Source: Serinicoccus chungangensis
GTDB lineage: Bacteria; Actinomycetota; Actinomycetes; Actinomycetales; Dermatophilaceae
NCBI RefSeq assembly: GCF_001483745.1
Contig: NZ_LQBL01000028.1
Location: 643,656 to 707,655, forward strand
Length of the DNA: 64,000 bases
Reading direction: 5' to 3'
The position numbers and the translations under genes are program-made. Below, one piece after another: positions 1 to 64,000 of the stretch. The notes beneath the pieces were generated by a model. That model had not been told where the DNA came from and did no database searches. It worked only from the letters and a program-made list of their open reading frames with translations. Position 1 is the stretch's first letter. Each line of letters opens with the position of its first letter.

Positions 1-576
1 CAGGACGTTGAGCAGGGTGAACCGCTGCGGGAAGCGGTTCTTGAGGTCCATGAGCTCCTCCAGGAACATCACCGAGTCGGTCCGGCGGTTGCCGAAGACG
101 AGGGTGGCCCGGGAGTGCGGCTCCTCCTCCAGCGCGGTGGTGAGCAGGGAGAGCACCGGGGTGATCCCGGACCCGGCGGCGACGCCCACGTGGTGCTTGG
201 TCGCGGTCGGCTCGGTCGGGCAGACGAAGGACCCCATGGGGGTCATGACCTGCAGGGTGTCCCCGGGCTGCACGTGCTCGTTGAGCCAGCTCGACATCAG
301 GCCGCCGGGGACCGTCGCGGCGGCCACCCGGACCTCACCGGTCTCCCGGGAGCGTCCCCGGGAGATGCAGCAGGAGTAGGAGCGCCGCACGTCCTGGCCC
401 TCGATCGTGGCCCGCACGGTGAGGTGCTGGCCGGGCTCGAAGGCGAACTCCTCGCGCAGGTCCTCGGGGATCGCGAAGCTCAGAGCGATCGCCTCGTCGG
501 TGAGGCGGTCCACCCGGCTCACCGTGAGGTCGTGGAACCTCGCGCGACGCCGCGTCGGCTGCTGGATCAGGCTCAT
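1..576 (-). CDS. paaE: Phenylacetyl-CoA 1,2-epoxidase reductase subunit PaaE (partial, C-terminus off window)
   Basis: This is the electron-transfer subunit that passes reducing equivalents from NADPH through FAD and a 2Fe-2S centre to the PaaA diiron site in aerobic phenylacetate degradation. The visible 192 residues contain the FAD-binding RSYS motif at about 65-68, the pyridine-nucleotide motif GSGITP at about 135-140 and an FGNR motif at about 161-164, in ferredoxin-reductase order. The C-terminal plant-type ferredoxin domain lies beyond base 1. The ATG at 574-576 follows a GAGGAGAC ribosome binding site. It is the last visible gene of paaABCDE, 64 bases after paaD. Confidence 0.93.
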   Translation of the reverse strand, partial: MSLIQQPTRRRARFHDLTVSRVDRLTDEAIALSFAIPEDLREEFAFEPGQHLTVRATIEGQDVRRSYSCCISRGRSRETGEVRVAAATVPGGLMSSWLNEHVQPGDTLQVMTPMGSFVCPTEPTATKHHVGVAAGSGITPVLSLLTTALEEEPHSRATLVFGNRRTDSVMFLEELMDLKNRFPQRFTLLNVL

Positions 577-640
577 GGGTCTCCTCGGGGTCTGAGGCGT
601 CGCCCCGGCTGCGGGGTGCCGGGGCGGTGCCCCGGGCGGT

Positions 641-1171
641 CTACAGGGTCTTGAACTCGTCGAAGGGCTCGCGGCAGGTACGGCACCGGCGCAGCGCCTT
701 GCAGGCGGTCGACCCGAACCGGGCGACCTCCTCGGTGTCGTCGGACCCGCACTGCGGGCAGGTGACGACCCGCAGCTGCAGCCCGACGGGCACCGGCCCC
801 GGAGGCGCGGAGTGCGCCCGCTCCCCGGTGGGCGGGGCGATCCCGAAGCGGCGCAGCTTGTCCCGGCCCTCCTCGCTCATCCAGTCCGTCGTCCAGGCCG
901 GGGACAGCCGGGTGACGACCTCGACCGGTATGCCGTGGGACCGGCCGGCCTCGACGACCGCGTCGGCCATGGCGTGCATCGCCGGGCAGCCGGAGTAGGT
1001 GGGGGTGATGGTCACCCGCATCCCGGGGTGCCCGTCGACCTCGGCCGTCTCGACCGCGCGGAGGACACCGAGGTCGTCGATGGTGATGACCGGGATCTCC
1101 GGGTCGGGGACGGCGCGCATGTCCTGCTCCACCCGGGCGACCAGGTCGGGGTCCAGCACCACGGTCCTCAC
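641..1171 (-). CDS. paaD: Phenylacetate degradation protein PaaD
   Basis: PaaD is a MIP18/DUF59-type protein thought to help mature or insert iron into the phenylacetyl-CoA epoxidase. The 176-residue product has the N-terminal MIP18 fold with the TYSGCPAM segment at about 58-65. Its C-terminal zinc ribbon has cysteines at about 138, 141, 163 and 166 (CPQC and CRTC), as is usual for PaaD. The GTG start overlaps the paaC stop (GTGA), so the two are translationally coupled. Confidence 0.93.
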   Translation of the reverse strand: MRTVVLDPDLVARVEQDMRAVPDPEIPVITIDDLGVLRAVETAEVDGHPGMRVTITPTYSGCPAMHAMADAVVEAGRSHGIPVEVVTRLSPAWTTDWMSEEGRDKLRRFGIAPPTGERAHSAPPGPVPVGLQLRVVTCPQCGSDDTEEVARFGSTACKALRRCRTCREPFDEFKTL

Positions 1172-1932
1172 CAGCTCGCGCCGGGGTGGCTGCGGTGCAG
1201 GTGCTGCATCTCGGCCAGCAGGTAACCCATGACCTCGGAGTGGACGCCCTCACGTCCACCCCGGGCGTGCCAGCGGGGGGCGTCCGGCAGGGTGAGCGTG
1301 GCCTGCTCCAGCACTCCGGAGATGTAGGCGTTGACCGCGTCCGTCAGGCTCGAGGGCAGCACGCCGACGCCGTGCTCGGCGGCCCACCGGGCGGCGTCGT
1401 GGTCCTCGCCCAGCTCCGCGACGTAGGGGTGCACCGCCACGAGGGCCGCCTGCATCCGGTCGTGGCTCTCCTGCGTGCCGTCGCCCAGGCGCAGCACCCA
1501 CTGGGTCGCGTGGTCGCGGTGGTAGTCCACCTCCTTGACCGCCTTGGCGGCGACGCCCGCCAGGGTCTCGTCGGTCGAGGTGAGCAGGGCGGCGTACAGC
1601 TCGCGCTGGTAGGTCGCGAACCACAGCAGCCGCGCCATCTCGTGGGCGAAGTCGCCGCGGGGCTGCTCGACGAGCTGGACGTTGCGGAACTCCCGCTCGT
1701 GCCGCAGCATCGCCAGGTCGTCCTCGTCGCGGACCGGGTCCGCTCCCTCGACCTCCCCGGCGTGGGTCAGCAGGGCCCGGGCCTGACCGACGAGGTCGAG
1801 AGCCACGTTGCCGAGGGCCATGTCCTCTTCGATCTGCGGCGCGTGGGTGAGCCACTCACCGAGCCGCTGCGCGTAGACGAGCGCGTCGTCGCCGAGCCCG
1901 AGCAGGTAGTCGACGTGGTGCTGGCCGCTCAC
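1168..1932 (-). CDS. paaC: Phenylacetyl-CoA epoxidase structural subunit PaaC
   Basis: PaaC is the catalytically inactive ferritin-like partner of PaaA in the epoxidase core; the PaaAC heterodimer binds phenylacetyl-CoA. The 254-residue product is all-helical, with the opening DYLLGLGDDALVYAQRL and the MGYLLAEMQHLHRSHPGASW end typical of PaaC. The GTG at 1930-1932 is chosen because it overlaps the paaB stop as GTGA and gives the usual family length. Reading further upstream in frame would run through paaB. It lies between paaB and paaD in the conserved order. Confidence 0.94.
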   Translation of the reverse strand: MSGQHHVDYLLGLGDDALVYAQRLGEWLTHAPQIEEDMALGNVALDLVGQARALLTHAGEVEGADPVRDEDDLAMLRHEREFRNVQLVEQPRGDFAHEMARLLWFATYQRELYAALLTSTDETLAGVAAKAVKEVDYHRDHATQWVLRLGDGTQESHDRMQAALVAVHPYVAELGEDHDAARWAAEHGVGVLPSSLTDAVNAYISGVLEQATLTLPDAPRWHARGGREGVHSEVMGYLLAEMQHLHRSHPGASW

Positions 1933-2216
1933 AGGTACTCCACGTCCTCCGGCACGTCGTAGAACGTGGGGTGCCGGTAGACCTTGTCCGCAGCAGGGTC
2001 GAAGAAGCTGTCCCGCTCGTCCGGGCTCGACGCGGTGATGTCCTCCGAGGCCACCACCCAGATCGAGACACCCTCCTGCCGCCGGGTGTAGAGGTCGCGC
2101 GCGTTGCGCAGCGCCATCTCCCGGTCGGGGGCGTGCAGCGAGCCCGCGTGCACGTGCGACAGACCGCGCTTGGCCCGCACGAACACCTCCCACAGAGGCC
2201 AGGTCCCCGAGGTCAC
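1929..2216 (-). CDS. paaB: Phenylacetyl-CoA epoxidase subunit PaaB
   Basis: PaaB is the small 95-residue subunit that bridges PaaAC heterodimers and mediates contact with the reductase. The segments [20 protein letters not shown] and [12 protein letters not shown] are characteristic, and the length matches the family. The GTG at 2214-2216 overlaps the paaA stop in a GTGA, giving translational coupling on both sides. Confidence 0.95.
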
Positions 2217-3262
2217 GCGACCGCCTCCGGCTGGCGCCGCGCGGCCTGCTTCGCGGCATACGCGTCGGCGGCCTCCCGCACCCACGCACCCTCCTCGTGG
2301 GCCTCGACCCGGGTGCGGATGCGCTGCTCGTTGCAGGGACCGTCGCCCTTGAGGACGCGCCAGAACTCGTCCCAGTCGATGGCGCCGAAGTCCCAGTGCC
2401 CGCGCTCCTCGTTCCAGGCGAGGTCTGGGTCGGGCAGGGTGATCCCGAGCTTCTGGGCCTGCGGCACGGTCATGTCGACGAACTTCTGCCGCAGGTCGTC
2501 GTTGGAGAAGCGCTTGATGCCCCACGCCATGCTCTGCGCGGTGTGACCGCTGCTGGCGTGCTCGCCGGTGTCCGGCGGGCCGAACATCTGCAGGGCCGGC
2601 CACCACCATCGGTTGGCCGCGTCCTGGGCCATGGCCCTCTGCTCCTCGGTCCCGCGGGCCAGCACCCACAGGATCTCGAAGCCCTGACGCTGGTGGAAGG
2701 ACTCCTCCTTGCACACCCGGATCATGGCCCGGGCGTAGGGCCCGTAGGAGCAGCGGCAGAGCGGGACCTGGTTCATGATGGCCGCGCCGTCCACCAGCCA
2801 GCCGATCGCGCCGGCGTCCGCCCACGTCAGCGTGGGGTAGTTGAAGATCGAGGAGTACTTCTGCCGGCCCGAGTGCAGCTTGTCGAGCAGCTCGGAGCGG
2901 TCCACCCCGAGGGTCTCGGCGGCGGAGTAGAGGTACAGCCCGTGGCCGGCCTCGTCCTGCACCTTGGCCATGAGGATCGCCTTGCGCCGCAGGGAGGGCG
3001 CGCGGGTGATCCAGTTGGCCTCCGGCTGCATACCGATGATCTCGGAGTGGGCGTGCTGGGCCATCTGCCGGACGAGCGTCGTGCGGTAGGCCTCGGGCAT
3101 GGCGTCCCGCGGCTCGACCCGCTGGTCCTGCTCGATGAGCCCGTCGAAGTACTCCGCGAGCGCGTCCGTGTAGTCCGGCGTCTCGGCGGCGTTGAGGGGG
3201 TGCGGGGGCGCGGCCGCCTTCGAGTCCGCGGCGCCGGGCTGGGCGAAGTCGTTGCCGTACAT
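2213..3262 (-). CDS. paaA: Phenylacetyl-CoA 1,2-epoxidase catalytic subunit PaaA
   Basis: PaaA is the diiron oxygenase that converts phenylacetyl-CoA to the ring-1,2-epoxide, the committing step of the aerobic hybrid phenylacetate pathway. The 349-residue product shows two carboxylate-helix ligand motifs, EAGH at about 104-107 and EESFH ending at about 190, with E73 as a likely further ligand. The ATG at 3260-3262 follows a GGGGAC ribosome binding site; an in-frame extension to 4111 is rejected because it runs antisense through two other genes. It heads the paaABCDE operon. Confidence 0.96.
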
Positions 3263-3302
3263 GTCCCCAGTGTGCCAGAGATGAGCTCCCATGTATAACG
3301 CA

Positions 3303-3325
3303 ACGCACGTCAAGTGACGGTGCGT
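3303..3325. promoter_or_regulatory. Imperfect inverted repeat upstream of paaA (candidate operator)
   Basis: The half-sites ACGCACGTCA and TGACGGTGCGT face each other across AG, with one unpaired base, in the 96-bp gap between divergent paaA and the GNAT gene. A GTTATAC hexamer-like sequence lies just downstream on the paaA strand (3293-3299). Position and symmetry suggest a TetR-type (PaaR-like) operator, but that identity is inferred. Confidence 0.35.
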
Positions 3326-3358
3326 CTGTAACACGGCGGCCGGTGCGAGACTGGGCGG

Positions 3359-3925
3359 GTGAGCCATCAGCACGAGCAGCCCCCCGCCGCCGACGCCAGC
3401 GTGCGGACCGCGCGGCCCAACGACGCCCCGGCCGTGGGTCTGGTCCAGGCCTTCGTCTGGCAGCACGAGCTCGCCGACGTGCTGGACCAGGAGATCCTGG
3501 ACGCCCTGACCGGGCCACGCTTCGCGGCCGCCTGGCGCGAGTCCCTGGAGCACCCGCCCACACCACGGCACCGTCTCCTCGTGGCCTGCGCGGGGCCGCA
3601 GGTGACGGGGTACGTCGCGGTCGGCCCGGCCGACGACGAGCCCGGCCTTCCGGAGGGGACCTGCGCCCTGCTCCTGGACGGCGGCGTGCACCCGGAGGCC
3701 CGGGCCGCCGGACACGGCTCCCGGCTGCTCAACGCGGCCATCGACACCCTCCGCGCCGCCCACGACCAGCTCGAGGGCGTCGCGACCTGGGTGCTCGCCG
3801 AGGCCGGCACCACCCGCGCGTTCCTGCAGGAGGCCGGGTTCGAGCCGGACGGGGCGTGGCGGGACCGCGTCGTCGGCGACGACGGACGGACGGTCCGCGA
3901 GGTGCGGCTGGTCGCGTGGACGTGA
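3359..3925 (+). CDS. GNAT family N-acetyltransferase
   Basis: This is a 188-residue acetyl-CoA-dependent acyltransferase of unknown substrate. The GNAT core is visible as the beta4-P-loop segment [20 protein letters not shown] (about 103-122), followed by the [17 protein letters not shown] segment typical of the C-terminal half. GTG is used as start, 33 bases past the candidate paa operator. It is transcribed away from paaA and followed within 7 bases by a membrane protein gene, so the two probably form an operon. Confidence 0.8.
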
Positions 3926-3932
3926 CGACGCG

Positions 3933-5117
3933 ATGACCGCCTCGCGACGGCTGGTGGGGATCGACCTGGCGCGCACCCTCGCGCTGCTGGGGATGTTCGC
4001 CGCGCACCTGGCCGTCCAGGAGGGTGCCGGCCCGGGTGGCGTGAGCTGGCTGTTCCAGCTCGTCGCCGGTCGCTCCTCGGCCCTCTTCGCGGTGCTGGCG
4101 GGCGTCGGCATCGCGCTCGCCGCCCCGCTCGAGGCGGTCCGCGCCGACCCCCGTGCCTACCGGCGCCGGTTGCTCGTGCGCTCGGCGCTCATCGCGGGGA
4201 TCGGTCTCGTCCTCGGCCTCCCGAGCTCGGGCATCGCCGTGATCCTCGCCTACTACGGCGTGCTCTTCTGCTGCGCCCTCCCCGTCCTGCGGTGGCAGGC
4301 CCGGTCCCTGGCGTGGCTGGCCCTGGGGTGGGGGCTGCTCAGCCCGGTGGTCAGCCTGCTCCTGCGCCAGGCGCTCCCGGAGCCGACCCTCGTGGTCCCG
4401 TCCCTGGCCTCGCTGCTCGTCTACCCGGTGCAGACGGTGGTCGAGCTGCTCGTCACGGGCTACTACCCGGTGCTGACCTGGGCCACCTACCTGTTCGCCG
4501 GGCTGGCCGTCGGCAGGTGGGTGCAGGCGCGCGGGGGCGCCGACCGCACGGTCATCGGCTCCCTGCTCGTCGGGGGCGCCGCAGCGGCCGCCCTGTCGAT
4601 CGGGGTCTCCGCCCTGCTCCTGAGCTCGCCGCAGGTGCGCAGCGCCCTGCTCGACAGCGTCGGTCTCGACGCCGGGTCGTGGGCCGTCCTGGACGCGGAC
4701 CGACGCACGGGCTTCTACGGCACCCACCCCGAGGAGAGCGCGTGGTGGCTGGGCGTGTGGGCCCCGCACAGCGGCAGCATCGTCGACCTCGTCCACACCA
4801 CCGGCACCGCCCTGCTCGTCCTCGGCGGCTGCCTGGCCGTCGTGCGGCTCACGCCGGCCCTGCCCTGGCCGGTCCTCGCCGGCGCCGGACGGACCACCCT
4901 CACCCTCTACGTCGCCCACGTGCTCATCCTCTCCACCCCGCTCGGGGACACCGGGCCGCTGGCCCGCGACACCACGACCGGCCTGCTGCTGCACAGCCTG
5001 CTGGCCCTGGCGGCCGGCGGCCTGATCGTGGCCACCGGACGTCGCGGTCCGCTGGAGGCGTTCCTGCACCAGGCCACGCACGGCCCTCCCGCCAGGTCGC
5101 CCTCCACCCGCTCCTGA
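3933..5117 (+). CDS. Multi-spanning membrane protein, DUF1624/DUF418-like acyltransferase family
   Basis: The 394-residue protein has about ten hydrophobic segments and opens with [20 protein letters not shown]. This arginine/aspartate-containing first helix is characteristic of the DUF1624/DUF418 (heparan-alpha-glucosaminide N-acetyltransferase-like) and acyltransferase-3 membrane families. Such proteins probably move acyl groups across the membrane to sugars or lipids. The substrate cannot be read from sequence. It starts 7 bases after the GNAT gene. Confidence 0.65.
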
Positions 5118-5170
5118 ACCGCCCGCCTCCCCACGCGGCGGTCCCCCGTCGCGTCTCGGCACGCCACGCC

Positions 5171-5232
5171 CGTTCACCTGTCGTTCACTTCTGCGTCGTC
5201 TTGGGGTACGCTAGGTGAACAGAAGATGAACG
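5171..5232. promoter_or_regulatory. Two opposed GTTCAC direct-repeat pairs resembling actinobacterial PHO boxes
   Basis: CGTTCAC occurs at 5171 and 5182 (11-bp spacing). On the other strand the related hexamers GTTCAC and GTTCAT occur at 5215-5220 and 5226-5231, again 11 bp apart. Direct repeats of GTTCACC-type units with 11-bp periodicity are the known form of the Streptomyces PhoP operator. A promoter-like TACGCT lies between the two pairs. PhoP binding is inferred. Confidence 0.45.
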
Positions 5233-5268
5233 GCCTACCGTTCGACCGACCTGGAGGAGGTGGCTCCC

Positions 5269-5421
5269 ATGGCGAGTGTTCGCCCGCTGCGGACCGCGCG
5301 ACCGACCCGGGCCCTCACGTGGGTCCCGGTGACGGACGCGTCCGGCCGCACCCGGATGGAGATGCGTTGGCACGTCGGTGCCCCCGCGCCGCAGATCCGG
5401 CGCCGCGCCCAGGTCGCCTGA
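5269..5421 (+). CDS. Small hypothetical protein (50 aa)
   Basis: This short ORF encodes a 50-residue basic protein containing RALTWVPVTDASGRTRMEMRW. The GGAGGAGG ribosome binding site at 5252-5259 is strong, and a strong terminator hairpin follows 31 bases after the stop, so it appears to be a complete monocistronic unit. I have seen similar ALTWVPVTDxxGRxxMEMRW peptides in other actinobacteria, but no function is known to me. The PHO-box-like repeats upstream suggest phosphate or two-component control. Confidence 0.6.
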   Translation: MASVRPLRTARPTRALTWVPVTDASGRTRMEMRWHVGAPAPQIRRRAQVA

Positions 5422-5452
5422 CCGAGGGCGCGGACCACACCGCGACGACGCC

Positions 5453-5482
5453 GAAGGGCGGGCCCGACCGGGCCCGCCCTTC
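5453..5482. terminator. GC-rich hairpin terminator, probably bidirectional
   Basis: A perfect 14-bp stem (GAAGGGCGGGCCCG and its complement) closes on a 2-base AC loop. It lies between the converging small ORF and pnp, 30 bases past the pnp stop. Confidence 0.75.
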
Positions 5483-5512
5483 GTCATGTCGCACGGTCAC
5501 CCGCGCGCCTGG

Positions 5513-7966
5513 TCAGCCCTCCTCGGAGCCGTTCTCGCCACCCTCGGCGCCGGTGCCGTTGCTCCCGCGGCCGCGGCCGCCACGGCGGCGACGCTGACGA
5601 CGGGGCCGGTCGCCACCCTCCTGCTCGGAGCCGGGCTCCTCGGACCCCGGGGTCTCGGCCTCGGGCGCCGACGCGACCTCGGCCTGGGCGACCTCGACGG
5701 CCGGCTCGGCGACCGGCGCAGCGGCCTGCGGCTCAGCGGCCTCGGGCGCCGGCTCGGCCGCGCCGCCCTGCTCACCGGCGACCACCGCGGCGAGCGAGAG
5801 CTTGCCACGCGGGTCGATCTCCTTGAGCTCCACCTGGACCTTCTGGCCCACGCCCAGCACGTCCTCGACCGCGTCGATGCGCTTGCCGCCCACCAGCTTG
5901 CGGATCTCGGAGATGTGCAGCAGCCCGTCCTTGCCGGGCAGCAGGGAGATGAACGCCCCGAAGGTCGTGGTCTTGACCACGGTGCCGAGGAAGCGCTCGC
6001 CGACCTCCGGCATCTGCGGGTTGGCGATCGCGTTGACCGCGGCCCGCGCGGCCTCGGCCGAGGGGCCGTCGGTCGCGCCGATGTAGACGGTGCCGTCGTC
6101 CTCGATGGAGATGTCGGCGCCGGTGTCCTCCTGGATCTGGTTGATCATCTTGCCCTTCGGCCCGATGACCTCACCGATCTTGTCCACGGGGACGCGCACC
6201 GAGATGACGCGCGGCGCGTAGGGGCTCATCTCGTCCGGGGCGTCGATCGCCTCGGTCATGACGTCCAGGATGTGCATCCGGGCGTCCCGGGCCTGGGTGA
6301 GCGCGCCACCGAGCACGTCGGCGGGGATGCCGTCGAGCTTGGTGTCCAGCTGGATCGCGGTGACGAACTCCCGCGTCCCGGCGACCTTGAAGTCCATGTC
6401 GCCGAAGGCGTCCTCCGCGCCGAGGATGTCGGTCAGCGCGGCATACCTCGTCTGGCCGTCGACCTCGGCCGAGACCAGGCCCATGGCGATGCCCGCGACG
6501 GGCGCGCGCAGCGGCACCCCGGCGTTGAGCAGCGCCATGGTGGACGCGCACACCGAGCCCATGGAGGTCGAGCCGTTGGAGCTCAGGGCCTCGGAGACCT
6601 GCCGGATGGCGTAGGGGAACTCCTCGCGGGTCGGCAGCACCGGCATGAGGGCGCGCTCGGCGAGGGCGCCGTGCCCGATCTCGCGACGCTTCGGAGAACC
6701 GACGCGGCCGGTCTCACCGGTCGAGTACGGCGGGAAGTTGTAGTTGTGCATGTAGCGCTTGCGGGTCACCGGCGAGAGGGTGTCCAGCTGCTGCTCCATA
6801 CGCAGCATGTTGAGCGTGGTGACACCCATGATCTGGGTCTCGCCGCGCTCGAAGATCGCCGAGCCGTGCGCCCGCGGGATGACCTCGACCTCGGCCGAGA
6901 GTGCCCGGATGTCCTTGAGCCCACGACCGTCGATGCGGACCTCGTCGCGCAGGATGCGCTCGCGGATGAGCTTCTTCTGCACGGCGCGGTAGGCCGCCGA
7001 GAGCTCCTTCTCGCGCCCGGCGAAGGCGGCGTCGTCCCCGGCCAGCCGGGCCGTCATCGCGGCCTTGATCTCGTCGATCCGGTCCTCGCGCTCGGCCTTG
7101 CCGGCGATCTGCAGCGCCGAGGTCAGGTCACCGCTGGTGGCCTCCTCGACGGCGGAGTAGGCGTCGTCCTCGTAGTCGAGGAAGCGCGGGAACTCCTGGA
7201 CCTCCTTGGCGGCCTTGGACGCCAGCTCGGCCTGCGCCTCGCACAGGACCTTGATGAACTTCTTGGACTCCTCGAGCCCCTGGGCCACGACGTCCTCGGT
7301 CGGGGCCTGCTTGCCCTCGGACCTCACCAGGTCCCAGGTGGCCTCGGTGGACTCGGCCTCGACCATCATGATGGCGACGTCGTCGCCGTCGACGACCCGA
7401 CCGGCGACGACCATGTCGAAGGTCGAGCGCGCGGCGTCGGAGAAGTTGGGGAAGGCGACCCACTGGCCGTCGATGAGCGAGACGCGCACGCCACCGATCG
7501 GGCCGCTGAAGGGCAGGCCCGAGATCTGGGTGGACAGCGAGGCGGCGTTGATCGCCAGCACGTCGTACTGGTGGTCGGGGTTCAGCGAGAGGACGCTGAT
7601 GACGACCTGCACCTCGTTGCGCAGGCCCTTGGCGAACGTCGGGCGCAGCGGGCGGTCGATGAGGCGGCAGGTGAGGACCGCGTCGGTCGAGGGGCGACCC
7701 TCACGACGGAAGAAGCTGCCCGGGATCTTGCCCAGGGCGTACATGCGCTCCTCGACGTCCACCGTCAGCGGGAAGAAGTCGAAGTGGTCCTTGGGGTGCT
7801 TGCCAGCGGTCGTGGTCGACAGCAGCATGGTGTCGTCGTCGAGGTAGGCGGTGACGGAGCCGCCGGCCTGCTTGGCCAGGCGTCCGGTCTCGAACCGGAC
7901 GGTGCGGGTGCCGAAGCTGCCGTTGTCGATGGCGGCTTCGGCGAACGTGATCTCTGGACCCTCCAT
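5513..7966 (-). CDS. pnp: Polyribonucleotide nucleotidyltransferase (PNPase)
   Basis: PNPase is the phosphorolytic 3'-5' exoribonuclease of RNA decay and, in actinobacteria, also a guanosine polyphosphate/3'-polyadenylation enzyme. The 817-residue product has two RNase PH cores (about 15-150 and 335-560), a KH domain with [12 protein letters not shown], and an S1 domain with [20 protein letters not shown]. An Ala/Pro/Glu-rich linker then leads to an Arg/Gly-rich [13 protein letters not shown] tail, common in actinobacterial PNPases. The ATG at 7964-7966 follows AAAGGAGG. It lies downstream of rpsO, the classical rpsO-pnp order. Confidence 0.97.
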
Positions 7967-8065
7967 GGGCCCTCCTTTTCTCTTCACTCTCAGCGCGAGG
8001 GGCATCGTCGTTGTGCCCGTCGGTCCTGCAGGCGGGGGGCGCGGGTGGCGACCCCCCGACGCACG

Positions 8066-8095
8066 GAGAGCGGTCCCCTCACGGGAACCGCTCTC
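8066..8095 (-). terminator. rpsO-pnp intergenic hairpin
   Basis: GAGAGCGGT pairs with ACCGCTCTC around a 12-base loop, 11 bases after the rpsO stop and before pnp. The position fits a partial terminator or RNase processing hairpin that uncouples ribosomal protein and PNPase expression. Confidence 0.65.
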
Positions 8096-8105
8096 GGTGC
8101 GAGAC

Positions 8106-8375
8106 TCAGCGGCGCAGGCCGAGCCGCTTGATCAGCGACCGGTAGCGCTCGATGTCGACGTCCTCGAGGTAGCGCAGCAGGCGCTTGCGCTTGCCCACGA
8201 GGAGCAGCAGCCCGCGACGGCTGTGGTGGTCGTGCTTGTGCTCGCGGGCGTGCTCGGTGAGCTCGCGGATGCGGGCGGTCAGCAGCGCGACCTGCACCTC
8301 CGGCGAGCCGGTGTCGCCCTCGGTCGTGGCGTACTCCTTGATGATGTCCTGCTTGGTGGCAGTCTCGATCGCCAT
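8106..8375 (-). CDS. rpsO: 30S ribosomal protein S15
   Basis: S15 is a primary 16S rRNA-binding protein of the small subunit. The 89-residue product has the expected family length and the conserved [15 protein letters not shown] and [20 protein letters not shown] segments. The ATG at 8373-8375 is preceded by GAAGGAGT. An upstream in-frame ATG (8423) is rejected because it would add a non-conserved extension and lacks a ribosome site. Confidence 0.98.
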
Positions 8376-8503
8376 GGGCGACTCCTTCGTGTTGTTGCGC
8401 GGCGCCAACCCGGGCCTGTTCACCGGGGCACTCTCGATCCGCGGCCGTCATGACGGCACCATCCAGGTTATCAGCGTGCGCCGGGGCACCCTAATCTGAG
8501 CAG

Positions 8504-9499
8504 ATGCCCCGCCTGCGCACCGTCTCCCCCGCCTCCCCCGGCTGGACACGCCGCCGGTCGGGCCGTGGCTTCACCTATCTCGACGCGCAGGGCGCTCGGC
8601 TGGGCCCCGAGGACGTGGCGCGGGTCAAGGCGCTGGTCATCCCGCCGGCGTGGAAGCACGTCTGGATCTGCCCCCACCCCAACGGTCACCTGCAGGCGGT
8701 GGGCACCGACGACGCCGGCCGCCGCCAGTACCTCTACCACCCCGCCTGGCGCGAGCAGCGCGACAAGCTCAAGTTCGAGCGGGTCCTCAAGGCCGCCGCG
8801 CGGCTCCCCGCGGCACGCCGCCGGATCATCCGGGACCTCGCCCTGGAGGGTATGCCGGTGCAGCGCGCCGAGGCGGTCGCGGTGCGCCTGCTCGACCTGG
8901 GCTACTTCCGCATCGGCAGCGACGTCTACACCGACGCGCACGGCAGCTTCGGCCTCACGACCCTGGAGCGGCGGCACGTGCGGGCCCGCGGCGAGGTCCT
9001 GCTCTTCTCCTTCGTCGGCAAGTCGGGGGTCGAGCACCGGATCCAGATCGACGACCGCGACGTCATCGCCGCGCTGGACCGGATGCGCCGGCGGCGCTCG
9101 GGCGACCGGCTGCTGGCCTACCAGGACGGGCGGCGCTGGATCGACCTGGACGCCGCCGCGGTCAACGCCTACCTCGACGGGCTGCTCGGGGGCGAGCTGA
9201 CGGCCAAGGACTTCCGCACCTGGCACGCCACGGTCCTCGCCGCGACCTCCCTGGCGCTGACGCAGGAGCCCGGCGACACCCAGACCTCGCGGCGTCGTGC
9301 GGTGCGGGCGGCGGTCGAGGAGGTGTCGGCATACCTCGGCAACACCCCGACGATCGCCCGCAACTCCTACATCGACCCCCGGGTCATCGACCTCTACGAG
9401 GCAGGGACGACGATCGGCGAGGCGGCGCGGCGACGACACCGCTCCCCTGCGGCGAGGACGCGCGACCTGGAGCGCGCCGTGCTAGAGATGCTGTCATGA
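8504..9499 (+). CDS. DNA topoisomerase IB
   Basis: This is a poxvirus-like bacterial type IB topoisomerase that relaxes supercoils through a 3'-phosphotyrosyl intermediate. The 331-residue product contains the N-terminal GFTYLDAQGARL and IPPAWKHVWICPHPNGHLQA domain and the catalytic KFERVLKAA and KDFRTWHAT motifs. The nucleophile region is NSYIDPRV, with Tyr at about 289. It is divergent from rpsO, and its TGA overlaps the ATG of the next gene. Confidence 0.93.
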   Translation: MPRLRTVSPASPGWTRRRSGRGFTYLDAQGARLGPEDVARVKALVIPPAWKHVWICPHPNGHLQAVGTDDAGRRQYLYHPAWREQRDKLKFERVLKAAARLPAARRRIIRDLALEGMPVQRAEAVAVRLLDLGYFRIGSDVYTDAHGSFGLTTLERRHVRARGEVLLFSFVGKSGVEHRIQIDDRDVIAALDRMRRRRSGDRLLAYQDGRRWIDLDAAAVNAYLDGLLGGELTAKDFRTWHATVLAATSLALTQEPGDTQTSRRRAVRAAVEEVSAYLGNTPTIARNSYIDPRVIDLYEAGTTIGEAARRRHRSPAARTRDLERAVLEMLS

Positions 9500-10230
9500 G
9501 CCTTGCGACCTTCCCCCACGACTGGCAGCGGGCGCTGTGCATCGTCGCCCACCCCGACGACCTGGAGTACGGCACGGCGGCCGCCGTGGCGCGGTGGACC
9601 GAGGAGGGCAAGGAGGTCACCTACCTCCTGGTCACCCGCGGCGAGGCGGGGATCGCCACCATGGCCCGGGCCGAGGCCGGCCCGCTGCGCGAGCAGGAGG
9701 AGCGGGACGGCGCCCGCGAGGTCGGTGTGGACGAGGTGCTCTTCCTCGAGGGCTTCTCCGACGGCGTGGTGGAGGCGGACCTGCGGCTGCGCCGTGAGCT
9801 CGCCCGGGTCGTCCGCGACGTGCGTCCCGAGGTCGTGACGACCATCACCCACGCCGAGACCTTCCCGAACGGCGGTCTCAACCAGGCCGACCACCGGGCC
9901 GTGGGGCTGAGCGTCATCGACGCCGTCGCCGCCGCGGGCAACCGGTGGATCTTCCCCGAGCTCGTGACCGAGGGCCACGAGCCCTGGGACGGCGTGCGGT
10001 GGATCGCCTCCTCCGCAGGGCACACGCCCACGCACGAGGTCGACGTCACCGGCACCTTCGAGCGCGGGGTCGCCTCGCTCGAGGCCCATCGCGAGTACCT
10101 CTCCGCGCTCGGTGACGACTACCCCTCCCCGCGGGAGCTGCTCGGCAGCATCCTGGGCGACCCCGACAGCGCCGGGGAGGACGGGGTCCCCACGCGCTAC
10201 CGCTGGGCCGCCCAGGTCTGGGAGCGCTGA
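9496..10230 (+). CDS. PIG-L family (LmbE-like) deacetylase
   Basis: This is a zinc-dependent N-acetylglucosaminyl deacetylase-like hydrolase of 244 residues. The metal-binding AHPDD motif is at 18-22, and the third ligand is likely in the NQADHRAVG segment. Family members include mycothiol enzymes MshB and Mca, but this protein lacks enough diagnostic sequence for me to assign either. The ATG at 9496 overlaps the topoisomerase stop (ATGA), which implies cotranslation. Confidence 0.85.
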   Translation: MSLATFPHDWQRALCIVAHPDDLEYGTAAAVARWTEEGKEVTYLLVTRGEAGIATMARAEAGPLREQEERDGAREVGVDEVLFLEGFSDGVVEADLRLRRELARVVRDVRPEVVTTITHAETFPNGGLNQADHRAVGLSVIDAVAAAGNRWIFPELVTEGHEPWDGVRWIASSAGHTPTHEVDVTGTFERGVASLEAHREYLSALGDDYPSPRELLGSILGDPDSAGEDGVPTRYRWAAQVWER

Positions 10231-10256
10231 GGCCTCCCGCCCGCCGGGCTCGGGAA

Positions 10257-10365
10257 CCTGAGCAGAGAAAGGGCTCTCCCGTCCTCCGGGTCGGGCGCCT
10301 GAGCAGAGAAAGGGTCCCGGGACAGCGGTCGTATCCCCTGCCTCGGGCCTGTTTCTCTGCTCAGG
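10257..10365. repeat. CCTGAGCAGAGAAA hairpin repeats, 3' flank of DUF559 gene 1
   Basis: CCTGAGCAGAGAAA occurs directly repeated at 10257-10270 and 10298-10311, and inverted at 10352-10365. The last two bracket a 68-bp hairpin (10298-10365) with 14-bp perfect arms and a partly paired interior. A hairpin with the same arms and length lies on the other side of the gene (11439-11506). Confidence 0.9.
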
Positions 10366-10368
10366 TAT

Positions 10369-10414
10369 GCCGTCGCCCGGGCGGGCGTCAGGCCGTCGCC
10401 CGGGCGGGCGTCAG
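10369..10414. repeat. 23-bp perfect tandem duplication at the end of DUF559 gene 1
   Basis: The unit GCCGTCGCCCGGGCGGGCG plus TCAG occurs twice back to back, at 10369-10391 and 10392-10414. The second copy includes the stop codon of the adjacent gene. It probably arose by local duplication. Confidence 0.9.
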
Positions 10415-11370
10415 GCGGGGCGCCGGGAGGCTGCCCGCCCCAGCGCGGCGCGGATCCTGGCCCGCACGACGTGGGGGTGGGCCAGGTCGGCCCACGTGAT
10501 CCGCACCACCTCGTAGCCGAGCTCCCTGAGCCGGTCCTCGCGCAGCTTCTCGGCGACGAGGACGTCGCGGTCGGTGTGCTTCACCCGGCCGTCGAACTCC
10601 AGCAGGACCCTGGTCCCCCGCACCCGGAAGTCCGCGCGGCCGACCAGCCATCCGGACGGGTCGCGGATCTCGACCTGGCACTCGACCGCGATGCCGAGCA
10701 GGTGCAGCAACCAGGCCGTGCGCGACTCCCCGGCGCTCTCCCTCGTCCCATCCGCCAGCTCCGCCACCAGCCGTGCCGCCGGCCGGTCGCGCTGCAGGCA
10801 CGACAGGCCGACCAGGGCGCGGAGCTCCTCCGGGGTGGCGGCCCGGGCCCGGAGGGCGGAGTCGGCCGCCACGAGCCCGGCCTCCGCCCCGTGGACGACC
10901 GCCTCCTGGAGGGACGCGAGCGCGGGCCGGACCGACGGCATACCGTCCTGCTCGATGACCTGGTCGACCGGCACGGGTGCGTGCACCCACAGGCCGCCCG
11001 AGCGGTGCCCGCGCCCGCACCCCACCCGGCTCGCGTGGACCTCGTCGTCGACGCCGAAGACGTCCAGCCCGTGCTCGGCCATCGCGCTGCGGTGACTGAG
11101 TGCCACCTGTCCGGGCCGGGTGCCGAGCGAGGGCGAGGAGCCGACGACCGCACGTGCCCGCAGCCGGTCGCGCTCCCACGGGGCCGAGGCGTCCCAGACG
11201 CGGCGGTCGACGAAGACCTCCCGGCGCAGCCGCAGCAGCACCCCCTCGGCGATCTGCTTCCTGATGACCGAGTCGGACACGCCGAGGCGGTGCAGGTCGG
11301 TCGTCGTGACACCGTCCGGCTGGGCCTGCAGCAGCTGGCGGACGGTGGGGTGCGTGGCGTCCCTCCCCAT
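10411..11370 (-). CDS. DUF559 endonuclease-like protein with AbiEi-type N-terminal wHTH (paralogue 1)
   Basis: The 319-residue protein has an N-terminal winged-helix segment (about 8-60, VRQLL..GVTTTDLHRLGVSDSVIRKQI) like AbiEi antitoxins. Its C-terminal DUF559/Vsr-like nuclease fold has candidate PD-(D/E)xK residues D247, E258 (in VLLEFDGR) and K275. Such genes are widespread and often multicopy in actinobacteria; no function is established to my knowledge. It is related to the genes at 42188 and 57303, with the same architecture and leader motif. It is flanked on both sides by 68-bp hairpins with identical arms. The ATG at 11370 fits the paralogues' lengths. Confidence 0.8.
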   Translation of the reverse strand: MGRDATHPTVRQLLQAQPDGVTTTDLHRLGVSDSVIRKQIAEGVLLRLRREVFVDRRVWDASAPWERDRLRARAVVGSSPSLGTRPGQVALSHRSAMAEHGLDVFGVDDEVHASRVGCGRGHRSGGLWVHAPVPVDQVIEQDGMPSVRPALASLQEAVVHGAEAGLVAADSALRARAATPEELRALVGLSCLQRDRPAARLVAELADGTRESAGESRTAWLLHLLGIAVECQVEIRDPSGWLVGRADFRVRGTRVLLEFDGRVKHTDRDVLVAEKLREDRLRELGYEVVRITWADLAHPHVVRARIRAALGRAASRRPA

Positions 11371-11408
11371 GGGGCCAGCCTGCCCTGTCGCGCCGGCGTG
11401 CTCGGGGG

Positions 11409-11417
11409 TTGTCCACA
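11409..11417 (-). promoter_or_regulatory. TGTGGACAA leader motif (DnaA-box-like) before DUF559 gene 1
   Basis: TGTGGACAA on the gene strand ends 38 bases before the ATG. The identical 9-mer sits at the same distance and orientation upstream of the two paralogues. Its complement TTGTCCACA equals the high-GC actinobacterial DnaA box, but a -35-like promoter element is equally possible. Confidence 0.55.
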
Positions 11418-11438
11418 ACGGCCACCCGGCGAGCGCAA

Positions 11439-11506
11439 CCTGAGCAGAGAAACGTCCCCGAGGCAGGGGTCACGACCCCTGTCTGGGGAACCTTTCTCTG
11501 CTCAGG
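11439..11506. repeat. 68-bp hairpin, 5' flank of DUF559 gene 1
   Basis: The arms CCTGAGCAGAGAAA (11439-11452) and TTTCTCTGCTCAGG (11493-11506) enclose a second nearly perfect stem, CAGGGGTC-AC-GACCCCTG. The whole 68 bp therefore folds into one long hairpin. It matches the hairpin at 10298-10365 in arm sequence and total length, though the interior differs. It lies between the gene and nei. Confidence 0.92.
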
Positions 11507-11593
11507 CGCCACGGGATGGCGCGGAGGGCGGGCGGGGGCGCGCGGGACGGGGCAGGGCCGGGCAGTGCGGGCCGGGCGGGGGGCGCGGCGTCC

Positions 11594-12430
11594 TCAGGTG
11601 CGGCGCTGGCAGTTGCCGCACCAGAAGAGGTTGCGGCCGGCGACGACCTTGTGCCGCACGACCGAGCCGCAGCGCAGGCAGGGCAGCCCGGTGCGCTGGT
11701 AGACCGCGAACTCGCGCGGCACCGCCGGCTCCTCTCCCCGGCCCAGGGCGGCCTCGGTGTCCTCCAGCACGTCGTCGAGCGTGATGATGGTGCCGGTGCG
11801 CACCCCGAACGGCATGAGCCGCACGAGGTCGTCCCAGACGAGCTGCCACGAGGCTCGCTTGAGCGTCTTCCCCGGCCGCAACGGGTGCAGCCGGTGGCGC
11901 CACAGCACCTCGCACCGGTAGATGTTGCCGACGCCCGCGAGGACGGTCTGGTCCATGAGCAGCTCGGCCACGGTCTTCCCCGACCGGGTGATCGTGCGGT
12001 ATGCGGCGTCCGGGTCGTTGAGCTCGCTCACCGGCTGCAGCGGGTCGGGTCCCTGGCGCAGGACGAGGCGGTCGACCTCCGCCTCGTCCACGACCTGGCA
12101 GGCCATGGGCCCCCGCAGGTCGGCGACGTGGGTGTCGGAGAGCAGCCGCAGCCGCACCTGCCCGGTGGCCGGCGGGTCCTGGCCGCCCGGGTCGACGGGC
12201 AGGACGAACCACTTGCCGATGAGCCCGAGGTGCACGTAGAGCGTCCGGCCCCCGGCGAAGTCGACGAAGAGGAGCTTGCCGTGAGCCCACGCGCGCTCCA
12301 GCACGGACCCGTCGAGCTGGGCGGCCCCCTCGGCGAAGCGCCCCTGGGGACTGCTCACGGCGGGCGCTGTGCCGCCGAAGGCGTCGTCGAGCGAGCGCGC
12401 CAGGCGGTGCAGCGTGTGACCCTCGGGCAT
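11594..12430 (-). CDS. nei: Endonuclease VIII-like DNA glycosylase (Nei2 type)
   Basis: This is a bifunctional glycosylase/AP lyase that removes oxidised bases in base-excision repair. The 278-residue product begins MPEGHT, which supplies the catalytic Pro2 and Glu3, and has the conserved lysine in AHGKLLF (K52). The LMDQTVLAGVGNIYRCE segment is present. The C-terminal zinc finger has cysteines at about 251, 254, 271 and 274. The MPEGHT start fits the actinobacterial Nei2 group better than MutM. Confidence 0.92.
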   Translation of the reverse strand: MPEGHTLHRLARSLDDAFGGTAPAVSSPQGRFAEGAAQLDGSVLERAWAHGKLLFVDFAGGRTLYVHLGLIGKWFVLPVDPGGQDPPATGQVRLRLLSDTHVADLRGPMACQVVDEAEVDRLVLRQGPDPLQPVSELNDPDAAYRTITRSGKTVAELLMDQTVLAGVGNIYRCEVLWRHRLHPLRPGKTLKRASWQLVWDDLVRLMPFGVRTGTIITLDDVLEDTEAALGRGEEPAVPREFAVYQRTGLPCLRCGSVVRHKVVAGRNLFWCGNCQRRT

Positions 12431-12476
12431 GGGCTGATGCTCTCAGGTGCCCCCGCGGGCTCCGCACCCAGCCCGG

Positions 12477-13136
12477 TCAGGCGTCGGTGCGGAGCACCTC
12501 ACCCGTCACGGCGTCCACCCAGACGTCGACGTCGTCCCCGGAGCCGGGACCTCGGTCCACCGACACCTCCCAGGACGGGTCGCCCTCCTCCTCGAGGCTG
12601 GCGTCGTCCAGGCTGCCGCCGACCTCGTCGACGGCGGTGGTGACGGCCTCCTCGAGGGAGACCTGGGCCGCGTCCATGGCCGCCAGCTCCTCGGCGTCCA
12701 GGTCGTCCTCCCCCACCCGGGTGACCGCACCGCCCGCGTCGACCTCCACCGTCACCGACCGGCCGTCGACCCGCAGGTCGACCTCCCAGGTGCCGTCGTC
12801 GTCGCCGTCGACCTCGTACGCCGTCCCGCCGGTCTCCTGCTGCGCGGCCTCGATCGCCGCGAGGGCGGCCGCGGTGATGTCCTCGCCGGCACCCCCGTCC
12901 TGGGTGCCCTGCCCGTCGGTGGCGCTGCCGGTGTCGCTGCCGGTGTCGTCGGTCGCGCCCGTCTCGGTGCCCCCGGCACCGGCGTCGTCATCGCCGGTCT
13001 CGGAGGAGGCGCCGGTCGGTGCGGCGGTGGCCTCGATGCCCTCGGTGGCACCCTCGGTGCCGCCGCAGGCGGAGAGGGTCAGCGCCAGGGCGAGGGCCAG
13101 GGCGGTCGTGGTCCGGGGGGCTCGGGAGATCCTCAT
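12477..13136 (-). CDS. Lipoprotein with PepSY-like repeats
   Basis: The 219-residue protein has a signal peptide ending in the lipobox LSAC (Cys24), so it is predicted to be membrane-anchored outside the cell. A low-complexity Gly/Ala/Thr/Asp linker (about 28-85) precedes two acidic repeats of PepSY type. One is ITAAALAAIEAAQQETGG...WEVDLRVDG and the other is VSLEEAVTTAVDEVGG...WEVSVDRG. PepSY domains are often inhibitory or metal-associated. No partner is evident nearby. Confidence 0.75.
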   Translation of the reverse strand: MRISRAPRTTTALALALALTLSACGGTEGATEGIEATAAPTGASSETGDDDAGAGGTETGATDDTGSDTGSATDGQGTQDGGAGEDITAAALAAIEAAQQETGGTAYEVDGDDDGTWEVDLRVDGRSVTVEVDAGGAVTRVGEDDLDAEELAAMDAAQVSLEEAVTTAVDEVGGSLDDASLEEEGDPSWEVSVDRGPGSGDDVDVWVDAVTGEVLRTDA

Positions 13137-13193
13137 GAGGACCAGCCTGGACCCCGTGGATGAGGGCGCTTCTCATGAGAGTCCTCTCACCGG

Positions 13194-15986
<2,793 letters not shown>

Positions 15987-15996
15987 GGGGTCGACC

Positions 15997-16533
15997 CTAC
16001 GGCAACCGCGGCGCCCCCTCCGCACCGATCCCGGGCTCGTCGACGTCCTCGCGCAGGGCCAGCTCGAACCAGTCGCACCCGTGCCACCGGCCGAACTTGC
16101 GGCCGACCCGGGTGAACGCCCCGACCTGACGGAAGCCGAGGGACCGGTGCAGCGCGGCGCTGGCCGGGTTGGGCGGGGTCGTCCCGGCCACCGCGGTGCC
16201 GTAGCCGAGCCCGCGGAGCCGGTCGAGCAGGGCGGCGTAGAGCGGGCGCCCGAGCCCCTGCCCCCCGGCGTCCTGCGCGAGGTAGATGCTCGTCTCGGCG
16301 GTGCGCGCGTAGGCGCTGCGGGCGCGGAAGGCGCCGGCGTAGGCATACCCCTGGACGACGCCGTCGCGCTCGGTGACCAACCAGGCGTGGGCGCGCTGCG
16401 CGGCCGCGATGCGGCGGGCCAGCTCCTCGGCCGTCGGCGGCTCGGTCTCGAAGGTGACGGAGGTGCCCGTGACGTAGGGCGCGTAGATCGCCGCGCACCG
16501 GGCCGCGTCCTCGGGCCGGGCGTCCCGGATCAC
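15997..16533 (-). CDS. Phosphinothricin-acetyltransferase-like GNAT enzyme
   Basis: The 178-residue protein resembles the Pat/Bar and YncA group of N-acetyltransferases. Its opening [20 protein letters not shown], the [14 protein letters not shown] segment and the acetyl-CoA loop [16 protein letters not shown] are typical. The substrate may be methionine derivatives or phosphinothricin-like compounds, but this is family knowledge only. The GTG start overlaps the mrdA stop (GTGA), so it is the last gene of the mre operon and is translationally coupled to it. Confidence 0.85.
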
Positions 16534-18596
16534 GGCTGCACCTCGCGCAGGGTCTCCCAGATCTGGCGCACCGCCGGGGCAGCGGTGTCCGACCCGATGC
16601 CCCCCTCCTCGACGACGACGAGCACGACGTACTCGGGCTCGTCGGCCGGGCCGTAGGAGGCGAACCAGGAGGTCGCCTGACGGCCGAAGGACTCCGCCGA
16701 CCCGGTCTTGCCGGCCAGGGGGTAGTCGTCGGTCGGCCACCCGGCGAAGGCCGCCGCACCGGTCCCCTCGGTGACGACCCCCTCCAGACCGTCCCGCACG
16801 ATCCGCCACGTGTCGTCGTCCAGCGACACCCGGCCCTGGTCCGGCACCTCGATCCGCTCCACCACGGTGCCGTCCGGGCGGACCAGCGCGTCCGCCACCT
16901 GCGGCGTGACGAGCCGCCCCCCGTTCGCGACGGCGGCGTAGACCACCGCCATCTGCAGCGGGGTCGTCGCGACGTCGCCCTGGCCGATGGAGAAGTTCAC
17001 CGCGTCCCCGGGTCGCCAGCGGGCGCCGTCGACGCAGTTCTCCTGCGCCAGCTGCTCGAGGAACTCCCGCCGCTCCTCGTCGTCCACCTCCGGGTAGCCC
17101 TCCTCGGCCCGACGGCAGACGTCCTCACGGGTGCTCTCCCAGTAGTCCTGCTTCCACTGCCGCGAGGGCAGGGTGCCCGCCTCCTCGCCCGGCACGTCCA
17201 CCCCGGTGCGCTGCCCGAGGCCGAAGCCTCGCGCCACCGCGAGGAAGCGGTCCTCGGCGTCGGCGTCCGCGCCGGCGTCCTGCAGCTCGCGCCACTGGTC
17301 GTAGGCCCAGCGGTAGAAGGTCGTGTCGCAGGAGACCTCGAGGATGCGGCGCAGCCCGATCTCGCCGTAGGCCTCGGACTCGTAGTTGGTGAACCGCTGG
17401 CCGGCGATGGAGACCGCGCCGGGGCAGGAGTACTCCCCCTCGGGGTCGATGCCGGTCTGCAGCGCCGCCGGGAGGGTGACGACCTTGAACGTCGAGGCCG
17501 GCGGGTAGGTCTCCCCGACCACCCGGTTGACGAGGGGCGCGCCGCGGTCGGGGTCGAGCAGCCGCGCGTACTCCCCGGCACTCACCCCGCGGCTCCAGAC
17601 CCCCGGGTCGTAGGTGGGGAAGCTCGCGGCGGCGAGCACGGCCCCGGTGTCGGGCCGCAGGACGACGGCCGCCCCGCTGGTCGCCGGGGCGCCGGCCCGG
17701 CGCGCGGCGCGCACGGCCTCCACCAGCGACTGCTCGGTGGCGGCCTGGACCCGGACGTCGAGGTGGGTGAGCAGGTCGGCCCCCTGCACCGGGTCGGTCC
17801 GCCCGAGCGTGCCGGTGACCACCCCGCGCGGGTCGACGGTGACGGTGGTGCGTCCCGGTATGCCGCGCAGGCCCTCGTCGTAGACCGCCTCCAGACCGGC
17901 GCGGCCCAGCCACGCCTGCGCGTCGAGACCCTCCTCGGAGGACTCGACCTCCTCCAGCGTCGGACGGCCCAGGTAGCCCACGAGGTGCGCCGCGTTGACC
18001 CCCTCCGGGGCGGGGTAGGCGCGGACCGGGATGCTCTCGACCTCGATACCGGGGTAGTCCTCGGGTCGCTCCAGCAGGGCCAGGGCGTCCACCGGGTCGA
18101 CGTCGTAGACGAGCGGGACGGGGAGGTAGGGGGAGCCGGAGAAGCAGAACGGCACCGGCGGCGCCCCGTCCGTGCCGCACAGGCGGGTGCGGCCCCACAG
18201 CTCCTCCTGCGGACGGCGCAGGGCGTCGGCCACCGAGGCCACGAGGCCGGCGCCCCCGTCGTCCGCCTCGAGCAGCACCCGGGGGTCGACCGTCACCACC
18301 GAGCTGGCGGCGTTGGCGACGACGGGCGTCCCGTCCGCGGCCAGCACCCGGCCCCGCAGGGCCGGGGTGAGGATCTCCCGCGTGCTCACCTCGGCCGCCT
18401 GCACGGCGAGCTCCTCGTGCTGGCCGAGCTGCATCTGCCCGAGGCGTCCGGCCAGCAGCCCGCCCAGGGCGAGCACGGCCACGAGCACGACCCAGAGGGC
18501 GCCCGTCGAGCGACGGCGCCGGACCCGGCGGGGCGTGAGGGCCGGCCGCGGGACGCGGGTGGCGGGCCGGCCGCGGCGGGGGGCGGGGGTGGTCAC
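16530..18596 (-). CDS. mrdA: Penicillin-binding protein 2 (elongasome transpeptidase)
   Basis: This is a class B penicillin-binding protein that cross-links peptidoglycan during cell elongation. The 688-residue product has one N-terminal membrane helix (about 34-52) and a PBP dimerisation domain. In the transpeptidase domain, the SxxK motif is at S368-K371, an SCD triad at 422-424 and KTG at 630-632. The GTG at 18594-18596 overlaps the mreD stop. The usual partner rodA is not adjacent here; a GNAT gene follows instead. Confidence 0.93.
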   Translation of the reverse strand: MTTPAPRRGRPATRVPRPALTPRRVRRRRSTGALWVVLVAVLALGGLLAGRLGQMQLGQHEELAVQAAEVSTREILTPALRGRVLAADGTPVVANAASSVVTVDPRVLLEADDGGAGLVASVADALRRPQEELWGRTRLCGTDGAPPVPFCFSGSPYLPVPLVYDVDPVDALALLERPEDYPGIEVESIPVRAYPAPEGVNAAHLVGYLGRPTLEEVESSEEGLDAQAWLGRAGLEAVYDEGLRGIPGRTTVTVDPRGVVTGTLGRTDPVQGADLLTHLDVRVQAATEQSLVEAVRAARRAGAPATSGAAVVLRPDTGAVLAAASFPTYDPGVWSRGVSAGEYARLLDPDRGAPLVNRVVGETYPPASTFKVVTLPAALQTGIDPEGEYSCPGAVSIAGQRFTNYESEAYGEIGLRRILEVSCDTTFYRWAYDQWRELQDAGADADAEDRFLAVARGFGLGQRTGVDVPGEEAGTLPSRQWKQDYWESTREDVCRRAEEGYPEVDDEERREFLEQLAQENCVDGARWRPGDAVNFSIGQGDVATTPLQMAVVYAAVANGGRLVTPQVADALVRPDGTVVERIEVPDQGRVSLDDDTWRIVRDGLEGVVTEGTGAAAFAGWPTDDYPLAGKTGSAESFGRQATSWFASYGPADEPEYVVLVVVEEGGIGSDTAAPAVRQIWETLREVQP

Positions 18597-19078
18597 GCCC
18601 ACCCCCGCCGGGTCATCCAGCGCTCCAGCCGCATGACCACCGGCAGCACGAGCACCGCCACCAGCATCGTCACGGCCAGCGTCCAGGCCAGCTCGCCCGG
18701 GAGCGCCCGCCCGGCGCCCGCCGCCGCCGCCACGCCCCGGACGCCCAGGACCAGCGCCGCCGCCACCCCGGTGGCCACCCACGGCAGGACCGGTGACAGG
18801 ACGAGCTGGCGGCGCACCGCGCCCAGCCCCAGACCGACGGCGGCGTAGACGAGGGCGCCCGCACCCAGCGGGGCAGCCCCCGGGGGCACCACGTCGACGA
18901 GCCAGCCCCCGGCCAGCCCGACCAGCAGACCGACCGGGGGTGGGTGCAGCAGCGCCACGCCCGCCACGACGAGCAGCACCAGGTCCGGCCGGGCCAGGCC
19001 GGCGGGCCAGGCGCTGGGCAGCAGCACCGCGGTCAGCAGGAGCAGCCCGCGGACGAGCGGACCCAGCAGGCGGATCAT
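18593..19078 (-). CDS. mreD: Rod shape-determining protein MreD
   Basis: MreD is the integral membrane component of the elongasome. The 161-residue product is almost entirely hydrophobic, with about five transmembrane segments and a short positively charged C-terminus. Sequence similarity in this family is low, so the call rests on size, topology and position between mreC and mrdA. The start ATG overlaps the mreC stop. Confidence 0.85.
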   Translation of the reverse strand: MIRLLGPLVRGLLLLTAVLLPSAWPAGLARPDLVLLVVAGVALLHPPPVGLLVGLAGGWLVDVVPPGAAPLGAGALVYAAVGLGLGAVRRQLVLSPVLPWVATGVAAALVLGVRGVAAAAGAGRALPGELAWTLAVTMLVAVLVLPVVMRLERWMTRRGWA

Positions 19079-19884
19079 CCGTCCTCCCTGAGGACCACGG
19101 CGACCAGGTCGAGGGTGTCGGTGTCCACGAAGGGCTGGACGACGGCCGTGCTCCCGAGCTGGCCGCGGTCGGGGTCGACGGCGACGACGGTCCCCAGGGG
19201 GATGCCCGCGGCGTAGGGGACGTCGTCCGGGCTGCCCAGCGTGCTCACCCGGTCGCCGACCTCGATCCGGGTGTCGCCCAGCGCGGTGAGCGTGAGCTGA
19301 CCGTGCCCGCGAGCCGGCAGGCCGGGTACCGGGTCGGCCTGGACGTCGCCGAGCGCCCCTCCCTCGCCGAAGCGCACGCCCACGACGACCTGCGGGTCGC
19401 CGAGCAGCAGGACGTCCGCGCTGGTCGGGGCCACCCGCAGCACCCGGCCGACGAGGCCCTCGACGGCGACGACGGTCTGGTCGGGCAGGACGCCGTCCTC
19501 GCGACCCACGTCGACGGTGACCGTCCGGCCCCCCACCGGCGTGCTGCCGGACGCGAAGGCGACCACCCGCGCCGGGAGCAGGGTCCGGTCTACCACGGCG
19601 GCGGTGCTGGAGCGGGCCAGCTCCTGCAGCTCGGCGGCGTCCCGCTCCTGGGCGCGCAGCCGGTCCACCTCGGCGGCCAGCGCGTCGCGCTCGGCGGTGA
19701 GCTCGGCGACCCGTCCGTCGTCCCAGCCCGCGAGCACCCGTTGCGCGGGCGCGAGCGCGGTGGCCACGGCGGAGCGGGCGGGGGCGGCGAGGCCCGGCCG
19801 GGCCAGGTCGACCACGAGCACCGCGGCGGTGGTGGCGAGGAGCAGGAGCGCGAGGAGGGAGGTGCGGGAGGGCATACCGGTCAT
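19075..19884 (-). CDS. mreC: Rod shape-determining protein MreC
   Basis: MreC is a periplasm-side scaffold that links MreB filaments to the wall synthases. The 269-residue product has one N-terminal membrane helix (about 8-28), a coiled-coil (about 55-90, AELTAERDALAAEVDRLRAQ) and two beta-barrel segments ending in DLVAVVLREDG. The ATG at 19882-19884 (MTGMPSR) overlaps the mreB stop as ATGA. Confidence 0.93.
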   Translation of the reverse strand: MTGMPSRTSLLALLLLATTAAVLVVDLARPGLAAPARSAVATALAPAQRVLAGWDDGRVAELTAERDALAAEVDRLRAQERDAAELQELARSSTAAVVDRTLLPARVVAFASGSTPVGGRTVTVDVGREDGVLPDQTVVAVEGLVGRVLRVAPTSADVLLLGDPQVVVGVRFGEGGALGDVQADPVPGLPARGHGQLTLTALGDTRIEVGDRVSTLGSPDDVPYAAGIPLGTVVAVDPDRGQLGSTAVVQPFVDTDTLDLVAVVLREDG

Positions 19885-20930
19885 CCCTGGAACGCGGGCT
19901 GGCGGGTGAGGACCTGACGCAGCGCCTTCATGTCGTCGACGCAGATGCCCGCCCCCCGGATGACGGCGTGCTGGGGGTCCTCGGCGAGCCGGACCGGCAC
20001 CCCGAGCTCGTGCCGCAGGCGCTCGGTCCACCCGCGCAGCAGGGACCCGCCCCCGGTGAGCGTGACCCCGGTGTCGAGCAGGTCGCCGGAGAGCTCCGGC
20101 GGGCAGACGTCCAGGACGGCACGCACCGCCTCGACCACCTGCGCCGTCACCGGTTCGATCATCCGGCGCACCTCCTCGCTGCCCAGCTCGATCGTGCGGG
20201 GCAGACCCGAGGCGAGGTCGCGACCGCGCACCCGGGTGGTGCGCTCGGTCGCCAGCGGCCAGACCGCACCCACCTGGTGCTTGATCTGCTCCGCGGACCG
20301 TTCCCCCAGGAGCAGGTCGTACGCCTCGCGGACGCCCTGCGCGACGGCCTCGTCCACCTCGTCGCCACCGACGCGCAGGCTCCGGGCGTTGACGACCCCG
20401 CCCAGGCTGATGACGGCGACGTCCGTGGTGCCCCCGCCGAGGTCGACGACCATGCTGGCCGCCGCGCTGTCGACCGGCAGCCCGGCCCCGATGGCCGCCG
20501 CCATCGCCTCCTCCACGACGAGGACCCGCCGCGCACCGCACCGCATGGCGGCGTCCTCCAGCGCGCGCCGCTCGACCGCGGTGACCCCGCTGGGCACGCA
20601 GACCACGGTGCGCGGACGGACCAGGCGGGTCGGCCGGACGCGCTCGACGAAGTGGCGCAGCAGCTGCTCGGTCACCTCCGCGTCGGTGATGACGCCGTCC
20701 GAGAGCGGTCGCATCGTCAGCACCCGCTCGGGGGTCCGCCCCAGCATCTCGTGGGCCGTGGCCCCGGCTGCGACGAGGCGGCCGGTGGCCGTGTCGACGG
20801 CCACGAGGGTCGGTTCGTCCAGGACGACGCCCCGTCCCTGCACGTGCACCTGCGTCGTAGCCGTGCCCAGGTCGATCGCGAGGTCGCGTCCGAGCAGGGT
20901 GGACCCTCGGGGGACGCGCGCAGTGCTCAC
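19881..20930 (-). CDS. mreB: Rod shape-determining protein MreB (actin homologue)
   Basis: MreB is the actin-like ATPase that organises lateral wall synthesis. The 349-residue product shows the actin phosphate-1 motif DLAIDLGTATTQV (about 16-28), phosphate-2 motif VVDLGGGTTDVAV and adenosine motif LTGGGSLLRG. GTG start. Presence of mreBCD-mrdA implies a rod or coccobacillus growth mode using lateral synthesis, which is not universal in Micrococcales. It is 19 bases downstream of the CHAT gene on the same strand, so read-through between the operons is possible. Confidence 0.95.
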   Translation of the reverse strand: MSTARVPRGSTLLGRDLAIDLGTATTQVHVQGRGVVLDEPTLVAVDTATGRLVAAGATAHEMLGRTPERVLTMRPLSDGVITDAEVTEQLLRHFVERVRPTRLVRPRTVVCVPSGVTAVERRALEDAAMRCGARRVLVVEEAMAAAIGAGLPVDSAAASMVVDLGGGTTDVAVISLGGVVNARSLRVGGDEVDEAVAQGVREAYDLLLGERSAEQIKHQVGAVWPLATERTTRVRGRDLASGLPRTIELGSEEVRRMIEPVTAQVVEAVRAVLDVCPPELSGDLLDTGVTLTGGGSLLRGWTERLRHELGVPVRLAEDPQHAVIRGAGICVDDMKALRQVLTRQPAFQG

Positions 20931-20949
20931 CCCGGCATGGTACGCAGCG

Positions 20950-23517
20950 TCACGGGCCGGCCGGGGCGGCGCTCCAGGGCGCTCCCCACGCCACGAAGGC
21001 CCCGGCGAGCGGGTGGGCCGAGGTGGCCGCCCGGCTCAGCGCCTCGTCGGCCGGCAGTCCCCGGGCGAGCAGCTCGTGGTAGCGCGGCAGGTGGTCCGCA
21101 GCCACCTCGTCGGGGATCCGGCAGGGTGCCGCCACGACGCTCTCCACCCCCAGCCAGAGCAGGCCGGCCGCCAGACCGAGCGCCGCCGACCCGCCGCGGT
21201 GGCGGGAGCGGCCGGAGTCGCAGGCGGAGAGGACGACGTGGGAGGCGCGTCGTGGCTGCCGCTCCAGGTCGGCCAGGAAGTAGGGGCCGTCGGCCAGCCA
21301 GAGCGAGGAGAACATCGGGCTGTCGTCCCGGTGCCGGCCGTGCGCGGCGACGTGGACCAGGTCGTGCTCCCCCAGGGCCGTCGCGAGGTCCGCGGCGGTG
21401 GTCTCGTGGTGCGCGCGGCCGTGCGGCCAGACCGCCGCCACGCGGTCCACCTCGTCGGTGGCGCGGCCCAGCTCCGGACCGGCGAGGGCGGCCACCGTCG
21501 GGGACGTCACCTCGGTGCCGCCCCTGGCCCAGCCGCTGACGCTGGGGGCGACGGGTGTCGGCTGGTCGCGACGGCTGGGCAGCAGGCCCCACGGCACCGA
21601 GGCGAGCGCCGGGACGGGCACGACGAGCGCCCGGCCCTCCAGCCGCAGGGGCCGCAGCACCCGCTCGTCCAGGGCCCGCGCGGAGCGCTCCAGCGAGCGC
21701 TGCAGGGTCTGCTCCATCGGCCCGCCGCAGGCCCGCGCCCCGGTCTCGAGGTCGGCCGCCAGCACACGTGCCTCCTCCAGGGCGGGGGCCAGCGGTCCGA
21801 GGTCGACCGTGCGCAGGCGCCGCGCGGTGCCGGCCACCGCGAGGAGCCGGTCCTGCGACTCGAGGAGGCAGACCAGCGAGGTGTCCCGCTCGGCCAGGCG
21901 CCCCAGCGACCGCGCGAGATCCTCCCGGGTGACCATCCCGCGGGGTCCGCCCTCGCCCGGGGCCGACCAGGACAGGGCGGCGACGGAGCGCTCCAGCTCC
22001 CGCAGCCGACCGCGCATCCGGTGGGCGCGGTCCAGGTCCTCCCGGACCTGGTGCCGCAGGTGGCGCAGGACGGTGGTGCGTCGGGCCAGCTCGGGGTCGG
22101 CCGGCGGCAGCACGGCGGGTGACCTGCTGGCGGCCTCGCGCCAGCGCTCCACCGCGAGCAGCGTCTCCCGCGGTGCGTCCGGGGCGACCGCCAGGTCCAG
22201 CCGGGCCAGGTCCTGCGCGTGCAGGTGGGTGGCGGCCCGCAGCTCCAGGCTCGAGCTCCCGGCCAGCGTCTCGGTGAGATCGGCCAGGGCGGCCCGCAGG
22301 TGGCGTCGTGCCGTCGGGGCGTCCTCGGCGTCCCGGGCGGCCGAGGCCAGCACGCCCCGGGCCCGCAGCCGGGTACTCAGCGACCCGACATGGGTGAGGT
22401 CGGCGGTGGCCCGCAGCAGCCGGACCGCCTCGGCCGTCCGCCCGCGGTCGACCTCGGTCTCCGCGACGACGAGCCGCGCGAGGTCCGCGGCCACGTGGTC
22501 GCCGTCGGCGTCGAAGGCCTCGACCAGCGCCCGCCCGCGCCGGGCGACGTCCCCGAGGCGTCCACCGCGCCGTCGGCGCGCGTCGAGCAGCACCAGCTCC
22601 GCGCGGCGCCGCAGACCCGGGGCCCGGTGCTGCAGGAGCCGCCGGGCCCGGGCCGCCACCTCGGCCGCCTCCTCGTGCCGCCCCTCGACGAGCTCGGCCA
22701 TCGCCAGGTCGCCCTGGATCTCCCCGGCCACGAGGCGCTGCCCCGTGCTCTCGGCCTCCGTGGCGGCGCGGAGGAGGAGGTCGCGGGCCTCGTCGACGAG
22801 GCCGGAGTCGAGCAGCGTCCGGGACCTCCCGTGGAGGGCCACCGCCCGCGACGCCCCCTGACCGAGCCGCTCGATGTCGCGGTACAGCCGCAGGGCCCTC
22901 GGCAGGTCGCCGGACAGGGCGACCGTCTGCGCCAGGTTGTGCCGGGCCATGAACTCCTGCACCGGCAGGTCGTGCTCGCGGGCGATGCGCGCCGCCTCGG
23001 CGAAGTCGGTCTCGGCGCTCGAGGGGTCCGGACCGTCGACGCGGACCGCGCCCCGCGAGAGCAGCAGCTCGAAGCGGTCGGCCGGACCGAGCTCGTCGAC
23101 GCTGGCCAGGGCCCGCTCCAGGTGCTCCAACGCGATGCCGGTCCGCCCGGTGCGCCCGTTGATCATCGCCAGCTGCAGCCGGCACTTCGCGACCAGGACC
23201 ACCCGGACCTCGGGCTCGAGGCGCTCGGCCAGCTCGAGCGCCCGCCCGGCCGCCTCCAGGGCGCTGTCGGCACCGTGGCGCTGCACCAGGGAGGTGCTCA
23301 ACGACAGCAGGAGGCGCACCTCGGCCTCGGAGGCCGCGGCATCCCCCGAGACCACCGACTCCATGCCCGGCACCCGCGAGGGCCGCTGCTCGCGGAGCAG
23401 CCGCAGGGCGCGGCGCAGCACCCTCTCCCCCTCCGCCGGTCGACCCTCGACGTTGGCCGACCGGCCCTGGACGAAGAGCGACCCGACCGAGGCGGGGGCG
23501 GCCGTTGCTCGCGGCAT
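20950..23517 (-). CDS. TPR-CHAT caspase-like protease
   Basis: The 855-residue protein has an N-terminal helical solenoid of TPR-like repeats (about 30-480), rich in Arg/Ala/Leu. It ends in a CHAT domain (about 590-855), the caspase/separase-like peptidase fold. The catalytic dyad is visible as His726 in HVAAHGRH and Cys766 in VVLSACDSGRS, so it is predicted active. There is no signal peptide. It is the last gene of a four-gene operon with an S8 protease, a sigma factor and an unknown protein. Bacterial CHAT proteins are often activated by partner-sensing TPR regions and cleave a specific neighbour, but the substrate here is unknown. Confidence 0.85.
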   Translation of the reverse strand: MPRATAAPASVGSLFVQGRSANVEGRPAEGERVLRRALRLLREQRPSRVPGMESVVSGDAAASEAEVRLLLSLSTSLVQRHGADSALEAAGRALELAERLEPEVRVVLVAKCRLQLAMINGRTGRTGIALEHLERALASVDELGPADRFELLLSRGAVRVDGPDPSSAETDFAEAARIAREHDLPVQEFMARHNLAQTVALSGDLPRALRLYRDIERLGQGASRAVALHGRSRTLLDSGLVDEARDLLLRAATEAESTGQRLVAGEIQGDLAMAELVEGRHEEAAEVAARARRLLQHRAPGLRRRAELVLLDARRRRGGRLGDVARRGRALVEAFDADGDHVAADLARLVVAETEVDRGRTAEAVRLLRATADLTHVGSLSTRLRARGVLASAARDAEDAPTARRHLRAALADLTETLAGSSSLELRAATHLHAQDLARLDLAVAPDAPRETLLAVERWREAASRSPAVLPPADPELARRTTVLRHLRHQVREDLDRAHRMRGRLRELERSVAALSWSAPGEGGPRGMVTREDLARSLGRLAERDTSLVCLLESQDRLLAVAGTARRLRTVDLGPLAPALEEARVLAADLETGARACGGPMEQTLQRSLERSARALDERVLRPLRLEGRALVVPVPALASVPWGLLPSRRDQPTPVAPSVSGWARGGTEVTSPTVAALAGPELGRATDEVDRVAAVWPHGRAHHETTAADLATALGEHDLVHVAAHGRHRDDSPMFSSLWLADGPYFLADLERQPRRASHVVLSACDSGRSRHRGGSAALGLAAGLLWLGVESVVAAPCRIPDEVAADHLPRYHELLARGLPADEALSRAATSAHPLAGAFVAWGAPWSAAPAGP

Positions 23518-23523
23518 CCTGGC

Positions 23524-24015
23524 TCAGAGGGTGAACGTCGGGGTGATGACCGTGCGGCCCCCGGGCGGACGCACGACGAGGTAGGCCGGGCCGCAGCTGA
23601 CGGAGGCCAGCACGAACCGGCCGTCGCGCACCGGCGCCCACTCCGAGCGGCCGTCCGGCCGGGCCAGCTCGATCTCGTCGACGTCGCAGGTGAGCCATCC
23701 GTCGACCCGCGCGGTCGCGTCGTGCTCGGCGGTCACCGTCACCATGATGCTCACGCTGTCGGTGCTGAAGGTGACCGTCGTCGCCTGGTCCGGCTCGTCG
23801 TCGTCGCCCCGCGTGAGCGCCAGGGGCTCCCGGGTCAGCTCGGCCACCTCCGCGTGCAGCGCCCGGACCGTGAGGGCGAAGGCGATCCGCTCGGTCAGCC
23901 CGGCGGGGCACGGGTCCAGCCGGGTGACGGTCTCCCGCAGCTCGGTCAGCACGGTGACGTCGCCCTCGTCCCACGGCTGGGGACCGACACCCCCCGTCTC
24001 GCGGTCCTCGTTCAT
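23524..24015 (-). CDS. Conserved-context hypothetical protein between sigma factor and CHAT genes
   Basis: The 163-residue acidic protein has no motif that I can assign. A helical N-terminal half (about 18-65) is followed by a beta-rich half with STDSVSIMVTVTAEHDATAR and ends PGGRTVITPTFTL. It has no signal peptide or membrane segment. The ATG overlaps the sigma factor stop (ATGA), and the CHAT gene starts 6 bases after its stop. The arrangement suggests a role such as anti-sigma factor, adaptor or CHAT substrate; none of these is shown by sequence. Confidence 0.7.
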   Translation of the reverse strand: MNEDRETGGVGPQPWDEGDVTVLTELRETVTRLDPCPAGLTERIAFALTVRALHAEVAELTREPLALTRGDDDEPDQATTVTFSTDSVSIMVTVTAEHDATARVDGWLTCDVDEIELARPDGRSEWAPVRDGRFVLASVSCGPAYLVVRPPGGRTVITPTFTL

Positions 24016-24623
24016 GGTCCTGCCCACCTCTCGTCGGCGGCCAGCGAGCGCCGCAGCTTGTCCAGGCACCGTCCACGGGTCGGGCCGATGCTCCCCCGGG
24101 GCATGTCCAGCGCCGCCGAGATCTCGTCGTAGTCGGGGCGGTCGCAGAAGGCGACGATGCGCAGCAGCTGCCGGCACCGCTCCGAGAGCCCCTGCACCGC
24201 CGCCCACAGGGTCTGCTGCCGCTCGGTGAGGACCGCCAGCGCCTCCGGGCCGGGGTCGGCCCCACCCGGGTCGACGGTCCCCGTCGGGTCGTGCTGGGTG
24301 CGGCGGGACAGCTTGGCCGTGCGCCAGCTCTCCCGCTTGACCGACACCACCAGCCACCCCAGCACGGCCTCGCTCTCCCGGATGTCCCGGGCCCGCTCGA
24401 CCAGCCGGATCCACACGTCCTGGACGACGTCCTCGGCGACGTCCCGGTCGCAGCCGTGGGCGCGGGCGACGTTCCACAGCAGCGGGGTCACCAGGTCCAC
24501 CAGCTCGCCCAGGGCCTGGTCCTGCCCCTCGCGGTAGCGGTGGAAGCAGGCACCGGCCTGCTCGCCGAGGGAGGGCCGGTCCCGTTCGGTCCGGACGTCG
24601 GGGTCGTCGTCGGTGAGCATCAC
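24012..24623 (-). CDS. ECF-like RNA polymerase sigma factor
   Basis: The 203-residue protein has sigma region 2 (about 25-95, with CDRDVAEDVVQDVWIRLVER) and region 4 (about 135-195, with LSERCRQLLRIVAF and ISAALDMPRGSIGPTRGRCL). The helix-turn-helix segment MPRGSIGPTR is typical of one actinobacterial ECF-like group. No transmembrane anti-sigma gene is adjacent. The GTG start overlaps the S8 protease stop (GTGA). It is the natural candidate regulator of both this operon and the divergent lanthionine-enzyme operon. Confidence 0.85.
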   Translation of the reverse strand: MMLTDDDPDVRTERDRPSLGEQAGACFHRYREGQDQALGELVDLVTPLLWNVARAHGCDRDVAEDVVQDVWIRLVERARDIRESEAVLGWLVVSVKRESWRTAKLSRRTQHDPTGTVDPGGADPGPEALAVLTERQQTLWAAVQGLSERCRQLLRIVAFCDRPDYDEISAALDMPRGSIGPTRGRCLDKLRRSLAADERWAGP

Positions 24624-26308
24624 GTCTCCTCGAGCAGGCGTCGCAGGGCTTCGGCGGCCCGTCGGCGCATGTCCTCCGGGGCATCCTTCAGGTCATCCTT
24701 CGCCCGCTGCGCGGCCAGGTCGGCCGCCAGCTGGCCGGCCAGCCACGGGGCCGCGAAACTGGTGCCGCTCCACACGCCGAACCCGCCGCGCAGGTCGTCC
24801 GGGTCGGGCGTGGCCCGGTCCGGCCCACCGTGCGGGCCCGGGGTGGAGCGGTCGGCCTGCGCCGAGGCGTCGAAGGTCACGGGCAGCGTGCTGACCACGT
24901 TGACCCCGGGCCGGTGGGTGGTCACCCACGGCCCCGCGTTGCTGAACATCGCCACCGTGCGCCCGTCGGGGTTGAGCGCCCCGACGCAGACCAGCGGCAC
25001 CGGCTGGTCGGTGTCCAGGACGGTCCCGGGCCCCACCGCCCAGCCGCCGGGGTACATGGGGGTGGTGGTCGCCTGGTTGCCGGCCGCGGCCACCACGGCG
25101 ACGCCGGCCCGGCCGAAGAGGTCCAGGAGGCGACGCACCGGATGATCGGGCACCACCCCGTCCTGGTGGTAGAAGCCCAGCGACAGGTTGAGCACGTCGA
25201 CGACACCGCCGGCCTCGTCGAAGTCCTCGCGGCCCTGGTCCTGGTGGAGGTGGTGCAGCACGAGCAGGACCGCCAGCGTGCGGGTGACGTCCTGCTCGGC
25301 GGCCAGCCCCGCGGAGTCGAGCACCGGCAGCGCCACGATCCGGGCCCCCGCTGCCGCCTGACGCACGACCCCGGCCACGAAGGTCCCGTGCCCGGAGAGG
25401 AGGTCCAGGGCACCGGTCAGCTCGTCCTCGACCCCGGTGCCCTCCGGCCACGGGGCCGGACGGCCGCCCGGCAGGACGGGCCACCCCAGCAGCGAGCGCA
25501 GCTGCAGGGCGAGGTCGGACCCGGTGAACCACGGGTGCTCCCCGAGCCCGGTGTCGGGGACCACGACGACCGGGGCGCGGCGGGCGCGCCCGGCGCGGGT
25601 GGGGTCGGGCAGGGCCAGCTGCACGGGAGCACGGTCGGGCGCGATGCCCGGCACCCCGGTCTGGCCGCCCCAGTAGAGCCCGCCGCCCTGGCCACCCCAG
25701 TACAGGCCGCCGCCCTGGCCGCCCCAGTAGAACCCGCCGCCCCCGGGCAGCACCAGGTGCTCCAGGTCGACGTCCTCGAGGCCGGCGGCGCGCGCGGCCA
25801 GCAGCAGCGACCACGGGTCGGGCTCCTGCACCCGGGCGTCGGGGACGACGTAGACGCGCGAGGCGTACCCGGCGTCCAGCTCCGCCACGCTCACCGAGCC
25901 CACCCGCAGCCCCGGGTCCAGGCGGGTCACGGGGTCGTCGGGGTCCATCGGCCCGCCGCGGACCTCCTCGAAGCCCTTCCCCGCCCCGGGCTCGGCCCCG
26001 GACTCGACCGCGAGCAGCAGCCACCGCCCGAAGGCCTCGTCGGCGGCGTCGGGGCGCAGGGTCACGGCATACCCGGCCTCGCGCAGCACCCGCTGCAGCT
26101 CGTCGACGCGGTCGGCCGCGGAGACCCCCAGCAGCCCGGCGACGAGCAGCCGGGTGTTGAGGTATGCCGTCGCCGACGGGGCGGGCAGCCGCGTACCGCT
26201 GCGCGGGTCCGCCTCCCGGGGCGCCGTCGCCGGGTCGAGCACGCGCGCGTCGTGGCGGCGGAGCAGGGAGCCGGGCAGGTGCAGGTCGACGGGCTCGACG
26301 TCGGGCAT
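24620..26308 (-). CDS. Cytoplasmic subtilisin-like S8 protease with GGQ repeats
   Basis: The 562-residue protease has the S8 triad Asp252 (VVPDTGLG), His307 (SGHGTFVAG) and Ser517 (SGTSFAAPWL). It has no signal peptide or typical propeptide. The 250-residue N-terminal region is unusual and contains three copies of a nine-residue YWGGQGGG-type repeat (about 193-217) just before the catalytic domain. It is the first gene of the sigma/CHAT operon. It may process a partner protein or itself; the repeats could be a flexible linker or cleavage zone. GTGA coupling joins it to the sigma gene. Confidence 0.88.
   Translation of the reverse strand: MPDVEPVDLHLPGSLLRRHDARVLDPATAPREADPRSGTRLPAPSATAYLNTRLLVAGLLGVSAADRVDELQRVLREAGYAVTLRPDAADEAFGRWLLLAVESGAEPGAGKGFEEVRGGPMDPDDPVTRLDPGLRVGSVSVAELDAGYASRVYVVPDARVQEPDPWSLLLAARAAGLEDVDLEHLVLPGGGGFYWGGQGGGLYWGGQGGGLYWGGQTGVPGIAPDRAPVQLALPDPTRAGRARRAPVVVVPDTGLGEHPWFTGSDLALQLRSLLGWPVLPGGRPAPWPEGTGVEDELTGALDLLSGHGTFVAGVVRQAAAGARIVALPVLDSAGLAAEQDVTRTLAVLLVLHHLHQDQGREDFDEAGGVVDVLNLSLGFYHQDGVVPDHPVRRLLDLFGRAGVAVVAAAGNQATTTPMYPGGWAVGPGTVLDTDQPVPLVCVGALNPDGRTVAMFSNAGPWVTTHRPGVNVVSTLPVTFDASAQADRSTPGPHGGPDRATPDPDDLRGGFGVWSGTSFAAPWLAGQLAADLAAQRAKDDLKDAPEDMRRRAAEALRRLLEET
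25658..25732 (-). repeat. 27-bp tandem repeat inside the S8 protease gene
   Basis: Three near-identical 27-bp units, the last incomplete, encode the nine-residue units FYWGGQGGG, LYWGGQGGG and LYWGGQTG. The copy number could vary by slippage. Confidence 0.9.
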
Positions 26309-26384
26309 GGGGCCTCCTCGTGCCGGCTGGTCCCTGCGGGCCCAGCCTAGGGGTCAGGTGGCGTACAGAGAACCCCCAGCGCTC

Positions 26385-26413
26385 GCAGATACACCGGATC
26401 GTGACGTATCTGC
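26385..26413. promoter_or_regulatory. Inverted repeat GCAGATAC-N13-GTATCTGC between the divergent operons
   Basis: Perfect 8-bp arms lie in the 168-bp gap between the S8 protease start and the trypsin-like protease start. Its AT content is higher than that of the surroundings. It could be a regulator operator or part of divergent promoters read by the local sigma factor. Confidence 0.45.
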
Positions 26414-26476
26414 GTGCCGATGGGTCCCTCTGGACCCCCGTGGTGCCGTCCGGCACCCCGAGACCAGGAGGTAGCC

Positions 26477-27793
26477 ATGGAGCACGACGCGGTAGCCGCC
26501 GCACGCATCCGTCCGACCAAGGAGCAGGTCGAGGACGACCTGCTCGCCCTCGACGGGGTCGTCGGCGTGGACATCGGCGAGAAGATCAGCGACGGCAAGC
26601 CCACCGGTGAGCTGAGCATCGTCGTCTACGTCGAGGCCAAGAAGTCGCCCTCCCGGGTCCCGAAGGGACAGCAGGTACCCGCCGAGGTGGGAGGGGTCCC
26701 CACCGACGTGCAGGAGCTGGTCATCGAGCTGCAGGGCGGACCGGGGCTCTACGCCGGCGACCCGCTGAGCGACACGAGCAAGCACACGACGATCCGGGGT
26801 GGCATCAGCATCGGTCCGGCCCGGCACCAGAACGCGGGGACGGGCGGGGCGCTGGTGCGCGACACGAGCACCGGGGCGGTCAGCCTGCTCACGAACTTCC
26901 ACGTGGCCTGCGTGGACACGTCGTGGGCGGCGGGTGAGTCCGTCCTGCAGCCGGGTCGCTTCGACAGCGGTGACCCGGCGACCGACCAGGTCGGCACCCT
27001 GACGCGCGGCGTCATCTCCGAGCAGGTGGACGGGGCGGTGGTGCGTCTGGACGGCGACGAGACCTGGGCCGACGAGGTGGTCGACATCGGCGCCGTCGGC
27101 GGCAGCGCCGCCGCGGTGGTCGGGACGGCGGTCCAGAAGCGGGGCCGGACCACCGAGCACACGCACGGCGAGGTGGTGTCGGTGGACGCGACGGTGACGC
27201 TGGACTACGGCGACGGTGTCGGTATGCGGACCCTGCGCCACCAGATCTCGGTCCGGCCGGCCACCGGGGCGCCGAGGTTCTCCGACCGGGGCGACTCCGG
27301 CTCGGTCGTCATGAACGACAGCCGGCAGGTGGTCGGGCTGCTCTTCGCCGGTGCCCGGGACGGCAGCCTCACCTTCGCCAACCCCATCGCCTCGGTGCTC
27401 TCCGAGCTGGAGGTCACCCTCAACCCGCCACGGACGGTGCTGCCCCCGCCGCTGCGCTCGAGGATCAGCGTGCTGTGCCCCACGCGCAGCGAGCCCTGGT
27501 GCCCCGGGGCACGGGTCACCAGGCCGTGGGTCAGCTGCCCGCCGGTGCTCCGGACCCGTCCGTTCGTCGACTGCCCTCCGGTCCGCCTCACGCGGGTGCC
27601 GGACTGCCTGCCGCCGGACAGCCGTCTCTGCCCGCCCGTCAGCCGCGTCTGCGGTGGCTGGCAGAACCCCTACGAGCAGGGCTGGGAGGAGGACCCGGGC
27701 GCCGACGCCGCGTGGTGGGCCGGCTACCACGCCGCCCTGGACCAGGTCGCCCAGGAGCTCGACGAGGCGGAGCAGGACGGGCCGCTCGCATGA
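26477..27793 (+). CDS. Trypsin-like (Nal1-like) protease with Thr/Ser-Arg...Cys repeat tail, candidate lanthionine substrate
   Basis: The 438-residue protein has an N-terminal domain with GVDIGEKISDG. Its trypsin-like core has His142 (TNFHVAC), a likely Asp185 and Ser274 (DRGDSGSVV). Residues 334-392 form a tail with seven cysteines (334, 342, 354, 366, 377, 385, 392). Six Thr/Ser-Arg pairs (336, 348, 360, 372, 382, 389) each precede a Cys by 6, 6, 6, 5, 3 and 3 residues; the Thr residues are exactly 12 apart. An acidic helical end follows. Three downstream coupled genes encode lanthionine-forming enzymes, so the tail is the best candidate substrate (inference). ATG chosen after an AGGAGG site; no signal peptide. 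Confidence 0.8.
   Translation: MEHDAVAAARIRPTKEQVEDDLLALDGVVGVDIGEKISDGKPTGELSIVVYVEAKKSPSRVPKGQQVPAEVGGVPTDVQELVIELQGGPGLYAGDPLSDTSKHTTIRGGISIGPARHQNAGTGGALVRDTSTGAVSLLTNFHVACVDTSWAAGESVLQPGRFDSGDPATDQVGTLTRGVISEQVDGAVVRLDGDETWADEVVDIGAVGGSAAAVVGTAVQKRGRTTEHTHGEVVSVDATVTLDYGDGVGMRTLRHQISVRPATGAPRFSDRGDSGSVVMNDSRQVVGLLFAGARDGSLTFANPIASVLSELEVTLNPPRTVLPPPLRSRISVLCPTRSEPWCPGARVTRPWVSCPPVLRTRPFVDCPPVRLTRVPDCLPPDSRLCPPVSRVCGGWQNPYEQGWEEDPGADAAWWAGYHAALDQVAQELDEAEQDGPLA
27482..27652 (+). repeat. 36-bp-period repeat encoding the Cys tail
   Basis: The first four repeats begin with Thr codons at 27482, 27518, 27554 and 27590, a strict 36-bp period that gives T-R-x4-C-P units. Two shorter S-R-x-C units follow, ending at Cys392. 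Confidence 0.85.
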
Positions 27794-28686
27794 GGAGCGC
27801 CCCGGCCCTGCTGGCGCAGGCGATCACGCAGGGGGTGGTCGCCTGCGCCGGCGTGCTCGACGGGGAGGTCCGGCTGGTGCCGTGCCCGCGCAGCAACCTC
27901 GTGCACCGCCTCGACGTGGACGGTGTCCCGGTGGCCTTCGTCAAGCAGCAGGGCGAGGCGACCGCGAGCGACGGGCTGGCCACCGTGGCCCAGGAGGCCG
28001 CGGTGCTCGGGGCGCTGCAGGGAGGGCCGGTGCCAGGGCTGCTGCTCGCCGACGAGGAGACGGTCTGGACCACCGCGGTCCCCGGGGCCCCGCTGCACGA
28101 GACGCTGCCCCGCGACCCGCTCGCGGTGGCGCACGCCCTGGGGCAGACCCTCGCCACCCTCCACCGTCACCCGGTGCCGACGCCGACGGCCCTGCCGCGC
28201 GCCACCCGGCCCTGGCCGTTGACCGGCCAGGCGCCGGCGAGCGTGCGCAGCGCGCCACCGGGGTCGGCGGCGGCCCTCCTGGCCGCCCAGGTGCTGGACG
28301 AGCCGGGCGAGGAGGCGCGCGTCGCGCGTGGCGCGGCGCGGCGATGGGGTCGTCGGCACCTCGTCCACGGCGACCTCTCCTCGGACAACGTCCTGGTGGC
28401 GTGGGGCCCGGCCGGTCCGGTCGCCCGTCTGGTGGACCTCGAGGACGGAGGCCTCGGTGAGCCCTCCTGGGACCTCGTGTGCGCCCTCCGGGTCCTCGAC
28501 GACTGCCTCGGTCTCGAGCACGTCGACACCGCCCGCCGGGAGCTGCTGGACGCCTACGCGGCCGGTGCGGGCCCGGGGGTGGAGGACCCCGCGCTCCGGC
28601 TGGTGCACGACGTCATGGCCGACACCCGCAGCGCGCTCAGCGACCTGGTGTCCTGGGGTCACCTCCAGCAGGTGCTCGCCTCATGA
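27790..28686 (+). CDS. APH-fold phosphotransferase, class V lanthipeptide kinase-like
   Basis: The 298-residue protein has the aminoglycoside-phosphotransferase fold: a likely ATP lysine (VAFVK, Lys52), the catalytic loop VHGDLSSDN (193-200) and the metal-binding LVDLEDGG (Asp216). An antibiotic kinase is possible by fold alone. However, its order before HopA1-like and LanC-like genes matches systems in which an APH-like kinase phosphorylates Ser/Thr of a peptide before elimination. ATGA overlap couples it to the protease gene upstream and to the next gene. Confidence 0.75.
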   Translation: MRSAPALLAQAITQGVVACAGVLDGEVRLVPCPRSNLVHRLDVDGVPVAFVKQQGEATASDGLATVAQEAAVLGALQGGPVPGLLLADEETVWTTAVPGAPLHETLPRDPLAVAHALGQTLATLHRHPVPTPTALPRATRPWPLTGQAPASVRSAPPGSAAALLAAQVLDEPGEEARVARGAARRWGRRHLVHGDLSSDNVLVAWGPAGPVARLVDLEDGGLGEPSWDLVCALRVLDDCLGLEHVDTARRELLDAYAAGAGPGVEDPALRLVHDVMADTRSALSDLVSWGHLQQVLAS

Positions 28687-29579
28687 GCACCGTCACCCGG
28701 GCGCTGCTGGACGCGGCGCGGGTCGCCGGCACCGGGCCCGCCCCGGCCGACGCCCGCGAGCTGGCCGACCGGCTCTACGCGCAGTGGTACGCCGCCCCGG
28801 TCACGCCCGCGCGGGACCAGGTCGGTCCGCCGCTGGCCGGGCTGCTGGACGCCCGGCTGCTCGGCGTGGGCGGGTGGCGGCCGGTCACGGTCCGCCGGCT
28901 CGACCCGGGCGGGGGGCTGGTGGTCCGGGACGACACCGGGCGCCACCACGCCGTCCTGCCCGGCCGGTGGGCGCGTCCGCCGGCCTCCGGGGGGACCCCA
29001 CGGACCTCGTTGCCGCCCCGGGAGGGCCAGCAGATCCTCGTGCCCCCCGTCGGCGGCCCGGTCCTCGCCGCGTCGTGGTGGCGCACGTGGTCGACGGAGT
29101 GGGTGCATCCCGTGCACCCTGGGCCGCTGACCCGGATCTACCTCTGTCCCCGGCTGGACCACCTGGTCGAGACGGTGGGTCGGGCCGTCGAGGCGCTCGT
29201 GGGGCTGCGCGGCGCCTGGCTGCTCAAGTGCGCCGTCGACGACGCGGCCCTGCTGCGGCCGGACCGGACCGTCGTCTACGTCCCCGACGAGACGGCACCG
29301 GCCGCGCTCGACGTGCTGGAGGACGCGACCCGCGGGTGGCTCGAGCCGCACACCCCACCGCTGACGCGGGGGCACGCCCCCGGTCTCGGCTGGGCGCAGG
29401 ACGACGGCGACGGCGCCAGCTTCGGGGAGAACCGGTGCGCGGCGCTGGCCCGGGGGTTGGCGGCGTGGCGGCAGGCCGGGAGCCCGCAGGACGCCGCACC
29501 GCTGGTCCGGCTGGCCCTGCGCGAGGCCGGCCTCGACGACCGGCGGCCGCACCTGCGCCGGGCGGAGCCGGCGTCGTGA
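28683..29579 (+). CDS. HopA1-effector-like protein, candidate phospho-Ser/Thr lyase
   Basis: The 298-residue protein resembles the HopA1 effector family. Its second half has RIYLCPRLDHL, GAWLLKCAVDDA (a candidate catalytic lysine) and LAPGLGW-like and GASFGENRC segments. HopA1-like proteins serve as lyases in class V lanthipeptide and thioamitide clusters, turning phosphorylated Ser/Thr into dehydroamino acids. The family call rests on remembered motifs, not on a search. It overlaps both neighbours by 4 bases, so kinase, lyase and cyclase are made together. Confidence 0.68.
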   Translation: MSTVTRALLDAARVAGTGPAPADARELADRLYAQWYAAPVTPARDQVGPPLAGLLDARLLGVGGWRPVTVRRLDPGGGLVVRDDTGRHHAVLPGRWARPPASGGTPRTSLPPREGQQILVPPVGGPVLAASWWRTWSTEWVHPVHPGPLTRIYLCPRLDHLVETVGRAVEALVGLRGAWLLKCAVDDAALLRPDRTVVYVPDETAPAALDVLEDATRGWLEPHTPPLTRGHAPGLGWAQDDGDGASFGENRCAALARGLAAWRQAGSPQDAAPLVRLALREAGLDDRRPHLRRAEPAS

Positions 29580-30871
29580 GCGCGCGCCGGACCAGCCCGG
29601 TCCGAGCCGGGGACGGGGGCGGGACCGCCGACGCCGCCGGGACACGGGAGGGCGTGGAGGAGCTCGCCCGGGCGGCGACCCAGGCGGTCGTCGACGCCGC
29701 GCTGCACGACGGCGGGCGGGTCGGCTGGGTGACCTGGTCGCGCTCCGACGCCGTCAGCACCTCGTTGCAGGTCGCGGGGCCCGAGGTCTACGACGGCGAC
29801 GCCGGCGTCGCCTGGGCCCTGAGCCTGCTGGCGCCGCTGCTGCCCGACCCGGAGGAGGCGCTCGGCCTCGCCCGGGCGACCGTCGCCGCACCCACGCGGG
29901 CGCCCGGCACGCCGGGCCTCCTGGACGGCGCGGCCGGGGTCGCCCTCGTGCGGGCCGCCCTCACCGGGGAACCGGCCACCGCCCCCGCTCCCGGGTCTCT
30001 CACGGGCTCCAGCGACCACCTCGACGGGTTGTCCGGGCTGCTGCTCGCGACGGTGGGCCTGGGGGCGTCGTCCCGCGAGACGGACGCCGTCGGGCGGGCG
30101 CTGCTCGACTGCGGCCGGGCCGACGGGGAGGGGTGGTGCCATCCGGGACCGCCGGACGGGCAGGGTGAGGCGGCCCGGCCGCTCACCGGCCTGGCGCACG
30201 GCAGCAGCGGCGTCCTGCTCGCGCTCGCCCACTGGCTGGCGAGCGACCCGGCCCCCGCCCTGGCGAGCGCCGCGCGCGAGCGGTTCCTGCGGACCTGGCT
30301 CTGGGAGAGCGCCTGGGTCGACCGCGTGCTCGGCTGGCCGGACCTGCGGGACGACCCCCCGGCCTACCCCGTCCTGTGGTGCCACGGCGCCGCCGGGGTG
30401 ACCGCGGTCCGGCTGGAGCTGGGCCGGCTCGCGGAGGCGGGCGTCGACCTCGGGGTGCCCGCAACCGCGCTGCGCAGCCAGGCGGACGCGGGGCTGCTGC
30501 TGTGCCGCGAGCAGGTGGGGCTGAGCGCCGAGGCGGCGCGTCGGCAGCTGGCGGAGGCCGGGCCGGCGTCGGTCCGGCTCGACCCCCACGACGCCGGGCT
30601 GACGCTGTGCCACGGCCTGGGCGGTCCGGTGGACGTCCTGGCGTGGGCGGCCGCGCACGGCGACACCGAGCACCTGGAGGCGACCCGCGCGGCGGTGCTG
30701 CAGGTGGCCGGGCTGCTCGGCGAGGACCCGCACCTCTGGCCAACGGGCCAGCGGACCCGCGGTGGCTACGGGCTGTTCCAGGGCCTGTCGGGCACGGCGC
30801 TCGTCCTGGCCCGGCTGGCGCGTCCGGAGCTCGGGTTGCCCTCGCCGGGGCTGTTCGGCGTCCCGGTGTGA
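29576..30871 (+). CDS. LanC-like lanthionine cyclase
   Basis: The 431-residue protein has the alpha-toroid signatures of LanC: repeated GLxG segments (HLDGLSGLLL, LTGLAHGSSG, GYGLFQGLSG). The zinc-binding residues are Cys269 (VLWCHGAAG) and Cys345-His346 (LTLCHGLGG). These match the Cys, Cys-His ligand set of NisC, so it is predicted to catalyse addition of cysteine thiols to dehydroamino acids. The GTG start overlaps the lyase stop (GTGA). The gene ends 4 bases before the convergent ndk stop. Confidence 0.87.
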   Translation: MSARRTSPVRAGDGGGTADAAGTREGVEELARAATQAVVDAALHDGGRVGWVTWSRSDAVSTSLQVAGPEVYDGDAGVAWALSLLAPLLPDPEEALGLARATVAAPTRAPGTPGLLDGAAGVALVRAALTGEPATAPAPGSLTGSSDHLDGLSGLLLATVGLGASSRETDAVGRALLDCGRADGEGWCHPGPPDGQGEAARPLTGLAHGSSGVLLALAHWLASDPAPALASAARERFLRTWLWESAWVDRVLGWPDLRDDPPAYPVLWCHGAAGVTAVRLELGRLAEAGVDLGVPATALRSQADAGLLLCREQVGLSAEAARRQLAEAGPASVRLDPHDAGLTLCHGLGGPVDVLAWAAAHGDTEHLEATRAAVLQVAGLLGEDPHLWPTGQRTRGGYGLFQGLSGTALVLARLARPELGLPSPGLFGVPV

Positions 30872-30875
30872 GGGC

Positions 30876-31319
30876 TCAGCCCTGGGTCGGGAACCAGATG
30901 GCGATCTCCCGCTCGGCGGACTCGGGGCTGTCCGAGCCGTGGACGATGTTCTGCTGGACCTTCAGCCCCCAGTCGCGACCGTGGTCGCCGCGGATGGTGC
31001 CCGGCGCCGCGGCGGTCGGGTCGGTCGCCCCGGCGAGTGAACGGAAGCCGGGGATGCAGCCGTGGCCCTCGATGACGGCGGCGGTCACCGGGCCCGAGGA
31101 CATGAACTCCAGCAGCGGCTCGTAGAACGGCTTGCCCTCGTGCTCGGCGTAGTGCGCCTCGAGCTGCTCGCGCGCGGGGGTGAGCACCGCCAGCGCCGCC
31201 AGGGTGTAGCCCTTGGCCTCGATGCGGCGCAGCACCTCCCCGGACAGGCCGCGGCGGTAGCCGTCCGGCTTGACGAGGACGAGGGAACGTTCGGTCTGGG
31301 GGGTGCTGGTGTCGGTCAC
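30876..31319 (-). CDS. ndk: Nucleoside diphosphate kinase
   Basis: This enzyme transfers the gamma phosphate among NTPs. The 147-residue product has the opening RSLVLVKPDGYRRGLSGEVL, the PGTIRGDHG loop and the active-site segment QNIVHGSDSPESAEREI with phospho-accepting His127. GTG start. It normally follows folC and DUF4233 in actinobacteria; here uppP lies between DUF4233 and ndk. Confidence 0.97.
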   Translation of the reverse strand: MTDTSTPQTERSLVLVKPDGYRRGLSGEVLRRIEAKGYTLAALAVLTPAREQLEAHYAEHEGKPFYEPLLEFMSSGPVTAAVIEGHGCIPGFRSLAGATDPTAAAPGTIRGDHGRDWGLKVQQNIVHGSDSPESAEREIAIWFPTQG

Positions 31320-31355
31320 GGGGACCAGGGTATGCGGTGCCGCCCGCCCCGCGGG

Positions 31356-32186
31356 TCAGGGCTGCAGGACCCCGGCGCCCAGCAGCCCGAAGAGCACGAG
31401 CGCCAGGACGATGCGGTAGACCATGAACGGCGTGAAGCTGTGGGTGGTGATGTAGCGCATGAACCAGGCGATGACGGCATACCCGACGAGGAACGCCAGG
31501 ACGGTGGCCACCGCGATCGCACCCCAGCCGGTGCCGGAGCCGATGGCGTCGCCGGTGGCCACCTTGACCAGCTGCAGCCCGCCCGAGGCCAGGACCGCCG
31601 GGATGGCCAGGAGGAAGGAGTAGCGGGCCGCCGCCTCGCGGGTGAAGCCCATGAAGAGGCCACCGGCGATGGTGCCGCCGCTGCGCGAGACGCCGGGGAC
31701 GAGGGCGAGGGCCTGCCACAGCCCGAAGCCCAGGCCCTGGCGCCAGGTCAGCTCGGTGAGCTGCCGCTCCTGGCGACCCACGCGTTCGGCCGCCAGGATC
31801 ACCAGCGCGAAGACGAGGAGCATCGTGGCGGTGAGCCACAGGCTGCGCAGGTCGGTCTCGATCCAGTCCTGCAGCAGCAGGCCCAGGACGCCGATGGGGA
31901 CGGTGCCGAGGATGACCCACCAGCCGAGCACGGCGTCCGGGTCGTTCCTGGGGACGCGACCGACCAGCGAGGCGGACCAGGCACGCACGATCCGCACGAT
32001 GTCGCGCCAGAAGTAGAGCAGGACGGCGGCCTCGGTGCCGAGCTGGGTGATGGCGGTGAAGGCGGCGCCCGGGTCCTCCTGCCCGAGGAACCGGCCGACG
32101 ATCGAGACGTGCGCGCTGGAGGAGATCGGCAGGAACTCGGTGAGCCCCTGGACGATGCCCAGGACGACGGCGCTGAACAGGTCCAC
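31356..32186 (-). CDS. uppP: Undecaprenyl-diphosphatase UppP (BacA)
   Basis: This integral membrane phosphatase recycles the undecaprenyl carrier used for peptidoglycan and other surface polymers. The 276-residue product carries both family motifs, [13 protein letters not shown] near the N-terminus and [10 protein letters not shown] in the second half, and about eight membrane segments. GTG start at 32184-32186, two bases after the DUF4233 stop, so probably cotranslated. Confidence 0.96.
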
Positions 32187-32188
32187 GG

Positions 32189-32590
32189 TCAGCTCCCCCC
32201 CTGCTCCTGCTCGTGCTGGCGCTCCTGCTCCGCCCGCTGCGCGGTCAGCCGGTCCATGCGGATGCCCTGCGTGAGGCACAGCCACCACAGGAAGCCGAAC
32301 AACCCGGCGACGACGAACATGGCGGGGAGGACGACCCCGGCGGCCAGGGTGAGGAACTGGACGACCCAGCCCAGGAGGATCCCCCGTCGGCTGCGCAGGG
32401 CCCCTGCTGCCACGACGCACAGGCCGGCCAGCGCCAGCCCGCCCCAGAGGAAGGCGCCCGCCCGCGGGTCGTCGGTGGTCTGCCCCAGCCGCCAGGCGAC
32501 GAGGGCACCGAGGAAGACCGACAGGGCCTGGGCGATCAGCGTCGTGGCGCACAGACGTCGGGTGAGGGTGCCGGGAGTCACGCCCCTCAT
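32189..32590 (-). CDS. DUF4233 membrane protein
   Basis: The 133-residue protein has about four transmembrane helices, a short arginine-containing N-terminus ([15 protein letters not shown]), the [10 protein letters not shown] last helix and a charged Gln/Glu-rich tail. DUF4233 proteins usually sit between folC and ndk in actinobacteria; function unknown. Here folC lies 4.2 kb away with a plus-strand block in between. Confidence 0.8.
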
Positions 32591-32687
32591 CCTCCCAGAC
32601 CCCGCCTGTGAGGCCTCTCAGCAACCCGCCAGCACCACGGCATACCCTGGTCCGGACACCAGGCCCAGCCAGACCAGGAGCGCTTCG

Positions 32688-33320
32688 ATGCCCCGACCCG
32701 ACCGCACCCCAGCGGCGTCCGACCGCGCCGCCAAGGCGGCCAAGATCCAGAAGGCCGGCAAGGCCGCCGACCGGCGCCGAGGCGTCCTCATCTGGGGCTC
32801 GGCCGTCGCCGTCGTGGTCCTCATCGTCGGCGCCGTCGTCTTCGCCGTCGTCCGGGACTCCCCCGCCTTCGTCGACCTGGCCGGCGTGGAGGACTTCGAG
32901 AACACCCCGGCCAACCACGTCAACGAGCAGATCGACTACGACTCGCCCGTGCCCCCCGGCGGCCCGCACCACCCGGCCTGGTGGGACTGCGGCGTCTACG
33001 AGGAGGAGGTGCCGACCGAGCACGCGGTGCACTCCCTGGAGCACGGTGCGGTCTGGCTGACCTACCAGCCCGACCTGCCGGCGGACCAGGTCGAGGTGCT
33101 CGCGGCCCTGGGCGACGAGGAGTACATGCTCGTGAGCCCCGTCGCCGACCAGGAGTCGCCGGTCATGGCGACGTCGTGGAACCACCAGCTGGAGCTGGAC
33201 ACCGCGGACGAGAGGACCCTGCAGGCCTTCATCCGCGAGTACCGACAGGCGCCGGACACCCCGGAGCTCGGTGCCGCCTGCACGGGCGGGACGGTGACCG
33301 ACCTGGTGGCGCGTCAGTGA
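32688..33320 (+). CDS. DUF3105 membrane-anchored protein
   Basis: The 210-residue protein has one N-terminal transmembrane helix (about 33-55). An extracytoplasmic DUF3105 domain follows, with the recurrent segments [21 protein letters not shown] and [17 protein letters not shown]. The His- and Cys-containing motifs suggest metal or redox chemistry, but no activity is established. Its GTGA overlap with the next gene, a DUF305 protein, is a common actinobacterial pairing. Confidence 0.87.
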
Positions 33321-34120
33321 GCGACCCCGTCGTCGAGCCGGAGCCGGAGCCCACGCCGGCCGCCGCCGCGCGACCCCGTGACCGCTGGCGCACCTTCGGT
33401 GCCCCCGCTCTCGCGGTGGTGACCGTCCTCGCGCTGTGCCTCGGGGCCCTCGTGGGCTGGCTGGCCTTCGGTGAGCGGACCCCGCCGGACGACGGCGTCG
33501 ACGCCGGCTTCGCCCGGGACATGAGCGAGCACCACGCCCAGGCGGTCCAGATGTCGCAGCTGGTGATGCAGCGCACCGAGGACGAGGACGTGCGCCGGCT
33601 GGCGGTCGACATCAGCAACAACCAGGGCTACGAGCGCGGGATGATGGGGACCTGGCTGGACGACTGGGGGCTCCCGCGGGCGCGCGGCGAGGAGCGCATG
33701 GCCTGGATGTCCATGGAGGACATGGCGGGGCACGACCACACGGGCATGGCGGACATGGAGGACCTGCCGGAGGGGGTGCCGATGCCCGGTATGGCCTCGC
33801 CCACCGAGATCCAGGAGCTCACCGACGCCTCCGGGCAGGAGGCCGAGGTGCTCTTCCTCCAGCTCATGACGACCCACCACATCTCCGGCGTCGAGATGGC
33901 CGAGGCCGCCGTCGCGCAGGCCACGCAGCCCGAGGTGCTGCTCGCCGCGCAGAAGATGGTGGACGCGCAGGAGGGCGAGATCGTCCTCATGCGCGACATG
34001 CTCGCCGAGCGGGACGCCACGCCCCGGGAGGACGTCGACGCCTGGCTGGCTGCGCAGGAGGCGGCGGAGGCCGAGGACGCCCCCTCGCCGGTCCCGGGCT
34101 CCGGCGGCCACGACCACTGA
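33317..34120 (+). CDS. DUF305 membrane-anchored protein
   Basis: The 267-residue protein has one transmembrane helix (about 30-50) and two DUF305 helical-bundle halves marked by [20 protein letters not shown] and [19 protein letters not shown]. His/Met-rich spacers such as [17 protein letters not shown] suggest copper or other metal binding, as proposed for some family members. The C-terminus is GGHDH. It starts at GTG inside the DUF3105 stop. Confidence 0.87.
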
Positions 34121-34229
34121 GGCCGCCCGTCCGTGCACGGTTGCGGTTGCGGTGCGCCGGGCCACGAAGGATGCTCGTGACCGGGGCCGCGGTCCGCGCG
34201 GCCCGACCCACGACTGAAGGGTGGATGCG

Positions 34230-34448
34230 ATGAGCACGCAGGACAACGACCCGTTCGAGGACGTCCCCGAGGCGGGCCCGGCGAGCACCGGCGACGCGGA
34301 CGGGCACGCCGGACCTGGTGGTGACGGCGGTGCCGACGGCGGCGCGGACGGTCACGCCGGACCTGGTGGCGACGGCGGCGCCGACGGCGGCGCGGACGGT
34401 CACGCCGGCCCGGGCGGTGACGGCGGAGCCGACGGTCCCGCCGAGTGA
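34230..34448 (+). CDS. Gly/Asp/His repeat peptide (72 aa), possible substrate of the coupled oxygenase
   Basis: After a 24-residue leader (STQDNDPFEDVPEAGPASTG), the peptide consists of three copies of a 16-residue unit, DGHAGPGGDGGADGGA, the last shortened. It has no membrane segment or Cys. AAGGGTGG precedes the ATG. The stop overlaps the GTG of a JmjC/cupin oxygenase gene, so the two are translationally coupled. The repeated His, Asp and Pro residues are plausible hydroxylation sites; this is inference. It could also be a disordered structural peptide. Confidence 0.6.
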   Translation: MSTQDNDPFEDVPEAGPASTGDADGHAGPGGDGGADGGADGHAGPGGDGGADGGADGHAGPGGDGGADGPAE

Positions 34449-35731
34449 CGGACGCACGACCGCACGTGGTGAGGGCCGGGCGACCGGCCCTCACCCGGCT
34501 CCTGGGACGCCTGGACGCCGACACCTTCGCCCGCGACCACTGGGGGCATACCCTCCACCTGGCCGCGGTCGAGGAGCGGGACGGCGACGAGTTCACCGAC
34601 CTGTTCTCCCTCGACGCGGTCGACGAGCTCGTCTCCGACCGCGCGCTGCGGACCCCCTTCCTGCGGGTGGCCAAGGACGGCTCGACGCTGCCTGAGGCCA
34701 CCTTCACCTCCTCGGGCGGTACGGGTGCCGGGATGCCCGACCAGGTCGACGACACCCGGCTGCTCCGGCACTTCGCCGACGGCTCCACCCTCGTGCTGCA
34801 GGGGCTGCACCGGACGTGGGGACCGATCCGGGCCTTCGCGGCCGACCTGGCTGACGACCTCGGCAGCCCGGTGCAGGTGAACGCCTACGTCACACCCCCG
34901 GCGAACCAGGGCTTCGACGACCACTACGACGTGCACGACGTCTTCGTCCTGCAGGTGTCCGGCACCAAGCGGTGGTCCCTGCGCGAGCCCGTCCTGCCGC
35001 AGCCGCTGCGCAGCCAGCCGTGGACCGACCGCCGCGATGAGGTGGCCGCCCGCGCGCAGGAGCCGGCCTTCCTCGAGACCACGCTGCGTCCCGGCGACTG
35101 CCTCTACCTGCCCCGCGGCTGGGTCCACTCCGCCCGGGCGATGGGTGAGGTGAGCGCCCACCTCACCATCGGGGTGCACGCCTGGACCCGGCACCACGTC
35201 GCGCGCGCGGCGCTGGACCTCGTGGGCGCCGGTCTCGGCGACGAGGCCGGCGTGCGGCAGAGCCTGCCGCTGGGGGTCGACCTCTCCTCCCCCGACGGCT
35301 GGGGCGAGGACGTCGAGCAGGTCCGGGCCGCCCTCCTGCGGCGGCTGCGCGACCTGCCTGCCGAGGAGCTGGCCGCCGCGCTGGAGACCGACCACCGGCG
35401 CAGCACCCGCCCGGCCCCGGTCCGCCCGGTGGCCCAGGCGGCCGCCGCCGAGCGGTTGCGTGCGGACGACGCCGTGGTGCTCCGCCGCCACCTCGAGCCC
35501 GCGCTGCGCGAGGAGGGCGACCGGGTGAGCCTGATCTCGCGGGTCGCCACCTCCACCCTCCCCGCGGCGTACCGGCCGGCTCTCGAGCGGCTGCTGGGCG
35601 GCGAGCCCGTCGTGGTGCGCGACCTCGGTGCGCTCGCCGGGCTGGACGACGACGCGGCGCTGAAGCTCGGGCGCGGGCTGCTGCGCCGGGGGGTCGCGTG
35701 CCTGCCGGAGCAGTCCCCCGGGCCCGGATGA
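34445..35731 (+). CDS. JmjC/cupin-type Fe(II)/2-oxoglutarate protein hydroxylase
   Basis: The 428-residue protein has a cupin/JmjC core like YcfD/RoxA ribosomal oxygenases: WGHTLH near the N-terminus, the facial triad HxD at His160-Asp162 (DDHYDVHDVFVLQ) and distal His228 in YLPRGWVHSA. A winged-helix-like C-terminal domain follows. YcfD hydroxylates an arginine of L16 and family relatives hydroxylate histidine or other side chains. Here the substrate might be ribosomal, or the repeat peptide coded immediately upstream. The GTG start lies in the peptide gene's stop. Confidence 0.87.
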   Translation: MTDARPHVVRAGRPALTRLLGRLDADTFARDHWGHTLHLAAVEERDGDEFTDLFSLDAVDELVSDRALRTPFLRVAKDGSTLPEATFTSSGGTGAGMPDQVDDTRLLRHFADGSTLVLQGLHRTWGPIRAFAADLADDLGSPVQVNAYVTPPANQGFDDHYDVHDVFVLQVSGTKRWSLREPVLPQPLRSQPWTDRRDEVAARAQEPAFLETTLRPGDCLYLPRGWVHSARAMGEVSAHLTIGVHAWTRHHVARAALDLVGAGLGDEAGVRQSLPLGVDLSSPDGWGEDVEQVRAALLRRLRDLPAEELAAALETDHRRSTRPAPVRPVAQAAAAERLRADDAVVLRRHLEPALREEGDRVSLISRVATSTLPAAYRPALERLLGGEPVVVRDLGALAGLDDDAALKLGRGLLRRGVACLPEQSPGPG

Positions 35732-36795
35732 CCGAGACCTTCCGCTGCTCCGACGCCGCGCGTGAGCGCGGTGACCCGGTCCTGGGCACCGCCCCGCCGC
35801 AGGCCCGGCTGCTGCTCGTCGAGGTGCCGGGCGGCTGGCCCAAGGACGCGCTGGCCGCCCTGCCGCCCGAGGCCCGCGACGACCTCGTGCGGGTCATGAC
35901 GGACCGCTCCGCCCGGTTCCTGCTCATCCGGCGGCCGGGCGGGCAGCACCGTGCGGAGGGTCCGTGGCAGTGGTATGCCGTGGATCCTGCGGCCGGCCCC
36001 GGCACCCGCGTGGTGGGTGGCGTGTGGTCCACCGGTGCCGATCTCCTCGCGGCGGCGACCTCGGCGCTCACCGGGGCTGCGGCGCAGGACCCGCCCCGAG
36101 ACGCCGACCCCCACCACGCGCCCGACCTCGGCGCCTCCCCGACCCCAGGCGTGGTCGACGAGCAGCTGCTGCTCGTCTGCACCCACGGGCGCAAGGACGT
36201 GTGCTGCGCGGTGCGCGGGCGGCCGGTCGCGGCTGCGCTGGGTGCGACCTGGCCGGACGAGGTGTGGGAGTGCTCGCACACCGGGGGCGACCGGTTCGCG
36301 GCCAACCTGCTCGTGCTGCCGGACGGCGCCTGCTACGGCGGGCTCGACGCCGACGGGGCCGCCGCGGTCGTGCGTGAGCACCGGGCGGGTGCGCCCGCGG
36401 TGGCTCACCTGCGCGGGCGCATCGGGCAGGACCGACGGGTCCAGAGCGCCGTGGTGGCCGCGCTGGGTCGCTGGTCGGTGCCGTGGGACGGCGTGCGCCC
36501 GGTCGGCGCCCCCGAGCCGCTGCCCCCGGACCACGGTGAGGGACGCTCGGAGGGCGGGACCGGGAAGACCCCGACCGGGGCGCACGACGTGGTGGCGCGG
36601 TGGCGCACCGACGTGGCGGTGGAGGGGCACGGCCTCTGGCGGGCGACAGGCGTCGAGCGTCTGGCCCCGCCCCAGCGGCTCACCTGCCGGGCCGCGCAGG
36701 CCGGGTCGGTCCGGGTGCCGGAGGTGGTCGGCTGGAGTGCTCTGCCCGAGGCGGTCGACGGGGGCGCCGTGCCCGGGGCCCGGGGCGTCCGCTAG
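35728..36795 (+). CDS. Sucrase/ferredoxin-like family protein
   Basis: The 355-residue protein belongs to the thioredoxin-like ferredoxin family (PF06999 type). It has the Cys-rich signature LLVCTHGRKDVCCAVRGRP (about 150-168) and VWECSHTGGDRFAANLLVLP (about 181-200), which probably bind a 2Fe-2S cluster. A C-terminal extension of about 100 residues is less conserved. It starts with ATGA overlap after the hydroxylase and could supply electrons to it, though that is speculation. Its stop overlaps the convergent folC stop by 4 bases. Confidence 0.8.
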   Translation: MTETFRCSDAARERGDPVLGTAPPQARLLLVEVPGGWPKDALAALPPEARDDLVRVMTDRSARFLLIRRPGGQHRAEGPWQWYAVDPAAGPGTRVVGGVWSTGADLLAAATSALTGAAAQDPPRDADPHHAPDLGASPTPGVVDEQLLLVCTHGRKDVCCAVRGRPVAAALGATWPDEVWECSHTGGDRFAANLLVLPDGACYGGLDADGAAAVVREHRAGAPAVAHLRGRIGQDRRVQSAVVAALGRWSVPWDGVRPVGAPEPLPPDHGEGRSEGGTGKTPTGAHDVVARWRTDVAVEGHGLWRATGVERLAPPQRLTCRAAQAGSVRVPEVVGWSALPEAVDGGAVPGARGVR

Positions 36796-38267
36796 CCGGT
36801 CGTCAGCCCCAGCAGCTCGCGGACCTCGGCGGCCGTCGTCACCGAGCCGGTGGCCAGCACGGCACCACCGACCCCGCCGTCGTCGGCCAGGCCCGCCGCC
36901 ACGTCCAGGGCGTCGGGGAGGGCGTCGACCACGGTGACGCGGTCCTCACCGAAGAACTCGGCCACCAGCTCGCCCAGGCGGTGCGGCCGGATGGCCCGCG
37001 GCGAGGTGGTGCGCGACACCACGACGTGGTCGAGCACCGGCTCCAGCGCCTGGATCATGGGCTCGGCGTCCTTGTCCTCCAGGACGGCGAGCAGCCCGAC
37101 GAGGCGGGTGAAGGTGAAGGACTCGCGCAGCGCCTCCACGAGGGCCTGCACGCCGGCCGGGTTGTGCGCGGCGTCGACGAGGACGGTCGGCGAGCGGCGG
37201 ACGATCTCGAGGCGCCCGGGTGAGGAGACGTCGGCCAGACCGGCCCGGAGGACCTCGTCGGACAGGGGCTGCTCCCCTCCCCCGACGAAGGCCTCGACCG
37301 CGGCGATCGCCAGGGCGGCGTTGTGCGCCTGGTGCCCGCCGAAGAGCGGCAGGAAGAGGCCGTCGTAGTCACCGGCCAGGCCGCGGACCGACACCTGCTG
37401 GCCACCGACGGCGATCTCCCGGGCCAGCACGCCGAAGTTCACGCCCTCGGCCCGCAGGTCGGCCCCGACCTCCTCGGTGCGCTCGGTGAGGACGTCCATG
37501 ACCTCCGGCTCCTGGACCCCCACGACGGCGATGGCCCCGGGCTTGATGATCCCGGCCTTCTCCGTCGCGATCTCCTCGAGCGTGTTCCCGAGCAGGCGGG
37601 TGTGGTCCAGCGCCACCGGGGTGAGCACGGCCACGTCGCCGTCGGCGACGGAGGTGGCGTCCCACACCCCGCCGAGCCCGACCTCCACCACGGCGACGTC
37701 GACGGGGGTGTCGGCGAAGGCGGCATACGCCACGCAGACGAGCACCTCGAAGTAGGTCATCCGCACGCGCCGGGCCGGGTCCTCGTCGGCGGCCGACTCG
37801 AGGTCGACCATCTCGACGAAGGGCAGCACGTCGTCGTAGGCGGCGAGGAAGGCCTCGACGGAGACCGGCTCCCCGTCGGTGCTGATCCGTTCGCGCATGT
37901 CGTGCAGGTGGGGGCTGGTGAACCGGCCCGTGCGCAGGCCCATCTCCCGCAGGAGCCGCTCGACCATCCGGGCGGTCGAGGTCTTGCCGTTGGTCCCGGT
38001 GAGGTGGACCATCCGGAAGGTCCGCTGCGGGTCGCCCATGAGCTCCATGACCCGCGCCACCCGGTGCAGGCTCGGCTCGGGCATGTGCTCCGGCGTGCGG
38101 GCCAGGATGTCCTCGGTCACCTGGGCGTAGCGCGCGAGGTCGGCCGGGTCGGTCGCCGGGGCGGCCGCCCCACGGGTGGAGGGTGCCTCGTCGCCGGGGA
38201 CGGCACCGCCGGCGTCGAGCGGCAGCTCGGTGCTGCCGTCCTCGCCCTCGAAGAAGTTGTCACTCAT
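36792..38267 (-). CDS. folC: Folylpolyglutamate synthase/dihydrofolate synthase
   Basis: FolC adds glutamates to folates and may form dihydrofolate. The 491-residue product has the P-loop LTGTNGKTSTAR, the ERISTDG loop, the ATEKAGIIKPG segment and VDAAHNPAG. The N-terminal 40 residues are acidic, low-complexity and not conserved; translation could begin further downstream. It follows ileS by 21 bases, the conserved actinobacterial order. Confidence 0.96.
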   Translation of the reverse strand: MSDNFFEGEDGSTELPLDAGGAVPGDEAPSTRGAAAPATDPADLARYAQVTEDILARTPEHMPEPSLHRVARVMELMGDPQRTFRMVHLTGTNGKTSTARMVERLLREMGLRTGRFTSPHLHDMRERISTDGEPVSVEAFLAAYDDVLPFVEMVDLESAADEDPARRVRMTYFEVLVCVAYAAFADTPVDVAVVEVGLGGVWDATSVADGDVAVLTPVALDHTRLLGNTLEEIATEKAGIIKPGAIAVVGVQEPEVMDVLTERTEEVGADLRAEGVNFGVLAREIAVGGQQVSVRGLAGDYDGLFLPLFGGHQAHNAALAIAAVEAFVGGGEQPLSDEVLRAGLADVSSPGRLEIVRRSPTVLVDAAHNPAGVQALVEALRESFTFTRLVGLLAVLEDKDAEPMIQALEPVLDHVVVSRTTSPRAIRPHRLGELVAEFFGEDRVTVVDALPDALDVAAGLADDGGVGGAVLATGSVTTAAEVRELLGLTTG

Positions 38268-38288
38268 CCGTGCTCATCTCCTCTGACC

Positions 38289-41200
38289 TCAGCGGTCGAC
38301 GGTGGCGATCATGAGCTCGACGCTGCGTCCGGCGTCCAGCGTGGCGGTCCCACGGTAGGCGCCGGTCGTGCGGGCCGAGACCGGGGGCAGGGGGGTGCCC
38401 GAGCCGGCGGCGCCGAACTGCACGGCGAGGGTCTCGGTCATGACGAGCTGCTGATGGGTCATGGCGGCGTCCCACACCTCGTCGTCGCCGACCACGGTGA
38501 GGCTGATCCGGTCGGTGACCTCCAGACCGGCGTCCTTGCGGGCGCCCTGCACGGCGCGGACCAGGTCGCGCGCCAGGCCCTCCTTGGCGAGGTCCTCGGT
38601 CACCTCGGTGTCGAGGACGACGAAGCCACCGCCGTGACCGCCGAGCATGGCGGTCGCGCGCGAGCCGGCCCCCTGCTCGGCGCCGTCACCGGGACCGTCG
38701 CCCACGACGGTCTCGAGGGTGAACTCGCCCTCGACCAGCTCGATCCCGCCGCTGGTGACGGTGCCGTCCTCGGCCACCTGCCAGTCGCCGGACTTGCTGC
38801 CCCTGATGGCCTGCTGCACCTGCTTGCCCAGCCGGGGCCCGGCGGCCCGGGCGTTGACGGCCAGCCGCTGCTCGACACCCCAGTCGGCGGCGGACTCCTC
38901 GCTGCTGTCCTGGACCACCACCTCTCGCACGTTGACCTCGTCCCGCACGATGTCAGCCAGGTCCGACAACCCCTGACGATGGGCCGTCACGACGGTGAGC
39001 CGGGCGAGCGGCAGCCGGACGCGCAGCCCCTGCGCCTTGCGCAGCCCGAGCGTCGTCGAGCAGACCTCCCGCACGGTGTCCATGGCGGCGACCAGCTCCG
39101 GGTCGTCCGGCAGGTCGCCGGCCTCCGGCCAGTCGGTGAGGTGCACCGACTCGCCGCCGGTGAGCCCACGCCATACCTCCTCGGTCAGCAGCGGGAGCAG
39201 CGGGGCGGCCACCCGGCAGGTGATCTCCAGCACGGTGTAGAGCGTGTCGAAGGCCTCCTGGTCCTCGGCCCAGAACCGGTCCCGGGAGCGCCGGATGTAC
39301 CAGTTGGTGAGGACGTCGACGAAGTCGCGGATGACCTCGGCGGCCACGGCGATCTCGTTGCCGTCGTAGGCCGCCTCGGCCGCCTCGACGAACTCCCGGG
39401 TCTTGGCCAGCACGTAGCGGTCGAGCTGGTGCTCCGCGCCGGTCGACCAGCGCGCCTCGTAGCCCGCGGCGTTGGCGTAGAGCCCGAAGAAGTACCACGC
39501 GTTCCACAGCGGGATCATCGTCTGCCGCACCCCGTCGCGGATGCCCTGCTCGGTGACGACGAGGTTGCCGCCGCGCAGGATCGGGGAGGACATGAGGAAC
39601 CAGCGCATCGCGTCGGCGCCGTCGCGGTCGAAGACCTCGCGGACGTCGGGGTAGTTCTTCAGCGACTTGGACATCTTCTGACCGTCGCTGCCGAGCACGA
39701 TGCCGTGCGAGAGACAGGTGGAGAACGCGGGCCGGTCGAAGAGCGCGGTGGCCAGGATGTGCAGGGTGTAGAACCAGCCGCGGGTCTGCCCGATGTACTC
39801 GACGATGAAATCGGCCGGGAAGTGCTCCTCGAACCACTGCTCGTTCTCGAACGGGTAGTGCACCTGGGCGTAGCTCATCGAGCCGGAGTCGAACCACACG
39901 TCGAGCACGTCCTCGACCCGGCGCATGGTGCTCTGGCCCGTGGGGTCGTCGGGGTTGGGCCGGGTCAGCTCGTCGACGAACGGCCGGTGCAGGTCCACGT
40001 GGCCGTCACGGTCGCGGGGCAGGGTGCCGAAGTCGGCCTCGATCTCCTCGAGGCTGCCGTAGACGTCGATGCGCGGGTAGGCCGGGTCGTCGCTGCGCCA
40101 CACCGGGATGGGGCTGCCCCAGAAGCGGTTGCGGGAGATCGACCAGTCGCGGGCGTTCTCCAGCCAGCGGCCGAACTGCCCGTGCTTGATGTGCTCGGGT
40201 ACCCAGGTGATGTCCTCGTTGGTGCGCAGCATGTCCTCCTTGAACGCCGTGACCTCGACGAACCAGGAGGAGACCGCCTTGTAGATGAGCGGCTGCTTGC
40301 AGCGCCAGCAGTGCGGGTAGGAGTGGGCGTACGACTCCCGCCGCAGCAGGACGGTGCCCTCGGTCACCGAGCCGGTGTCCTGCGGCTCGCCGCCGAGCTG
40401 GTTGCGGGTGGCGGCCTTGAGGTGGTCCATGATCGGCGCGTTGGCGTCGAAGACGAGCATCCCGGCGTACTCCTCCACCGGGGCGGTGAAGGCGCCGTCC
40501 GGGCCGACCGGCATGACCGGCTCGATGCCCTCGCGGTCGGTGACCACCTTGTCGTCCTCACCGAACGCGCCGGCGGTGTGGACCAGGCCGGTGCCGTCGG
40601 TGGTGGTGACGAACTCGGCGACGACCAGCCGGTGGGCGCGCTCCCAGCCCTGGTAGTAGGAGAAGGGCGGCACGTAGGAGCGCCCGGTCAGCTGGGCGCC
40701 GGTGTAGGTGCCGAGCACCTCCGGGTCCTCGCCGAGCTCGTGGGCGTAGGAGGAGAGCCGCTCCTTCGCGACGAGGTAGCGCTCACCGCCCCCGGACCCG
40801 GCGCCCTCGGAGGTGGCGCCGGGCAGCGGGGCCCGCACCACGACATACTCGATGTCCTCGCCGACCATGATCGCGAGGTTGGCCGGCAGGGTCCACGGCG
40901 TGGTGGTCCACACCAGCGCCAGCGCGCCGTCCAGGACCTCGTCGGGGGTCGCGCCGGGCAGCAGCCGTGCCCCGACGGTGACCGCCGGGTCCTGGCGCAC
41001 CTGGTAGACCTCGTCGTCCATCCGCAGCTCGTGGTTGGACAGCGGGGTCTGGTCGTTCCAGCAGTAGGGCAGCACGCGGAAGCCCTCGTAGACCAGGCCC
41101 TTGTCGTAGAGCCGCTTGAACGCCCACAGCACCGACTCCATGTAGTCGACGTTGAGGGTCTTGTAGTCGCCCTCGAAGTCGACCCAGCGGGCTTGGCGGG

Positions 41201-41642
41201 TGACGTAGTCCTGCCACTCGTCGGTGTACTTCAGCACCGACTCGCGGCACTTGGCGTTGAACGCCTCGATGCCGAGGCGCAGGATCTCGTCCTTGGTCTT
41301 GATGCCGAGCTGCTCCATCGCCTCGAGCTCGGCGGGCAGCCCGTGGGTGTCCCAGCCGAAGCGCCGCTCGACCCGCTTGCCCCGCATGGTCTGGTAGCGC
41401 GGGACGACATCCTTGACGTAGCCGGTGAGCAGGTGGCCGTAGTGCGGCAGGCCGTTGGCGAAGGGCGGTCCGTCGTAGAAGACGTACTCGTTGGCGCCAC
41501 CCTCGCCGGCGTCGCGCTGCTCGACGCTCTTGACGAAGGTGCCGTGCTCGCGCCAGTAGGCCAGCACGGCCTGCTCGATCTCCGGGAAGCGCGGGGAGGA
41601 GGTCAGCGCGGCGGCGGAGGTGCTGGACTGGGGGTAGGCCAT
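38289..41642 (-). CDS. ileS: Isoleucyl-tRNA synthetase
   Basis: This class I synthetase charges tRNA-Ile. The 1117-residue product has the HIGH-type signature [11 protein letters not shown], the KMSKS motif QKMSKSLKN and an editing domain with [14 protein letters not shown]. It also has the long C-terminal anticodon region of the eukaryotic-like/mupirocin-tolerant IleS class (over 1000 residues, [21 protein letters not shown]). The ATG at 41640-41642 follows CAGGAG. A T-box leader lies directly upstream. Confidence 0.98.
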
Positions 41643-41714
41643 GGGCGGGCGGCTCCTGGGGTGTCGCGGGGCGGGCGTCGTGTGCGGTCGTCTCGTGTCG
41701 TGGTCAGGCTGTGC

Positions 41715-41930
41715 CACGAGGACGACGCTGCCGGGGTATGACGCCCGGTCGGCACCGCGGTACCACCTCGCTTGCCCGCCGCTCGCCCCTGGCCCCTGGT
41801 CGGGCCTGCTGGCGGCGGCGTGCCGCTTCGTTCCGGCTGTGACGGGCCTACCCGTGCGGTTCTAGTGGGCTCATCGTCGGGTCACGGTGGCCGTTCTTCC
41901 GCAGGCTCGCCGCTGATGACGGCTCGGACG
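41715..41930 (-). promoter_or_regulatory. T-box riboswitch of ileS
   Basis: On the ileS strand, GAGGTGGTACCGCGGTG (within 41753-41771) matches the T-box that pairs with the uncharged tRNA acceptor end. Further upstream, GCCGT and ACGGC (about 41890-41923) form a short Stem I exposing ATC, a candidate Ile specifier. The short Stem I and the lack of a clear terminator before the CAGGAG ribosome site fit the translationally acting actinobacterial class. Low charging of tRNA-Ile would open the ribosome site. Confidence 0.88.
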
Positions 41931-42019
41931 CCTGTGCCCACCATGCTAGCGCCTCCCCGGGCCTGTGCTGCCGTTCCCGTGCTGCGTCGGCGCCGACTGC
42001 CAGGACACGCCCCGACTCA

Positions 42020-42100
42020 TCGGCTGGAGCGTTCACGTGAACGCTCCAGCCGACGACACGCCCATGACGACCGGCTACAGCGTTCACGTGAACGCTGCAG
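42020..42100. repeat. Two palindromes with core GCGTTCACGTGAACGC, 5' flank of DUF559 gene 2
   Basis: 42020-42053 is a perfect 34-bp palindrome centred on CACGTG. 42075-42100 is a 26-bp palindrome with one mismatch and the same core. The two centres are about 51 bases apart. The same core occurs twice again on the other side of the gene and nowhere else I can find in the window. Confidence 0.95.
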
Positions 42101-42139
42101 CAGCAGGTGGTGGTCCAGACGCCCGGGGTCAGCCGACCC

Positions 42140-42148
42140 TGTGGACAA
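42140..42148 (+). promoter_or_regulatory. TGTGGACAA leader motif (DnaA-box-like) before DUF559 gene 2
   Basis: The 9-mer ends 39 bases before the ATG at 42188, in the same orientation and at nearly the same distance as in the two paralogues. It is either a DnaA-type box or a conserved promoter element. Confidence 0.55.
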
Positions 42149-42187
42149 GTTCTGCGGTCGACGGGCGTTCTCCGGCAGCCTGACGAC

Positions 42188-43117
42188 ATGCCGCTCGACC
42201 CCACCCGACCGTTCCTCCGGCAGGCCGGCTTGCGTGCCGGTCTGACGAAGCACGAGCTCGACGGGCCGAGGTTCCACACCGTCTTCGGCAGCGTCCGGCT
42301 CGCCTCCGACGTCCCCCTCACCCCGGAGGTGCTCGGCCGGTGCGCGTCCCTCGTGGTGCCACGGTGCGCCGTCAGCCGGCACACGGCGGCCGAGGTGTGG
42401 GGAGGGGCGGTGCCCCCGACGGCGTGGACCCACGTCAGTGTCGCCCGAGCCGAGGACCGACGGGCCCGGGTGGGCCTCAGGTGCCACGTCAACCCCTCAG
42501 CTGTCGTGCGCTCTCGGGCGGGCCTGCGGCTGACCACACCGGCCCAGACCGTGCTGGACCTGTCCCGCGGGCTGTCACTCGTCGACCTCACCGTGCTGGC
42601 CGACTCCCTCCTGCACCGGCGCGTCCTCACCCCGGCCGAGCTCGAGCAGCGGCTCGACGCCTGCCAGGGTGGGCTCCCGCGCGTCGCGTCCCTCGCGCGG
42701 ACGCTCGTCCGGCCAGGGGCGGAGTCGCCCATGGAGACCCGGGCCCGGCTGCTGCTCGTCCTGGCCGGGCTTCCCGAGCCCGTGCTGCAGCACGAGGTGG
42801 GGGACGTCAGGCATCTTTTCCGCCTCGACCTCGCCTACCCCGAGCTCAGGGTGGCCGTCGAGTACGACGGTCGTCACCATGCGCAGGACGCCCGGCAGTG
42901 GGGCCGCGACCTCGGACGGCGGGAGTGGTTGGACGGTCGGGGGTGGCGGTTGGTCGTGCTGCGCTCCGGGGACGTCTACGGCACCCCCTGGGCGACCGCG
43001 CTCCGGGTCGCCGGGGTGCTCGCCGAGCGCGGTCTCGTCACGGGCCTGCCCGCGCACCCACCGGCCACCTTTGCCGCCCACTTCCCGGAGCAGCCGTGGC
43101 GCGCGGCCCGTCCATGA
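42188..43117 (+). CDS. DUF559 endonuclease-like protein with N-terminal wHTH (paralogue 2)
   Basis: The 309-residue protein shares with the gene at 57303 the segments SRHTAAEVWGG, the SPMETRARLL helix and VAVEYDGRHH. Candidate nuclease residues are Asp214 and Glu225 of the Vsr-like fold, with Glu of SPMETR as a further acidic candidate. Architecture is an N-terminal helical, wHTH-like domain (1-60), a middle domain (70-170) and the DUF559 core (190-290). Function is unknown. It is bracketed by four palindromes, two each side, and lies between the ileS leader and an alanine symporter. Base composition matches the surroundings. Confidence 0.82.
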   Translation: MPLDPTRPFLRQAGLRAGLTKHELDGPRFHTVFGSVRLASDVPLTPEVLGRCASLVVPRCAVSRHTAAEVWGGAVPPTAWTHVSVARAEDRRARVGLRCHVNPSAVVRSRAGLRLTTPAQTVLDLSRGLSLVDLTVLADSLLHRRVLTPAELEQRLDACQGGLPRVASLARTLVRPGAESPMETRARLLLVLAGLPEPVLQHEVGDVRHLFRLDLAYPELRVAVEYDGRHHAQDARQWGRDLGRREWLDGRGWRLVVLRSGDVYGTPWATALRVAGVLAERGLVTGLPAHPPATFAAHFPEQPWRAARP

Positions 43118-43136
43118 ACCCGCCATCGCGCCCATG

Positions 43137-43221
43137 AGCGGCCCTGGCGTTCACGTGAACGCCAGGGCCGCTGTGGGCCGGTGTTTCACCGGCTGCAGCG
43201 TTCACGTGAACGCTGCAGCCG
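43137..43221. repeat. Two palindromes with core GCGTTCACGTGAACGC, 3' flank of DUF559 gene 2
   Basis: 43137-43172 is a perfect 36-bp palindrome and 43190-43221 a perfect 32-bp palindrome. Both are centred on CACGTG and carry the same 16-bp core as the pair at 42020-42100. The outermost arms of copies 1 and 4 are similar (CGGCTG...), as if the four copies formed a symmetrical frame around the gene. Confidence 0.95.
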
Positions 43222-43288
43222 ACGCCGCGGACACGACCGAGGGCCGGGAGCGTGTGCTCCCGGCCCTTGGTGATGTTGCGGTATGCCG

Positions 43289-44968
43289 TCAGCGACGGTC
43301 GCGCGGGGTGGTGGCCCCACCCGCGCCGAAGCCGTCGTCGTCGGGGTCGGCCAGGCGGTTCTGACCGGAGTCGTCCCTCACCTGGTTGGCCTCGGCGAGG
43401 TCACGGACGGACATCTCCTTGTCGTCGTCCAGCTTGCCGAGCTCGGCGAGCTTGCCGCTCTTGCGGTCGGCGAGGTACTCGTTCATCTCCTTCTTGATGA
43501 CCGGCAGCAGGAAGTAGACGCCGAGCAGGTTGACGAACGCGCAGACGAACAGGAAGTTGTCCGCGAACGCCAGCACCTGGCCGAAGTTGAGGATGCAGCC
43601 CGCCACCGTGAACACCAGGAAGACCACCCGGTAGATGAGGGTCGAGGTCCGGGTGTCCCCGAACAGGTAGTTCCACGCCCGCTGGCCGTAGTAGGACCAG
43701 GTGATGAGGGTGGAGATCGCGAACAGCGCGACCGCGACCGCCAGGATCGTCGGGAACCACGAGATGTTCTCGGCGAAGGCGTCGGAGGTGACGACGACAC
43801 CGCCGCCGTAGTCGTAGCTGTCGTCCGCGAAGACCTGCTCGCGCGTCTCGTTGTAGAACGTCGTGTCGGCGATGACGATGGTCAGCGCGGTCATGGTGCA
43901 GACCAGGACGGTGTCGATGAACGGCTCGAACATCGCCACGAAGCCCTCGGACACCGGGCGGCGGGTCTTGACGGTCGAGTGCGCGATCGGGGCCGAGCCC
44001 AGGCCGGCCTCGTTGGAGAACGCGGAGCGGGTCAGGCCGACGACCAGGGCACCGACGAAGCCACCGGTGACGCCCTCCGCGGTGAAGGCACCGGTGAGGA
44101 TGTCACCGATCGCACCGGGGATGTGCGGGATGTTCGTCAGGATGACGATGATGCAGGCGAGCACGTAGATGCCACCCATGAGCGGGACCAGGGTCGAGGT
44201 GACCCGGCCGATGGACTTCATCCCGCCGATGATGACCGCGCCGATGAGGCCGGCCAGCACGAGGCCGAAGATGAGCCCGGCAGAGGTGGAGGCCAGGAAG
44301 CTGTTCTCGCCACCGGTGACCTGGACGGCCTGCGAGTAGGTCTGGTTGGCCTGGAACATGTTGCCGCCACCGACGCCGAAGAAGAGGATCGCGAGGGCGA
44401 AGAGGCCGGTGAGGCCGACGGACAGGAACTTGGGGAACTTGCTGAACGCCACGGGGAGGTACTTGAACGGGCCGCCGGACACGGTGCCGTCGGCACGGAT
44501 CTCGCGGTACTTCACACCGAGCGTGCACTCGGCGAACTTGGTCGCCATGCCGAAGAGGCCGGCCAGGATCATCCAGAAGGTCGCCCCCGGACCACCCAGG
44601 GTGACGGCGACGCCGACACCGGCGATGTTGCCCAGGCCCACGGTGCCCGAGACGGCGGAGGTCAGCGCCTGGTAGTGCGGGATCTCACCCGGGTCGTCCG
44701 GTGAGGAGTACTTGCCCCGCAGGGTGTCCCACGCCACCTTGATGCCACGGAACTGGATGAAGCCGAAGTAGATCGAGATGATGATGGCCGCGGCGAGCAG
44801 CCACATCACGACGAAGGGCATCGGGATGCCGGGGATCTCGAAGAAGATGATGTCGCCGGAGACCTGGGTGATCGTCTCGAAGCTGGAGTCGACGGTGGAC
44901 TCGAGGTTCTGGACCCACTGGGGGTCATCGACCACCTCGGCCATGGACAGGGGAATTGTTCGCAACAT
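43289..44968 (-). CDS. Alanine/glycine:cation symporter (AGCS family)
   Basis: This is a sodium- or proton-coupled amino acid importer with about eleven membrane helices in 559 residues. AGCS signatures include [38 protein letters not shown] and [15 protein letters not shown]. The C-terminal 60 residues are charged and cytoplasmic. Two in-frame ATGs (44968 and 44944) are possible and neither has a strong ribosome site; the longer form is given. It is divergent from valS. Confidence 0.92.
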
Positions 44969-44996
44969 GCGTCACACTGTTTGCCACATCAGGTGA

Positions 44997-45027
44997 TTGG
45001 TCAACGACATACCCTGATCGTGACCAA
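44997..45027. promoter_or_regulatory. Inverted repeat TTGGTCA-N17-TGACCAA between symporter and valS
   Basis: Seven-base perfect arms lie 28 bases upstream of the symporter start, in a comparatively AT-rich stretch that also holds CATACCCT. It may be an operator for the symporter or for divergent promoters. The binding protein is unknown. Confidence 0.4.
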
Positions 45028-45123
45028 AACGTGATGCTGATCCGGAACACCAGGCACACGTCTCTCGTTCGAGGCACTCCGTCCCCGTCCGTCGCGACGC
45101 CGGGGTCTGTGACAATGACGGGT

Positions 45124-47820
45124 ATGACGCACCCCCACCAGATCGCCCCCCCGCGCCCGGCGCAGCTGCCGGAGCGTCCGTCCGTCGACGGCCTCGAGGA
45201 GAAGTGGGTCGCGGTATGGAAGGACACCGACGTCTACGCCTTCGACCGGGACGCCGCGCTGGCCGGCCCGCGCGAGCAGGTCTTCGCCGTCGACACCCCG
45301 CCGCCGACCGCGTCCGGCACGCTGCACCTCGGCCACGTCTTCGGCTACACCCAGGCCGACTGCCTGGCGCGCTACCACCGGATGACCGGCAAGCACGTGT
45401 TCTACCCGATCGGCTGGGACGACAACGGGCTCCCGACCGAGAAGCGGGTGCAGAACTACTACGGCGTGCGCGGTGACGCGACCCTGCCCTACGACCCCGA
45501 CTTCACCCCGCCGCAGCGCGGCGGCGACGGCAAGAGCCTCAGGGCCGCCGACCAGGTGCCCGTGGGCCGCTCCACCTTCATCGAGCTCTGCGAGGAGCTC
45601 ACGGTCATCGACGAGCAGGCCTTCGAGGACGTGTTCCGCCGCCTCGGGCTGGCCATCGACTGGAACGTGCAGTACCGCACCATCGGCGACCGCGCGCGCG
45701 CCGTCGCGCAGCAGGCCTTCCTGCGCAACCTCGCCCGGGGCGAGGCATACCAGGCGGAGGCGCCGGGCCTCTGGGACATCACCTTCCAGACCGCGGTCGC
45801 CCAGGCCGAGCTGGAGGCGCGGGACTACCCCGGTGCCTACCACCGGGTGGCCTACCACCGCGCCGACGGGGACCCGGTCCACATCGAGACGACCCGCCCC
45901 GAGCTCATCCCCGCCGTCGTCGCGCTCGTCGCCCACCCCGACGACGAGCGGTATGCCGACCTCGTCGGGACCACGGTCACCTCGCCGCTGTTCGGCGTCG
46001 AGGTGCCGGTGCTCGCCCACCCGCTCGCGGAGATGGACAAGGGCGCCGGGATCGCGATGTGCTGCACCTTCGGCGACATGACCGACGTGCAGTGGTGGCG
46101 CGAGCTGCAGCTGCCGACCCGCTCGGTCATCACCCGCTCCGGCCGGCTGCAGGAGCAGACCCCGGAGTGGGTCGCCGGTGGCCCCGGCGAGGAGCTGTGG
46201 ACCGAGCGGCTCGCCGGCCGCACCGTGCACGCCGCCCGCGAGGCGGTGGTCGAGGCGCTGCGGGCGTCGGGCGACCTCGACGGCGAGCCCACCAGGACGC
46301 AGCGCAAGGCCAACTTCTACGAGCGCGGCGAGAAGCCGCTGGAGATCGTCACCAGCCGCCAGTGGTTCATCCGCAACGGCGGACGCGAGGAGGGCGCCCC
46401 CGGGCTGCGCGAGGCGCTCGTCGCCCGCGGCGAGGAGGTCGACTTCCACCCCGGTTTCATGCGCAGCCGCTACCGCAACTGGGTCGAGGGCCTCAACGGC
46501 GACTGGCTCATCAGCCGCCAGCGCTTCTTCGGCGTCCCGTTCCCGGTCTGGTATGCCGTGGACGCGGCCGGCGAGGTCGACCACGACACGCTCCTCGTGC
46601 CCGACGAGGGTCGGCTGCCGATCGACCCGGTGAGCGACGTGCCGGAGGGCTACACCGAGGACCAGCGCGACCAGCCCGGCGGCTTCACCGCCGACACCGA
46701 CGTCATGGACACCTGGGCGACGTCCTCGCTCTCCCCGCAGATCGCGGCGGGGTGGCCGACGCGTGGTGGTGCGGGCGAGGGCTCGGACCCCGAGCTCTTC
46801 GAGGCGATCTTCCCGTTCGACATGCGGCCCCAGGGGCACGACATCATCCGCACGTGGTTGTTCGCGACGATGGTCCGCGCGCACCACGAGCACGGCACCG
46901 TCCCGTGGACCGACGCCTATCTCAACGGCTGGATCCTCGACCCGGACCGCAAGAAGATGTCCAAGTCCAGGGGCAACGCCGTCACCCCGCTGGACATGCT
47001 GCAGGCCAGCGGGACCGACGCCGTGCGCTACTGGGCGGCCGCGGCGCGCCCCGGCGTCGACACGGTCGACGACCCCAACCAGGTCAAGGTCGGGCGTCGC
47101 CTGGCGATCAAGCTGCTCAACGCCAGCTCCTTCGTCCTCGGTTTCGGCGAGCTGCCGGAGGGCTCCTCCGAGGCCGACCTCGTCACCGAGCCGCTGGACC
47201 GGGCGATGCTGGCCGGGCTGGCCGAGGTCGTGCGCCGGGCCACCCAGGCCTACGAGGACTGGGACTACTCCACTGCGCTCGACGTCACCGAGTCGTTCTT
47301 CTGGACTTTCTGCGACGACTACCTCGAGCTGGTCAAGGAGCGCGCCTACGGCGGGGAGCTCTCCGCCGGCGGACCGACCGGCGACCCCACGCCGCAGACA
47401 CTGTCCGCGCGCGCGGCGCTGCGGCTGGCCCTGTCGGTGCAGCTGCGCCTGCTGGCGCCGGTGATCTCGTTCGCGACCGAGGAGGTGTGGTCGTGGTGGC
47501 ACGAGGAGGGCACCTCGGTCCACACCCAGCCGTGGCCGGTGGTCGAGGAGCTGGCCGTAGCCGAGGGCGCAGACGCGGCGCTGCTCGGCACGGTCGGGCA
47601 GGCCCTGGCCGGGCTGCGCCGGGCCAAGTCGGAGGCCAAGGTCAAGATGCGCACGCCCATCGCGGCGGCGACCGTGGCCGGGCCGGCCCCCGAGCTGGAC
47701 CGGGTCCGCGCCGCGCTGTCCGACCTGGGGGCCGCCGGCAAGGTGACCGGTGAGCTGACCTTCGCCGAGGCCGAGCAGCTCGGCGTGCGCGACGTCGCCC
47801 TGGTGGAGGCCCCGGCTTAG
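45124..47820 (+). CDS. valS: Valyl-tRNA synthetase
   Basis: This class I synthetase charges tRNA-Val. The 898-residue product contains the HIGH-type motif [18 protein letters not shown], an editing domain with [20 protein letters not shown], the KMSKS motif KKMSKSRGN and a C-terminal helical arm. Two ATGs (45115, 45124) are possible; the second is used. No T-box is visible upstream. Confidence 0.97.
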
Positions 47821-47828
47821 GGTGAGGT

Positions 47829-48587
47829 ATGCGCAGGGGCACGGGGTCGACCAGTGGTGTCGTCCTCGCGGTGCTCGCCGCGGTGGCCGGGCTGAGCCTG
47901 CTGCTGTGGAGCTCCAGCAGCGGTGGGCCGCTGCTGGGGCCGCCCACGGGCACGTGGGAGCCGGAGATCGACCTGCCCCCGCCGCTGCCGGTCGCCGAGC
48001 AGACCGCGGCGACCGCCGCGCCCTCGGAGTCCCGCCCGCCCCCGCAGGAGGGCTGGCCGGTCGACTGGCTGCTCGTCGGGGCCCTCCTGCTGGTCGTCGT
48101 GGTCGTCCTGCTCGTCGTCCGGGCGCTCCTCGCGCGCGGCCGGGGCGACGACGAGCCGCTGGGGATGGAGGAGGACGAGGAGCTCGCCGCGCTGCTGGAG
48201 GCCAGCGGTGACGACGTGCGCTACCGCGCGCTCGCCGAGGGCGACCCCCGCAACGCGGTCGTCGCCTGCTGGGTGGCGCTCGAGGAGGCCGTCCGCCGGT
48301 CCGGGCTGCCGGACAACCCGGCCGAGACGGCCAGCGAGCTGACCCGTCGGGTGCTCGGCCGCTGGCAGGTCGACGAGACCTCCATCCGCACCCTGTCCGA
48401 GGCCTACCGCGAGGCCCGGTTCTCCCGCCACCCGGTGTCCGAGCAGCAGCGGGAGCAGGCCGTCGCGGCCCTCGACCGCATCCACGACGACCTGCGCCGA
48501 CGGGCCCTCGCCGAGCAGGAACGCGCCCGCGAGCAGGCCGCGGCCCGCGCCCCGTCCGACGGCGAGGGCGAGGGCGGGCAGCCGTGA
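47829..48587 (+). CDS. DUF4129 membrane protein
   Basis: The 252-residue protein has an N-terminal membrane helix, a Pro-rich outer loop, a second helix (about 79-101) and a C-terminal DUF4129 domain. The domain shows RNAVVACWVALEEAVRRSGLP and ETASELTRRVL. DUF4129 often resembles the end of transglutaminase-like membrane proteins and occurs with MoxR/DUF58 genes. It begins 8 bases after valS and overlaps the next gene, so it starts a five-gene operon. Confidence 0.82.
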   Translation: MRRGTGSTSGVVLAVLAAVAGLSLLLWSSSSGGPLLGPPTGTWEPEIDLPPPLPVAEQTAATAAPSESRPPPQEGWPVDWLLVGALLLVVVVVLLVVRALLARGRGDDEPLGMEEDEELAALLEASGDDVRYRALAEGDPRNAVVACWVALEEAVRRSGLPDNPAETASELTRRVLGRWQVDETSIRTLSEAYREARFSRHPVSEQQREQAVAALDRIHDDLRRRALAEQERAREQAAARAPSDGEGEGGQP

Positions 48588-49132
48588 CCAGGTCCCTCCC
48601 GCCGCTGCCCCACCGGCAGCACGCGCTCGCCACCGACCTGCGCCGCCACCTCGTGCCGGCCCTGGTCATCGCGGTCCTGCTCGGCGGGCTGCTGTTCTTC
48701 ATCGGTGCCCTGCCCTACGCCTGGCCCCTGGCCCTGCTCGTCGTGGTGCTCGCCGGACTGGTGGGCGGGTTGCTCACCTGGGGGCTGTCCACGACCGCCC
48801 GTGACGTCGAGCAGGCCTACTGGGTCTCGACCCCGCGCCAGGAGGCCGCGCCCCCGGACGCGATGGACTACCGCCTGCTGCGGCTGCGGCGCGACCTGCG
48901 GGACGCCCTGGAGCGCGACGACCGCACGGACGAGATCTACCCCGTCATCCGCGAGCTCGCCGCCGAGCGCCTACTCGCCCACCACGACGTCGACCTCGAG
49001 ACCCAGCCCGAGCAGGCCCGGGCGCTGCTCGACCCGCACCTGCTCGCCTACCTCGAGCACCCACCCACGGACACCCGCCGACGCAGCCGGAGCGCGCTGC
49101 ATACCGCCATCGAAGGAGTCGAGAAGCTGTGA
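48584..49132 (+). CDS. Membrane protein of MoxR/DUF58 cluster
   Basis: The 182-residue protein has two central transmembrane helices (about 26-66), a basic N-terminus and a charged C-terminal domain (RLLRLRRDLRDALERDDRTDEIYPVIRELAAERLLA). I do not recognise a named family. GTG start overlaps the DUF4129 stop and its own stop overlaps the MoxR start, so it is a fixed member of the operon. Confidence 0.7.
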   Translation: MTRSLPPLPHRQHALATDLRRHLVPALVIAVLLGGLLFFIGALPYAWPLALLVVVLAGLVGGLLTWGLSTTARDVEQAYWVSTPRQEAAPPDAMDYRLLRLRRDLRDALERDDRTDEIYPVIRELAAERLLAHHDVDLETQPEQARALLDPHLLAYLEHPPTDTRRRSRSALHTAIEGVEKL

Positions 49133-50163
49133 ACGACACCCCCACCCCCGCCCTGGACGTGCCCGAGGTGTCGCGTCGCGCCGCGCAGGTGCTCGACCGG
49201 GTCGAGCAGGCGGTGGTCGGCAAGCGCGAGGCGCTGACGCTGGTGCTGACCGCGGTCCTCTCCCGGGGCCACGTGCTGCTCGAGGACTTCCCGGGGCTCG
49301 GCAAGACGCTGGCCGCGCGCTCCTTCGCGCAGACCCTGGGGCTGGACTTCACCCGCGCCCAGTTCACCCCCGACCTGCTGCCCTCCGACCTCACCGGGTC
49401 CTTCGTCTTCGACCAGAGGAGCACCGAGTTCGTCTTCCGGCCCGGCCCGCTGTTCACCGGGCTGCTGCTGGCCGACGAGATCAACCGGACCCCGCCGAAG
49501 ACCCAGTCGGCCCTGCTCGAGGCGATGCAGGAGCACCAGGTGACCGTCGAGGGCCAGACCTTCTCGCTCCCGCAGCCCTTCCACGTGCTGGCGACCGCCA
49601 ACCCGGTGGAGTACGAGGGCACCTACCCGTTGCCCGAGGCCCAGCTGGACCGCTTCCTGGCCCGGGTCTCCTTCGGCTACCCCTCCCCCGAGGAGGAGTG
49701 GGACGTGCTGCGCCGCCGGGTCGCCCGGCAGTCCGAGGACCAGCGGCTCGACCCGGTCACCGACGCGGCCGGGCTGGCGGCGATGCAGGAGGCGGTCGAG
49801 CGGGTGCCGGTCGAGGACGACATCTCCCGCTACTGCGTCGAGCTGGCCTCGGCGACCCGCCGGCACCGCGCCGTCCTCGTCGGCGCCTCCCCGCGCGGCT
49901 CGCTGGCCCTCATGCTCACCTCCCGGGCGTATGCCGTGATCCACGGCCGCGACTACGTCACCCCCGAGGACGTCAAGGCGGTGGCGCACGCCGTGCTCGA
50001 CCACCGCATCTCGATCAAGCCCGAGCTGTGGATGTCGGACACCGGGGGTGCCGCGGTGGTGACCGCCGCCCTGGGACAGGTGCCGGTCCCCGGCTCGCGG
50101 ACGGGGGCCTCCACGGTGGACGAGGACGACCCGACGGTCGAGCGGTCCGCGGCGCGGTCCTGA
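49129..50163 (+). CDS. MoxR-family AAA+ ATPase
   Basis: This is a chaperone-like AAA+ ATPase, usually paired with DUF58/VWA proteins in cofactor insertion or envelope assembly. The 344-residue product has Walker A DFPGLGKT, Walker B LLADEINRTPPKTQSALLEAM and sensor 1 LATANPVEYEGTYPLPEAQLDRF. The GTG start overlaps the preceding stop. It lies directly before the DUF58 gene. Confidence 0.93.
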   Translation: MNDTPTPALDVPEVSRRAAQVLDRVEQAVVGKREALTLVLTAVLSRGHVLLEDFPGLGKTLAARSFAQTLGLDFTRAQFTPDLLPSDLTGSFVFDQRSTEFVFRPGPLFTGLLLADEINRTPPKTQSALLEAMQEHQVTVEGQTFSLPQPFHVLATANPVEYEGTYPLPEAQLDRFLARVSFGYPSPEEEWDVLRRRVARQSEDQRLDPVTDAAGLAAMQEAVERVPVEDDISRYCVELASATRRHRAVLVGASPRGSLALMLTSRAYAVIHGRDYVTPEDVKAVAHAVLDHRISIKPELWMSDTGGAAVVTAALGQVPVPGSRTGASTVDEDDPTVERSAARS

Positions 50164-51527
50164 TGGCAGCCTTCGAGCGGGCCGACGCCTGGCGCCCCAC
50201 CCACGCCCTCCAGCGCTGCCTGGTCGCGGTGCTCGCCGTCGCGCCGGTGGCGCTGGTGTTCCGGCGTCCGGACCTGCTCGTGCTGGTCAGCCCGCTCGCC
50301 CTCGTGCTGGCCTGGAGCCTCGCGACCCGCCCGCAGGAGCGTCCGGACCACCGCTTCGGCCTGTCGCACGGGCAGGTGCGCGAGGGCGACCAGGCGCTCG
50401 CCGTGGCCGACCTGGAGCCGGTGGAGGGGGCCGAGGTCCTCTCGGCCGCCCTGACCCCGGCCCCGTTCGTCACGGCGGTGCTCAGGGAGCGGATGCGCCA
50501 GGCGCGCGACAGCGACGACCTGCTCGTGCAGCGGACCTGCACCGTGGCCGACGCCGACGGGCCGCAGGTGCAGGGCTACCGCCGGCTGCTCGTCGGCGTC
50601 CGGGTGACCCGGTGGGGGGTGCGCCGGATCGGGCCGCTGCAGGTCGCGGCGGCGAGCGCCTGGGGGTCCTGGCGGTGGGGTCCGCTGTCGATGGACGCGC
50701 AGGCGCTGCGGGTGCTCCCCCGGCCGGCGGCCTTCGACACCTCCGCGCCGGCCCCGCACCCGCGCGGGCTCGTCGGGATGCACCGCTCCAGCCGCCCCGG
50801 GGAGGGCAGCGAGTTCGCGACGATCCGCCCCTTCCAGGTCGGTGACCGGCTGCGGCGCATCCACTGGCCCCGCTCGAGCCGGACCGGGGAGCTGCACGTG
50901 ACCTCCAGCTACGCCGACCAGGACACCCACGTCGCCGTGCTCGTCGACGCGCACTACGACCTGGGCCGGTCCGGCGGCCTGGACGGCGACGTCAGCTCGC
51001 TGGACCGGTCGGTGCGGGCCGCGGCCGCGGTCGCCGAGCACTTCCTGCACCAGGGCGACCGGGTGAGCCTGCGGGTGCTCTCGGCGCGCACCCCTCTCGT
51101 CGTCCCGACCGGCACCGGTCGGCGGCACGGGGTGCGGATCCTCGACACGCTCACCGGGGTGCAGGCCTCGGTGGACGAGCAGACCGACCCGCGCCGGGTC
51201 CACCTCGGGATCGGCGCGGGGACCCTCGTGGTGATGATCTCCTCCCTGGTCTCCCCCGACGCGCTCACCCAGGCGGCGACCCTGGCGGCGCGCGGCACCT
51301 CGGTCGTCGTGGTGGACGCCCTCGGCGAGGCCGTCGCGAAGGTGGCGCCGAGCGGCGAGCGGGACGCCCTGGCACGGACCGCCTGGCGCATCCGGATGCT
51401 CGAGCGGGACCGGGAGATCCGGGCGATCCGTGCGCAGGGTGTCGCGGTGGTGCCCTGGCTCGGACCGGGGAGCCTGGACGTCGTGCTGCTGGAGCTGGCG
51501 CGCCGCCGACGCCGGGTGGGTGCCTGA
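50163..51527 (+). CDS. DUF58 domain protein
   Basis: The 454-residue protein has two N-terminal hydrophobic segments (about 18-55) and the DUF58 signature GEGSEFATIRPFQVGDRLRRIHWPRSSRTGELHV, which includes the invariant R-x-I-x-W. A vWA-like C-terminal half follows, starting VAVLVDAHYDLG. It typically works with MoxR ATPases. The ATG overlaps the MoxR stop by one base (TGATG). Confidence 0.92.
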   Translation: MAAFERADAWRPTHALQRCLVAVLAVAPVALVFRRPDLLVLVSPLALVLAWSLATRPQERPDHRFGLSHGQVREGDQALAVADLEPVEGAEVLSAALTPAPFVTAVLRERMRQARDSDDLLVQRTCTVADADGPQVQGYRRLLVGVRVTRWGVRRIGPLQVAAASAWGSWRWGPLSMDAQALRVLPRPAAFDTSAPAPHPRGLVGMHRSSRPGEGSEFATIRPFQVGDRLRRIHWPRSSRTGELHVTSSYADQDTHVAVLVDAHYDLGRSGGLDGDVSSLDRSVRAAAAVAEHFLHQGDRVSLRVLSARTPLVVPTGTGRRHGVRILDTLTGVQASVDEQTDPRRVHLGIGAGTLVVMISSLVSPDALTQAATLAARGTSVVVVDALGEAVAKVAPSGERDALARTAWRIRMLERDREIRAIRAQGVAVVPWLGPGSLDVVLLELARRRRRVGA

Positions 51528-52087
51528 TGGGCGGGCTGCGCGAGCACTGGGTCAACCTGCGGACGGCCTCCCCCAGCCACCTGCGGGTGCGCCTCGTGGC
51601 GCTGGCAGGGTCGGTCGTCTTCGCGCTGTGCCTCGTCGCGGCCGGCGGCGGGGGGCCGACCGTGTGGGTCGGCACGGTCGTGCTGGGTGCGCTCGTGGTG
51701 GCCCAGCCGGCCGGCGTCATGCCGGCCCTCTTCCTCGTCTGGGCGATCGCGGCCTGGTGGGCCGCCGTCCCGGGGCCGTGGCACTGGGCGCTCCTGCCCG
51801 CGGCGTGGAGCCTGCTGCTCGTGCACGCGAGCGCGGCCCTCGCTGCCTCGGTGCCGCCCCAGGCCACCGTCCCCCGCTCCGTCCTGGTCCGGTATGCCGC
51901 CCGCGTCGGCGTCGTCGCCGCGGCGGTCACCCTGGTGTGGGGGCTGGCGGCGCTCGCCGCCGCCGGGGGCAGCGGGACCGCCGGCGTCGGGCCGGTGCCC
52001 AGCATCATCGGCCTGGCCGTGCTCGCGGCGGCCCTCCTCGGCTACGTCCGCCTCCGCCGCCGCCACACCGCACCGGACGCGCCGTAG
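51527..52087 (+). CDS. Membrane protein, last gene of MoxR/DUF58 cluster
   Basis: The 186-residue protein has about six hydrophobic segments and a basic end RLRRRHTAPDAP. No family is recognised. TGATG coupling follows DUF58. Its last codons (HTAPDAP) are encoded by the first unit of the 22-bp repeat array, so the array has extended into or arisen from the gene's 3' end. Confidence 0.7.
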   Translation: MGGLREHWVNLRTASPSHLRVRLVALAGSVVFALCLVAAGGGGPTVWVGTVVLGALVVAQPAGVMPALFLVWAIAAWWAAVPGPWHWALLPAAWSLLLVHASAALAASVPPQATVPRSVLVRYAARVGVVAAAVTLVWGLAALAAAGGSGTAGVGPVPSIIGLAVLAAALLGYVRLRRRHTAPDAP

Positions 52088-52206
52088 GACGACACCGGAC
52101 GCGCGCTCCGGCCGCACCGGACGCGCCGTCAGCCCGCACCGGACGCGCACTCGGGCCGCACCGGACGCGCACTCGGGCCGCACCGGACGCGCACTCGGGC
52201 CGCACG
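52071..52206. repeat. 22-bp tandem array A (six units) before DUF202 pair
   Basis: CACCGGACGCG begins units at 52071, 52093, 52115, 52137, 52159 and 52181, a strict 22-bp period. The last three are identical (CACCGGACGCGCACTCGG and four more bases). A decayed seventh unit starts at 52203. The first unit lies inside the preceding gene. The array is in inverted orientation relative to array B at 53062. Confidence 0.92.
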
Positions 52207-52289
52207 GGCCGGCGCACGGCATACCTCGCGCCCCTCACCCCGCCTATGCTGGCGGCCATGCACGCGCTCGACGACCTGACCATCGGGCG

Positions 52290-52661
52290 ATGAGCGAGCG
52301 CCGGGCGCGGCGGCGCTTCCCGCAGTCGGTCTACGCCCTGGGCAGCGACCCGGACCCTCGCTTCAGCCTGGCCAACGAGCGCACCTTCCTCGCGTGGATC
52401 CGCACCGCGCTCGCCTTTCTCGCCGCGGGGGTCGCGCTGGAGGCGCTCGCGGTGCCGATCGCCCCGGGCTACCGGCTGGCGGCGTCCGCCGTCTTCGTCG
52501 TGCTCGGGATGCTGGCGGCGGTGCAGGCGTGGGTCGGCTGGTTCCGGGTGGAGCGGGCCATGCGCGAGGGGCGGACCCTCCCGCCGCTCACGGTGGGTGC
52601 GGTCATCGCCGTCGGCGTGCTGCTGGCCACCCTGCTCGTCGCGGTGGGCCTGCTCGCATGA
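52290..52661 (+). CDS. DUF202 membrane protein (YidH-like) 1
   Basis: The 123-residue protein has three transmembrane helices and the DUF202 signature RFSLANERTFLAWIRTALAFLAAGVAL (positions about 24-50). The function of this family is unknown. It is coupled to a second DUF202 gene by ATGA overlap. A short ORF ending at the ATG (52246-52293) is probably not a gene, because TATGCT at 52245-52250 looks like a -10 element. Confidence 0.88.
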   Translation: MSERRARRRFPQSVYALGSDPDPRFSLANERTFLAWIRTALAFLAAGVALEALAVPIAPGYRLAASAVFVVLGMLAAVQAWVGWFRVERAMREGRTLPPLTVGAVIAVGVLLATLLVAVGLLA

Positions 52662-53014
52662 CCGCGGGACCGGACCGGCCCTACGACCCCGGGTTGCAGC
52701 CGGAGCGCACCCTGCTGGCCTGGCGTCGCACCGCGCTCGCGCTCGCCGTCGTCTCGGCCGCGATCGCGAGGTATGCCGGTGACCGGCTCGGTCTCGTCAC
52801 GGCCGCCCTCGTGGGGGCGGCGGGTGTCGTCGGCGCGGCCTGGGCCTACCACCGGGCGACGCAGCGCTACCGCCGCGTCCACCTGTGGCTGCACCGGGAG
52901 GACACGCTCGCCGGCGACGGGTTGGCGTTCGCCGTGGCCAGCGCCTCCCTGGGCCTCGTGGCCGTGGTAGCTGCGGTCTACGTGCTGCAGGTGGGGTTGG
53001 AGAGGCTCGCCTGA
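52658..53014 (+). CDS. DUF202 membrane protein 2
   Basis: The 118-residue protein has three membrane helices and a shorter DUF202 signature, LQPERTLLAWRRTALALAVVSAA (about 13-35). A tandem DUF202 pair is a common actinobacterial arrangement. The gene ends 48 bases before array B. Confidence 0.87.
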   Translation: MTAGPDRPYDPGLQPERTLLAWRRTALALAVVSAAIARYAGDRLGLVTAALVGAAGVVGAAWAYHRATQRYRRVHLWLHREDTLAGDGLAFAVASASLGLVAVVAAVYVLQVGLERLA

Positions 53015-53061
53015 GCCGTCACGGCACGAGGGATGCGTTCGACCTGCCCCAGCACGCGCTC

Positions 53062-53159
53062 GGTGTGGTGTGACCACGCGTCTGGTGCGGTCCGACCACG
53101 CGTCCGGTGTGGTCTGGACGCACGTCCGGTGTGGTCTGGACGCACGTCCGGTGCGCAGG

Positions 53160-53160
<1 letters not shown>
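53062..53160. repeat. 22-bp tandem array B (five units) between DUF202 pair and clpX
   Basis: GGTG recurs at 53062, 53084, 53106, 53128 and 53150, again every 22 bases, in units like CGCACGTCCGGTGTGGTCTG. The consensus agrees with the reverse complement of array A (GCRCGTCCGGTGYGGYCYG). The array runs up to the clpX stop codon. Confidence 0.92.
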
Positions 53161-54437
<1,277 letters not shown>

Positions 54438-54616
54438 GTGGTCGGTCCTTCCTGAGCTCGGGCCTACGGTCCGTCGGACGAGCCGGGCTCGTCCTGTCCG
54501 CCCGACGCTACCTTGCCGGGAGGGGTTTGGGCAGGGTTTTCCGGGCCCCGCCCGCGTGTTGGTGCCGACTGTCCGCTGTCAGCGCAACGACTCGCGCCGG
54601 CGCGGCGCCGGGCCCG

Positions 54617-54662
54617 GGTATGCCGACGGCCGGGTCCGCGCGGACCCGGCCGTCGGCATACC
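54617..54662 (-). terminator. 22-bp-arm hairpin after clpP2
   Basis: A perfect stem from GGTATGCCGACGGCCGGGTC to its complement closes on a CG loop, 9 bases after the clpP2 stop. Each arm ends in the GGTATGCC octamer seen genome-wide. It is a likely terminator for the clpP operon. Confidence 0.75.
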
Positions 54663-54670
54663 GGGACGCC

Positions 54671-55384
54671 TCAGTCGTCCAGCGACGCCTTGCGCGAGGC
54701 GAGGACCTCGTCGACGAGGCCGTACTCCTTGGCCTCGGCGGCGGTGAGGATCTTGTCGCGCTCGATGTCCTTCTGCACCTGCTCGGCGCTGCGGCCGGAG
54801 TGCTTGGCCCAGGTCTCCTCGAGCCAGGTGCGCATCCGCAGCACCTCGTTGGCCTGGATCTCGATGTCCGACGCCTGGCCGTAGTCGCCACCGGCGAGGG
54901 CCGGCTGGTGGATGAGCACCCGGGCGTTGGGCAGCGCGAACCGCTTGCCCGGCGCCCCGGCCGCGAGCAGCACCGCGGCCGCCGAGGCGGCCTGGCCGAT
55001 GACGAAGGTCTGCACGTCCGGCTTGATGTACTGCATCGTGTCGTAGATCGCGGTCAGCGCGGTGAACGAGCCACCGGGGCTGTTGATGTACATGAGGATG
55101 TCGCGGTCCGGGTCCTGGCTCTCCAGCACGATGAGCTGGGCGATGATGTCGTCGGCCGAGGCGTCGTCGACCTGGACGCCGAGGAAGATGATCCGGTCCT
55201 CGAAGAGCTTGGTGTAGGGGTCCTGGCGCTTGGTGCCGTAGGAGGTGCGCTCCTCGAACTGCGGCAGGATGTAGCGGCTGCTCGGCGCGAGCTGCGCCGG
55301 CACACCACCACCAGGCTGCTGCTGCGCGGGGGCGCCCATCCAGGCACCACCGGCATAGGGGCTCTGCTGCTGGGGGTAGGTCAT
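54671..55384 (-). CDS. clpP2: ATP-dependent Clp protease proteolytic subunit (ClpP2)
   Basis: This is the second ClpP of the actinobacterial heteromeric protease. The 237-residue product has an extended Gln/Pro/Gly-rich N-terminus (1-32), catalytic Ser134 (GQAASAAAV) and His159 ([10 protein letters not shown]). An acidic third residue lies near 210. It begins 37 bases after clpP1 on the same strand. Confidence 0.95.
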
Positions 55385-55421
55385 GGGGAGATCAGCTCTC
55401 TTCTCGCGTGCGGGTGGCCGG

Positions 55422-56024
55422 TCAGGAGGTGGGGCCGGCGTCGCCGGCGCGCTCGTAGACGTGGTCGACGAAGCCGTACTCCTTGGCCTCGGTCGCGGTG
55501 AACCAGCGGTCGCGGTCGGAGTCGCGGGTGATCTGCTCCACGCTCTGACCCGTGTGCTCGGCGATGAGCTCGGCCATCTGCTGCTTGATGTGCAGCATCT
55601 GCTCGGCCTGGATCTTGATGTCGGAGGCGGTGCCGCCGATGCCGCCCGAGGGCTGGTGCATCATCACCCGGGCATGCGGCGTGGCGTAGCGCTTGCCGGG
55701 GGCGCCCGCGGAGAGCAGGAACTGCCCCATCGAGGCGGCCAGCCCCATCGCGACGGTCGCGACGTCGTTGGGGATCCACTGCATGGTGTCGAAGATCGCC
55801 ATGCCGGCGGTCACCGAACCGCCCGGTGAGTTGATGTAGAGCCAGATGTCCTTCTCCGGGTCCTCCGCCGCCAGGAGGAGCAGCTGCGCGCAGATCGCGT
55901 TGGCGTTGTCGTCGCGCACGTCCGAGCCCAGGAAGATGATGCGCTCCTTGAGCAGGCGGTTGTAGATCTGGTCGTCCAGACCGGCCTGTGCCGGGCGCTC
56001 GGCCATGGTGGTGTCCTCAGTCAT
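55422..56024 (-). CDS. clpP1: ATP-dependent Clp protease proteolytic subunit (ClpP1)
   Basis: This is the first ClpP subunit. The 200-residue product has catalytic Ser98 (GLAASMGQF) and His123 (VMMHQPSGG) and ends with a RAGDAGPTS tail. The ATG at 56022-56024 is preceded by GAGGGAAA. An upstream region has a ClgR-like box, consistent with the known activation of clpP operons by ClgR. Confidence 0.96.
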
Positions 56025-56127
56025 GTGCTGCTTTCCCTCGCTTCGTCCGGGGTATGCCGTGCGGCACCTGTGCTTGTCAGTGACCCTAACGCCCGGCCCG
56101 GTCGCGACACTCCCGCACCGGGGTGAT

Positions 56128-56144
56128 GTTCGCCGTGAGCGCAC
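56128..56144. promoter_or_regulatory. ClgR-like operator upstream of clpP1
   Basis: GTTCGC-CGTGA-GCGCAC matches one full half and most of the other half of the palindromic ClgR site (GTTCGC-N5-GCG). It lies about 105 bases before the clpP1 start. Assignment is by resemblance. Confidence 0.5.
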
Positions 56145-56221
56145 AGCCGCCCGGCCACGGACGGCGCGGCCGCCGGTGCCCGTGCGCGGGAGGTCCTCCC
56201 CCGCCGTTCTAGGCTTGACCG

Positions 56222-57151
56222 GTGACCGCCTCCCCCCACACCGACCGCACCTGGCTGGTGGCCCTGGCCGCCTCGCTCTGGGGGCTCTCCGCCCTCTGGC
56301 GGGGCCCGCTCGCCCAGGAGCTGCCCTCCCTGGCCATCGTCTTCTGGGAGCACGTGCTGCTCACCCTGGCCCTGCTGCCCTGGCTGGTGCCGGCGCTGCG
56401 CCGGTGGCGGGCCGCGACGGTGCGCACGCAGGTGAGCGTCCTCGTCATCGGTGCCGGCAGCTCGGCGCTCGCCACCACGCTGTTCACCGCCGCCTTCCGG
56501 CTGGGCGACCCCATCACCCCGCAGGTCCTGCAGAAGCTGCAGCCGTTCATCGCCCTGGCCCTGGCGGCGGTGCTGCTGGGTGAGCGCCTGCGCCGCTCCT
56601 ACCTGCTGTTCCTCGTGCCCGCGGTGGTCGGGGCGTGGCTGATGACCTTCGCCGACCCCCTGGCGGTGAGCGTGAGCTCGGCCCAGGCGGCCCTGCTGGC
56701 CCTGGGGGCCGCCGCCCTGTGGGCGGCCGGGACCGTACTGGGCCGGGCGGCCAGTGCAGAGCTGCGCTTCGTCGACCTGACCGCCCTGCGCTTCGCCTTC
56801 GGCCTGGTCACCCTCGCGGTCATCGCCGGGTTCACCGGGACCCCGCTCGCGGTGCCGCTGTCCGCGGCCCCCTCGATCCTCGCCCTCGCCCTCCTGCCCG
56901 GGCTGGCGGCGATGACGCTCTACTACCGGGCGCTACGGCATACCCCCGCCGCACGGGCGACCCTCGCCGAGCTCACCTTCCCGCTCACCGCGGCCCTCAT
57001 CGGCGTCGTGGCCTTCAGCAGCCGCCCCGAGCCCACGCAGTGGCTGGGCATGGCGGTCGTCGTCAGCACGGTCGTGGCCCTGTCCCTGCACGAGCACCGG
57101 GCGCAGCGGCCCTCGGTCCGCGCACCCGCGCCCGCCGACGCCCTGCGCTGA
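56222..57151 (+). CDS. EamA/RhaT-type drug/metabolite transporter
   Basis: The 309-residue membrane protein has ten hydrophobic segments in two EamA repeats. The first starts [20 protein letters not shown], and the end of each half carries the conserved Pro/Glu motifs ([25 protein letters not shown] and [19 protein letters not shown]). The substrate is not predictable. GTG start, divergent from clpP1. Confidence 0.87.
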
Positions 57152-57200
57152 CCGCTCCCGGCCCACCCCGGCGTGGCCGGTCCTCCCGGCCCGCAAAGGT

Positions 57201-57264
57201 ACGCGATTGCACCGGGTATGTCGCGAAATCCTCCTGCTGGGCGACACATCCGCTGCAGTCGCGC
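57201..57264. repeat. Degenerate 64-bp hairpin, 3' flank of DUF559 gene 3
   Basis: CGCGATTGCACCGGGTATGT at the left faces GACACATCCGCTGCAGTCGC at the right, with several mismatches. Length, loop (containing CCTGCTGGG) and sequence match the perfect copy at 58299-58362, so this looks like a decayed partner. Confidence 0.85.
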
Positions 57265-57302
57265 ACGACCGGACCCGATCGTGCTCGAGCGCGCACGGGC
57301 GC

Positions 57303-58229
57303 TCAGCCTCGTCCCGGGAAGTGGCGGCGCCACTCGTCGCTGGGCGGACCGAGCGGGATGCCCCGCTGCGCGAAGATCCGCCGCAGACGCTCCACCGTCC
57401 GGCCCGGCGTGCGATAGATGTCGGCGCCGACGAGCACGACGATGCGCCACGCAGCGTCCTCGAAGTCCTCCCAGCGACCGAGGTCCGCCTCCCACTGGTC
57501 CTCCCGCTCGACGTGGTGCCGCCCGTCGTACTCCACCGCGGTCCGTGTCGCCCGGTCCCCCGCGTCGAGCCGCCGCACCAGGTCCCCCCGGTCGTCGTGG
57601 AAGCGGAGGTCGGTCTCCAGCTCAGGGAGCCCCGAGAGCACGCGCAGCATCCGCGCCCGGGTCTCCATGGGTGAGTCCACGCCGGCCCGGACGAGGCCTG
57701 CCGCGCGCCGGGCGAGGCGCGAGCCACGGCCGGTCGACTCCTGCGCGCCCTGCCTCAGCCGCTCGGGCGTGATCCGGTGCCGCGCGACGAGGCTGTCGCC
57801 CAGCACCACCAGGTCGACGAGGTCGAGCACCCGCGCGCAGTCGAGGAAGGTGTCCAGCGGCGTGGTGACCCGCTGGCCCCGGAAGACCACCGGCTCTCGC
57901 GACGAGGCGTGCACGACGAGATCCTCCCGGGCCGACCGGGGCCGACCCGTCGGCACGCTGACGTGGGGGCGCACCGCGTGCGGGACGACGCCACCCCACA
58001 GCTCTGCGGCGGTGTGGTGGGACACGAAGGCGTCGGCCGGCGCGACCAGCAGCACGGCCCGGGCGCGCACGTAGCCGTCCACCCGCACCCGGCGGTCGAC
58101 GTACACGCTGCGCAGCAGGCACACGTGGTCCCGGTGCAGCTGCGCCCGGGTCATCCCCGCCTCGCGCGCACGGCGGTACGTGAACGGCATCGCCGTGAAC
58201 CCCTCGGCGCTCCCCTCACGCTGGCTCAT
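57303..58229 (-). CDS. DUF559 endonuclease-like protein with N-terminal wHTH (paralogue 3)
   Basis: The 308-residue protein aligns along its length with the gene at 42188: SHHTAAELWGG, the RVTTPLDTFLDCAR segment, SPMETRARML and TAVEYDGRHHVE. Candidate nuclease residues are Asp222 and Glu233. The N-terminus contains YRRAREAGMTRAQL like the wHTH of the relatives. The ATG at 58229 is preferred because it keeps the TGTGGACAA motif about 40 bases upstream, as in both paralogues; an ATG at 58190 is the alternative. It is flanked by 64-bp hairpins. Confidence 0.82.
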   Translation of the reverse strand: MSQREGSAEGFTAMPFTYRRAREAGMTRAQLHRDHVCLLRSVYVDRRVRVDGYVRARAVLLVAPADAFVSHHTAAELWGGVVPHAVRPHVSVPTGRPRSAREDLVVHASSREPVVFRGQRVTTPLDTFLDCARVLDLVDLVVLGDSLVARHRITPERLRQGAQESTGRGSRLARRAAGLVRAGVDSPMETRARMLRVLSGLPELETDLRFHDDRGDLVRRLDAGDRATRTAVEYDGRHHVEREDQWEADLGRWEDFEDAAWRIVVLVGADIYRTPGRTVERLRRIFAQRGIPLGPPSDEWRRHFPGRG

Positions 58230-58268
58230 CGAGCCAGCGTGCCTGCTCCCCTCCCGTGCTCGCAGACG

Positions 58269-58277
58269 TTGTCCACA
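58269..58277 (-). promoter_or_regulatory. TGTGGACAA leader motif (DnaA-box-like) before DUF559 gene 3
   Basis: The motif ends 39 bases before the ATG at 58229 on the gene strand. The bases after it (CTGCGAGCACGGG...GCAGGC) also resemble the leaders of the other two paralogues. Confidence 0.55.
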
Positions 58278-58298
58278 GCCCACCCTGACCACGCAGAA

Positions 58299-58362
58299 GC
58301 GCGACTGCACCGGGTATGCCGTGAAGTCGCCCTGCTGGGCGGCATACCCGGTGCAGTCGCGC
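58299..58362. repeat. Perfect 64-bp hairpin, 5' flank of DUF559 gene 3
   Basis: Arms of 23 bp (58299-58321 and 58340-58362) pair perfectly around an 18-base loop. The arm contains GACTGCACCGGGTATGCCG. The same structure, decayed, flanks the other end of the gene at 57201-57264. It lies next to the tig stop. Confidence 0.95.
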
Positions 58363-58377
58363 ACCGTCCGTGGTGGG

Positions 58378-59763
58378 TCAGGCCCTGGCCGACTCCTCGG
58401 CGGTGTCGGCCTCGGTGTCCTCGACCTCGACGACCTCGTCGCCGGCCTCCACGACCTGGTCGCCCGGGGCGACCTCCTCGTCCGCGTCCTCGTCGTCGTC
58501 GCCCTCGATGGCGTCCAGGTCGACGACGTTGCCGTCGGTGTCGGTCACCGTCGCCTGCTCGAGCACGTTGGCCAGCGCCTTGCGGCGGCCGACCTCGGCG
58601 ACCATGGCGGGCACCTGGTTCTGCTGGTCGATCTGCTGCGCGAACTGCTGGGCGTTCATGCCGTACTGCTGCGCGGTCATCATGATGTACTCGATGAGCT
58701 CACCCTGGTCGACCTCGACCTCGTCACGCTTGACGAGCGCGTCCAGCAGGAACTGCGTCTGCATGGCCTTCTTCGTCGACTCGGTCACCTCGGCGCGGTG
58801 CTCGTCGTCCTCCAGGCGGTCCTCACCCTCGAGGTGACGGTGCACCTCGGCCTCGACGAGGCTGTCCGGCACGGGGATCTCGACCATCTCGAGCATGGCC
58901 TCGAGGACCTTGTCGCGGGCCGCGACGCCCTGCTCGAAGCGCGCGCCCTGCTCGGCCTGCTGCGCGAGGTCGGCGCGCAGCTCGTCCATGGTGTCGAACT
59001 GGCTCGCGAGCTGGGCGAACTCGTCGTCCAGCGCGGGCAGCTCGCGCTCCTTGGCGGCCTGGACGGTCACGGTGACGTCGGCCTTCTCGCCCTTGCGGTC
59101 GCCGCCGGCCAGCGGGGACTGGAACTCCACCGTCTCCCCGGCCTTGGTGCCGCGCAGCGCGGTGTCGAGCCCGTCGAGCATGGTGCCCGAGCCGATCTCG
59201 TAGGACACGCCCGTCACCGAGTCGATCTCCTCGTCACCGATCGTGGCGGTGAGGTCGATGGTCAGGTGGTCGCCGGTCTTCGCCTTGCGCTTGATCGGCT
59301 TGAGGGTGCCGAACCGCTCCCGCAGGTTGTCGATGCGGGTCTGGACGTCCTCCTCGGAGGCCTGGACCGGGTCGACCTGGACCTCGATGCCGGAGAAGTC
59401 CGGCAGCTCGAACTGCGGGACGATGTCGACCTCGGCCTCGAACGCGAGGTCCTGCCCCTCCTCCATGGGCAGCGAGGTGAGGTTGACCTCCGGCTGGCTC
59501 AGCGGGGTGAGGTCGTTCTCGGTCATCGCCTGCGTGTAGTACTCCGGGAGCGCCTCGTTGACGGCCTCCTGCACCACGGCGCCGCGCCCGAAGCGCTGGT
59601 CGATGATCCGGTTCGGGACCTTGCCCTTGCGGAAGCCGGGGATCTGCACGTTGGCGCCGATGCTCTTGTAGGCGGCGTCCAACCGCGGCTTGAGGTCGGC
59701 GGCGGGGACCTCGACGGTCAGCTTGACCCGGGTCGGGGTCAGGGTCTCGACAGCGCTCTTCAC
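58378..59763 (-). CDS. tig: Trigger factor
   Basis: Trigger factor is the ribosome-bound chaperone and peptidyl-prolyl isomerase. The 461-residue product has the ribosome-binding GFRKGKVPNRIIDQRFG signature (about 43-60), an FKBP-type domain (about 155-245), a helical C-terminal domain and an acidic 65-residue tail rich in Asp/Glu. The GTG at 59761-59763 (MKSAVETLTPTRVKL) follows GGAG and matches the usual N-terminus; a longer ATG start at 59784 is possible. Confidence 0.95.
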   Translation of the reverse strand: MKSAVETLTPTRVKLTVEVPAADLKPRLDAAYKSIGANVQIPGFRKGKVPNRIIDQRFGRGAVVQEAVNEALPEYYTQAMTENDLTPLSQPEVNLTSLPMEEGQDLAFEAEVDIVPQFELPDFSGIEVQVDPVQASEEDVQTRIDNLRERFGTLKPIKRKAKTGDHLTIDLTATIGDEEIDSVTGVSYEIGSGTMLDGLDTALRGTKAGETVEFQSPLAGGDRKGEKADVTVTVQAAKERELPALDDEFAQLASQFDTMDELRADLAQQAEQGARFEQGVAARDKVLEAMLEMVEIPVPDSLVEAEVHRHLEGEDRLEDDEHRAEVTESTKKAMQTQFLLDALVKRDEVEVDQGELIEYIMMTAQQYGMNAQQFAQQIDQQNQVPAMVAEVGRRKALANVLEQATVTDTDGNVVDLDAIEGDDDEDADEEVAPGDQVVEAGDEVVEVEDTEADTAEESARA

Positions 59764-59856
59764 TGCTGGTTGCTCCGTTGTCATGTCGGGGGTATGTCGT
59801 GCCCCGCCGGGCACAGCTCGGCCGCGGGCGGGCACGCGGATCATCACCATGCTAGG

Positions 59857-59933
59857 TGGTCGGGGTAGCCGGATTCGAACCGGCGGCCTTCCGCTCCCAA
59901 AGCGGACGCGCTACCAAGCTGCGCCATACCCCG
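59857..59933 (-). tRNA. tRNA-Pro (anticodon TGG)
   Basis: The 7-bp acceptor stem is CGGGGTA/TACCCCG, and the anticodon loop of CCGCTTTGGGAGCGG gives TGG. The T arm is GCCGGTTCGAATCCGGC. CCA is encoded in the genome (59857-59859). Confidence 0.97.
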
Positions 59934-60016
59934 TGGTGGGGCGGCGTCACGGCCGCCCGCGGTGGAGGTTTAGACTAACTGCTCGGCCGGGGCGAGCAGG
60001 ACGTCGCGCTGGTCAC

Positions 60017-60090
60017 GCGGGTGTAGCTCAATGGTAGAGCCCCAGTCTTCCAAACTGGCTACGCGGGTTCGATTCCCGTCACCCGCTCCA
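60017..60090 (+). tRNA. tRNA-Gly (anticodon TCC)
   Basis: GCGGGTG pairs with CACCCGC. The anticodon arm CCAGTCTTCCAAACTGG gives TCC, and the T arm GCGGGTTCGATTCCCGT is standard. CCA is encoded at 60088-60090. Confidence 0.97.
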
Positions 60091-60118
60091 CCCGTGGGCC
60101 GAGCCCGCACCCGACGCG

Positions 60119-60670
60119 TCAGGACTGCTGCTGGCGCACGGTCTGCTCGACCTGGTCCAGCAGCGTCCCCAGCTCGCCGGGACGTCGCTCGTTGGGCCGC
60201 ACCTGCGCCCCGTCGAACTCCTCCATGGTCGACAGCGACACCTGCTGGCGCACGACGACGGTGCTGTAGTTGGCCAGGATGAGGCGCCAGTGCTCGATCG
60301 CGCGGACGCCGCCCTCGGAGCCGTAGCCGACCAGTCCGGCCGCCTTGCCCTGCCACTCGGGGTAGAGCCAGTCGGTGGCGTTCTTCAGGCCTCCCGGCAC
60401 CGAGTGGTTGTACTCCGGGGTGACGAGCACGAAGCCGTCGCAGGCGTCCACCGCCGCGCTCCAGGCCAGCACGCTGTCGTACGGGTACTGCTTCTTCGCA
60501 CCGCCCGGGACCTTCTCCCACTCCAGCAGCGGCACGCCGAAGCTCTTGAGGTCGATGAGCTCGAACTCGGTCGAGCCCTCGCGGGCCAGGGCCTGCTCGT
60601 GCACCCAGCGCCCCACGCTCTCGCCCTTGCGGCCCTCGCGGAGGGACCCGATGATGATGCCGATCTTCAT
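60119..60670 (-). CDS. NADPH-dependent FMN reductase family protein
   Basis: This is a flavodoxin-like FMN reductase of 183 residues. The FMN phosphate loop GSLREGRKGESVGRW is at 9-23 and the second flavin loop TPEYNHSVPGGLKNATDW at about 84-101. Relatives reduce quinones, azo dyes or free flavins. The ATG at 60668-60670 heads the gene; dinB lies 23 bases upstream on the same strand, suggesting an operon. Confidence 0.9.
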   Translation of the reverse strand: MKIGIIIGSLREGRKGESVGRWVHEQALAREGSTEFELIDLKSFGVPLLEWEKVPGGAKKQYPYDSVLAWSAAVDACDGFVLVTPEYNHSVPGGLKNATDWLYPEWQGKAAGLVGYGSEGGVRAIEHWRLILANYSTVVVRQQVSLSTMEEFDGAQVRPNERRPGELGTLLDQVEQTVRQQQS

Positions 60671-60693
60671 GGCACCATCCGACCACGCCCGGC

Positions 60694-61737
60694 TCAGGAG
60701 CCGTCGGCCGGGGGCACCATCTCCCCCCGGACGCCGAGCAGCCGGACGGGGCGGTGGTCCTGCAGCCGCCGGTAGAGGGCGAAGGCCTCCCCCGCCACCA
60801 CCTCGGCGTCGGTCGTGGGCGCTGCCAGCACGTGGGACCGGTGCACGGTGGAGAACGGCGCGAACCGGACCTTGAGGTGCACCCGCCGGACCGGGCGACC
60901 CTCCCCGCGGACGTCCTCGGCCACCCTCTCGGCGAGCGTGCCCAGGGCGTCGCGCACCTGCTGGGGGGTGAGGAGATCCTCCTGGTATGTCGTCTCCCGC
61001 CCCCGGGCGCGCGGCACCCAGGGCGTGTCGTCGGGTCGGTCCGGGCCCTCCCCGCGGGCCAGCCGGGACAGGCGCGGCCCGTTCGTCGGCCCGAACTCCC
61101 TCCCCAGGGTCGCGTCGTCGGCGTGGGCCAGCTCGGCGACCGTGGTGATCCCGAGCCCCGCCAGCCGGGTCTCGATCCGTCGCCCGACGCCCCACAGCGC
61201 CCCGGTGGGGCGTGGGCCCATGACCTCCGGCCACGTCTCGCGGGTGAGGACGGCCGTGCCCCGAGGCTTGCCGAGGTCGGTCGCGGTCTTGGCCCGCACG
61301 AGGGTGTCGCCGATCCCGACCGAGCAGTGCAGCCCGGTCTCGCGCAGCACGGCGGCCTGCAGTCCGCGCGCCACCTCCTGCGGGTCCTCCGCCCGGATGC
61401 CGACGAAGGCCTCGTCCCACCCCAGCACCTGCACGACGGCGTCCGGCCAGCCCCGCAGGACGCTCATGACCTGCTCGGAGGCGTCCTCGTAGGCCGGCAG
61501 GTCGAGCGGCAGGAACACCGCCCCGGGGCACCGCTGGGCGGCGACGCGCAACGGCATACCGGAACGGACGCCGTGCTCCCGCGCCTCGTAGGACGCGGTC
61601 GACACCACGGCCCGCTCGGTCGGGTCGCCCCGGCCGCCCACGACGACGGGCCGGCCGGCCAGCTCGGGCCGGCGCAGCACCTCCACGGCGGCCAGGAACT
61701 GGTCCAGGTCGACGTGCAGCACCCAGCGGCGGCTCAC
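60694..61737 (-). CDS. dinB: Y-family DNA polymerase IV (DinB-like)
   Basis: This is an error-prone translesion polymerase. The 347-residue product has the palm motif VLHVDLDQFLAAVE with a catalytic Asp, the second acidic site in LGWDEAFVG (usually S-DEA), fingers with STASYEAREHGVRSGMPL, helix-hairpin-helix segments and the little-finger domain. The motif GWDEAF marks a subgroup distinct from classical DinB (SIDEAF). GTG start. No clear LexA box is visible upstream. Confidence 0.9.
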   Translation of the reverse strand: MSRRWVLHVDLDQFLAAVEVLRRPELAGRPVVVGGRGDPTERAVVSTASYEAREHGVRSGMPLRVAAQRCPGAVFLPLDLPAYEDASEQVMSVLRGWPDAVVQVLGWDEAFVGIRAEDPQEVARGLQAAVLRETGLHCSVGIGDTLVRAKTATDLGKPRGTAVLTRETWPEVMGPRPTGALWGVGRRIETRLAGLGITTVAELAHADDATLGREFGPTNGPRLSRLARGEGPDRPDDTPWVPRARGRETTYQEDLLTPQQVRDALGTLAERVAEDVRGEGRPVRRVHLKVRFAPFSTVHRSHVLAAPTTDAEVVAGEAFALYRRLQDHRPVRLLGVRGEMVPPADGS

Positions 61738-61866
61738 CCGACCATGGTGACCGAGCCCGGCCCCCGGCGCCACGGGGCGTGTTGCCCGCGGGGACGGGTG
61801 ACCGCTCGGGTTAGCGTGAAGAGGTGTCGCCGGGACCGTCGGCGCGCGGCCGATCGCAGGAGTCGT

Positions 61867-63618
61867 ATGTCTGACCACCACACCCGTGCCCGTCGCCGGT
61901 GGGCGGCGCTGACCGCGTCAGCCGTGGTGCTGGCCGCCTGCACGCCGGGTGCGGACTCCCCGGGCGGCGCGGGCGACGGCTCCGGCACGACGGCGGGGTC
62001 GGGCGGCTCCGGCGCGGAGGGGACCGACTCCTCCAGCGGCGCGCTGGTCGCGGTGCCGGCGACCGGCCAGGAGACGATGGTGCTCGGCGGTGCCACCGCG
62101 GCCGAGCTCTCCGTCCAGGCCTCCCGCGCCTTCTTCGAGAGCGCCCCCGTGGTCGTCGTCGCGGCGCAGGACGAGCAGCTGACCGCGGCCTCCGCCGGTG
62201 TCGCCCTCGGGGCGCCGGTGCTCGTGGACGGCCCCGGGGTGGTCGAGGAGGTCGAGCGGCTCGGGGCGGGGACGGCCCTCACCATCGGTCCCGTCGAGGA
62301 CCCGGGAGTCGACGTGCTCGCCGTCGAGGACGGGCCAGGTCTGGCGGAGGTCCTGGGGGCCGACGCCGGGGGCGAGCCGGTGCCCGACGGCGAGCAGGTG
62401 AGCGCGCTGCTCGGGCTGGACCCGGACGGGGGGAGCGTCCTGCAGGGGCCTGCCGAGGAGGCCTCTGCCGACGCCGGTGCCGACGCCGCGGCGCAGACCT
62501 CGGGGGACCCGGGCGGGCAGACGGCGGCGCCGGCCGAGCCGCTGGAGTCCGACGTCGAGGAGCTGCCCGAGACGGCGCGGCCCGAGCCGGTGGGGGGCAC
62601 GACCGTGCTCAGCACGGGCGGGGACCGCGACGCTGCGGCGGTCGCCTCGGCCCTGGCCGCCGGGGCGCCGGTGCTGGTCGCGCCGGAGGCGGACCCGCGG
62701 GCCTCCTCGGAGGTGGTGCAGGCGGTGGCCGCGGCCGAGCCCGGTGCGGTGGTCGGCATCGGCCCGGAGTTCGGTGACGCCGAGACGCTGACCTCGACCG
62801 CCCGCGCGGCGGCCACCGGTGTCGAGCTGCCCGGCGGCGGTCAGCTGGTGCTGCCCGGCAAGACCTACGTCGCGCTCTACGGCAACCCGACGACGTCCTC
62901 CCTCGGCGTCCTCGGCGAGCAGGGCCCGGAGGAGACCGTCGCGCGGGCCGAGGAGATCGCCGGTGCCTACACCGACCTCGTCGACGAGCCGGTCGTCCCG
63001 GCCCTGGAGATCATCGCCACCGTCGCCAGCTCCGACCCCGGCCCGGACGGCAACTACTCCAACGAGATGGACGTGGAGACCCTGCGACCCCTCGTCGACC
63101 TGGCGGCCGAGCACGGGATGTACGTCGTCCTCGACCTGCAGCCGGGACGCACCGACTTCGTGACCCAGGCCGAGCTCTACGAGGAGCTGCTGGTGCAGCC
63201 GCACGTCGGCCTGGCCCTCGACCCGGAGTGGCGACTCGGTCCCAGCGAGGTGCACCTGCAGCAGATCGGGCAGGTCGACGTGGCGGAGGTGGACGCCGTC
63301 GTGGACTGGCTGGCCGAGCTCACCCGCGACCACGACCTGCCGCAGAAGATGCTCGTCCTGCACCAGTTCCAGACCCGGATGATTCCGGGGGTGGACGAGG
63401 TGGACCAGTCGCGTCCCGAGGTCGCCGTGCTGATCCACGCCGACGGGCAGGGCGCCCAGGAGGACAAGCAGGGTACCTGGCGGTCGCTGCACGACTACGC
63501 GCCCTCGGTGACCCACTGGGGCTGGAAGAACTTCTACGACGAGGACCTCCCCGGGCCGCTGTCACCGGCCGAGACGATGCAGGTCGAGCCGACCCCCGAC
63601 TTCATCAGCTACCAGTAG
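61867..63618 (+). CDS. Large lipoprotein, cell-wall-binding-like N-terminal repeats plus C-terminal TIM-barrel-like domain
   Basis: The 583-residue protein has a signal peptide ending in a lipobox VLAAC (Cys25) and a Gly/Ser/Thr linker. Two repeats then resemble cell-wall-binding type 2 units (VVVVAAQDEQLTAASAGVALGAPVLV and VLSTGGDRDAAAVASALAAG). The last 240 residues, from VALYGNPTTSSLGVLG to TPDFISYQ, look like a hydrolase-like barrel with LEIIATVASSDPGPDGNYS and MYVVLDLQPGRTDF. The activity is unknown. An AGGAG ribosome site precedes the ATG. Confidence 0.7.
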   Translation: MSDHHTRARRRWAALTASAVVLAACTPGADSPGGAGDGSGTTAGSGGSGAEGTDSSSGALVAVPATGQETMVLGGATAAELSVQASRAFFESAPVVVVAAQDEQLTAASAGVALGAPVLVDGPGVVEEVERLGAGTALTIGPVEDPGVDVLAVEDGPGLAEVLGADAGGEPVPDGEQVSALLGLDPDGGSVLQGPAEEASADAGADAAAQTSGDPGGQTAAPAEPLESDVEELPETARPEPVGGTTVLSTGGDRDAAAVASALAAGAPVLVAPEADPRASSEVVQAVAAAEPGAVVGIGPEFGDAETLTSTARAAATGVELPGGGQLVLPGKTYVALYGNPTTSSLGVLGEQGPEETVARAEEIAGAYTDLVDEPVVPALEIIATVASSDPGPDGNYSNEMDVETLRPLVDLAAEHGMYVVLDLQPGRTDFVTQAELYEELLVQPHVGLALDPEWRLGPSEVHLQQIGQVDVAEVDAVVDWLAELTRDHDLPQKMLVLHQFQTRMIPGVDEVDQSRPEVAVLIHADGQGAQEDKQGTWRSLHDYAPSVTHWGWKNFYDEDLPGPLSPAETMQVEPTPDFISYQ

Positions 63619-63636
63619 GACGCCCGGCCCCGTGCC

Positions 63637-63653
63637 CCCCTCCCCCGGAGGGG
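63637..63653 (+). terminator. Short GC hairpin after the large lipoprotein gene
   Basis: CCCCTCC pairs with GGAGGGG around CCC, 18 bases after the stop. It has a short stem and no T-run, so confidence is moderate. Confidence 0.45.
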
Positions 63654-63748
63654 ATCCCGTGTCGACAGCCTGGCTGTGGTGTGTTTGCCTGGGGGGGCAG
63701 GACAGGTGCCCCGACCGGGGTGCCCGAACGGATGGAAGGAGCGACGTC

Positions 63749-63946
63749 ATGGGTTTCATGGACAAGGCCAAGGACCTGGCGGGACAGCACGACGAGAAGG
63801 TCGACCAGGGGGTCGAGAAGGGCGGTGACCTGGTCGACGACAAGACGGGTGGCCAGTACTCCGAGCAGGTCGACAAGGCCCAGAACTTCGCCAACGACCG
63901 GGCCGACCAGTTCGGGGGCGTCGACGACGAGGACGACAAGGCCTGA
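63749..63946 (+). CDS. MT0933-like (antitoxin-annotated) small protein
   Basis: The 65-residue acidic protein MGFMDKAKDLAGQHDEKVDQ... matches the small family annotated as antitoxin MT0933/Rv0909-like, with repeated DK/DQ and GG segments and the DDKTGGQYSEQVDKAQ motif. In mycobacteria the partner toxin is Rv0910; none is seen here before the window ends. A stress-type CsbD-like role is also possible. GAAGGAG precedes the ATG. Confidence 0.8.
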   Translation: MGFMDKAKDLAGQHDEKVDQGVEKGGDLVDDKTGGQYSEQVDKAQNFANDRADQFGGVDDEDDKA

Positions 63947-63959
63947 GCCGCACCGGCAC

Positions 63960-64000
63960 GACGAGGCCCCCGACCGGTCCATCCGGTCGGGGGCCTCGTC
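63960..64000 (+). terminator. Strong terminator hairpin at the window end
   Basis: An 18-bp perfect stem, GACGAGGCCCCCGACCGG and its complement, closes on TCCAT, 13 bases after the last stop. The right arm reaches the end of the window. Confidence 0.85.

What the first reader, a model, noticed from the sequence alone, without database searches (positions are those of the whole stretch)
26477..27793. Protease carrying its own lanthionine-type substrate tail
The trypsin-like protease ends in a 59-residue tail (334-392) with seven Cys and six Thr/Ser-Arg pairs. The four Thr are exactly 12 residues apart, and each Thr/Ser precedes a Cys by 6, 6, 6, 5, 3 or 3 residues. This is the layout of a multi-ring lanthipeptide. 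The next three genes, all stop-start coupled, encode kinase-, lyase- and LanC-like enzymes, while no separate small precursor gene is visible. If true, the tail of a folded protease is cross-linked to thioether rings, an arrangement I do not know from described RiPP systems, where the precursor is a free peptide.
Basis: partly seen in the sequence, partly recalled or inferred. Interest (0 to 1): 0.93.

Follow-up and report, generated by a model that had tools for sequence, protein, structure and literature searches.

The report
Protease with a lanthionine-type tail
A bacterial protease ends in a tail that looks made to be stitched into a row of small sulfur-bridged rings by the three enzymes encoded right after it; the same layout recurs in related bacteria and on a second, unrelated protease fold, so an enzyme rather than a small peptide seems to be the thing modified.

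Summary
In 17 of 17 distinct proteases of this type the triad is kept and 139 of 140 tail Cys follow an (S/T)(R/K) pair by 3-6 residues; 0 of 2,000 shuffles per tail reach this. Kinase, HopA1 lyase and LanC genes follow on the same strand with catalytic residues intact (one LanC cut by a contig end). Of 29 protease homologues examined outside this group, none has a Cys tail or the enzymes in its 1.5-kb flanks. Three loci carry Ser/Thr-Cys tails on another fold, subtilisin S8, again followed by these enzymes. Six kinase-less loci keep HopA1 relatives that lost the catalytic Lys and Tyr. No widely shared separate precursor was found within 4 kb. Best reading: class Vb-type lanthipeptide enzymes (LanK/LanY/LanC) modify the tail of a folded, probably cytosolic protease. 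The enzyme types are known; an enzyme-borne substrate is, in my searches, undescribed. Ring chemistry is unproven; whether the tail stays on or is released is open.

The parts
26477..27793 (+). Trypsin-fold serine protease with C-terminal Cys tail (438 aa); triad H142, D185, S274
   Evidence: profile resembles NARROW LEAF 1 protease, best PDB match 7y77 E 2.9e-6; Pfam Trypsin 20 bits, just under the 20.6 cut-off
27458..27652 (+). Tail residues 328-392: seven (S/T)-Arg...Cys units, putative (methyl)lanthionine region
27707..27772 (+). C-terminal conserved element, residues 411-432 (..WWAGYHAALDQVAQELD..), putative docking helix for the modifying enzymes (inferred)
   Evidence: G416, Y417, A419, A420 invariant in 15 sequences; best match outside the family is in the S8 tail of L033
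27790..28686 (+). APH-type kinase (LanK-like)
   Evidence: APH E 1.4e-15; K52, H193, D195, N200, D216; NCBIfam LxmK E 6.3e-5, below cut-off
28683..29579 (+). HopA1-type phospho-Ser/Thr lyase (LanY-like)
   Evidence: E 4.6e-14; R151, K182, R192, Y199 invariant, matching CaoY R187, K219, R229, Y236 by order and spacing (paper read); profile match to PDB lyase 9dk1_B E 2e-16
29576..30871 (+). LanC-like cyclase with zinc ligands C269, C345, H346
   Evidence: E 4.5e-23
24620..26308 (-). S8 peptidase, divergently transcribed; associated module, not found in all relatives
   Evidence: E 2.8e-13
24012..24623 (-). ECF-type sigma factor of the associated module
23524..24015 (-). Small protein of 163 aa between sigma factor and CHAT, no family match
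20950..23517 (-). TPR-CHAT (caspase-like) protein of the associated module
   Evidence: CHAT E 3.6e-21

Best explanation
The operon makes a probably cytosolic trypsin-fold protease whose C-terminal tail is the substrate of a class Vb-type lanthipeptide enzyme set. The kinase phosphorylates the Ser or Thr of each (S/T)-Arg dyad, the HopA1 lyase eliminates phosphate to give Dha/Dhb, and LanC joins each to the Cys 3-6 residues downstream. The result is a row of 7-10 small thioether rings on a folded enzyme. The conserved C-terminal GYxAALxxV element probably docks the enzymes, a leader placed at the end. Shown: genes, order, coupling, catalytic residues, 1:1 pairing, co-variation, recurrence on S8 proteases. 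Inferred: the reactions, ring pairing, docking element, cytosolic place. Most likely use (a guess, about 0.4): the tail stays on the protease as a protease-resistant binding or regulatory arm. Proteolytic release as a payload is nearly as likely (about 0.35).
For: 17 of 17 distinct trypsin-type proteases (window included) keep H/D/S and a tail with 7-10 Cys; 139 of 140 Cys are paired with an upstream (S/T)(R/K), the exception having Thr-His (L023); 0 of 2,000 shuffles in each. In all 16 relatives kinase, HopA1 and LanC follow on the same strand; protease-kinase gaps run from -4 to 86 bases. HopA1 R/K/R/Y intact in 17 of 17, the six kinase positions in 17 of 17, LanC zinc ligands in 16 of 17, the other (L022) cut off by a contig end. 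The genome-contig scan with HopA1 gave 15 loci, 14 with this protease, tail and enzymes (6 of the 14 are contigs already held, judged by equal contig lengths). 29 homologues outside the group: at most 2 Cys beyond the core, no enzymes in the flanks of up to 1.5 kb. S8 subtilisins L030, L031, L033 carry 17, 17 and 8 tail Cys, each with Ser/Thr 3-6 before, 0 of 2,000 shuffles reaching the count, followed by the same enzymes; 29 other S8 loci have no such repeat tail and no enzymes in their flanks of about 1.5 kb. Kinase-less loci (6): HopA1 Lys and Tyr lost in 6 of 6, LanC zinc Cys lost in 5 of the 5 with a LanC relative, no tailed protease seen. The protease shows no evident signal sequence by eye (no tool run), so disulfides are unlikely.
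Against: No chemistry is shown. The kinase is far from the LxmK model cut-off (22 of 315 bits). In the S8-tail loci the kinase active site departs from the pattern: the aligned Lys is Val in L030 and L031, and HGD reads HAD, HSD and NHD (not tested further). Characterised class V precursors bear an N-terminal leader and a free core; here the putative recognition element is C-terminal and its cross-family match is modest (18.9 against 16.9 bits for the next, home-made matrix). HopA1/LanC enzymes in other lineages have separate short precursors, so a precursor elsewhere in the genome is not excluded; the own genome could not be scanned frame by frame. One unrelated-looking 153-aa frame in L203 also reaches nine units (not followed up). 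Nine weaker protease match rows had no fetched locus and were not examined. The residue losses in L034 and L098 rest on low-scoring alignments (about 100 bits).
Confidence: 0.8

Rival explanations
1. The protease domain is only an oversized leader: the tail is modified, then cut off by the protease itself or by the neighbouring S8/CHAT peptidases, and the free multi-ring lanthipeptide is the product. It shares the chemistry of the best explanation and differs in the fate of the tail.
For: Homologous trypsin cores carry a different C-terminal cargo: about 275 extra residues in 4 of 29 homologues, identified as Endonuclease_NS in the two scanned, L053 and L056. Kaur et al. 2020 (section 32 read) propose that trypsin/NucA systems deploy the nuclease by a proteolytic cascade; that L053/L056 belong to that system was not tested. 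Of the 17 trypsin-type loci 14 have a matching S8 gene and 13 a CHAT gene in the stretch held.
Against: No exporter or immunity gene was recognised by eye beside the operon (outer neighbours were not profile-searched). The linker between core and tail shows no obvious conserved cleavage motif (reading). The conserved C-terminal element follows the rings and would stay on the product unless trimmed too. The S8/CHAT module also occurs without this operon beside it (13 of 13 stretches), and no S8 or CHAT was matched in L026, L073 and L075.
Confidence: 0.35
2. The tail binds metal or forms disulfides, and the kinase/HopA1/LanC set acts on some other peptide encoded elsewhere.
For: Cys-rich repeats can bind metal; HopA1 sets elsewhere have separate short precursors.
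Against: Strict 1:1 pairing of Cys with (S/T)(R/K) is not expected for metal sites; tails were seen only with the enzymes, on two protease folds; no widely shared small Cys ORF within 4 kb; no second tail-like match in the own genome (next E 0.47).
Confidence: 0.07
3. The enzymes only dehydrate the tail, or LanC adds an outside thiol (for example mycothiol), so the tail carries electrophiles or thiol adducts rather than rings.
For: Glutathione adducts on dehydrated residues are mentioned as a side reaction in E. coli in the cacaoidin study (section 9).
Against: Cys are conserved one per Ser/Thr-Arg at ring-forming spacings, which an outside thiol would not need; LanC has the zinc ligands of a cyclase.
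Confidence: 0.08

Closest known systems
Class Vb lanthipeptides (SmoA with its LanC cyclase SmoC; LanK + LanY + LanC)
   Same: Kinase, HopA1 lyase and separate LanC cyclase (from review PMC12328550, section 7; the SmoC paper itself is not held)
   Different: There the substrate is a precursor peptide; here it is the tail of a folded protease, with no free precursor found
Cacaoidin dehydratase CaoK/CaoY (class Va)
   Same: APH kinase plus HopA1 lyase with the same order and spacing of catalytic residues (sections 6 and 9 of PMC9486802)
   Different: Precursor peptide CaoA with N-terminal leader; placed by the review in subgroup Va, without a specific LanC cyclase
HopA1-LanC RiPP families 11/20 and 22 of Eyles et al. 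2021 (PMC8153245, section 16)
   Same: HopA1 and phosphotransferase beside or fused to LanC
   Different: Found through short peptides; no protease-borne precursor is mentioned in the section read
Trypsin/NucA conflict System 3 (PMC7159879, section 32)
   Same: Trypsin domains fused to a NucA effector; homologues of our core carry such a nuclease
   Different: Cargo is a nuclease, not a Cys tail with its own modifying enzymes
Borosins and proteusins (recalled, no call)
   Same: RiPP precursors fused to an enzyme (borosins) or with a large enzyme-derived leader (proteusins)
   Different: In borosins the fused enzyme is the modifying one; here it is a protease with an intact triad

Membership tests
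Class Vb lanthipeptide biosynthesis | APH-family kinase | tested here: met
   Pfam APH E 1.4e-15; catalytic K/H/D/N/D present
Class Vb lanthipeptide biosynthesis | NCBIfam LxmK equivalog score | tested here: not met
   22.2 bits against cut-off 315; a relative, not an LxmK equivalog
Class Vb lanthipeptide biosynthesis | HopA1-type lyase with R/K/R/Y active site | tested here: met
   residues
Class Vb lanthipeptide biosynthesis | LanC cyclase with Cys-Cys-His zinc site | tested here: met
Class Vb lanthipeptide biosynthesis | Separate short precursor peptide with leader and core | tested here: not met
   No small Cys ORF within 4 kb shared by more than four other loci of 20; tail on protease instead. 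A distant unlinked precursor is not excluded
Class Vb lanthipeptide biosynthesis | (Methyl)lanthionine in the product | not testable with these tools
   needs mass spectrometry
Trypsin-like / NAL1-like serine protease | His-Asp-Ser triad | tested here: met
   17 of 17
Trypsin-like / NAL1-like serine protease | Pfam gathering score | tested here: inconclusive
   Trypsin 20.0 of 20.6 bits, Nal1_C 20.5 of 26.1; PDB profile match to NARROW LEAF 1, E 2.9e-6
Trypsin/NucA conflict System 3 | NucA nuclease with the trypsin | tested here: not met
   No nuclease domain in the window protease or its seven scanned neighbours; present in homologues L053, L056
Known anti-phage defence systems (PADLOC-DB 2.0.0) | Match to a defence protein model | tested here: not met
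   No match for the four operon proteins; weak S8 (E 5e-4) and CHAT (E 7.6e-7) matches only

The most novel reading that the evidence does not exclude
Lanthipeptide tails are exchangeable warheads of a protease relay. Trypsin- and subtilisin-fold proteases carry a C-terminal payload, a NucA nuclease in some lineages and a ladder of thioether rings in others; an S8/ECF-sigma/CHAT module senses damage or invasion and triggers cleavage, freeing a multi-ring lanthipeptide inside the producing cell.
Probability: 0.15. Interest if true: 0.95.

Novelty: new variant of a known kind. Interest (0 to 1): 0.87.

Why it matters
If true, lanthipeptide machinery is used to remodel a working enzyme and not only to make small peptide products. 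Genome mining that looks for short precursors would miss such systems. The recurrence on two protease folds suggests a transplantable tail-plus-enzymes cassette, useful for stapling protein termini. It also raises a directly testable question: what a ring ladder does for a protease that often sits next to a caspase-like/sigma-factor module.

Tried and rejected
Disulfide or metal-binding tail: rejected as less likely because of the strict S/T-R...C pairing and the co-variation. Chance: rejected. The Arg of each dyad as a self-cleavage site: not supported; the residue at the classic trypsin specificity position before the Ser is Phe rather than Asp by my own count on the GDSGS motif (recalled numbering, no call). 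Mobile element: HopA1 has no match in the phage or plasmid collections at E 1e-5. Defence annotation: no convincing PADLOC match. L035 (from the weakest HopA1 match) has no gene of the set at E 0.01 and was dropped. Nine weaker protease match rows had no locus and were not examined. Of the 16 non-self matches I fetched 13; G013, G063 (kinase-less loci already held) and G122 were left out. L210 comes from a genome (G030) that has the tailed operon on another contig. In one search one of the 9 Cys counted for L033 lies at the edge of the protease core; 8 are tail Cys. Paper searches for a protease-borne lanthipeptide precursor showed none in their listings; one search returned no paper at all. 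The library holds open-licence papers only.

Full report
What is there. The four genes 26477-30871 (+) form an overlapping run: a trypsin-fold protease with tail, an APH-family kinase, a HopA1-family lyase and a LanC-like cyclase (overlaps read). Divergently upstream lie an S8 peptidase, an ECF sigma factor, a 163-aa protein and a TPR-CHAT protein. The window lies in a 3.56 Mb genome; its nearest named relatives are Serinicoccus.

The tail. Residues 328-392 contain seven Cys, each preceded by Ser/Thr-Arg at 6,6,6,6,5,3,3 residues. Across 17 distinct proteases of this type (window plus 16 relatives) the tails have 7-10 Cys; 139 of 140 Cys are paired with an (S/T)(R/K) dyad, the exception being Thr-His in L023; spacing starts at 6 (5 in L096) and ends at 3-5 toward the C-terminus. 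In each tail 0 of 2,000 shuffles reach the observed count. Among 15,958 stop-to-stop frames of the larger fetched loci (1.17 Mb, duplicates included), seven or more units per 80 aa occur in 23: 22 are these proteases and one is a 153-aa frame of L203 that I did not follow up.

Co-variation. A HopA1 search of 396 genomes of the order found 17. Besides the window: 7 have the tailed trypsin protease with kinase, HopA1 and LanC (L020-L026); 3 have S8 subtilisins with Ser/Thr-Cys tails and the same enzymes (L030, L031, L033); 5 have HopA1 without kinase beside S8-CHAT (L027-L029, L032, L034), four of these also with a LanC relative (in L034, on a 7-kb contig, none was found); 1 weak match (L035) has none of the genes. 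The named-genome scan returned 15 loci, 14 with tailed trypsin protease plus kinase, HopA1 and LanC (Serinicoccus 4, Knoellia 5, Janibacter, Nocardioides gansuensis, Arthrobacter sp., two Actinomycetales MAGs), and one Segetibacter locus without the protease. A Pfam HopA1 search of 396 genomes of the phylum found 13; of 8 stretches fetched, L096, of another class, has the whole set with tail, L094 has kinase, HopA1 and LanC with short precursors, and L098 has HopA1 without kinase beside S8 and CHAT.

Controls. Searching the protease core in 394 genomes gave 36 with a match, own included. Of the 29 non-self loci given, 25 end within 27 residues of the aligned core and 4 carry about 275 further residues, which are Endonuclease_NS in the two scanned. 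None has more than two Cys there, and none has kinase, HopA1 or LanC in flanks of up to 1.5 kb. Nine weaker rows had no locus and were not examined. Of 29 other S8 loci examined none has the repeat tail (at most 5 Cys) or the enzymes in the flanks. In the 13 S8/CHAT stretches fetched the tailed protease and the enzymes are absent, so that module is separable; one of them (L210) is from a genome with the operon on another contig.

Active sites. HopA1 R151, K182, R192 and Y199 match CaoY R187, K219, R229 and Y236 in order and spacing (paper section read). They are intact in the window, 16 trypsin-tail, 3 S8-tail and one short-precursor locus (L094), while the Lys and Tyr are lost in all 6 kinase-less loci (L034 and L098 by weak alignments). 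LanC Cys-Cys-His is intact in every tailed locus where the gene is complete and lost in 5 of 5 kinase-less loci with a LanC relative. In the S8-tail kinases the aligned position of the VAIK-type Lys is Val in L030 and L031, and the HGD motif reads HAD or HSD in these two and NHD in L033; I take this as alignment or family drift but did not test it.

Where the precursor is. In 20 loci, 346 small Cys-containing ORFs outside known genes gave no family shared by more than four other loci; the shared ones look like shadows of neighbouring genes (my reading). A short, fast-changing precursor could escape this test. A class-wide HopA1 profile search found 27 of 394 genomes; I fetched 20 stretches. 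No tailed protease was matched in any of the 20. Of the seven read gene by gene, several show short Cys-bearing peptides beside HopA1, most clearly L139 and L142. On a HopA1 tree of 47 rows the trypsin-tail, S8-tail and kinase-less rows lie outside a well-supported group of 20 (19 class-survey rows plus L094; 97/98); one long-branch row, L146, sits inside the trypsin-tail group and is unsure. Tailed proteases of the two folds need not share one origin.

Recognition. The last conserved element of the trypsin tails (GYxAAL..V) has its best match outside the family in the S8 tail of L033 (18.9 bits on a home-made matrix; next 16.9 in an unrelated frame). That is suggestive of a shared docking element, not proof.

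Mechanism. By the known chemistry of these families the kinase phosphorylates, HopA1 eliminates and LanC cyclises (cacaoidin study PMC9486802, abstract and sections 6 and 9; class Vb via review PMC12328550, section 7). The most economical reading is that they act on the tail. The protease has no evident secretion signal by eye, so a thioether is a better staple than a disulfide in the cytosol. What the ring-bearing tail does is open: a permanent arm or a releasable payload. The nuclease cargo on homologous cores and the System 3 proposal of Kaur et al. (section 32) give the payload idea some footing; of the 17 loci 14 have the S8 and 13 the CHAT gene in the stretch held.

Prior work. Eyles et al. 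2021 (PMC8153245, passages and section 16) describe HopA1/phosphotransferase pairs, 20% of HopA1 near or fused to LanC, found through short peptides. PMC7794033 and PMC9415263 were seen as passages only. My paper searches showed no protease-borne lanthipeptide precursor; other hits were seen as listings only, and subscription papers are missing.

Verdict. Substrate identity is strongly supported by genomics; chemistry and function are untested. New variant of a known kind: class Vb-type enzymes with an enzyme as substrate.

Noticed in passing
window 20950-26308 (-): S8 peptidase, ECF sigma factor, a 163-aa orphan and TPR-CHAT: the S8 and CHAT pair recurs in 13 of 13 fetched stretches of the order without the lanthipeptide-type operon beside it. 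TPR-CHAT plus ECF sigma recalls the CRISPR-associated Csx29 systems (recalled; listing only).
   Followed up: partly
L027, L028, L029, L032, L034, L098: HopA1 relatives that lost the catalytic Lys and Tyr, in five of the six with LanC relatives lacking the zinc Cys, kept beside S8/CHAT and without kinase: candidate pseudo-enzymes with a new role.
   Followed up: partly
window 24620-26308 (-), before the catalytic domain: Gly-rich repeats with Tyr-Trp (GGGFYWGGQGGGLYWGGQ) in the S8 peptidase.
   Followed up: no
L053, L056, L057, L064: Homologous trypsin cores with about 275 extra C-terminal residues; Endonuclease_NS nuclease in the two scanned, L053 and L056.
   Followed up: partly
L075:5971-6225: A second, short protease-like stretch (53% identical to residues 2-86) lies just after LanC, probably a remnant.
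   Followed up: partly
L139, L142: Kinase plus HopA1-LanC fusion with several short precursors ending in a Cys-rich CTAAFSCS..CC-like core.
   Followed up: partly
L203:896-1354: A 153-aa open frame with nine (S/T)(R/K)..C units, with no homologue of the enzymes in that stretch; may be a shadow frame.
   Followed up: no
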